Assembly: GCA_947627045.1 (NCBI GenBank)
Contig: CANQUM010000004.1
Location: 1-33,334, forward strand
DNA from: an uncultured Clostridia bacterium
GTDB lineage: Bacteria; Bacillota; Clostridia; Oscillospirales; Ruminococcaceae
Length of the DNA stretch: 33,334 nucleotides
Direction of reading: 5' to 3'
The position numbers and the translations under genes were made by a program. The notes under the pieces are model-generated. The model was not told where the DNA came from and made no database searches. It worked only from the letters and a program-made list of their open reading frames with translations. Shown piece by piece: positions 1 through 33,334 of the stretch. Every line of letters begins with the position of its first letter. Within the stretch, counting starts at the first letter, position 1.

Positions 1-177
1 AAAGTACTGACTGATAATCTGCGGTCTATGGAAGCGGACGGAATTATCACTCGCACTGTTTATCCAGAAGTTCCTCCCAAAGTGGAATATGCTTTATCAG
101 AATTAGGAAAAACAATAAAACCGATTCTTGATTCTATGGAACAATGGGGCAAGATGTATAAAACTTTTTCAAATTAA
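1..177 (+). CDS. HxlR-type winged-helix regulator, C-terminal end (5' truncated)
   Basis: The window opens inside this gene; 58 codons remain before TAA. The visible residues include LTDNLRSMEADGIITRTVY, followed by PPKVEYALSELGKT and a final helix with EQWGK. This is the recognition helix, wing and C-terminal helix arrangement of HxlR/MarR-like winged-helix DNA-binding proteins; the VEYxLxxxGxxLxPIL pattern is characteristic of HxlR. Such proteins usually act as small dimeric repressors or activators that respond to redox or electrophile stress and control a neighbouring gene. The next gene, a manganese catalase, converges on it, so the real target is probably upstream of the window. A strong terminator follows directly. 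Confidence 0.85.
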   Translation, partial: KVLTDNLRSMEADGIITRTVYPEVPPKVEYALSELGKTIKPILDSMEQWGKMYKTFSN

Positions 178-180
178 AAA

Positions 181-219
181 CGGCGGTCATCTGTATTAGA
201 TGACTGCCGCTTTATTTTT
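181..219. terminator. Bidirectional rho-independent terminator
   Basis: A GC-rich stem of about 12 bp (CGGCGGTCATCT with AGATGACTGCCGC, loop GTATT) is followed on the plus strand by TTTATTTTT. The upstream AAAAA on the other side gives a T-run for the minus strand. It lies between the converging HxlR gene and the manganese catalase gene and probably ends both. Confidence 0.9.
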
Positions 220-221
220 CC

Positions 222-890
222 TTAGCTGAATGACGGAGGCGTTACATCTGTATGAGAAAAGCTGTTATCCGACGAAGACGGCTCAGACATACTGAAATAC
301 ATCTTCGCAGCTTTGGTCGTTCCAAAATCACGATTTGAACCCGTTTTCTGCACCTTGTTAAACGCCTCTCTGAATAAAGCATTGTGCGCCTCTTCTCTGT
401 TAAGAAGAAAATCTATAGTTCCTTTTACTTTCTTATCATCGATCTGTCTGTAAAGATACTCGTAAACTACCTTTGCCCTTTGCTCAGACGCTATGTTTGA
501 AAGCAAATCTGCACACAAATCTCCCGTAACAGAAACATAATCCCCCGTCCACGAATAGCCTGACGCATTTATTAGACCAGGATTTAATCCCAATAGAACG
601 TGAGTCTCGATTTCGCCTGCGGGAACCGTTTTTGCATCTACATCATGACCGTTAAGCAGATTTATAGTCTCTGCCACCATTTCCATATGACCTAGCTCCT
701 CCGCCGCAATATCAAGAAACAAATCCTTAATTTCTGGGTCTTTTATTCTGAAGCTCTGCGACATATACTGTAATGCCGCTTTCAACTCGCCGTTCGCGCC
801 GCCTAACTGCTCCTGCATCAATGCCGCATACTGCGGATTTGGCTTTTCAACTTCTACCGGGTGAAATAACTGTTTTTCGTGCTTGAACAT
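222..890 (-). CDS. Manganese (non-haem) catalase, CotJC-like
   Basis: This 222-residue protein belongs to the ferritin-like dimanganese catalase family, which dismutates hydrogen peroxide; clostridial and bacilli versions are often spore-coat or stress proteins (CotJC type). The metal ligands are in place: E35 in GELKAAL, E65 and H68 in the EELGHME motif, E136 in SEQRAK and H169 in REEAHN. The E136-H169 spacing of 33 equals the E148-H181 spacing known from the Lactobacillus plantarum enzyme. It is shorter than the about 266-residue plantarum enzyme, mainly at the C-terminal end, which here is a Ser-rich tail. The start has GGGAAGGTG just upstream. A weak promoter candidate, TTGTAG-17-TGTATA, lies at about 947-970 on the minus strand and its -35 overlaps the palindrome TGTAGACTACA (959-969), a possible operator. 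Confidence 0.93.
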   Translation of the reverse strand: MFKHEKQLFHPVEVEKPNPQYAALMQEQLGGANGELKAALQYMSQSFRIKDPEIKDLFLDIAAEELGHMEMVAETINLLNGHDVDAKTVPAGEIETHVLLGLNPGLINASGYSWTGDYVSVTGDLCADLLSNIASEQRAKVVYEYLYRQIDDKKVKGTIDFLLNREEAHNALFREAFNKVQKTGSNRDFGTTKAAKMYFSMSEPSSSDNSFSHTDVTPPSFS

Positions 891-973
891 ATAAACACCT
901 TCCCTTTATTTTTTTATTATTGTTTCCTGAATTTCTTGAAATATACAAAAGTTTTTTGTGTAGACTACAAAAG

Positions 974-1005
974 TATCCCTATCAAACTGTGCTTTGATAG
1001 GGATA
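974..1005 (-). terminator. Perfect 13-bp hairpin, probable terminator of the membrane-protein gene
   Basis: TATCCCTATCAAA and TTTGATAGGGATA pair perfectly around a 6-base loop. On the minus strand the stem is followed by CTTTTG, a poor U-run, so termination may be weak. It lies about 120 bases after the stop of the minus-strand membrane-protein gene and before the manganese catalase promoter region. Confidence 0.55.
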
Positions 1006-1124
1006 GATAATAACATCATTAATTTTCATTTTTTCTGTTTAATAAAGTCTCTTTTTGTTTTCAAATTCTTTTTTCGTGATTGCTTCATTTGTATTTTCTC
1101 GAACTTTCAGCATATATAACTTAA

Positions 1125-1556
1125 TTATTTTTCAATCTTATTATTAAAAATCATATCCGAGATACCTAATAATATAACAGCAATGATATTGAATAAAACA
1201 TATAAGTACATTCCTATGCCAATCATATCTGAATTACTATTCGCTGATAATAAAATAATCAAACACAAAACTGGAATTAATCCTATAATATTTAAAATAA
1301 TTGCTACTGTTTTTGATCTTTTTTCTCTACCAAACATGGTCACTATAACAGCAATCAACGAAAAAATGACAGAAAAAATTATTGCAATTACAGTTGTACT
1401 CTCATTCTCGCCGCTTTTGCCAAGAAAAGAAAAGAAATTATAATTGTCAACACCTCCCCAAGAATCCATTGAAATAACTGGACAGAATAAAATAATGATC
1501 AGCGAAACTAATGATGGTATCCCTGATATTATTCTTTTTGGATTAAATTTACTCAT
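1125..1556 (-). CDS. Small four-helix membrane protein of unknown function
   Basis: I do not recognise this 143-residue family. It has four likely membrane helices at about residues 10-30, 54-75, 84-104 and 112-135, a loop between the first two carrying NYNFFSFLGKSGENEST, and a basic GREKRSK loop between helices 2 and 3, which suggests the ends are cytoplasmic. The start is well supported by AGGAGG. It is transcribed divergently from an XRE-family repressor gene, and the intergenic region carries a consensus promoter for it overlapped by an inverted repeat, so it is probably the regulated target of that repressor. A bacteriocin-immunity or stress-membrane role is possible but not shown by the sequence. 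Confidence 0.7.
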   Translation of the reverse strand: MSKFNPKRIISGIPSLVSLIIILFCPVISMDSWGGVDNYNFFSFLGKSGENESTTVIAIIFSVIFSLIAVIVTMFGREKRSKTVAIILNIIGLIPVLCLIILLSANSNSDMIGIGMYLYVLFNIIAVILLGISDMIFNNKIEK

Positions 1557-1587
1557 TTAAAAACCTCCTAAAAATTTTTATATATTT

Positions 1588-1616
1588 ATTATACATGAAT
1601 ATTCGTGTAAAGTCAA
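1588..1616 (-). promoter_or_regulatory. Sigma-A promoter for the four-helix membrane protein
   Basis: On the minus strand TTGACT (complement of 1611-1616) and TATAAT (complement of 1588-1593) are separated by 17 bases, close to consensus, about 30 bases upstream of the AGGAGG ribosome site. The spacer contains half of an inverted repeat described separately. Confidence 0.8.
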
Positions 1617-1635
1617 TACATAATATTTCATGTAT
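1591..1635. promoter_or_regulatory. Inverted repeat in the divergent promoter region, probable XRE operator
   Basis: ATACATGAATATT at 1591-1603 and AATATTTCATGTAT at 1622-1635 are imperfect inverted copies. The first copy overlaps the -10/spacer of the leftward promoter; the second abuts a TATAAT at 1638-1643 that would serve the rightward repressor gene (no good -35 seen). A repressor dimer on each copy could silence both directions. The assignment to the neighbouring XRE protein is inferred from position. Confidence 0.55.
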
Positions 1636-1677
1636 GCTATAATTGTGAAAATAGTATAAAAAGGCAGATGAAATTTT

Positions 1678-1896
1678 GTGTATTATTACCGTCGTCTTCG
1701 TGACTTGCGAGAGGACAACGACTTAAAACAGCGTGAAATAGCAGCAATCTTGCAAACCACACAACAAGTTTATAGTGAATATGAAAAAGGTATAAGAGAA
1801 ATTCCTCTGCACAAAATCATCATACTTGCGAAATACTACAACATAAGTCTTGACTATTTGACTAATCTAACTAATGTTAAAAGAAAATTAAAATAG
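1678..1896 (+). CDS. XRE/Cro-C1-type helix-turn-helix regulator
   Basis: This 72-residue protein is a single HTH_3-type domain: RRLRDLREDNDLKQREIAAILQ is the first part and the turn TTQQVYSEYEKGIREIP the recognition part, ending in LAKYYNISLDYL, the usual closing helices. It has no effector or dimerisation extension. The start is GTG with AAGG 13 bases upstream, because an in-frame stop lies 9 bases before. It is divergent from the four-helix membrane-protein gene and likely represses that gene and itself through the inverted repeat between them. A hairpin terminator follows immediately. Confidence 0.88.
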   Translation: MYYYRRLRDLREDNDLKQREIAAILQTTQQVYSEYEKGIREIPLHKIIILAKYYNISLDYLTNLTNVKRKLK

Positions 1897-1929
1897 ATGC
1901 TCTCAAATATTTAAGAGCATCTATTTTTA
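1895..1929 (+). terminator. Rho-independent terminator of the XRE gene
   Basis: AGATGCTCT and AGAGCATCT form a 9-bp stem followed by ATTTTTAT, starting at the stop codon of the regulator gene. Confidence 0.85.
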
Positions 1930-1965
1930 TAAAATACAGCTAAATACATATTAATCTTATTTTTT

Positions 1966-1993
1966 AATAAAAACCCCCTGTTACAACAGGGGG
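1966..1993 (-). terminator. Rho-independent terminator of the Fn3-like secreted protein gene
   Basis: CCCCCTGT and ACAGGGGG pair around a 4-base loop; on the minus strand the stem is followed by TTTTTATT. It lies 45 bases after the stop of the secreted-protein gene. Confidence 0.9.
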
Positions 1994-2038
1994 CAATTTA
2001 TTTACTTTAAATGATTTAACGGTGCATTAAAAAAATGT

Positions 2039-2992
2039 TTATTTTACCTTGACCTTCTTTGCCTTATTAATCCAATTACCGTACTCCATTTTTACATTTC
2101 CAAAAGCATCTTTGTATGTAGCATATGCTCTGACACGAACATAGTAAATCTTTTTGCGCTTTATATTACTGTTTTGAATAATTAACTTTTTCTTTAACGT
2201 ATGTACATTATACACTGTTTTTTTGAAATTTCTCTTTTTAGATACCTGTACTTGATAACCATCTGCTTTTTTGATCTTTTTCCAGCTTACAGTAATTTTT
2301 TTCTTTGCCTTGCTTTTTACTTTCAAATTTTTGATTTTTGCTTTTTTAACCGCATTTTTTGCTGATGATCTGTCCTTTGAAACAGCAGAGGCACTGCGTG
2401 TAGTTTTGGCAGGCAGAATTGTATTTGTTTTTTTACTGTACGAATAATTACAGCGCTTACAATCATAGTAGGTCGCAAACGAATATACGTCGATATTAAA
2501 ATCATGAGTATGCGGAGTAATTATCAAACTCAAAGTAGTTGTTGCATTTCCGGATGATTCATACTCATAAGTACTAAATGGGTAATATCCGACCTCAACA
2601 TAATATGTTTTACCCTTTATACATTCCGCTACTGACATTACATCATTATAGTATTGATTGTAATACCCACCATGATTAACAATTTTTCCAAAATTGTCTG
2701 TAACTTCTACAGTTGCATTTGACGTACCATCTGCCTTTGTTTTCCAACCTGTTAAAGTAAAATTAAAATAACCTGTATATGGTGCAACAAATGAATAATA
2801 TTTTCCACTGTCAAAATAATAATCATCACTAAATTCACCATACTTCAATGTGACAGATCTTGTTTCGTTAAGCGATATTGACTCCGCCGTTTGTACACTA
2901 TTAACACTATCTGCATATACCGTACCCGCCGTTGTAAAAACTGATACAATCATCACTAATGTTGTAAACAATCCAATAATTTTTCGTCTCAT
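2039..2992 (-). CDS. Secreted protein with PPC-like and lysine-rich Fn3-like domains
   Basis: The 317-residue product has a clear signal peptide (RRK followed by a hydrophobic stretch to about residue 24, likely cut after VYA at 25-27). Residues about 45-160 look like a beta-sandwich of the pre-peptidase C-terminal type, with YYSFVAPYTGYFNFTL and repeated Tyr/Gly strands. A CxxC pair sits at C178 and C181. Residues about 218-317 form a very basic Fn3-like domain: IKNLKVKSKAKKKITVSWKK, then ADGYQVQVS and IYYVRVRAY. No sortase motif or C-terminal helix is seen, so the Lys-rich domain may hold it on anionic wall polymers (inference). This Fn3 type is common in Ruminococcus and relatives. The start has GGAGG. 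No enzyme motif was recognised. Confidence 0.75.
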   Translation of the reverse strand: MRRKIIGLFTTLVMIVSVFTTAGTVYADSVNSVQTAESISLNETRSVTLKYGEFSDDYYFDSGKYYSFVAPYTGYFNFTLTGWKTKADGTSNATVEVTDNFGKIVNHGGYYNQYYNDVMSVAECIKGKTYYVEVGYYPFSTYEYESSGNATTTLSLIITPHTHDFNIDVYSFATYYDCKRCNYSYSKKTNTILPAKTTRSASAVSKDRSSAKNAVKKAKIKNLKVKSKAKKKITVSWKKIKKADGYQVQVSKKRNFKKTVYNVHTLKKKLIIQNSNIKRKKIYYVRVRAYATYKDAFGNVKMEYGNWINKAKKVKVK

Positions 2993-3066
2993 TTTAACTT
3001 TCCTCCGTTAATTTTTATTTTAATATTGATTTATCAATTTTATCTTCACACAAATATTTCATAACT

Positions 3067-3516
3067 CTAATTACTGAAATATTTTTCATCCAGATTCTTT
3101 GCGGCAAGCTCCACCAATTCAACGCAGGGTCTTTTTTTATAATAACCTTCCGTTCTCAGCTCGGGAATTGGACTGTCTGCACCCTTTTTGGAAAGGCCCA
3201 AAAGCTCTCTGCATATTATCGAGCCATTTTGCTGTCTAAACTTTTCCGCTAATTCCTGAATGTTTTTATAATGCTCCGCTTTGGCTTTATTATCTTTTAC
3301 ATCGTAACCGCCCTCTAACATTCCCGCAGCCATAAAAGAACCTGTCAATGCGCCGCAAACCTCTCTCATTCTTCCCATTCCGCCGCCAAATGACGATGAT
3401 ATTTTAAGCGCAGTATCCAAATCAAGTCCAAGTTCCTCTGCGTAAGCGCCAAAAACTGCTTGAGAGCAGTTATATCCGCTTTTAAAAAGCTCAACAGCTT
3501 TTTTTGAGTGATCCAT
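3067..3516 (-). CDS. C_GCAxxG_C_C family protein (putative redox or metal protein)
   Basis: This about 149-residue protein matches the C_GCAxxG_C_C family: an early Cys in SGYNCSQAV, then FGGGMGRM, then CGALTG, and two late Cys in IICRELLG and KRPCVE. The four spaced cysteines suggest a redox or metal/cofactor site, but the family's reaction is not established. I place the start at the second ATG (3516) because the AGGAG at 3525-3529 is 8 bases from it, whereas it touches the upstream ATG at 3522. It has its own promoter, TTGACA-18-TATAAT, so it is probably transcribed separately from the large operon upstream. Confidence 0.85.
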   Translation of the reverse strand: MDHSKKAVELFKSGYNCSQAVFGAYAEELGLDLDTALKISSSFGGGMGRMREVCGALTGSFMAAGMLEGGYDVKDNKAKAEHYKNIQELAEKFRQQNGSIICRELLGLSKKGADSPIPELRTEGYYKKRPCVELVELAAKNLDEKYFSN

Positions 3517-3547
3517 AAACATCTCTCCTAAAACTAAAATACATCTT

Positions 3548-3577
3548 ATTATATTACCATAAATATAAATATGTCAA
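3548..3577 (-). promoter_or_regulatory. Sigma-A promoter for the C_GCAxxG_C_C gene
   Basis: On the minus strand TTGACA (complement of 3572-3577) and TATAAT (complement of 3548-3553) are 18 bases apart, about 30 bases before the start. No convincing terminator is visible between this promoter and the stop of the giant surface-protein gene, so read-through from the large operon is possible. Confidence 0.8.
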
Positions 3578-3601
3578 TGTTATTTAGTTTAGTTAAGATA
3601 T

Positions 3602-6600
3602 TTATTGTTTTTTTGAACTACTGTGATTGTTCTTATAAATAATCAGTACTATCACAGCAGCAGCAATTAAAATAATTACTATCAATGCGGTGTATTTCAA
3701 TGCTGTGTTTGCCCATAAAATTTTTATAAAGCTTGTTGATACAGAAACATTAGTAAATGTTTCCTGATATGTATTGGTATTATTATCTGTATCGACTGAG
3801 CAATCAGAGCTGGTAATTCTAACCTGTTGATACAGACCTTCTTTAATATCAAATGAAAGCTTGCCTGAATTCTTTTCGAGCTCTTTATTTAACGCATCAT
3901 CTGATAAATCTATCGGAACAGATGTTATCTTTCCGTCTCTGTTTAATATTTCAACCTTTACTGATTTAAGCTTTCCTCCATCATCTGTAGGCATTATGTT
4001 TACTAATTGTTTATCTGTTTGATATCTGCCATCACTTTCAAGTCCCGAAACATCTACAACAGGTGCACTCTTATCAACAACAAAGTTCAGCTCTGCACTT
4101 TTCATATCACTGAATGCTTCATTATCAGCTTTATCCTTAGAAGTAACTACTACTTTATACTCTCCCTCATTTTCAAATAACGATTTATTTATTTTATATG
4201 TATACTCGTTCCAGTTTTCATCATCACTTTTTACAACAGTATAATCACTTCCCTCATTTAACTCGTTGTCATTAACAGTAACAGAATACGATTTAAGAGT
4301 ATCTACGTTAGTTTCAATAACAGTTATATCATTATAAACTGCTTGAACATAATAATCATTTTTTAATACATTTGTATTGTCGTTAAACCTAAATGTAGAA
4401 CCATTTCTGTTAACTGTAAAATCTACAATTGAAATCTCAGATGAACACTTCTTTATACTTTTTTTGCCGTTTTTATCGTAACCAATTACGGAATCATATT
4501 CATTACCGGCTTTATCAACAACTTTACATTTCAAAGAATAAAAACCGTCAGAATCTAAATTTTCCACTACATACTTTTTTCCGTTCTTTATTTGCTCAAT
4601 TGCTCCTAATTCTACAGACTTTCTTTCAACACTTCTTTTTTCAGAGTTATAAAAATCTGCAGCAAGTTCAGGTTCAAATACATCAAAATTTGGGTCTGTA
4701 GCAACTAATTCAAAACCTATATTACCATTCTCATTATTAGCAGACCTATCAACTATATTATTTATAGCAACAATAGGACTAGTCTGATCTAAATAAAATT
4801 CATCACTTATTGTATTTTCTGATTTGTTTCTTGATTTATCTTCTGCAGAAATATTTACAGAATATTTAGCGTCTTGAATAAAGCTAACTGTTGCAGTATG
4901 CGTATCTCCTGTTGAAGTCCATTCGCTAACTTTGGGCAAATTAATATCCCCATTGCCATCAGCGGAAATATCAACATTTATTCTGTCCGGTGCAAAATTA
5001 TGTTCAACAACCGTAATTGTTGCAGTACGCACATCTTTATAATAATGTTCGTTTTGAGATGAGTTATTATCGTATGCCATTGAAATATCAGGCGATATTT
5101 TATCAATTGTAAATTCCTTAGGTGCTGCTGAATTATTATAGTTTACATCGCTGTTCTTGTTGCCCGCCGAATCAGTAACTGAAATATCGAATTTATAATC
5201 ACCGTCATCAGAATAAGTTAATGTGGCAGTATGCAGTTCCGTTCCCTCTACTGATTTCCAGTCTGATATTTTAGGAACAGAACCTTCAGAATTTTCTATT
5301 TTGACATCAACATATTTTGAATTAAAGTTTCTCTCTGAAATTGAAATTGTAGCTGTTCTTGATTTATTAAAATATGCTTTTCCGTCTGATATATCGGAAT
5401 CATTGTTATCATATGTAACTGAAATTTTCGGTCTTGACGTATCAATTTTAAGTTTCGTAATTTCTGTATGACTATTTCCTGAATTATCCTCAGCATAAAC
5501 AAGCAATTTTATATTATTACTGTTATTCAGTGATTTCTTAACAGTTACTTTTTTATTCAAAACCTGCTTGAGATCTTTCTGTGTAGGATTTTTCTTATTA
5601 AAATTATACAATGTACCAGATTGAGTTGGATTCTGCTTATCGTTATCCCTGATAACCTCATAAGTTACCTTTTTCAATCCAGAATATGTGTTGTTAATTA
5701 TTGGATCAACAACTTTTATATCCATATCAACATCTGTATTATAAATATTGTTTACAGTCTGATTATTTATTTTAACTGTTATCTCAGGTTTGATTAACTC
5801 TGCCAAAGGAGCTTTTTTATCAACAATTACTCCATTTGAACTTATATAGGTAACATTTCCGGCAAGGTCTGTTATTTTAAAATAAATAATAAATCGTTCA
5901 TTCTTTTCAACTGTAAATGGTCCGTTATAATTATTCCAATTATTTATATTGTCAAGTTCTTCAGCTGTTTTTAACTGCTTTTCTGTTTTACCATCAAATA
6001 TGTCTTTTATCCACTCGACGCTTTTTAAATCCGGCATACTGTTTTCATTGTCGTATTTAATATCCTCATAGCTTGCAGTTACTTTAAGAGAATTTTTGCT
6101 GTATAATCCAAACGTAAGTTTATTCAACAGCTTTTCCCATACACCAAGTTCTCCTATAGTAATTTTTCCAATTGGCTTTGTTTTATCAATAACAAAGTTT
6201 TGAGGAGTATATGAATCAGTATAATTAACAGAATCGTTTTTATTGTCCGCTATATCAGTACATTTTACACTAAAATGATAGTGTATATCTCCGAAAAACG
6301 GGACCTCTGCTTTATGTATATTACCTTCATAGTTTTCCCATATTGCACTGTACTTTTTACCGTTCTCTCTATAAATTTCAACCAAATTGCTGTCAAAATT
6401 CTTTTCCTCAATGGTAATTACAGCTTTTCTGTTAGAATTATAATAACCACAGTCATCAACGATACTGCTTGGCTTGTCATCATTAAACTCAACCTTAATC
6501 GAAGGATTGGTAACATCTATATTCAATTGAATTTCTTCTTCTTTTACATTACCAGCCCTATCATAAGCTCTAAATGTTACTTTTACATCACTATAATTCC

Positions 6601-9073
6601 AAGTCTTAGCGTCAACAGTTACTGTTTTTTCATCTTTGTCTTTATATTCACTATCGTCAAAATTTATTATCTCATTAGATGGTTCACTGTCTCCCCCAGA
6701 TATGGTAAACTCTATCTTGTCTAATCCTGACCAATAATAGTCATCCTTATCTTTATCGTCCAGACTTAATTTTAAATCTACGTTATAATTATATATATCT
6801 CTTTTAGGCTTTTTTAACTCTGTTATTTCTAATTTTGGAGCGTAGTCATCAAAAGCAATCGTTACATTTGACTTAATAATCTCTCCGCTGCCACCTAACA
6901 AGTAACCGTCTTTACTTACTAGTATATAATTTATAGTCTTATTTTCTGAGGTGATCTCAATTTCCGACGTCTCTATTAGTTCCAAAGATGCCACGTTACT
7001 TATATTGCCGACCTGTTCGATATATTGATAATTCTCTTCTTTTGGAACTATTAAAGCCTTTGCATTTTTCGGAATAATATAAACTGTGTTACCCCGTTCA
7101 TCTCTATTAATAACTCGTGAAGCATTTATTTTATTACCGTTAGAATCCTTGAATTCTATATCAAAATAATCGTTATCCAATAAATTTTCAACATTCTTAG
7201 TTTGAATTTCCTGATATATAACATTAATATTAATTATAGGAATTTCACTAATTTCTGTTCCGATTGATTTTTCGATAACAGACGGTTCTATTGAGTAACT
7301 CAATTTTCCATCACTAATATCCTTATTAGAAAGATTAATTGTGTCTATATCACCTTTGCTAAATGAAATACTTGCCGACTGAATTTTATAACCGTTTGCT
7401 ACGTTAAAACTTATATTCGCTGAAGTATTTGGATCATAATCAAACGGTTCATCAACAACTTCATTAGGTTTTAAGATTTTACCGTTTATATTGACTTCAC
7501 TGCTGTTGCCAGCAATAACATTGGAATTAAGTTTTACATTATATTGATTTATTGAAAATGCCACTTCAATTTCTGTATATGCGTCAATTTTTATACTTCT
7601 ATCTTTTATGTCTAAATTATTTTGATTGTATGGTTCATTCACTGTTTCTATATTATTGCTTCTTACTGTAAGATTTGAAACTCTGTAGTTATTGACCGGC
7701 GCAGCTGAAAAAGTCAGGTTTCCGCCCTTGTTTACATATGTAACATTACCTTGTATTGCAGGGTCAGATTTCTGAATTTCTCCATTTCCATTAACTGCAA
7801 ATATTGCAAGATACTGCTTAATAAAATTTACGTTAATGCTAATATCCTCTGTAACACTAATTTCTTCTTTTTTAAATTCAAATGAATTAGCTTCCACTTT
7901 CTCTTTATTATTATTGATTGATACAGAATCAATTATGCTTTTTTCCTTTTGGTCATTAGCATATCCTTCTGATCGTATAGTTACACTGATTTTTTCGTTT
8001 ACATTAATATCAACTCTGTTATTGCCTTGACTATCAGTAAAAACATTATCGCTAAAGCTAACATCTCCGCCTTCGTTTTTATTTACCGTTATTTTTGCAT
8101 ATTCTTTAAAGCCGGCACTAATACTTATGTCCTCTTTAATTTCCTTTTTCTCAGTAATTCCTGTGTAGCTTTTGTTTTCCTTTGAACCTATATTAATAGT
8201 TTCTTTATCAATGGTAACGCTGCTGACTCTGTAATGCTTACCGTTTAAATTTTCTTTTGGTGTTGCAGTTATATCAACATTTTCATTTACATCGACTTTA
8301 TAAATTCCTTTATTATCAGTAAAAACATTACTGCTAAAGCTGACATCTCCGCCTTCGTTTTTATTTACTGTAATTTTTGCATATTCATTGAAAATTATAT
8401 TAATATTAGTATCCTCTGTGATTTCCTTTGATACTGTAGTTTCATTATAGCTTTCCTCTTTATTAATAGTATTACCATCTATACTTTTTACTCTGTAATG
8501 CTTACCGTTTAAATCTTCTTTTGGCGTTGCAGTTATATCAACAGTTTCATTTACGTCTACTTTATTAACGCCCTCAGTATCTGTAAATACATTGTCACTA
8601 AGACTGACATCTCCGCCTTCGTTTTTATTTACCGTTACTTTTGCATATTCTTTAAATATTATACTAATATCAGTATCCTCTGTTATTTCCTTTGTTACTG
8701 TGGCTTCTTTGAAGCTTTCCTCTTTATCAATAGTATTGCCGTCAATACTTTCTACTCTGTAGTGTTTTCCATTATCTCCATTTTCATTGGGAACAACAGT
8801 GATAGATATATTACCCTCTTTTACTTCCGCACTGCCATCTTCATTAATTTGTATTTCTTCCTTCTCTGAATCTTCAATCGTTATTTTTCCCATTTCAGAT
8901 ATTTCGGTATAATTCTGAATTGTTATAGTAAACGATTGATCACTAATATCTAAAGCAATTTCATCGGCTATTGAAGTCATTGAAAACTGCACCATTAGAA
9001 AGCTAATGAGCATTGCAATTGCCAAAACTCCGGATATTAAACGATTGATTTTTTTTGTTCTGTAATTTTTCAT
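3602..9073 (-). CDS. Giant repeat-rich surface protein with C-terminal membrane anchor (probable adhesin)
   Basis: The 1,823-residue protein begins with a signal peptide (about residues 1-36, ending SIA before DEIALD) and ends with one membrane helix (about 1793-1815) and a basic tail HSSSKKQ; there is no LPxTG. Residues about 55-420 hold four copies of a divergent InlB B-repeat-like unit with AKITVNKNEGGDVSFS, NVFTD and GKHYRV. A second class of Ig-like units recurs around residues 860, 1215 and 1330, each with a YDNN-type opening, RTATISISERNF, a D-AGNK turn and FxIDKxxP at the end; further degenerate Ig-like units fill the rest. The architecture is that of an extended stalk displayed on the cell surface. 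It is last in the Tad/kinase operon, 66 bases after the small membrane protein, with GGAG 7 bases before ATG. Ligand unknown; adhesin is inference. Confidence 0.82.
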   Translation of the reverse strand: MKNYRTKKINRLISGVLAIAMLISFLMVQFSMTSIADEIALDISDQSFTITIQNYTEISEMGKITIEDSEKEEIQINEDGSAEVKEGNISITVVPNENGDNGKHYRVESIDGNTIDKEESFKEATVTKEITEDTDISIIFKEYAKVTVNKNEGGDVSLSDNVFTDTEGVNKVDVNETVDITATPKEDLNGKHYRVKSIDGNTINKEESYNETTVSKEITEDTNINIIFNEYAKITVNKNEGGDVSFSSNVFTDNKGIYKVDVNENVDITATPKENLNGKHYRVSSVTIDKETINIGSKENKSYTGITEKKEIKEDISISAGFKEYAKITVNKNEGGDVSFSDNVFTDSQGNNRVDINVNEKISVTIRSEGYANDQKEKSIIDSVSINNNKEKVEANSFEFKKEEISVTEDISINVNFIKQYLAIFAVNGNGEIQKSDPAIQGNVTYVNKGGNLTFSAAPVNNYRVSNLTVRSNNIETVNEPYNQNNLDIKDRSIKIDAYTEIEVAFSINQYNVKLNSNVIAGNSSEVNINGKILKPNEVVDEPFDYDPNTSANISFNVANGYKIQSASISFSKGDIDTINLSNKDISDGKLSYSIEPSVIEKSIGTEISEIPIININVIYQEIQTKNVENLLDNDYFDIEFKDSNGNKINASRVINRDERGNTVYIIPKNAKALIVPKEENYQYIEQVGNISNVASLELIETSEIEITSENKTINYILVSKDGYLLGGSGEIIKSNVTIAFDDYAPKLEITELKKPKRDIYNYNVDLKLSLDDKDKDDYYWSGLDKIEFTISGGDSEPSNEIINFDDSEYKDKDEKTVTVDAKTWNYSDVKVTFRAYDRAGNVKEEEIQLNIDVTNPSIKVEFNDDKPSSIVDDCGYYNSNRKAVITIEEKNFDSNLVEIYRENGKKYSAIWENYEGNIHKAEVPFFGDIHYHFSVKCTDIADNKNDSVNYTDSYTPQNFVIDKTKPIGKITIGELGVWEKLLNKLTFGLYSKNSLKVTASYEDIKYDNENSMPDLKSVEWIKDIFDGKTEKQLKTAEELDNINNWNNYNGPFTVEKNERFIIYFKITDLAGNVTYISSNGVIVDKKAPLAELIKPEITVKINNQTVNNIYNTDVDMDIKVVDPIINNTYSGLKKVTYEVIRDNDKQNPTQSGTLYNFNKKNPTQKDLKQVLNKKVTVKKSLNNSNNIKLLVYAEDNSGNSHTEITKLKIDTSRPKISVTYDNNDSDISDGKAYFNKSRTATISISERNFNSKYVDVKIENSEGSVPKISDWKSVEGTELHTATLTYSDDGDYKFDISVTDSAGNKNSDVNYNNSAAPKEFTIDKISPDISMAYDNNSSQNEHYYKDVRTATITVVEHNFAPDRINVDISADGNGDINLPKVSEWTSTGDTHTATVSFIQDAKYSVNISAEDKSRNKSENTISDEFYLDQTSPIVAINNIVDRSANNENGNIGFELVATDPNFDVFEPELAADFYNSEKRSVERKSVELGAIEQIKNGKKYVVENLDSDGFYSLKCKVVDKAGNEYDSVIGYDKNGKKSIKKCSSEISIVDFTVNRNGSTFRFNDNTNVLKNDYYVQAVYNDITVIETNVDTLKSYSVTVNDNELNEGSDYTVVKSDDENWNEYTYKINKSLFENEGEYKVVVTSKDKADNEAFSDMKSAELNFVVDKSAPVVDVSGLESDGRYQTDKQLVNIMPTDDGGKLKSVKVEILNRDGKITSVPIDLSDDALNKELEKNSGKLSFDIKEGLYQQVRITSSDCSVDTDNNTNTYQETFTNVSVSTSFIKILWANTALKYTALIVIILIAAAVIVLIIYKNNHSSSKKQ
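8020..8720 (-). repeat. Tandem in-gene repeats of the surface protein
   Basis: Three DNA copies of the EYAKITVNKNEGGDVSFS block are clear around 8040-8110, 8330-8400 and 8590-8660, spaced about 260-290 bases, with long stretches identical or nearly so. A fourth, degraded copy lies upstream at about 8640-8910. Recombination between copies could change stalk length. Confidence 0.8.
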
Positions 9074-9139
9074 CTTTTTGCTCCTTTATAATTTATAATG
9101 ATTTTCCGTTTTTACAACACGAAAAATTAATTAACATAT

Positions 9140-9577
9140 TTATTGAATTATTTCATCTGAGTTAATGAAAGATAAACTCTCAATTACTTCAAAAACCGAA
9201 TTTTTATATGGTTCTTTATCAAGCAGCACGGTTTCATCATATACTTGTTCCTGTGAAATGACACAAGTCTGTTCACTTTCATATAACGGATTGCTGTTAA
9301 TTTGTTCTGTAACCATAGTTTTAACAGGTTCATAAGCAATACTTTTGGCTGACGGATTTTGCGTTTTATTCAACCCTTCAGTCAGTGTTGAGTTATTTCT
9401 TTGATTTTTACTTTGATCATTAATACTTTTAATTGCTTTCTTTGCTGTTGAACCGGATAATATACCAATTGCTCTTGGTACTCTCATAAGAACAAAAATC
9501 AAAATTGTTACGATCAACATTGCAATTGAAATTATTCCGAATATTATAAACAAAGTCCGATAAACATCATAAGTCAT
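9140..9577 (-). CDS. Small single-span membrane protein with Thr-containing cytoplasmic tail
   Basis: I do not recognise this family. I chose the ATG at 9577 (145 residues), because the upstream GTG lies inside the AAAGGTG ribosome site. One membrane helix spans about residues 8-30 and is followed by RVPRAIG, so the rest is probably cytoplasmic. The tail is polar and rich in Ser/Thr and acidic residues, with TCVIS and a DETVLLDKE motif near the end. The latter resembles the ETTVL motifs of the FHA protein in the same operon and may be a substrate of the adjacent kinase (inference). It sits 2-11 bases after the kinase gene and before the giant surface protein. Confidence 0.65.
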   Translation of the reverse strand: MTYDVYRTLFIIFGIISIAMLIVTILIFVLMRVPRAIGILSGSTAKKAIKSINDQSKNQRNNSTLTEGLNKTQNPSAKSIAYEPVKTMVTEQINSNPLYESEQTCVISQEQVYDETVLLDKEPYKNSVFEVIESLSFINSDEIIQ

Positions 9578-9588
9578 ACTGATCACCT

Positions 9589-11268
9589 TTATCTTTTAAC
9601 CGAATCAATTTTTGCCTTTGCTGTCGCTATTTTGCTGACCAAACTATTTACACGGTTTTCAATATTAGACCGATTAATAGATTCAATTGACGATTCAACC
9701 TCGTTGAGTAAATCTTTAATTTCAGTATCTGAAGCAACTTCTAAGAATTTAACTGCATTATCATTTATAACATCAGCAATTACAATACCTGCATTTATTT
9801 TTACGTCAACTGTATGCTGACTATCAATACTGTCAGTCTTTTCTTTTAATGATAATAACTTCTTCCAAAGTTTTTCATATTCATCATATTCCTTTCCCGA
9901 CTGGGAAACTTTTGAATTCTGATATTTATCAATTCCTTTAAGACAATCAGCAATATCACAATATATTTGATTGATTGGTTTAGCGTCTTTTGTATCTTCA
10001 AACCATTCTGCAGAATTTCTATATTTATCGTTTTTAGTATAATTAAAAAATGAATTGCCGAAACTGTCGCATACTTCTATGTATCCATTTTCATTTTCGC
10101 TTTTTAGTTCTTCAAGGACATTAACTGTACCTATTGATTTTCCATTTTTATCTCTTTGATCAATTCCAAGTCTTATTTTATTTATAACGGATGCGTCTTC
10201 TGTACTTAATTCACCATCCTCCAGCAGAAATTCAGATAGCTTTATATAAGCATCTGAAACCGTAGGATCTGTTAATATTGCCTCATAATAATCTTCATAA
10301 TCGACTGCATTTTTTAATATATAATCATAATTTGCTTTTTTTAACGATTCTGCCGAAACATATCCCCATACAGATGCAGCCGCAAATGTAACAGTTAGAA
10401 TAAAAGTAGTTAAAAAAAGTTTTAATACCCTTTTTTGTTTTTTTATGTAAACATCGTCAATCTCGGAAATGTGTTCCAAATCATATTTAAGTTCAGCCGC
10501 AGATTGATACCTATCCTCAGGATTACGCTGGGTACATTTTAATATTATTTTCTCCAATCCGCTTGAGAGAGTAGGATTTATTTGTGTGATAGGCTTGATC
10601 TCATACGGCGGTTCACAAGGACTGCAGCCTGTAACCAAATGATATAATGTTGCACCAAGACAGTATATATCTGTTCTTGCATCAGTCTGACCCATTCCTC
10701 CGAACTGCTCAGGAGCGGCATAACCGATAGTTCCAAGACAAGTGGTATCTGCTATATTCTTTTCTTTAAATTCTCTTGCCGTTCCAAAATCTATCAGCGT
10801 AACATCACCGTTTGGCTTGAGCATTATATTTGCGGGCTTCATATCTCTGTAAATAATAGCGGGAGTTCTTGTATGTAAATATCCTAAAACATCACATAGC
10901 TGTTTTGCCCAATTAATTACATTATCCTGCGGCTGTGCTCCAAATTCCTCAAGAGACTTGCTTAACGGATTTCCCTGTATATAATCCATTACTATTAAAA
11001 AAGTATCTTCTTCATCGATAATATCAACAATACTGGGTAGATTAGGATGACTCAGCTTTTTAAGCATATCAGTTTCAACAACTAATCCCTGCTTAACCAC
11101 TTCAAAATCCTTCATTCCGTCCTTACGAACTTCTTTAATAGCCCATTGTTTATTTGCCTTTTCATTCATAGCAAGATAAACAACGCTCATTCCGCCTTGC
11201 CCTATTTTATTTAATATTTTATATTTTCCTTCAATTAACGAACCTATTTCTAACATTGTATCCACCAT
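9589..11268 (-). CDS. Hanks-type Ser/Thr protein kinase, membrane-anchored
   Basis: The 559-residue protein has a complete N-terminal kinase domain (about residues 12-270): glycine loop GQGGMSVVY (22-31) beginning at G22, ATP-binding K45 in AIKEV, catalytic D142 in YRDMKPAN (Tyr in place of the usual His), DFG at 160-162, activation-loop threonines and APEQ at 185-188. A basic stretch and one membrane helix (about 282-303) follow. The outer part of about 250 residues lacks PASTA repeats and instead looks helical, possibly TPR-like, so the input is not the muropeptide sensing of PrkC/PknB. It follows the phosphatase gene with a 1-base gap. ATG at 11268 or, with GGTGG 5 bases upstream, ATG at 11256 may be used. 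It probably phosphorylates the FHA protein and other operon products. Confidence 0.93.
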   Translation of the reverse strand: MVDTMLEIGSLIEGKYKILNKIGQGGMSVVYLAMNEKANKQWAIKEVRKDGMKDFEVVKQGLVVETDMLKKLSHPNLPSIVDIIDEEDTFLIVMDYIQGNPLSKSLEEFGAQPQDNVINWAKQLCDVLGYLHTRTPAIIYRDMKPANIMLKPNGDVTLIDFGTAREFKEKNIADTTCLGTIGYAAPEQFGGMGQTDARTDIYCLGATLYHLVTGCSPCEPPYEIKPITQINPTLSSGLEKIILKCTQRNPEDRYQSAAELKYDLEHISEIDDVYIKKQKRVLKLFLTTFILTVTFAAASVWGYVSAESLKKANYDYILKNAVDYEDYYEAILTDPTVSDAYIKLSEFLLEDGELSTEDASVINKIRLGIDQRDKNGKSIGTVNVLEELKSENENGYIEVCDSFGNSFFNYTKNDKYRNSAEWFEDTKDAKPINQIYCDIADCLKGIDKYQNSKVSQSGKEYDEYEKLWKKLLSLKEKTDSIDSQHTVDVKINAGIVIADVINDNAVKFLEVASDTEIKDLLNEVESSIESINRSNIENRVNSLVSKIATAKAKIDSVKR

Positions 11269-11269
11269 T

Positions 11270-12049
11270 CTATATCGCCTTGATCAATAAAGCGGTAATA
11301 TTATCCCTCTCTTGACGCTGTTTGTTTAGATCTATGAGATAATCCAATCTGTTCTCCATAGAATTCACATCATTTATAACATTTCCGTTCAGGTTTTCAA
11401 ATATTTCGTTTGCACTGATCATATGCCTGAAACCGTCAGAACAAATCATATAAACCGAATTGCTTTTTACATCGCCAAAAAACATATCGGGATAAACATT
11501 TTCCGATGCTCCGCAGCATTGAAGAAGTACACTTCTTCTGGGATCGTTTTCTGCCTCCTCAATAGTCATATGTCCAAGCTCTACTTCCCTGGCAACAAAA
11601 GTCTGGTCATTTGTCAATATACGCAATTCATTTGTAATCTCATATACCCTTGAATCTCCGATATTCAAAATATAATATCTATTTTGCGTTATTAGCATAG
11701 CAACGACTGTAGTGCCAAGATTTATTCCCATATTTTCTCCATAGCTTTTTATTTTTCTATTTTGAACATTTATAATATTTTCCCATTGGCTTTTTATAAC
11801 AGAATCCTCAATAAATGAATTACATATATAGGGAAAGTCGTTAAACAGCCATTCATCAAATGATCTTATAACTGAAGCGCTTGCTACTTCACCTTTAGCT
11901 AAACCGCCCATACCATCGCACAATACTGCAAATACCATTTCACCGTATTCAGTTCTTAATCGTTTTAATAAAAAGCAATCTTGATTAGTTTCTTTAACAT
12001 TACCTATATCTGTTTTTGCAGAAATTAAAAATTCCATTTTAATTACCAC
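11270..12049 (-). CDS. PP2C-type Ser/Thr phosphatase
   Basis: This about 255-259-residue protein is a PPM/PP2C phosphatase of the PrpC/Stp type, which removes phosphate from Ser/Thr with two Mn/Mg ions. Metal-binding acidic residues are visible: D24 in ETNQDC (Gln where NED is usual), D45 in CDGMGG, D132 in GDSRVY, D205 in CSDGF and D249 in RDNITALL. There is no signal or membrane helix, so it is cytosolic. It immediately precedes the kinase gene, the common kinase-phosphatase pairing. The start is uncertain: GTG at 12049 is only 3 bases from AAAGG, while ATG at 12037 has a weak GTGG 8 bases upstream. Confidence 0.93.
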   Translation of the reverse strand: MVIKMEFLISAKTDIGNVKETNQDCFLLKRLRTEYGEMVFAVLCDGMGGLAKGEVASASVIRSFDEWLFNDFPYICNSFIEDSVIKSQWENIINVQNRKIKSYGENMGINLGTTVVAMLITQNRYYILNIGDSRVYEITNELRILTNDQTFVAREVELGHMTIEEAENDPRRSVLLQCCGASENVYPDMFFGDVKSNSVYMICSDGFRHMISANEIFENLNGNVINDVNSMENRLDYLIDLNKQRQERDNITALLIKAI

Positions 12050-12073
12050 ATACCTTTCTGTTACAGGAATTTT

Positions 12074-12511
12074 CTATAACACATAAACTAGAATCTCAAT
12101 TTCAGTATCACTGAATACTTCTATTATTACATCCTTAACACTATCCCAATCCAATTTATCATGACCCGATCCGATTCTTGGAATTGCTAACTTAGTAATC
12201 TTAATCTCTTTACACTGTTCCCTCATATCAACAAGAGTTTCTCTAAGTGAGTCATATGTAGGCTTTTGATATCCTCGTGCTTTAGTAACAAGATTAAACA
12301 CGTTATCTACTAAAAGTGCCTTTCCTAAATATCCGTACTTTTTTCTTTTCTCAATCGGGTATTTCTGAAATAACTTATTGCGCATATTGTAAACTTTCTT
12401 AAACTTCTTAGCAATGCCGGATCCGAGTGCAAAATCTCCGGATATACAATGAGCTAAGTAATATTCCTTTGGAGCTTTAAATAAATCGCCTTTTATTTCA
12501 TTAATGATCAT
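12074..12511 (-). CDS. TARG1/DarG-like macrodomain ADP-ribosyl hydrolase
   Basis: The 145-residue protein is a stand-alone macrodomain that closely follows the TARG1 (OARD1) pattern: HCISGDFALGSGIAKKF forms the ADP-ribose-binding loop, VTKARGYQKPTY carries the lysine (K77) that corresponds to or lies next to the catalytic Lys of human TARG1, and IPRIGSGHDKLDW carries the catalytic-type Asp (D118). TARG1-type domains release ADP-ribose from acidic residues, and the DarG antitoxin uses the same fold to remove ADP-ribose from DNA bases. No DarT-like toxin is present nearby. It lies between the FHA and phosphatase genes, with AGGAGG and an ATG start, so it appears to be an operon member. Substrate unknown. 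Confidence 0.88.
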   Translation of the reverse strand: MIINEIKGDLFKAPKEYYLAHCISGDFALGSGIAKKFKKVYNMRNKLFQKYPIEKRKKYGYLGKALLVDNVFNLVTKARGYQKPTYDSLRETLVDMREQCKEIKITKLAIPRIGSGHDKLDWDSVKDVIIEVFSDTEIEILVYVL

Positions 12512-12553
12512 AATTATTCCTCCTAAAAATTTTTTGAGGTTACCTGTTAATTT

Positions 12554-13987
12554 TTAAAAAAGCCTGAACTCAAAATCTTCATTTGCAAAACTCAGCTTAT
12601 CTCCGTTAGAAATCTCCACTTCGATATTGCTGTTTATCTGTTTACCGTTCACATAAGTATGATTTGTAGAATTTGTATCAACAACATAAAACTTATTATC
12701 ACGAATTAAAATTTTTGCGTGGCTTCTGCTGACTGCCGCATTATCTCCAATAAAATAATCGACATAACTCTTTTCTTTGCCTATATTGAAAACGGGCTTG
12801 TTTATCATCACACGTTCACTGTTCTTTAATCTAATTATGTACGGTGATTGACACTTATCAGAAGCTAAAACTGTTGTTTCAGCAACAGCGCCGCCAGCTT
12901 GTGATAATACAGTGGTTTCACCGAAATTTGCATTCAGATGCTGTATATTTTCCTGCTGAATACCATTTTTCATTCCATCATTATTTAAAGAATTTCTATT
13001 TGATATATTTGAATAGATTCCCGAATCAGAACTGTTTAACGGCTTTTTCTGAATATTAATATTATTATTTATTCCCGGAACTGCAAATTGAGTATTTAAT
13101 GGTACTGATCTGCTGTCAATATTATTATGCTTTTTTCTTTTCTTTTGCGCTTTATACAAAGCAGCATTATCTTTGTTATAGTGCTGTAGTAAATAAAACA
13201 ATGAGATTTCCTGCTCGTTTGTATTCTGTTCAACAGCAGAAACAGGCTTTTGAACACTTTTATTCAAAACCGGCGGTTCATTTTTTAAAGGATAGGCAGG
13301 CATTGGACTTTTTTGAACAGCAGGTCTGCTTTCCAAAGGTTTTTTTGCCTTAGTTTTATCTGCCTTGATTTCGTTGACATTGTTTAATGTTGTGCTTTTT
13401 ATTGCCGGCTTTTTCTTCTGAATTTTATCAGCATTATCATCTATACTTTCTAAAATATTTTGAAATTCATATATAGAAAACGGCGAATTGCTGTTAAGAT
13501 AATTGATTATTACAGCAATGTAATCACAATTTTCTTTTTGGTCAAAGCTTGTACTAAACATTATGTTTTTAAAAAAGCCTTTTAAATCGGTTTCTCTATC
13601 ATCTAACACCTTTAACGGCAGACAAATCAACTCTGCTTCGCATGATGATACATCACAATATACATATTCCGTATCTAAAATCAAAGAATTTGCATCTATC
13701 ATATAATCTTCAGCAGAGATAAACCCTTTGACTATACTTTTAAAAACTCCAAGTAACCTTTTTTTAGTAACAGTTCCTGAAAAAAACTCATTTGCAGAAA
13801 TTTTTGAGGTAATACTGTATTTAAGCAATTTTTTCTCATTAATTTGTGTGTATACAGTGTTTGAAAATCCGGGAATTTTATTGTTTACTATCATCCCTAG
13901 AGTCAAAGAATCAATTTGTTCGCTCTCTTTTATTTCATAAACCAAGTATGTATTTGTTCCTTGATTTTCATAACTAAATTCAGTCAA
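12554..13987 (-). CDS. FHA-domain protein with N-terminal DUF6382-like domain
   Basis: The 477-residue protein starts at TTG with GAGGTG 8 bases upstream. Residues 1-about 185 form a domain of the DUF6382 type often found with FHA domains in Firmicutes. Residues about 190-350 are a low-complexity Lys/Pro/Asn linker. The C-terminal FHA domain (about 383-477) has the phosphothreonine-binding residues G403, R421-S422-H423, and N442 with VNG at 446-448. Just before it are two ETTVL motifs (357-361 and 370-374), placed like the ETTS phospho-site of GarA and OdhI, which binds the protein's own FHA domain after phosphorylation. With the adjacent kinase and phosphatase it probably reads or relays threonine phosphorylation to the Tad machine (inference). 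Confidence 0.88.
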   Translation of the reverse strand: MTEFSYENQGTNTYLVYEIKESEQIDSLTLGMIVNNKIPGFSNTVYTQINEKKLLKYSITSKISANEFFSGTVTKKRLLGVFKSIVKGFISAEDYMIDANSLILDTEYVYCDVSSCEAELICLPLKVLDDRETDLKGFFKNIMFSTSFDQKENCDYIAVIINYLNSNSPFSIYEFQNILESIDDNADKIQKKKPAIKSTTLNNVNEIKADKTKAKKPLESRPAVQKSPMPAYPLKNEPPVLNKSVQKPVSAVEQNTNEQEISLFYLLQHYNKDNAALYKAQKKRKKHNNIDSRSVPLNTQFAVPGINNNINIQKKPLNSSDSGIYSNISNRNSLNNDGMKNGIQQENIQHLNANFGETTVLSQAGGAVAETTVLASDKCQSPYIIRLKNSERVMINKPVFNIGKEKSYVDYFIGDNAAVSRSHAKILIRDNKFYVVDTNSTNHTYVNGKQINSNIEVEISNGDKLSFANEDFEFRLF

Positions 13988-13999
13988 AACAATTCACCT

Positions 14000-14551
14000 C
14001 TAATCATTTATCCACAGCTTTGAACAAGCTTCTTGTTCCATCTCAATTTCTCCCATATCAAATGCGTCAAATAAATATTTGATTTTGTATTTTAGCTTTA
14101 TATGTATCTCTCCATTTTCAATGCTGCAATTAATAAAATTTGTATCATTTCGAATGATTTTCATAGCATCAAGCTTTGATTTTGCTTTATTTTCACTACC
14201 ATCGCCTAAAATCGCATAAAATCTCTCGTATGCAGCTGTGTTCTCTTTTCCTAAACCGCTTTTGCACCAGTCATTGTCATAAAAATTATTATCCGTTAAT
14301 TCATCAAATCCTCTAACAAGTGCCTGAACTATACTTTCAGGAAACTCCGACATATTTAGCTTTTCGTATGAATATGGGTCTAATGACATACTTTCTGCTG
14401 TCTGAACTAATGTATTTGACATTACATTATGTGCATAAAACAGTATGAAAAAACTGTAAAACCAAAGCATTATAAATATAAATATCGGAATAACTATACA
14501 TGCTTCAAGAGAAATTATTCCTGTCTCTTCACTTTTTAATATCTTCTTCAT
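14000..14551 (-). CDS. TadE-like minor pilin / pilus assembly protein
   Basis: The 183-residue protein has a short basic leader and one N-terminal membrane helix (about residues 14-40) starting SEETGIISLEACIVIPIFIF. The Gly followed by a Glu-containing hydrophobic helix (ISLEACIV) is the TadE/TadF pseudopilin pattern, in which E at about +5 of the mature helix supports assembly after cleavage by the prepilin peptidase. The rest is a soluble domain with two cysteines (NDWCKSG and NFINCSIEN) that may form a disulfide outside the cell. The gene begins 1 base after the stop of the DUF5702 gene, with AAGGGAT as ribosome site. Confidence 0.85.
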   Translation of the reverse strand: MKKILKSEETGIISLEACIVIPIFIFIMLWFYSFFILFYAHNVMSNTLVQTAESMSLDPYSYEKLNMSEFPESIVQALVRGFDELTDNNFYDNDWCKSGLGKENTAAYERFYAILGDGSENKAKSKLDAMKIIRNDTNFINCSIENGEIHIKLKYKIKYLFDAFDMGEIEMEQEACSKLWIND

Positions 14552-14552
14552 T

Positions 14553-16940
14553 TTAATATCCCTTATATCTCTGTACTCTTACGTCAAATTTTCCGTTTTC
14601 ATTCAGCTTTATACCACCGAAAAACGGCTGAAGCTCTGCTCTAACATCGGTGTAAATATACGAATAAGCATTTTTTAAATTAAAACTTGAACCTTTAGCT
14701 TTATAATATTCCGAACTTTCAAGCTGTACTATATTTGCAAAGCGCTTTAATATATTATTTGATTTACCTGTTAATATAAGACCTATAAGAGTATAACCGC
14801 CATAATCTAACTCTAATCCATTATTTGATGATTCAGACGGAGAAGACTCAACAGAATTTTTGTTTGCTTCTTCTTTATAATCAGTAACCGCATCTATAAC
14901 ATCTTCAACATCTTTTGATATATCTGTCATATTCATAAATTTATTTACTAATTCAGTGATATTTTTTCCCAAATAGCATCCGTTTTTCTTTATAATAGGA
15001 ATTTTTTGGCTATTTACCAGCAAAACTGAATCAACATATGATTCTAACAATAACACTATAACTTTTACAGCAACGGCTAATGCCGGACCTACCATTGGTA
15101 TAGCAGATACCGCATCAGATACTCCTCTGACTACAGGATCTTTGACAAATACAGGATCAAAATTTAAAATCACTCTTAAAAATAATATATCACAGAAAAT
15201 ATATGTTTGATTGAGTATTTCATCTTTGCTTCCTGTTATTATATATTCATACTCGGCTCCTTTGAAATTCAAATTATTTTCTTCAGTATCAGTATGTTTG
15301 ATTTCACTATACTTATAACCTGTTAATCCTGTTTCTGTTTTATAATTTAATCGATTAGGTAAATTGTAGTACATATAAGAATTAATTATTGCTCTGTTAT
15401 ATAGCTCTTTTATATTAGACAGTCCTGCAATACCGCTAATAATATCGCCTATTTTTTGAGCTAACCCTACAATAAATTTACCGATGCCTTCAAATATTTT
15501 GATAATGCCGTCTAGCTTATTAATAATTCTCCAACTTGCATCATTAAATTTATCAATACCTTCACCTATCTTGTCTAAAGCGACAGATATAGTTTGTCCG
15601 CTGCCAATATTCTCATATAAAAAAAGATTATCTTTTAAATTAGCATCTAATTCTTTATCGTAAAAAAATTTTATTTGACTTAATTTCTCGAATACTTCTG
15701 ATATTTTTTTAAATAAATTTTTTCCATTGTCATCACTATCAATATTATCAAAATTACTTATTTCACTTATTAAATCATTTACTATAATTTTATAATCGTC
15801 AAAATCAAACCAAAGAATTTTATCATATTCCCATTCTTTATCAACATGTATATTTGATTTTATTGAGTTTTTTATTATTTCTATAAATTCGTCAATACTG
15901 TAATAACTAAGATTAAAATCAAATTTATCAAATAGCTTATTACTAATATTTTCAATAGTACCCAAAAGGTTTTCGCAAATATTTTTTTGTACTTTATCTA
16001 ATACATTTGTGAAATTCAAATCTATTTCTGTATTTTCAGAATTTTCTTCGTTAATCATTTGCCTTATGTTATTACAATTATTCTGTATATCTTGGATGTT
16101 TTGAATTATATCAGGTATAAGACCACTGCTGCTATTTTCTGAAAGAAGAGATTTATTTAACTTTTGACAATCCTTTGCCTTTTTCTCTAAGGACTCTAAT
16201 TCAACTTTAATATCCTCATCAGTAATTTTATCAACGTCATCTGCCTTTTTGTACTTTTCATATAACTTTTTTATTGCTTTTTGTACTTCATTATAGGCAT
16301 CTTTACATTTTTTTATTTTATCTTTTATATCTTCCAGATTGCCTTTTAAGTCAATTACAGAATTAACAAGTTCTTTTACGCTATTTGCAGCATTGGTAAC
16401 ATTGTTGACTTTATCCATATAACCGTTTAACTTATTGCACATGTCAGTATTAATTCCAATACGATCCAAAAAACCGTTAATACCATTATTAAAATCAAAT
16501 ATTTCATCAGCAAATTTTGTTAAAACAGAAGTCTCGCCATAATCCATTATCTGCTGCTTTAAAATATCTGTATTATATAACGAATACTTTCCAACTGCCG
16601 TGGTTTCATTTCCAATTATTGCATTTTTACCAATTACACTTTTATTTGCTTTAATATATTCGTTGAATGTATTGTTAATATCTCCATTTTCCTGCGATAC
16701 AGACTGAAGTGCAAATCGCTCATCCAAATATTTGTCATATTCAGCAAGTGTAGAAAGACCCGCACTGCTGGAAATCTGCTCTAATATTTCGTAAACGCTC
16801 TGATAGCGTGATGATTCAACTAAAATTCCGGCAAGAGTTATAAACGGTGCAAGTAATATACATAAAAATATAGAAATTACACCATTTATTCCATTAAAGT
16901 ATTTATGCTTTCTTTTTCTAAACAGCCTCAATAATTTCAC
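14553..16940 (-). CDS. TadG-like / DUF5702 pilus-associated membrane protein
   Basis: The 795-residue protein has a basic start (RLFRKRKHKYF) and an N-terminal helix NGVISIFLCILLAPFITLAG at about 20-40, the typical TadG/DUF5702 opening, followed by RYQSVYEILEQISSSAGLSTLAEYD. Residues about 170-460 are long charged helices, probably coiled coil. Two more hydrophobic stretches at about 500-520 and 615-645 (AIPMVGPALAVAVKVIVLLL) and a C-terminal domain follow. DUF5702 proteins occur in Firmicutes Tad clusters and are likely outer-surface partners of the pilus. The start may be GTG at 16940 or, more favourably spaced from GGGAAG, TTG at 16931. Confidence 0.82.
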   Translation of the reverse strand: MKLLRLFRKRKHKYFNGINGVISIFLCILLAPFITLAGILVESSRYQSVYEILEQISSSAGLSTLAEYDKYLDERFALQSVSQENGDINNTFNEYIKANKSVIGKNAIIGNETTAVGKYSLYNTDILKQQIMDYGETSVLTKFADEIFDFNNGINGFLDRIGINTDMCNKLNGYMDKVNNVTNAANSVKELVNSVIDLKGNLEDIKDKIKKCKDAYNEVQKAIKKLYEKYKKADDVDKITDEDIKVELESLEKKAKDCQKLNKSLLSENSSSGLIPDIIQNIQDIQNNCNNIRQMINEENSENTEIDLNFTNVLDKVQKNICENLLGTIENISNKLFDKFDFNLSYYSIDEFIEIIKNSIKSNIHVDKEWEYDKILWFDFDDYKIIVNDLISEISNFDNIDSDDNGKNLFKKISEVFEKLSQIKFFYDKELDANLKDNLFLYENIGSGQTISVALDKIGEGIDKFNDASWRIINKLDGIIKIFEGIGKFIVGLAQKIGDIISGIAGLSNIKELYNRAIINSYMYYNLPNRLNYKTETGLTGYKYSEIKHTDTEENNLNFKGAEYEYIITGSKDEILNQTYIFCDILFLRVILNFDPVFVKDPVVRGVSDAVSAIPMVGPALAVAVKVIVLLLESYVDSVLLVNSQKIPIIKKNGCYLGKNITELVNKFMNMTDISKDVEDVIDAVTDYKEEANKNSVESSPSESSNNGLELDYGGYTLIGLILTGKSNNILKRFANIVQLESSEYYKAKGSSFNLKNAYSYIYTDVRAELQPFFGGIKLNENGKFDVRVQRYKGY

Positions 16941-16970
16941 TTCCCAATATAAATGTAAAGTATCTATACT

Positions 16971-17627
16971 TTACAAATTTAAAAAACCTTTTATGTTATC
17001 AATAGTACTTTTGAATTTCCCAATTAACTCAGACGCTCTGTTGTCATCAGTTAAACTATCAAGCAGCTTGATATACCTTATTGTGTTCATATGTGCCGAA
17101 AGGTCATAACACTCCCCTACTGCAACCGTAGTGATTTCTAAATCTGAATCAAAGCCGAAAAACTCCAGAGCACCGCCTAAGAATATCTCTGCTTTCGATT
17201 CAATTGTAAGCACTAAATGATTACGTCCATATTTATCAGACTCAACATCTAATATAACATCTCTGATTTCATTGTTTTTTTTCAATGAAAGACTTGACGC
17301 CTTTGTTCTATCTGATATCAAATCCTCTGCTTTCTTTTTATATTTATCGTTAGTCGTTATACCTATCCAGTTTTTAACCAATCTGAAATAATTCAAATTT
17401 TTTAAATCATCTTCGGTAATATTATCTGCTTCAACCGCACCGTTGAATTTATATGTATCAGAGATTTCAGTTATTGTTTCGTTAGCTATAATTCCATATA
17501 TAGTTGACTGATAAAAATAAAAACCAAGACTCAGAATAAATAACATTATAAAGATTGTCATTATTAAAACAATTGTTGTCTCAATCATTAATTCCCCAGA
17601 TTCTGCTTCCTTGATTTTTCTATTCAT
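16971..17627 (-). CDS. TadE-like pilus assembly protein
   Basis: The 218-residue protein has the TadE layout: a short leader NRKIKEAESGE, then a helix LMIETTIVLIMTIFIMLFILSL beginning after Gly with Glu at +5 (GELMIE region), then an external domain. It probably serves as a minor pseudopilin together with the downstream TadE-like protein. I chose the ATG at 17627 because AGGAG is 9 bases upstream of it; the alternative ATG 24 bases earlier has no ribosome site. It lies 30 bases before the DUF5702 gene and 53 bases after the WG-repeat gene. Confidence 0.82.
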   Translation of the reverse strand: MNRKIKEAESGELMIETTIVLIMTIFIMLFILSLGFYFYQSTIYGIIANETITEISDTYKFNGAVEADNITEDDLKNLNYFRLVKNWIGITTNDKYKKKAEDLISDRTKASSLSLKKNNEIRDVILDVESDKYGRNHLVLTIESKAEIFLGGALEFFGFDSDLEITTVAVGECYDLSAHMNTIRYIKLLDSLTDDNRASELIGKFKSTIDNIKGFLNL

Positions 17628-17680
17628 CACTTTTTTCTCCTCGTTGATCATACAATAAAAATCATAACTAAAATTAATTA

Positions 17681-19027
17681 TTAAAAACTGTCTTTAAATA
17701 CTCTGAATTTCAACAACTGCCAAGATGAAAAATCATCTTCCGAAAAGTTTGTTAAATTAACCATACAGCTTCCTTCAGAATTTAAGTAGTCAATATCAGC
17801 AAAAATATAATCAGTTACCAGCTCGTTGTTATTGTTAATAAATCCCCATTTCCCGTCTTTGCATACCGCAGCCAGACCGTTTGAAAAACTCTTTGCCATT
17901 TCATACTGAGGTTTTATTTTTACATTACCGTCTGAATCAGTAAAACCCCAATCCCCATCTTTACTGAATGCAATTAGATTATCCTTAGTGTATACGTCAA
18001 TATTATCACATTTAAAATCATTTTTAGTTTTTAAGTTTTCATCATAAAATCTATAACCATTTCCGTCATCAGCAATTATAATATTATCCTGAATATAGCT
18101 TCCGTCATTATTAATTCGTATATCTTTGAATTCCTTTTTGTCGGTTTGTTTTCCTTTTTTATTTATGAAATACCACTTATCATCTTTCTGAACTGCTGCC
18201 CTCCCATTGACAAACATACTTGCATAATCAAAGCCTCCAAACATAAAATCGCCAAGCTTGTTGCAATATCCGTAAACTCCGTCTGAAAATATGGAAATTC
18301 TGTCTTCAGAATAGATTCCGGAAAAAATTACATTTTTATCTCTTATTATTCCCTGCACAACATTGTTGCTGTCTATAAGTCTTATATCCTTACTGTTATC
18401 ATAAAGTCTTATTCCGTCTTCTCCGGCAGGACTTAAATATTTATATTCGGCTTTTATCGTTTCTGTACCGTTTGCATCTATTGCCCCTATAAGACCTTTA
18501 TCTTTTACAGCATAATTTCCGCTTATGTATGGTGAAACATCTGAATATGTTTCATCAGATATTACATATGAGTATTTTACCTTTTTGTATAACAAATCCA
18601 AATCATCATTTGACAAGTTGCTTTTTTCAGCGTTATCTAAAACATTATACGCACTTTCATAATCTTCTTTTTCAAGATAAAGGTTAGCCAGCTTGATTGT
18701 GAATTCAACATTGCCCTCTAAAGCATTGCACGCTTTATCTACAGCACTTACATAATCATCATAAATTGAATCGTCCTCTTTTAAACGCTCATCATATGCT
18801 TTGAACATATCATCGTATATTCCCTTTTCTTTTTTATACTTCAAAGCGTTTTTATATTCTTTTATTGATAATTGATATAAGCCTCTGTCAAAGTAATCTT
18901 CCGCAGTTTTTATTGATTGCTCAAAACTTCTTTGATCTTTTGTTCTGTCTGCAAATGCAAAAGTCATCCAACTGATTATAATCAAAGCTGTTAATCCTAT
19001 ACTTACAAGTACTTTGCTGTTAATCAC
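17681..19027 (-). CDS. Membrane-anchored TPR/WG-repeat protein
   Basis: The protein (448 residues from the GTG at 19027) has a membrane helix at about residues 5-25, a helical TPR-like region (about 30-150) with AEDYFDRGLYQLSIKEYKNA, then a series of WG beta-hairpin repeats to the C-terminus, clearest in KDGDWGFTDSDGNVKIKPQY and CKDGKWGFINNNNELVTD. WG repeats are common in surface proteins of gut Clostridia; their partners are unknown. The start is GTG because GGAGG lies 8 bases upstream; the open frame continues further, but that part overlaps the prepilin peptidase gene in another frame. Being in the middle of the Tad genes, it may scaffold pilus assembly outside the membrane (inference). 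Confidence 0.8.
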   Translation of the reverse strand: MINSKVLVSIGLTALIIISWMTFAFADRTKDQRSFEQSIKTAEDYFDRGLYQLSIKEYKNALKYKKEKGIYDDMFKAYDERLKEDDSIYDDYVSAVDKACNALEGNVEFTIKLANLYLEKEDYESAYNVLDNAEKSNLSNDDLDLLYKKVKYSYVISDETYSDVSPYISGNYAVKDKGLIGAIDANGTETIKAEYKYLSPAGEDGIRLYDNSKDIRLIDSNNVVQGIIRDKNVIFSGIYSEDRISIFSDGVYGYCNKLGDFMFGGFDYASMFVNGRAAVQKDDKWYFINKKGKQTDKKEFKDIRINNDGSYIQDNIIIADDGNGYRFYDENLKTKNDFKCDNIDVYTKDNLIAFSKDGDWGFTDSDGNVKIKPQYEMAKSFSNGLAAVCKDGKWGFINNNNELVTDYIFADIDYLNSEGSCMVNLTNFSEDDFSSWQLLKFRVFKDSF

Positions 19028-19044
19028 AGTGTTTTCCTCCCATA

Positions 19045-19734
19045 TTAATAAGCACCCAATATCAGGGTTGCTATATATCCCAGAAAAATAAACGGTCCGA
19101 ATGGTATATAGTCTTTCATTTTCTTGACTTTTGCTGCAATCATTATTATTGATACTAAAAACGAAAGCAGCAAGCCGAATAAAAGCGTGTACATAACTGC
19201 ATAAATACCGCACATAAATCCAAGCGAGCTTATTAGCTTTATATCGCCGTAACCTATTCCACCGTGCATAATTTTTGATATTATAATCAATACCAAAAAA
19301 CAAATTATAAGTGCTGCAAAACTGCTTATCAGCATGGAAATAAAATTCTTATCGCCGCTGATAAGCTCTGTCAGCATAAAAATGAATCTAACAGATATAA
19401 GAATTATCGAAAGTATATTCGGTATCAAATGCGTTTTGAAGTCAATTATAAATGCACTTAACAACGCACAGAAAGACAATAATAATTTTATATTTAAAAC
19501 AGTTATCCCTATTTGTCTGAATGCAAAATATCCGCATAAAGCTGATACAATTACCGCACCTGTTACTGTTACAATATGCTCTGCGGTAATATTATTTAAA
19601 ATACGTTTATTAAATATTGAAATTGTCCTGACATCTATTTTCCTGCTTTTTGATAACCTGTTTACCAAATAAAAGCTGAAAATCACAGACGCACAAGCCG
19701 TCAATATCCATATAAGGATCGCTGTAAAAATCAT
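19045..19734 (-). CDS. tadV: Tad prepilin peptidase (A24 family, TadV/CpaA type)
   Basis: The 229-residue protein is an integral membrane aspartyl protease that cuts the leader from Flp and TadE prepilins. About six membrane helices are visible, and the two catalytic aspartates are D98 in IDFKTHLIPN and D164 in GIGYGDIKLIS, the conserved GxGD motif. There is no N-terminal methylase domain, which fits the TadV/CpaA branch. I chose the ATG at 19734 because GGAG is 8 bases upstream; the extended frame upstream runs into a hairpin. It follows the pilin gene by 104 bases that contain a 13-bp stem-loop. Confidence 0.92.
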   Translation of the reverse strand: MIFTAILIWILTACASVIFSFYLVNRLSKSRKIDVRTISIFNKRILNNITAEHIVTVTGAVIVSALCGYFAFRQIGITVLNIKLLLSFCALLSAFIIDFKTHLIPNILSIILISVRFIFMLTELISGDKNFISMLISSFAALIICFLVLIIISKIMHGGIGYGDIKLISSLGFMCGIYAVMYTLLFGLLLSFLVSIIMIAAKVKKMKDYIPFGPFIFLGYIATLILGAY

Positions 19735-19761
19735 ATTAATATCTCCGTTTGTATGCTCTGT

Positions 19762-19801
19762 ATCACAGACCGAAAACATATTAATGTATTCGGTCTGTGA
19801 T
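19762..19801 (-). repeat. Perfect 13-bp stem-loop after the pilin gene
   Basis: ATCACAGACCGAA (19762-19774) and TTCGGTCTGTGAT (19789-19801) pair perfectly around a 14-base loop whose own ends (ACAT/ATGT) can pair. On the minus strand it is followed by ATACAGAGCATAC, with no U-run, so it is not a classic terminator. Its position 38 bases after the pilin stop suggests an RNA-stabilising or processing element that keeps pilin mRNA abundant compared with the downstream genes. Confidence 0.8.
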
Positions 19802-19838
19802 CTAAACAAAGCAATCTTACTTTTAAATTTTTAATTAA

Positions 19839-20066
19839 TTATGATTGGAATATGTTAGAAAGCTGATCGGTTATTTTACCCTTTATCGTCTCTATTACAT
19901 CAGTTTTTAAAAATGCGAAAATTATTCCAGCAATTACTAAAACTAATAATAATATCAATATTATAGAAATGAAATTTGTATCGCCTCGCTCGCATGAAAT
20001 AAAACTCTTCATCTTGACATATCCTCTGAGAGAAAGCTCGTTTGCCTTATCAAGCATATTTCTCAT
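19839..20066 (-). CDS. flp: Flp-family major pilin
   Basis: The 75-residue protein has a leader of about 28 residues ending in SCERGD, followed by a single hydrophobic helix TNFISIILILLLVLVIAGIIF and a short amphipathic tail ending SNIFQS. Size, layout and position between tadC and the prepilin peptidase match Flp pilin. The expected cleavage is after G28, but the residue at +5 is Ile rather than the usual Glu (G-xxxxEY), an unusual feature also seen in some Firmicutes TNFISI-type pilins. I chose the ATG at 20066, which has GGGAGG 8 bases upstream, over the GTG that overlaps the ribosome site. The strong ribosome site fits a highly made structural subunit. Confidence 0.83.
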   Translation of the reverse strand: MRNMLDKANELSLRGYVKMKSFISCERGDTNFISIILILLLVLVIAGIIFAFLKTDVIETIKGKITDQLSNIFQS

Positions 20067-20112
20067 AGCCTGCACCTCCCTTCAAAACGAATTATATATA
20101 TTATCATTCCGT

Positions 20113-20976
20113 TTAGAAAAACGCTCCGCCCAATGCAGACGAAAGAACAATAATCATAATACCAACAAAGATAAGCATTGTAGGGATTAATAGCTTTGAT
20201 GCTGCAGCTTCTCCCTTTTGAAGCATTATTTCCCTTTTAAGTCCCCATATTTCAGAGGACTGCTTTGCAAGAAAATCGCTGAGATCTGCTCCGCCCTTTT
20301 CCATACTCTGCACAAGCGCCGTAGCAAACTTTTTTACATCCTGAGAGTCGCTCATCTGACCAAATCTGTTTATAGCATCATGCTCTGAAACACCGTTTTC
20401 CATATCTGAGCAGGTCGTTTTCATAATATCGTAGATTGCCCCATCTTTGCTGTTTGCAATGGTTGTCCACGCTTCTTTTAAAATCATTCCCGAATTAATC
20501 AAAAGAGCAAGCGTTGATACTACCTCCGGAAGCTCGGCAATGCACTCCTGTCTTCGCTTATCAATATCCGATTTTGTTTTTGTCAGAAAATAATAGGCAG
20601 ATATTCCGCTCAAAACAATGCCTACTGTTAAAAACAACGTCCATTTATCTATGAGCATTCCCGAAAGGAGAAAACTCACAGCAAGAAATATGTAAACGAA
20701 AGTCAGACACTGTGCCCATGCAACCGACGCATAATATTGCGCATATTGAGGCTCAAAATATATTTTCGTCTGTGAAATCAGTTTTTCACTTATTCTTCCT
20801 CTTAATCTGAATGGTTTTGTATTTGAAAGAGCATAACCTACTGTGTATATTTCTTTCATTGGATAATCTTTGTCGTCTAAATTTTCAATGTAGCTTTCAT
20901 ATACCTTTCCCTTAATTAGAAAAATTAAAAATGAAACTGCTAATGCTGTTCCTATCAAAAGAAGCGCTATCTGCAT
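20113..20976 (-). CDS. tadC: Tad inner-membrane platform protein TadC
   Basis: The 287-residue protein is a type II secretion F-domain (GspF) membrane protein, the second platform subunit of Tad pili. It has a membrane helix at residues 1-20, a helix pair at about 92-130, a cytoplasmic T2SSF domain (about 140-255) with ECIAELPEVVSTLALLINSG and a FATALVQSMEKGGADLSDFL motif, and a last helix at about 262-285. TadB and TadC together bind the TadA ATPase. It starts at ATG with AAGGAG, 5 bases after tadB. Confidence 0.92.
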   Translation of the reverse strand: MQIALLLIGTALAVSFLIFLIKGKVYESYIENLDDKDYPMKEIYTVGYALSNTKPFRLRGRISEKLISQTKIYFEPQYAQYYASVAWAQCLTFVYIFLAVSFLLSGMLIDKWTLFLTVGIVLSGISAYYFLTKTKSDIDKRRQECIAELPEVVSTLALLINSGMILKEAWTTIANSKDGAIYDIMKTTCSDMENGVSEHDAINRFGQMSDSQDVKKFATALVQSMEKGGADLSDFLAKQSSEIWGLKREIMLQKGEAAASKLLIPTMLIFVGIMIIVLSSALGGAFF

Positions 20977-20981
20977 TTTAT

Positions 20982-21827
20982 TTACTCCTTGACATCCATA
21001 ATTTTATTTCCGATTTTATAAGCGGCTACAAATACGCCTAAAGCAACTGTAATTGCAGCTACTCCTACTAACGTAGTAAATCCTTCCGCAAACTGTGAAC
21101 TCATACCCTTCATAACGCCAACTATAACAATCGGAATTACATTCATAGCCCTAAGCTGCATTTTATTTGAGGTGAGTTTAGTTTGAATTTCTTCATTTAT
21201 AATCATTTTTTCACTTATAATATCATTTGTTCTTCTTACAATTTCTTTGAAATTACCGCCTGTCCTCATACAAATTGCAAATACATTAGCAAAGTTTTCA
21301 ATATCAGCTATTCCGCTTCTTTTCCCAAAATCTTCTATTGACTGCTCAAACGGAACATTATTCATCTGTGCGTTTATCATCTCGCCTACTTCTTTTACTA
21401 TTAAGGAATTTTCAGTATACTGCATAACCAGATCGTTATATGTGCTGTCTATTGAATCCTTAATATTCATTCCTCCCGATAGTGATGTTGAGAGCGATGA
21501 TAAAAAATCTCTGAACTGAATACTAAGCTTCTTTTTTCTCTTTTCGCATAAGCTGCTGCAAAGTGATTTCATAAAGACTTTATTTGCAATAATTCCAAAA
21601 AGAGAAAAAACAACAGTGTTGCTTATATATGTAGCTAAAGTTGAAACCCCATCTTTTTGAAATAGATTACCGTAAAAAATGTAACCTACAATTCCTCCGA
21701 CAATAAACAGAAAAAGAAAATATATTATTCTTTCTATCGGAGACATTACATATACCCGATAATTAAGCATATCGGTATTTATTGAAGATTTAATATATTT
21801 TGGCTCTTTAATTTTAGTCTTTGACAA
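20982..21827 (-). CDS. tadB: Tad inner-membrane platform protein TadB
   Basis: The 281-residue protein is the first GspF-like platform subunit. It has helices at about residues 30-50 and 62-80, a cytoplasmic T2SSF domain (about 95-215) with FRDFLSSLSTSLSGGMNIKD and FAICMRTGGNFKEIV, and two C-terminal helices (about 225-275). The start codon is TTG with a strong AGGAGG 8 bases upstream. It lies between tadA (11-base gap) and tadC (5-base gap), the usual Tad order. Confidence 0.92.
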   Translation of the reverse strand: MSKTKIKEPKYIKSSINTDMLNYRVYVMSPIERIIYFLFLFIVGGIVGYIFYGNLFQKDGVSTLATYISNTVVFSLFGIIANKVFMKSLCSSLCEKRKKKLSIQFRDFLSSLSTSLSGGMNIKDSIDSTYNDLVMQYTENSLIVKEVGEMINAQMNNVPFEQSIEDFGKRSGIADIENFANVFAICMRTGGNFKEIVRRTNDIISEKMIINEEIQTKLTSNKMQLRAMNVIPIVIVGVMKGMSSQFAEGFTTLVGVAAITVALGVFVAAYKIGNKIMDVKE

Positions 21828-21838
21828 TTTAACACCTC

Positions 21839-23077
21839 CTATATAGTAGTTTTCACACCTGAAATTTTCAGCTTAAAATCATTAACCAGCTTATTCCCGG
21901 TTCTTATTAGGCTTCCTGATACCTTTTCAAGTGTACTGTTTTCATCCTCTTGAAAAACATACAGCGGATTGAGAATAATTTTCCCGTTTTCATAACCCAC
22001 AACCTCTGTGATCTCCATTGTCTTTCTTGAATGATCGCGAAGTCTTGATAAATGAATGATTATATCAACCGCTGACGCTATCTGCTGTCTTATTGCCTCG
22101 AGCGGAAGTCCCGCAGAACCCTGAAGCACCATAGTTTCAAGACGGCTCAGCATATCTTCAGTTGAATTGGCATGTCCTGTAGACAATGAACCGTCATGCC
22201 CTGTGTTCATAGCCTGCAGCATATCCAAAGCTTCTCCTCCTCTGACCTCGCCTACAACAATTCGTTCAGGTCTCATACGAAGTGATGACTTAATCAAATC
22301 TCTTATTGTTATCTGACCAACACCTGAAGTATTGGCATTTCTGGTTTCAAGACTGACAAGATTTTTTATTCCTACTATCTGAAGTTCGGCTGAGTCCTCA
22401 ATAGTGATAACACGCTCATCCTTCGGTATAAAATTAGACAATGCGTTTAAAAATGTAGTTTTGCCCGAGCCTGTTCCTCCGCTTATAAATATATTGAATT
22501 TTGCCTCTACCAAAACCCTTAGTTTATCTGCTATTTCCCTTGTTATAGAACCGTATGAGATCAGCTTTTCAATAGTCATAGGTTCCTTTGAAAATTTTCT
22601 TATAGTTACTGTTGGACCACATAACGCTATAGGTGGCAGTACAACATTAACACGGGAACCGTCAGGAAGTCTTGTATCGCATATTGGATTTGCCTGATTA
22701 ACTTCTCTTCCGGCAAAGCCAACTATTCTCTGTATTATATCCTCAAGACGTCTTTGACTTTCAAATTGCTTATCCAGTTTTTCCAGCTTTCCGTTTTTTT
22801 CAATAAAAATATTTTCATGCCCGTTTATCATAACCTCTGTTATTGAATCGTCTTTAATGATCGTATCTAAAAGTCCCAACCCTCTTATAGAACTGTATAC
22901 CTGCTCAACTATTGATATCTTTTCTTCTATTGAGATATATGTATTCTTTGTTAAATCAGTAGTAATTTCTTCAACACGAGTCTCAAGCTCATCATCGGTA
23001 AGCTGGCTTAGCGGTAAGTTATCTGTAATGTATTTTTTTATTTGATCAATTATCTCCTGCTGTTTCTCTTTATTCAT
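21839..23077 (-). CDS. tadA: Tad pilus assembly ATPase TadA/CpaF
   Basis: The 412-residue protein is a type II/IV secretion hexameric ATPase that powers pilus assembly. An N-terminal helical domain (1-about 100) precedes a CpaF-type core: Walker [10 protein letters not shown] (200-208), Asp box TIEDSAELQ (225-233), Walker [17 protein letters not shown] (272-287) and His box STGHANS (299-305). All catalytic motifs are intact. It starts at ATG with AGGAG 5 bases upstream and follows tadZ by 8 bases. Confidence 0.96.
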
Positions 23078-23085
23078 AACTACTC

Positions 23086-24150
23086 CTAATCAAGAATTCT
23101 GTTAAACACTGTCTTATCCAAAAGTGTTTGAATGATTTGATATGTTGACGCATGTTCAAATTTCTGAATGCCGCCAAATTCTTTGATATTCAGCCCTGAA
23201 ACTGTTTTTCCCAGCTTATTGCTGAATTTATTGTATATAATTCCTGATTTGTCTAATATATTAACATTGCGGTTATCTTCAATTATTTTTAGAGCTGAGT
23301 ACATTCTTTCAAATTTTGAATTAGATATTTCTGATCCGTCAGACACAAAAACAATTTTGTCACATCTGTCTAACACATATACATTTTTCTCTTCAAAATT
23401 CAGCTCCAAGTCAATAATTACATATTCGTATTCACCTAATATATTAATTTCGTTTAGCAGCTTTTCTATGTCCTCCTTATATAATTCATTCATATGAAGC
23501 GGTGATTTTGCAGAAGATATATAATTTAAGCCGGTTTCATCATTTTTTATAATACTTGCTATTTTTAATCCTACGTTAGACTTCCTGCTTTTTAATGAAT
23601 AAATCAAATCACTGAAATCAAATTGTCCTTCCCCATTAAAAAACTTATCGCAATAACCTGTTAATGATAAATCCAAAAATAAAACGCTTTTACCTCTTCT
23701 TGCAAGAATCTTTGAGTATGATACTGCAATTGTTGTATTGCCAACACCGCCGCTTGCCGAAACAAATGCAATAAACTTAGTGTCTGAATCATTAAATCTA
23801 AGCTTTGCATCATCAGAAATATTCTCCGAATACAAACTTAATATCTGTTTATAAATCAAATCTGCTTTTTGATATTTGAAAATTGCTTTTTGATTATGAA
23901 GCATTTCAATATCGTTCGATTCAACTAAATAAGCCAGTCCGCACGACTCGGGAATAATATTTGAATTTACTTCAAATTTGTCGCTAACAAGAAATACATT
24001 TATTTTTGTATCATTAATTGATTTGATTGCCACATCCTTATCTGTAAAAGAGTATATTTCCAATTTATCAGAATATTTTGACATAAATACTGATGTGATT
24101 CTGTTCAAATAACTTGAATCGTTTTCTAAAATTGCAAGTTTAATCTTCAT
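23086..24150 (-). CDS. tadZ: TadZ/CpaE-like MinD-family protein with receiver-like N-terminus
   Basis: The 354-residue protein has an N-terminal degenerate receiver-like domain (about residues 1-105: KLAILENDSSYLNRI at the start) and a ParA/MinD-like domain (about 124-354) with FVSASGGVGNTTIAVSYS, VLFLDLSLTGYCDKF and YEYVIIDLELNF. TadZ proteins place the Tad machine at a cell pole. In the P-loop (133-140) both lysines of the KGGxGKT deviant Walker A are missing: Ser at the signature position and Asn138 in place of the P-loop Lys, so ATP hydrolysis is doubtful. It is the first gene of the operon, with GGAG 8 bases before ATG, and faces the invertible cassette. Confidence 0.88.
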   Translation of the reverse strand: MKIKLAILENDSSYLNRITSVFMSKYSDKLEIYSFTDKDVAIKSINDTKINVFLVSDKFEVNSNIIPESCGLAYLVESNDIEMLHNQKAIFKYQKADLIYKQILSLYSENISDDAKLRFNDSDTKFIAFVSASGGVGNTTIAVSYSKILARRGKSVLFLDLSLTGYCDKFFNGEGQFDFSDLIYSLKSRKSNVGLKIASIIKNDETGLNYISSAKSPLHMNELYKEDIEKLLNEINILGEYEYVIIDLELNFEEKNVYVLDRCDKIVFVSDGSEISNSKFERMYSALKIIEDNRNVNILDKSGIIYNKFSNKLGKTVSGLNIKEFGGIQKFEHASTYQIIQTLLDKTVFNRILD

Positions 24151-24299
24151 TGTTCACTCTCCTTTAACAGTTGATTTGGCTTTGCAATAATCACTTTTCC
24201 AAAGTTTTTAGGTTAAATATATACACTTGTTTTATAACTTTAGATTATTATAAATGAAGCTATAAAAATAAAATAATTGCATATAATATAGTCAGAATT
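24151..24299 (-). other. Operon leader between tadZ and the recombinase cassette
   Basis: These 149 bases carry the tadZ ribosome site but no convincing promoter of their own on the minus strand; the best -10 (TATAAT in CATTTATAATAATC) lacks a matching -35. No gene is seen. Transcription is therefore likely to come from across the left inverted repeat. Confidence 0.6.
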
Positions 24300-24329
24300 T
24301 TTCGTAGAATATTATGTTGTGCGAAAAAA
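24300..24329 (+). repeat. Left 30-bp inverted repeat arm
   Basis: The arm reads TTTCGTAG... to ...GTGCGAAAAAA and is the exact reverse complement of 25533-25562. Its A-run, extended to nine A's by adjacent bases, also provides the U-run of the recombinase terminator. Confidence 0.97.
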
Positions 24330-24361
24330 AAACAGCTGCAAATCTATAAAGATTTACAGCT
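24324..24361 (-). terminator. Terminator of the recombinase gene, inside the cassette
   Basis: AGCTGCAAATC (24334-24344) and GATTTACAGCT (24351-24361) form an 11-bp stem, one pair being a wobble in the minus-strand RNA, followed by G and nine T's. It would stop recombinase transcripts from entering the Tad operon in the present orientation, and from entering the right-hand genes after inversion. Confidence 0.92.
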
Positions 24362-24367
24362 ATTTTG

Positions 24368-25444
24368 TTAATGTATAGTATTAAGAAGTTCTAATTGAGT
24401 TCTTTTTAATTCAAGTGATGAATGTACGTAAATGTTTAAAGTAATTGATACATTTGAATGTCCTAATACTTCGCTAAGAGTTTTTGTATCAACTCCTACC
24501 TCAATACATCGGGTGGCAAAGGTATGTCTTAGAGCGTGAAAATTCAGGTCTCTTAAATTACATTCTTTGAGATATTCATGAAATCTGTACTGATATGTTC
24601 TGGGATCCAAAAAATCATACGTGCTTCCCGGAATAATAAAATCCGATTTTCTTTGTTTGTAAAAATATTTAATATATTTAAGTATAAAGCTAGGTAACGG
24701 CACTGTCCTCTTTGAAGATGATGTTTTCGGTTCTCCTGCGATAAGAATAGTTTTAGGTCCGGTAGATTCAGCATTAATATTCTTTATTCTTTGTATGGTT
24801 CTTTTTATATTTATTGTTGATTCATCAAAATTTATATCCTCCCACTTTAATCCGCATATCTCTCCTATCCTTAAACCCGTATTCAGTGCTATTAAAATTC
24901 CCAGCTTTGATTCGTCAATATCGTTAATTAAATAATTTTTTAATATATTTTGTTCCGATATGTTAAATACATCTATTTCAGTTTTTTCTTGAGACGGCGA
25001 AATAATTCTTCCTAAAGGTTTTTTTATCAAGCTCCTTTCCAAAGCAAATTCAAACGCCGATTTGATTATATATATCATTATTCTTATGCTTCCTGATGAT
25101 AATCCTCCTTTTCCGTCAAGTCTCCCGCATCTTAGCTTGCTTTCTAAAAACATATTTATAAAAAGCGAATCTATTTTCTTAATCTTTCTTTTTCCCAACT
25201 CTGGTATTAAATGAGTTGTAATTACTTCGTAATATTTTACATACGTCGTCGGCTTGAGACGTATTTTGTTGCTGTTCAGCCATAACATCAAAAGTTCCCC
25301 AAAAGAAATATCGTTTTTAAGCGTTTTTCTAATTTTTTTGTGTTTTAAATAATAATAATTTTTGTCCGTAAAATTCGGAACACTTTCAACATCCAAAAAA
25401 TAATCTTTAAATGATTTGCTGTTTAAATACCTGATTGTTTTCAT
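24368..25444 (-). CDS. Tyrosine recombinase (phage-integrase family), putative cassette invertase
   Basis: The 358-residue protein has a SAM-like core-binding domain (about 48-140) and a catalytic domain (about 160-350) with the full active-site set: R192 in TGLRIGE, K240 in EPKTSSSKRTVPL, H303 and R306 in NFHALRHTFAT, H329 in LGHSN and the nucleophile Y339 in NIYVH. It looks like Tn916/phage-type integrases. It stands alone, with no excisionase or other mobile genes, and is enclosed by perfect inverted repeats, so I read it as the invertase of its own cassette rather than an integrase of an island. The ribosome site is GGGAG. A promoter (TTGTTG-17-TATAAA) lies upstream, overlapping the divergent outward promoter. 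Confidence 0.93.
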   Translation of the reverse strand: MKTIRYLNSKSFKDYFLDVESVPNFTDKNYYYLKHKKIRKTLKNDISFGELLMLWLNSNKIRLKPTTYVKYYEVITTHLIPELGKRKIKKIDSLFINMFLESKLRCGRLDGKGGLSSGSIRIMIYIIKSAFEFALERSLIKKPLGRIISPSQEKTEIDVFNISEQNILKNYLINDIDESKLGILIALNTGLRIGEICGLKWEDINFDESTINIKRTIQRIKNINAESTGPKTILIAGEPKTSSSKRTVPLPSFILKYIKYFYKQRKSDFIIPGSTYDFLDPRTYQYRFHEYLKECNLRDLNFHALRHTFATRCIEVGVDTKTLSEVLGHSNVSITLNIYVHSSLELKRTQLELLNTIH

Positions 25445-25471
25445 TTTATACTCCCTTTACAATAAAATAAT

Positions 25472-25500
25472 TTTATAAATGTGTTGACAAATTGCAACAA
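25472..25500 (-). promoter_or_regulatory. Candidate promoter of the recombinase gene
   Basis: On the minus strand TTGTTG (complement of 25495-25500) and TATAAA (complement of 25472-25477) are 17 bases apart. The -35 overlaps the outward promoter on the other strand and an imperfect palindrome TGTTG-N8-CAACA, so the two promoters may compete or share a regulator. Confidence 0.5.
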
Positions 25501-25513
25501 AATATATTATAAT
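25484..25513 (+). promoter_or_regulatory. Strong outward-facing promoter carried by the invertible cassette
   Basis: TTGACA (25484-25489) and TATAAT (25508-25513) are both full consensus hexamers with an 18-base spacer. It points right, across the right repeat, where a terminator lies at once. Inversion would move it to 24349-24378 pointing left, about 190 bases from tadZ. Confidence 0.88.
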
Positions 25514-25532
25514 ACAGTTTGAGAATTATTTG

Positions 25533-25562
25533 TTTTTTCGCACAACATAATATTCTACGAAA
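25533..25562 (-). repeat. Right 30-bp inverted repeat arm
   Basis: The arm reads TTTTTTCGCACAACATAA to ...CTACGAAA on the plus strand and matches the left arm without mismatch over 30 bases; beyond that the flanks diverge on both sides. Confidence 0.97.
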
Positions 25563-25590
25563 GGCTTATTTGTTTTAAATAGGCTTTTTT
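25560..25590 (+). terminator. Terminator just outside the right repeat
   Basis: AAAGGCTTATTT and AAATAGGCTTTT form a 12-bp stem with two G-U pairs around GTTTT, ending in a run of six T's. It lies directly downstream of the outward promoter in the present orientation and would limit that transcript to about 70-80 bases. Confidence 0.72.
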
Positions 25591-25745
25591 AGTTATTATA
25601 GATTTTTTGTAAAAATGTTTAGAAAAATATATTTATTATACAAGAGCAATAAAAAATATAACCTTTATTTTCCTATTTGTCAAATTATATTATATTATAT
25701 TATAAAAATTAGCAATAAAATACTTAAATTAAATATTTTATTTAC
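25591..25745. other. AT-rich intergenic stretch, no gene seen
   Basis: Very AT-rich sequence with no open frame with a ribosome site, no hairpin and no repeat that I can support. It separates the cassette from the SDR gene promoter. Confidence 0.5.
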
Positions 25746-25774
25746 TTGTAAAAAACATCTGCTTGGGTTATAAT
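25746..25774 (+). promoter_or_regulatory. Promoter of the SDR gene
   Basis: TTGTAA (25746-25751) and TATAAT (25769-25774) are 17 bases apart; a second TATAAT at 25778-25783 overlaps. The SDR gene therefore has its own promoter, independent of the cassette. Confidence 0.75.
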
Positions 25775-25805
25775 ACTTATAATCAGTAATGAAAGAAGGG
25801 CTTTT

Positions 25806-26564
25806 ATGAAAACTGCACTTGTAACAGGAGCCAGCTCGGGAATTGGGTATGAAATATCACGGGTGTTGAGCCATTTGGGCTATGAGCTTATATTGGTCGC
25901 TAGGCGTGAGGACAGATTGTTAGAACTGCAAAAGGTTCTTGAGACGCATTCTGAAATTGTTTTATGCGATTTATCCAAAGAAGATGAATGTAAAGAGCTT
26001 TATAAAAAGGTTAAGGAAAAAGATATTTCTGTACTGATTAACAATGCAGGGTTCGGTCTTTGCGGGAATTTTACCGAAACCGACTTGGATAAAGAGCTTT
26101 CTATGATAAATGTAAATGTCAAAGCCGTCCACATTCTGACAAAGCTGTTTTTAAAGGATTTTGTCAAAAAAGACGACGGCTATATTCTAAATGTTGCTTC
26201 GTCGGCAGGATTAATGGCAGGCGGACCTCTGATGGCAACATACTACGCAACTAAAGCATATGTCGTTGATCTAACCCGTGCTGTCAACACTGAGCTTGCA
26301 GATATGGGAAGTAACGTATATGTAGGAGCTTTGTGTCCGGGACCTGTGGATACAGAATTCAGCGAAGTTGCCGATGTTAAATTTGAAATGAAAGGCATAA
26401 GCAAAAAGTACTGCGCTAAATATGCCCTTTACAATATGTTTGAAAACCGAAAAATGATAATAGTTCCAACAGCTGAAATGAAACTGTCCGTATGCGCTTC
26501 AAGATTTATACCTACACGACCGCTTTTGGAAATTACAAAGCTTATTCAAAAAAAGAAGCAATAA
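25806..26564 (+). CDS. Short-chain dehydrogenase/reductase
   Basis: The 252-residue protein is a classical SDR: TGASSGIG at 7-14 binds the dinucleotide, VARRED with R33-R34 suggests NADPH preference, NNAG at 79-82 is the fold signature, and the catalytic set is S132/S133, Y146 and K150 (YYATK). The C-terminal part, with MKLSVCASRFIPTRPLL, resembles the DltE/YqjQ-like branch of membrane-associated reductases whose substrates are mostly unknown. It is monocistronic, with AAGAAGGG before ATG and its own promoter. Substrate not deducible. Confidence 0.92.
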   Translation: MKTALVTGASSGIGYEISRVLSHLGYELILVARREDRLLELQKVLETHSEIVLCDLSKEDECKELYKKVKEKDISVLINNAGFGLCGNFTETDLDKELSMINVNVKAVHILTKLFLKDFVKKDDGYILNVASSAGLMAGGPLMATYYATKAYVVDLTRAVNTELADMGSNVYVGALCPGPVDTEFSEVADVKFEMKGISKKYCAKYALYNMFENRKMIIVPTAEMKLSVCASRFIPTRPLLEITKLIQKKKQ

Positions 26565-26647
26565 TATATTATGGTTATTTATTATTTTCGCTTTAAAATT
26601 GTGAAAAATATATAATATTCTATTACTTTTTTTGGCTATTTAGTACA

Positions 26648-26676
26648 TTGAATAACTGGATTAATTGTAGTAAAAT
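26648..26676 (+). promoter_or_regulatory. Candidate promoter of the secreted anchored protein
   Basis: TTGAAT (26648-26653) and TAAAAT (26671-26676) are 17 bases apart, about 37 bases before the start codon. Confidence 0.5.
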
Positions 26677-26713
26677 TTATAGTGTAAAATAATATGTAAA
26701 GGAGTTTTAGAAT

Positions 26714-27532
26714 ATGAAACTTAAAAGAATTATTGCAGGGGTTGCTGCAATGGCATTAGCTGCTTCAACTTGTGCAAGTTTTTCAGCATCAGCTGCTGAA
26801 AGCTATAACGCATTTCTAATGTTCGCAGACCATAACTGGCTATGGCAAAGTATGGCTGCTCAGGCAGGCGGTCAAGGTTACGGCGTTGACGCTCAAATCA
26901 CTAAAGACGGTGAGTATACTGTTTCTATCACCAGCGATTCTGTTGACAAAAATGAAAATGGTGATAACGAACACGGAAAAGGCGGAACTGAATATGCAAG
27001 CGGTGCAGTTGTTTTCTGCGTTGATATTACAGGTATCTTAAAATGTAAAACTTTTAACGCTAATAATGAAAAGAAAAACGGCGTTACAAAGAACGGTACT
27101 TATGACGAAAAAGACATCACATGTAAATTAAAGAGCATTAAGCAGGACGGTAAGGAATTAAAGTTTGACGCTAGCAAGATTCTATATGGTAATATTGAGG
27201 ATCAGAACACAAACTACAGAATTGAAATCTATAACACATATGGTAAGACAAAAGATAATCCTCCAATTGAACAGGCTGAGGTAATGTGGTCAAAGAGCTT
27301 AGATGTTACTTTTGAGATTTCAGGTCTCAAGGGCAGTGAAAAGAAATCAACAAAGGCTGCTGCTAACAATAATGACGCACAACCTACAACAACTGCTGCA
27401 GTAGGCGGCGGTGCTGACACAGCTGCTGCTAATACTACTTCAAATACAAATACCGGTGCAGAGACAGGTCTTGCTCTTATCGGTCTTGCTCTTGCAGGCG
27501 GTGCAATCGTTCTTACAAAGAAGAGAAAGTAA
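26714..27532 (+). CDS. Secreted protein with sortase-like C-terminal anchor
   Basis: The 272-residue protein has a signal peptide (residues 1-28, SASA before AES), a beta-rich domain of about 175 residues with conserved Trp (HNWLWQS) and repeated Gly/Thr strands, a linker of Ala/Thr/Asn (about 210-245), then NTNTGAETG, a membrane helix (about 253-267) and KKRK. The tail has the layout of a cell-wall sorting signal but with TGAETG instead of LPxTG. Similar proteins are frequent in Ruminococcus. The middle domain resembles carbohydrate-facing surface domains but I cannot assign a ligand. GGAG is 9 bases before ATG; a terminator follows. Confidence 0.78.
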   Translation: MKLKRIIAGVAAMALAASTCASFSASAAESYNAFLMFADHNWLWQSMAAQAGGQGYGVDAQITKDGEYTVSITSDSVDKNENGDNEHGKGGTEYASGAVVFCVDITGILKCKTFNANNEKKNGVTKNGTYDEKDITCKLKSIKQDGKELKFDASKILYGNIEDQNTNYRIEIYNTYGKTKDNPPIEQAEVMWSKSLDVTFEISGLKGSEKKSTKAAANNNDAQPTTTAAVGGGADTAAANTTSNTNTGAETGLALIGLALAGGAIVLTKKRK

Positions 27533-27556
27533 ATTTGTAACTTTTAATAATAAATG

Positions 27557-27583
27557 AAAAGGATCTCGTATGAGGTCCTTTTT
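27557..27583 (+). terminator. Terminator of the secreted anchored protein gene
   Basis: AAAAGGATCTC and GAGGTCCTTTT form an 11-bp stem with a GTAT loop, ending in a run of five T's. Confidence 0.88.
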
Positions 27584-27601
27584 CTATGCAAACAAAAATT
27601 G

Positions 27602-27629
27602 TCCATTGTCAATTTTCAATTATCAATTT
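27602..27629. repeat. Short 7-base tandem repeat (TCAATTx)
   Basis: TCCATTG, TCAATTT, TCAATTA and TCAATTT follow one another. Such CAATT runs are common between clostridial genes; no function is assigned. Confidence 0.6.
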
Positions 27630-27647
27630 TAATAAAATAAATCTTGT

Positions 27648-27676
27648 TTGACAATGTAAAAAAAATATGCTATACT
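27648..27676 (+). promoter_or_regulatory. Promoter of the RNase P RNA gene
   Basis: TTGACA (27648-27653) and TATACT (27671-27676) are 17 bases apart, placing the transcription start at about 27683, the expected 5' end of the RNA. Confidence 0.88.
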
Positions 27677-27682
27677 TCCCTT

Positions 27683-28024
27683 GCGAGTAAGCTATGCGGT
27701 AGCTGGACGGTGTTACGTTCAGAGGAAAGTCCGAGCATCACAGAGCAGGATAGCTGCTAACGGCAGCCGAGGGCGACCTTAGGGCTAGTGCAACAGAAAT
27801 ATACCGCCTTTTATAAGGTAAGGTTGGAATGGCGAGGTAAGAGCTCACCGGAATGCGGGAGACCGCATTGCCATGTAAACCCTATCCGATGTAACTCCAA
27901 TGGTAAGTGCAAAGCCAATGGCTGCTCGTCAGGCTTTGGCTTATAGGGGGCTTGAACCTTATGGCGACATAAGGTCTAGATAGATTACCGCACACGACAA
28001 AACTCGGCTTATCGGCTTGGTCGC
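27683..28024 (+). ncRNA. rnpB: RNase P RNA, catalytic subunit
   Basis: The region carries the conserved RNase P core: GAGGAAAGTCCGAGCATCAC (J3/P4 region), AGTGCAACAGAAATATACCGCC, GGTAAGGTTGGAATGGCGAG and, near the 3' end, TAGATAGATTACCGC with the P4 partner. P1 forms between GCGAGTAAGC at 27683-27692 and GCTTGGTCGC at 28015-28024 (8 of 10 pairs plus a wobble). Length of about 342 bases is normal. This ribozyme cuts the 5' leader from pre-tRNAs with the RnpA protein, whose gene is elsewhere. Its promoter and terminator are both present. Confidence 0.96.
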
Positions 28025-28036
28025 ATTACTAGCATA

Positions 28037-28068
28037 AAAAGACTTGACTGTTATTAGTCAGGTCTTTT
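28037..28068 (+). terminator. Terminator of rnpB
   Basis: AAAAGACTTGACT and AGTCAGGTCTTTT form a 13-bp stem with one wobble around GTTATT, ending in four T's. Confidence 0.88.
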
Positions 28069-28098
28069 GTAATACATAAAATTAATTATAAAAAGTCC

Positions 28099-28127
28099 TT
28101 GACAAATGCTTTTTGATTGTATATAAT
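28099..28127 (+). promoter_or_regulatory. Promoter of the T-box/ilvB operon
   Basis: TTGACA (28099-28104) and TATAAT (28122-28127) are consensus with a 17-base spacer, just before the T-box leader. Confidence 0.92.
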
Positions 28128-28133
28128 GTGAAT

Positions 28134-28412
28134 TAGTGTAAAAGCTATGACGAGGACGAATAGGTTTTAGCCTTTTCAGAAAGCTGACGGCTGATGTGAG
28201 TCAGTAAGACTTGACCAGTATTTTATCACCTCTGAGCTGACGGCTGAAATTTCCAGTAAGCTGGTTCGGGAACTCCCGTTATCGAGTAAAGCATTGTCTG
28301 ATGCTTGTGAGGGTAATGGATATACATAAAACCATTGCCGAATAAGAGTGGTAACACGAACGATTTTCGCTTCGTCTCTTAAAGTATATGCTTTTTGAGT
28401 GGGGCGTTTTTT
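28134..28412 (+). promoter_or_regulatory. T-box leader, isoleucine (AUC) specifier
   Basis: Stem I features are clear: GACGAGGACGAATAGG near the base, AGAAAGCTGACGGCTGATGTGA in two adjoining parts in the upper stem, and ATC at 28225-28227 directly before ACCTCTGAGC, the position of the specifier codon, so the sensed tRNA should be tRNA-Ile (GAU). The T-box sequence is an unusual variant, AATAAGAGTGGTAACACG at 28341-28358; its TGGT pairs with an ACCA tRNA end, matching the A73 expected of tRNA-Ile. The competing terminator is 28368-28412. Uncharged tRNA-Ile should allow expression of ilvB and cimA. Confidence 0.92.
28368..28412 (+). terminator. T-box attenuator terminator
   Basis: CGCTTCGTCTC with TTAAAG pairs with CTTTTTGAG and TGGGGCG around TATATG, followed by six T's. 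It is mutually exclusive with the T-box antiterminator. Confidence 0.82.
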
Positions 28413-28464
28413 ATTGCTAAATAATTAAAACAAGCGTAAATGTTACGCAGGAATGGGGATCAAT

Positions 28465-30153
28465 ATGAAGTTAAACGGTTCTGATATTATTATTGAATGT
28501 CTTTTGGAGCAAGGGGTAGACACTGTATTCGGGTACCCTGGAGGTGCTGTATTAAACATTTATGACGCTCTCTATAAATACAAGAAAAAAATCAGACACG
28601 TTATCACTGCTCATGAGCAGGGCGCTTGCCATGCCGCAGACGGATATTCAAGAACAACAGGTAAAACAGGTGTTGTGATAGCCACATCAGGTCCCGGTGC
28701 AACTAATCTTGTAACAGGAATTGCAACGGCACATATGGATTCGATACCGCTTGTTGCGATAACAGGTAATGTCGGCACTTCCCTGCTTGGGCTTGACTCG
28801 TTTCAGGAGGTCGACATATGCGGAATAACTATGCCTATAACAAAACACAACTACATAGTAAAGGATATAAACAAACTCGCCGATACTATAAGAGAAGCAT
28901 TTTATATTGCAAACGAAGGCAGAAAAGGCCCTGTACTTATTGACATTCCAAAAGATATAACCGCCGCTGTTTGCGAATACAAAAAGAAAGCTCCTATCAC
29001 GCCTGTTTTTCACAACCCTGATAACATAAATGAACAATGTGAAAAAGTTGCTGAACTCATAAAAGAAAGTAAAAAACCTTTCATTTATGCAGGCGGCGGA
29101 GTTGTCTCAGCTGACGCAAAGGACGATTTTGAAACGCTTGTTGAAAAAATCAACGCTCCTGTTTCTCTTTCTCTTATGGGACAGTGCGCATTTGATAACA
29201 CTAATAAACTTTACACGGGTATGCTCGGTATGCACGGAACAAAAACAAGTGCACTGGCACTTCAAAACTGCGATTTGTTTATTGTGTTCGGTTCGAGATT
29301 TTCAGACAGAGTTTTATGCAATGCGAATACCTTTGCTAAAGGGAAAAAAATTATTCACATAGACATTGACCCGGCAGAGATAGGAAAGAATGTCAACGCT
29401 TATTTATCTGTAAACGGCGACGTTAAATACATAATAAATAAGCTCGACAGTCTAATTTCACAACAAGACCACAGTTCCTGGATCAATCAAATTTCAGAAT
29501 GGAAAAAGGATTATCCGCTTCATATGAAGCCTTTTAAAAATGACAGCGAGGTTCTTCCAAGCGATGTTATAACTACCCTCGATGAATTAACAAACGGAAA
29601 AGCAATTATAACTACAGAAGTAGGTCAGCATCAGATGTGGGCAGCACAGTTCTATAACTTCAAAACTGCCAGACAGTTTGCCTCAAGCGGAGGACTCGGC
29701 ACTATGGGATACGGACTCGGTGCGTCAATAGGCTCAAAAATCGGCAACCCTGACTCGCCTGTTATAAATATCGCCGGAGACGGCAGCTTCTTTATGAACT
29801 TAAACGAGCTGTCAACTCTGAAAAAACACAATATACCTGTGATAGAACTGGTATTCAACAACAATGTGCTTGGAATGGTTCGCCAATGGCAAAGACTTTT
29901 CTATAAAAAACATTTTTCTGAAACCGATATTAACAGGAATACCGATTATATGAAGCTCGCCGACGCCTTCGGCATAAACGGTTATGTTATAGAAAAGAAA
30001 TCCGATATTAAGACTGTTCTTGAAAAAGCGCTTAAATCGGGTAAGCCTTGTCTTATAGATTGCAGAATCAACAAGGACATAAACGTTCTTCCGATGGTTC
30101 CGGCAGGGGCTGACATCAACGATCAGATTATGGAAATTGAGATAGACGACTGA
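28465..30153 (+). CDS. ilvB: Acetolactate/acetohydroxyacid synthase large subunit
   Basis: The 562-residue enzyme condenses pyruvate with pyruvate or 2-oxobutyrate, the shared step of valine/leucine and isoleucine synthesis, using ThDP, Mg and FAD. It has the Pyr domain with catalytic Glu in HEQGACHAADGYSR, the central FAD-linked domain, and the PP domain with GDGSFFMNLNEL and NNNVLGMVRQWQ. I place the start at ATG 28465 because GGGG lies 6 bases before it; an ATG at 28453 touches its AGGA. No regulatory subunit gene (ilvN) follows. It is 30 bases from cimA and under the isoleucine T-box. Confidence 0.95.
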   Translation: MKLNGSDIIIECLLEQGVDTVFGYPGGAVLNIYDALYKYKKKIRHVITAHEQGACHAADGYSRTTGKTGVVIATSGPGATNLVTGIATAHMDSIPLVAITGNVGTSLLGLDSFQEVDICGITMPITKHNYIVKDINKLADTIREAFYIANEGRKGPVLIDIPKDITAAVCEYKKKAPITPVFHNPDNINEQCEKVAELIKESKKPFIYAGGGVVSADAKDDFETLVEKINAPVSLSLMGQCAFDNTNKLYTGMLGMHGTKTSALALQNCDLFIVFGSRFSDRVLCNANTFAKGKKIIHIDIDPAEIGKNVNAYLSVNGDVKYIINKLDSLISQQDHSSWINQISEWKKDYPLHMKPFKNDSEVLPSDVITTLDELTNGKAIITTEVGQHQMWAAQFYNFKTARQFASSGGLGTMGYGLGASIGSKIGNPDSPVINIAGDGSFFMNLNELSTLKKHNIPVIELVFNNNVLGMVRQWQRLFYKKHFSETDINRNTDYMKLADAFGINGYVIEKKSDIKTVLEKALKSGKPCLIDCRINKDINVLPMVPAGADINDQIMEIEIDD

Positions 30154-30183
30154 TAAACGATTGCTAAGAATGGAGAGATAAAT

Positions 30184-31761
30184 ATGAGAGTTTCAATGTA
30201 CGATTCTACCTTGCGTGACGGCGCTCAGGGTGAAAATATGAACTTCTCGGTTCAGGATAAAATTGCAATTACAAAGGCTCTTGACGAAATTGGCATAGAT
30301 TTTATTGAAGCGGGAAACCCATTTTCTAACCCAAAGGACAAAGAGTTCTTTGAAGCAAGCAAGAGCTTAGAGCTTTCACATTCAAAAATCGTTGCTTTCG
30401 GCTCTACAAGACGAGCAAACACCGATATTAAAGAGGACAAATCAGTAAACGTAATGGCAGAAGTGCCATGCGATTATGTTGCAATTTTCGGGAAAAGCTG
30501 GGACCTTCACGCAACAAAAATTTTAAACACAACTCTTGAAGAAAACCTCAATATGATTTACGACACTGTAAAATATCTTACCGACAAGGGAAAATATGTT
30601 TTCTTTGACGCAGAACATTTCTTTGACGGGTATAAAAACAATCCTGAGTATGCAATTGAAACTCTTAAAACTGCCGAAAAAGCAGGTGCTAAATCTATCG
30701 CTCTTTGCGATACAAACGGAGGTTGCTTTCCTCATGAGATTGAAAATATTGTTAAAGAAGTTTGCAAAATTATTTCCTGTGAAGTCGGGATTCACTGCCA
30801 TAACGATTCGGGCTGTGCTGTTGCAAATACCGTCTCTGCCGTTATCGGCGGGGCAACAAGCGTTCAGGGAACTTTTATAGGCATAGGCGAGCGATGCGGA
30901 AACACTTGCCTTTCAACAGTTATTCCTAATCTACAGCTAAAACTAGGCTATGAGGTTGTACCTGAATCTTCTATGAAAAAACTGACCTCGTATGCACGAT
31001 ACATAGCAGAGCTTTCTAACATTACGCTTCCTGACGGGCTTTCATATGTAGGCAAATCGGCTTTTGCACATAAGGGCGGAATGCACATTGACGGAGTATC
31101 AAAGCTGTCAAGATCATTTGAGCATATTGACCCCTCAGAGGTAGGAAACGAACGGCAATTTTTACTAAGCGAAGTTTCAGGCAGAACGGCTATACTCTCA
31201 AAAATCAAGGCTTTTCTTCCCGATATTGAAAAGGGGTCGCCTGTTCTGGCAGATGTTCTTGAAATGCTCAAGTTTCAAGAACAGAAAGGTTTTCAATATG
31301 AAGCCGCTGACGCTTCATTTGAGCTTTTGGTAAAAAGATTTTTAGGTCTGCTCAAACCGTTTTTCCACATAGAGTTTTTCAAAGTGATAACAGAGCCTGA
31401 AGGCGATAGAGAATCACCTGCCTGCGCTATGGTAAAGGTAAAGGTATCAGATAAATGCAAAATGGCAGCAGACGAAGGAAACGGTCCTGTAAATGCTCTT
31501 GATAAGGCAATAAGAAACGCTCTCGCAGAATACTATCCTGATGTTCTGTCTCATATAAACCTAATAGACTACAAGGTTAGAGTCGTTGATACAGCGTCTG
31601 CAACAGCAGCGGCTGTAAGAGTTTTAATAGAATCGACAGACGGTCAGAATGTATGGACTACGGTCGGAGCTTCAACAGATATTATAAACGCGTCCGTTAA
31701 AGCACTGGTCGACAGTATTGAGTATAAACTTATGAAAGTACAAGAGCAAGGGCAACGGTAA
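30184..31761 (+). CDS. cimA: (R)-citramalate synthase
   Basis: The 525-residue protein matches the long citramalate synthase family (2-isopropylmalate synthase superfamily): YDSTLRDGAQGENMNFSVQDK split as two parts at 6-26 is its signature, with R11-D12 at the active site, E144 in FDAEHFFDGYK, and metal-binding HCHND at 204-208. The C-terminal part (about 375-525) is the LeuA-type allosteric domain with GPVNALDKAIRNAL. It makes citramalate from pyruvate and acetyl-CoA, the threonine-independent entry to isoleucine, fitting the AUC T-box and ilvB. The last codons, QGQR before TAA, lie in a palindromic repeat element, so the native C-terminus may have been replaced. Confidence 0.9.
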   Translation: MRVSMYDSTLRDGAQGENMNFSVQDKIAITKALDEIGIDFIEAGNPFSNPKDKEFFEASKSLELSHSKIVAFGSTRRANTDIKEDKSVNVMAEVPCDYVAIFGKSWDLHATKILNTTLEENLNMIYDTVKYLTDKGKYVFFDAEHFFDGYKNNPEYAIETLKTAEKAGAKSIALCDTNGGCFPHEIENIVKEVCKIISCEVGIHCHNDSGCAVANTVSAVIGGATSVQGTFIGIGERCGNTCLSTVIPNLQLKLGYEVVPESSMKKLTSYARYIAELSNITLPDGLSYVGKSAFAHKGGMHIDGVSKLSRSFEHIDPSEVGNERQFLLSEVSGRTAILSKIKAFLPDIEKGSPVLADVLEMLKFQEQKGFQYEAADASFELLVKRFLGLLKPFFHIEFFKVITEPEGDRESPACAMVKVKVSDKCKMAADEGNGPVNALDKAIRNALAEYYPDVLSHINLIDYKVRVVDTASATAAAVRVLIESTDGQNVWTTVGASTDIINASVKALVDSIEYKLMKVQEQGQR

Positions 31762-31982
31762 CGTTGCAGTCGAACTGCCGAAGGCACTGCTGCCTTTGGA
31801 AAGTGATATACATTATAATTTGATTGATGGCGGGTTGTAACTAACAGTGAAACAAAAGCGTTCGGAAAAATTCCGAACGCTTTTCTCTTGCCTATAGTTA
31901 CTAGTCTGACGTTGTACAAATTATCACATTGTGCTAACTCCCAAAAGGCAGTGTCTCCGGCGGCCCGCCGGTTACCGCTGCC
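31751..31982. repeat. MITE-like 232-bp palindromic element between convergent genes
   Basis: The ends GGCAACGGTAAC (31751-31762) and GTTACCGCTGCC (31971-31982) are inverted copies with one mismatch, and further inside the two halves keep matching in blocks: CACTG/CCTTT, ATAATTTG, GTAACTA and AAAAGCGTTCGGAA. Each arm has its own small hairpin (31766-31778 and the GC-rich 31958-31972). No coding frame, and no target duplication was seen. The outer arms supply the TAA stops of both flanking genes. Confidence 0.75.
31854..31884. terminator. Bidirectional terminator at the centre of the palindrome
   Basis: AAAAGCGTTCGGAA and TTCCGAACGCTTTT form a perfect 14-bp stem with an AAA loop. With A's on one side and T's on the other it can end both cimA and the convergent ComM gene. 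Confidence 0.92.
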
Positions 31983-33334
31983 AATACTTCCTATCTAGAC
32001 TTCTGTACTGAACAGCCTGTGCAATGTGTGATTTTTGAATAATATCGCTTTTGTCCATATCCGCAATGGTTCTAGCGACTTTAACAATTTTATCGTATGC
32101 ACGAGCGGATAAACCCAACCTTTCAAACACGTTTTTAAGCATAGTGTTAGCATCGTCTGTCATTGGGCAAACTTCATGAAGAATATCTGATGTAATATTT
32201 GCATTACAGGTGATTTTTGTATTTCTGAATCTTCTGTTCTGTATTTCTCTTGCCTCAAAAACACGCTCTCTTATCTGCGATGAGGTCTCCGACTTCTCTC
32301 TTGAAGAAATGCTTTCATACTCAACAGGAGCAACCTCAAGATGTATATCAAATCTGTCTATTAACGGTCCCGAAATCTTTGAAAGATACTTTGCCACCTG
32401 ACTTGGCGTGCATATACATTTTCTTGTAGGGTGTCCGTAATATCCGCACGGGCAGGGATTCATAGCGGCAACCAGCATTACAGAACACGGATATGTAATA
32501 TTTCCCCAAGCTCTTGAAATAGTTACAACACCATCCTCTAAGGGCTGACGCAAAGCCTCTAAAGTTTTCCTGTCAAATTCGGCAAGCTCGTCCAAAAATA
32601 AAAGACCGTTATGTGAAAGAGATATTTCTCCCGGCTTTGGTATTGCCCCACCTCCTGTCAGCCCTGCTTGTGAGATCGTATGATGCGGACTTCTAAAAGG
32701 ACGCTTTGTAATAAGCGGAGTGTCAGGATTCAAAACACCTGCTACAGAATATAAATTTGTAGCTTCAATTGACTCCTCAAAGGTCATCTTAGGAAGAATG
32801 GTAGGAAGTCTTTTTGCAAGCATACTCTTTCCGCTTCCGGGTGAACCTATCATCATAACATTATGACCGCCGCATGCTGCTATCTCAAGCGCCTTTTTTG
32901 CCCCTGCCTGACCTCTTACATCGGAAAAGTCAAGCGTGTCAAAATAATCTACATCTTTCGGTATGTATCTTTTTTCAGGAATTAACGGTGTTGATATAAA
33001 GTGAAACAAAAGCTCCTTCAGATCTTTCACTCCGTAAACGGTTATACCCTCAACAACAGACGCTTCAAAAGCGTTCTTTTTTGGAACGAATATCTCCTTT
33101 ATACCCATTTTCTGAGCATATAAAACCATAGGAAGAACTCCGTTTACTTCTCTTATCTCCCCGCCTAATGATACCTCGCCTATAAACGCCTTGTCTCTTG
33201 TTGCCGTCTCACCAATATGACCTGATACTACAAGCACTGCTACAGAAATTGCCATATCAAAAGACGACTGCGTTTTTCTTATATCAGCAGGGGCAAGATT
33301 AACGGTAACAGCCTGCTCGGGAAATGGTATTTTA
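31972..33334 (-). CDS. comM: ComM/YifB-type AAA+ Mg-chelatase-like protein (5' part outside window)
   Basis: About 454 residues are present; the frame stays open to the window edge, where NLAPADIRKTQSSFD, a ComM signature, precedes AISVAVLVVSG, so the start lies outside. The visible part has the Lon-type S5 fold end, then the AAA+ core with Walker A GSPGSGKSML, Walker B GLLFLDELAEFD, and the PCPCGYYG and CTPSQVAKY cysteine region, then SGPLIDRFDIHLEV and the C-terminal lid ending YRSLDRKYWQR. ComM is a helicase that widens branch migration during natural transformation. The final QR residues are encoded by the palindromic repeat element. Confidence 0.95.
   Translation of the reverse strand, partial: KIPFPEQAVTVNLAPADIRKTQSSFDMAISVAVLVVSGHIGETATRDKAFIGEVSLGGEIREVNGVLPMVLYAQKMGIKEIFVPKKNAFEASVVEGITVYGVKDLKELLFHFISTPLIPEKRYIPKDVDYFDTLDFSDVRGQAGAKKALEIAACGGHNVMMIGSPGSGKSMLAKRLPTILPKMTFEESIEATNLYSVAGVLNPDTPLITKRPFRSPHHTISQAGLTGGGAIPKPGEISLSHNGLLFLDELAEFDRKTLEALRQPLEDGVVTISRAWGNITYPCSVMLVAAMNPCPCGYYGHPTRKCICTPSQVAKYLSKISGPLIDRFDIHLEVAPVEYESISSREKSETSSQIRERVFEAREIQNRRFRNTKITCNANITSDILHEVCPMTDDANTMLKNVFERLGLSARAYDKIVKVARTIADMDKSDIIQKSHIAQAVQYRSLDRKYWQR

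Follow-up and report, generated by a model that had tools for sequence, protein, structure and literature searches.

A tyrosine recombinase gene within its own predicted invertible promoter segment ahead of a Tad pilus operon

What does a tyrosine recombinase gene do between two inverted repeats, directly ahead of a Tad pilus operon? The question is raised by a 33,334-nucleotide stretch, hereafter the window, of contig CANQUM010000004.1 from an uncultured Clostridia bacterium of the Ruminococcaceae, where a sequence-only reading had proposed a DNA inversion cassette that encodes its own recombinase. Our analysis strongly supports an inversion cassette, through the repeats and similarly placed outward promoters of its relatives, a reversed segment in one pair of related loci, and contig ends at the repeats in two genomes of the genus (G004 and G014). 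Very probably, the cassette is a self-encoded invertible promoter, in which the recombinase flips a 1.26-kb segment holding its own gene together with an outward promoter, P1. The window locus is known in one orientation, from the assembly alone, and we infer the flipping of the segment in the source strain from its sequence.

The repeats that bound the segment are perfect over 30 bp, as had been claimed, and still match at 97% when extended to 33 bp. A search with the 30-mer, allowing up to three mismatches, returned just these two sites in the 2.1-Mb genome and none for the reversed control. By eye, the sequences just beyond the left and the right repeat show no match to each other. Since the repeats are inverted and the recombinase gene is the sole sizeable open reading frame (ORF) between them, the direct repeats, cargo and transfer genes of an integrative mobile element are missing. 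The recombinase itself proved complete, in line with the earlier claim of all six catalytic residues: R192, K240, H303, R306, H329, and Y339 align with those of Int structures, and the R-K-H-R-H-Y set, which defines the tyrosine recombinase family, is invariant across 36 aligned recombinases. Its nearest solved structures are Int proteins, with PDB 6emy as the best match (1.3e-19), which we take to be an Int of the Tn1549 type. The catalytic residues align with this closest solved relative, whereas the window cassette is devoid of transfer genes between its repeats and Pfam recognises no arm-binding domain in its enzyme.

The claim that the repeats enclose nothing besides the recombinase gene had to be dropped, for P1 and an intrinsic terminator also lie inside. 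P1 is located upstream of the recombinase start and points outward through the right repeat, away from the tad genes as assembled. Thus, inverted repeats enclose a promoter, as in an invertible-promoter phase switch, and an invertase gene shares the segment with an outward promoter, as in a Hin-type segment. An AT-rich hairpin with a T run starts at the right repeat's outer edge and is retained in G004 (fold -11.1 kcal/mol); it was seen by eye, since the terminator scan requires at least three G-C pairs and therefore listed only the terminator after the recombinase gene. A second promoter, P2, lies outside the segment and points into it, and both of its hexamers and their spacing are preserved in G004 as compared by eye. 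All these promoters are sequence matches; sites of at least 9/12 occur here at the chance level (13 found against 12.5 expected), and a 12/12 site is unusual.

Table 1. Features of the switch, the tad operon and their surroundings (window positions).
Feature	Position	Strand	Basis or remark
A24 prepilin peptidase	19045..19809	-	domain search
T2SSF protein, TadC-like by position	20113..20976	-	domain search
T2SSF protein, TadB-like by position	20982..21827	-	domain search
T2SSE-type ATPase, CpaF/TadA-like	21839..23077	-	domain search
tadZ, at the head of the predicted target operon	23086..24150	-	TadZ domain
Leader, left repeat to tadZ	24151..24299	-	promoter scan
Left inverted repeat, predicted recombination site, tad side	24300..24329	+	repeat search
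Intrinsic terminator after the recombinase gene, ahead of the left repeat	24329..24366	-	scan; fold -21.1 kcal/mol
Tyrosine recombinase, 358 aa, intact ORF	24368..25444	-	Phage_integrase and SAM-like core-binding domain
Weak candidate recombinase promoter inside the segment, TTGCAA-16-TAAAAT, 9/12	25470..25497	-	promoter scan
P1, outward promoter inside the segment, TTGACA-18-TATAAT, 12/12	25484..25513	+	sigma-70-type promoter scan
Right inverted repeat, exact reverse complement of the left	25533..25562	-	repeat search
AT-rich hairpin with T run, from the outer edge of the right repeat	25560..25588	+	by eye; fold -9.5 kcal/mol
P2, promoter outside the segment, pointing in, TTGACA-17-TATATT, 11/12	25655..25683	-	promoter scan
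Short-chain dehydrogenase, promoter side	25806..26564	+	homologues in 15/15 genus genomes; adjoins the island here

This arrangement enables us to propose a putative switching cycle. As deposited, the locus is probably in the tad OFF state, since the hairpin beside the right repeat lies in the path of P1 and the tad operon shows no evident promoter of its own. In this state, transcripts from P1 would stop at the hairpin, and P2 would transcribe the recombinase gene, with the transcript ending at the terminator before the left repeat. Recombination of the two 30-bp repeats by the recombinase would then invert the segment, upon which transcription from P1 would cross the left repeat and enter the pilus operon at tadZ. 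In the inverted, ON state P2 would read the recombinase gene backwards, making recombinase synthesis dependent on orientation. The geometry fits such a cycle, and from it we infer the activity of the promoters, the control of tad by orientation and the coupling of P2 to orientation.

The locus beside the cassette is a Tad pilus locus, as had been proposed, with the five genes identified in Table 1. The tad island (window approximately 3530–25720) is missing from the same site in the genomes G005 and G012, whose copies of its two neighbours stand side by side. In G004 it occupies a different place, at 93.9% DNA identity over 15.4 kb versus 81%–83% for chromosomal neighbours; the switch thus appears to travel together with the pilus genes. 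No direct repeat was found at the island borders beyond a 10-bp AT stretch. The island comprises the tad cluster, a gene for a 1823-aa Ig-like protein, kinase, phosphatase and FHA genes, and the switch. Its genes for a protein kinase, a PP2C-type phosphatase, a macro-domain protein and FHA proteins lie within the tad cluster (9589–13987), which hints at a control of the pilus by phosphorylation.

Relatives of the recombinase were searched in 61 genomes, the window's own included, and in 297 genomes of the family, 61 of which gave a match at 1e-50 or better. The resulting 95 recombinases derive from 14 plus 80 examined regions, one of which fell below the score cut and one of which holds two recombinases, together with the window. 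Flanking inverted repeats with a score of at least 17, a cut picked after the first loci had been viewed, surround 73 of the 95, whereas 1 passed among 100 control ORFs taken at these loci. Around the other 22 recombinases none was found, and 13 of them are away from contig ends (the remaining nine lie within 700 bp of one). Median segment length is 1403 bp (range 1190–1673 bp; n = 72, one cassette with a very long repeat being left out), and the recombinase gene is separated from the repeats by gaps with medians of about 174 bp (5') and 71 bp (3'). Judged from these sequences, related bacteria contain many cassettes of the kind found in the window.

Such repeats did not turn up around more distant recombinases: 38 were taken, seven were dropped for short flanks, and none of the remaining 31 is flanked by inverted repeats, nor is any other scorable recombinase of the window's own genome. 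A recombinase-profile search of 299 genomes of the phylum gave 20 matches, of which the best five, the window included, have repeats and the other 15 have none. A score boundary for the group, clean in this search (5/5 versus 0/15), is contradicted by the named records, in which ten of 15 recombinases have repeats regardless of score. The group boundary is unclean in that some recombinases at 165–199 bits are without repeats and Enterococcus ones at 134–141 bits have them. Viral contigs contain three relatives of the recombinase at 25%–30% identity. Some genomes carry more than one member: G242 has a tandem pair of recombinases (locus L214), and G131 has two cassettes (L220 and L224) with an identical repeat. 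Cross-talk between loci is possible in G242 and G131.

The outward promoter is conserved in place. Among the 71 cassettes scanned (two of the 73 were dropped for gaps shorter than 60 bp), the 5' gap and repeat hold an outward promoter of at least 10/12 in 59, compared with 136 of 1420 shuffles, and an inward one in 20. Perfect 12/12 outward promoters are present in 20 of the 71 and in none of the 1420 shuffles. Terminator-like hairpins facing the promoter within 150 bp outside the repeat accompany 32 of 73 cassettes versus 7 of 365 shuffles. Two further features of the window did not generalise: a terminator directly after the recombinase gene, strong in the window, is weak across the group (8/73 versus 8/365 shuffles), and an external inward promoter like P2 reaches at least 10/12 in 12 of 70 cassettes versus 42 of 700 shuffles. 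Since P2 is preserved in G004, our reading of it was retained at the tad locus. With ORFs called mechanically, 50 of 64 nearest neighbours on the recombinase 3' side point away from the cassette and 38 of 67 on the promoter side point towards it, so that the assembled state across the group looks mostly OFF.

Comparison of related loci provided evidence for inversion. In two species of one genus, the loci L220 (G131) and L232 (G325) share a collinear flank of 3282 bp, 91.9% identical and starting at the repeat, and the adjoining segment of 1388 bp, 89.8% identical, runs the opposite way. Because L224, the second cassette of G131, carries the same repeat, an exchange between loci is possible as the source of this difference; the L232 segment is 89.8% identical to L220 and 86.7% identical to L224. 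Reversed segments were likewise found between different genera in the pairs L235/L236 and L214/L237, at 64%–76% identity. Of the two orientations sought in related genomes, the opposite one appears in L220/L232, but most other comparable pairs agree. Pairs with matching flanks number 43 in the same and 14 in the opposite orientation (three counted in both), and with at least 85% identity across 200 bp required, the numbers are seven and one. Given this excess, inversion may be rare, or one state may be dominant. Two strain pairs of Enterococcus raffinosus plasmids also showed the same orientation in both cases, with no inversion. Contig ends cluster at the cassettes, with 20 of the 95 recombinases within 700 bp of one and then 4, 3, 4, and 4 per further 700 bp. 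At L181, the repeat runs on into flank sequence until the contig end, as if one flank were joined to both segment ends.

The tad locus itself could be followed into few relatives. Among the 14 other genomes of the genus, a close tadZ is present only in G004 (97% identical) and G014 (45%), and the next full-length-like match, in G001, is at 26%. In G004, the 30-bp repeat forms the start of one contig and the end of another, both stopping at the same base; the two copies share the same single-base change relative to the window, and the pattern occurs nowhere else in that genome. In G014, the tadZ contig breaks off 88 bp short of the gene; its terminal 22 bp are found again in a second contig, two bases from its start and ahead of a strong G-C hairpin; this pairing rests on the 22 shared bp, and a reversed control with two mismatches allowed also gave two matches. 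Breaks at the repeats are what an assembler would be expected to produce from mixed orientations. Alternatively, the contig ends could stem from coverage loss or binning and the tad cassette could be locked in one orientation, in keeping with our finding no recombinase of the window's kind in G004 (best match 2.3e-7) or beside the tad contig end of G014. Against this stands the G004 repeat, which lies only at two contig ends with the same stop base and would form a branch point if the flanks join both segment ends. Contigs broken by a duplicated cassette are expected to continue into the segment. We regard the locked cassette as unlikely, yet as the best surviving of the alternatives.

Somewhat less probable is that the cassette inverts without controlling tad, P1 having another purpose and the pilus operon being served by an undetected promoter of its own. 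The scan was limited to sigma-70-type sites, which leaves room for such a promoter; within that scope, the leader from the left repeat to tadZ has no minus-strand site of at least 9/12. Furthermore, a recombinase 48% identical to that of the window precedes a TadZ gene in the same geometry in another genus (G152), and the prevailing outward direction of the nearest 3'-side gene among relatives also argues against it. The recombinases of the window, G152, and G001 group together (support 0.98), and the sites of all three cassettes contain TTCGTAGAATA.

It is very improbable that the cassette is no switch but a small transposon of the tyrosine-recombinase kind, the 30-bp inverted repeats being its termini: a lone recombinase between inverted repeats and several relatives per genome in places (six matches each in G163 and G237, for example) would suit it, but the repeat and a close recombinase are single in the window's genome, cassette position and neighbours are constant in orthologous groups, the sites, which vary between cassettes, resemble by eye two inverted half-sites with a short spacer between them, the outward promoter keeps its place, and L220 and L232 differ by inversion, not by presence.

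As for the genes that self-encoded invertible promoters of this group might serve, the 50 proteins on the 3' side whose ORFs face away include, among the best 25 of 69 Pfam families, at least ten with LytTR, at least ten with response-regulator domains, at least three with chemoreceptor domains, at least two with TadZ domains, and at least two with leucine-rich repeats. On the promoter side, LytTR occurs in at least four of 29 proteins, among the best 25 of 44 families. In Thomasclavelia saccharogumia DSM 17460 (L033:1-16852), two divergent open frames, each exceeding 2500 aa, flank a cassette of the group; flipping could select between two giant, probably secreted proteins, and no outward promoter of at least 10/12 was found inside this cassette. 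Vagococcus allomyrinae (L035:7542-11745) has a cassette with a 23-bp repeat, followed, as read by eye, by genes for a signal peptidase-like and a TasA-like secreted protein. Further named carriers are a plasmid of Ruminococcus albus 7, in which the second of two neighbouring recombinases is the carrier, a Vescimonas fastidiosa plasmid, and Enterococcus plasmids. On plasmid pCR1A of Enterococcus gilvus (L265:3651-9008), WxL, DUF916, and LPXTG genes are preceded by a related recombinase whose inverted repeat is weak (score 17). At L239:2668-4260 (G176), the extended inverted repeat (score 172) appears by eye to encode the beginning of a secreted protein on either side of the cassette, which would suit a pair of genes with one common switch.

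Among known systems, the design is reminiscent of the Hin segment, in which an outward promoter lies between two sites and flipping connects it to an operon. The window cassette resembles this H segment of Salmonella flagellar phase variation in its outward promoter and its invertase inside the segment, whereas its enzyme is an unrelated recombinase of the tyrosine type and Hin is of the serine type. Published work places the Hin invertase inside its invertible segment and describes recombinases as occasionally so placed (PMC5903667), and puts this serine recombinase under a Fis-bound enhancer (PMC3798978). RecV of Clostridioides difficile acts on several sites without lying beside them, only Cdi7 having a recombinase nearby; common to it and the window cassette are a tyrosine recombinase, inverted repeats and, as predicted for the latter, the control of surface and signalling genes (PMC5903667). 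The window recombinase differs from RecV in lying inside the segment, with a repeat unique in its genome, and thus lacks the external position of the RecV and FimB type. With FimB/FimE and fimS it has in common the tyrosine type and, as predicted, promoter inversion before a pilus operon, but fimS is not known to contain a recombinase gene. In Escherichia coli, a tyrosine recombinase flips the promoter ahead of the pilus operon, and fimS measures 314 bp (PMC9993118).

The pneumococcal hsdS locus is similar in having its recombinase among invertible sequences; coding sequence is inverted there and, as proposed, a promoter here. The gene of its tyrosine recombinase, PsrA, is reportedly positioned among those sequences. 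Inversion at this locus shuffles the coding sequences of a methylase subunit (PMC7096588, PMC4948785). For the clostridial inverton group 139 and invertase group 35, a published analysis links tyrosine-type recombinase genes to inverted repeats of about 25 bp, calls an invertase nearby when it intersects or lies within 5 kb, and gives coordinates for one group-139 example with a 206-bp spacer (PMC11892184). Clostridia, a tyrosine-type recombinase and inverted repeats are shared with group 139, from which the window cassette may be set apart by the placement of its invertase and the length of its segment. In the open-access literature, with few subscription papers covered, neither a tyrosine recombinase encoded within the invertible promoter segment that it flips nor an invertible Tad promoter turned up, which is a weak sign of novelty. 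With its default settings, PhaseFinder reportedly looks for inverted repeats over spans shorter than these cassettes. Given the Hin-like design, the tyrosine enzyme and the absence of a precedent in that literature, we consider the cassette a variant of a known switch type.

A broader reading is possible but tentative. Autonomous flip cassettes, each with a tyrosine recombinase, an outward promoter and private sites, might be widespread before unrelated regulators, pili and giant surface proteins, in the manner of Hin before flagellar genes; P2 might make recombinase in the OFF state only, so that the ON state shuts off its own enzyme; and the switchable pilus island might move between species as a unit. 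If the proposed switch is real, it would be a tyrosine-recombinase counterpart of the textbook Hin switch. Self-contained on/off switches would then be readable from sequence, the recombinase giving the site, the promoter and the target gene, and would offer many pairs of recombinase and site that may be orthogonal. In these bacteria, Tad pili, LytTR regulators and giant surface proteins could then be tested directly for phase variation.
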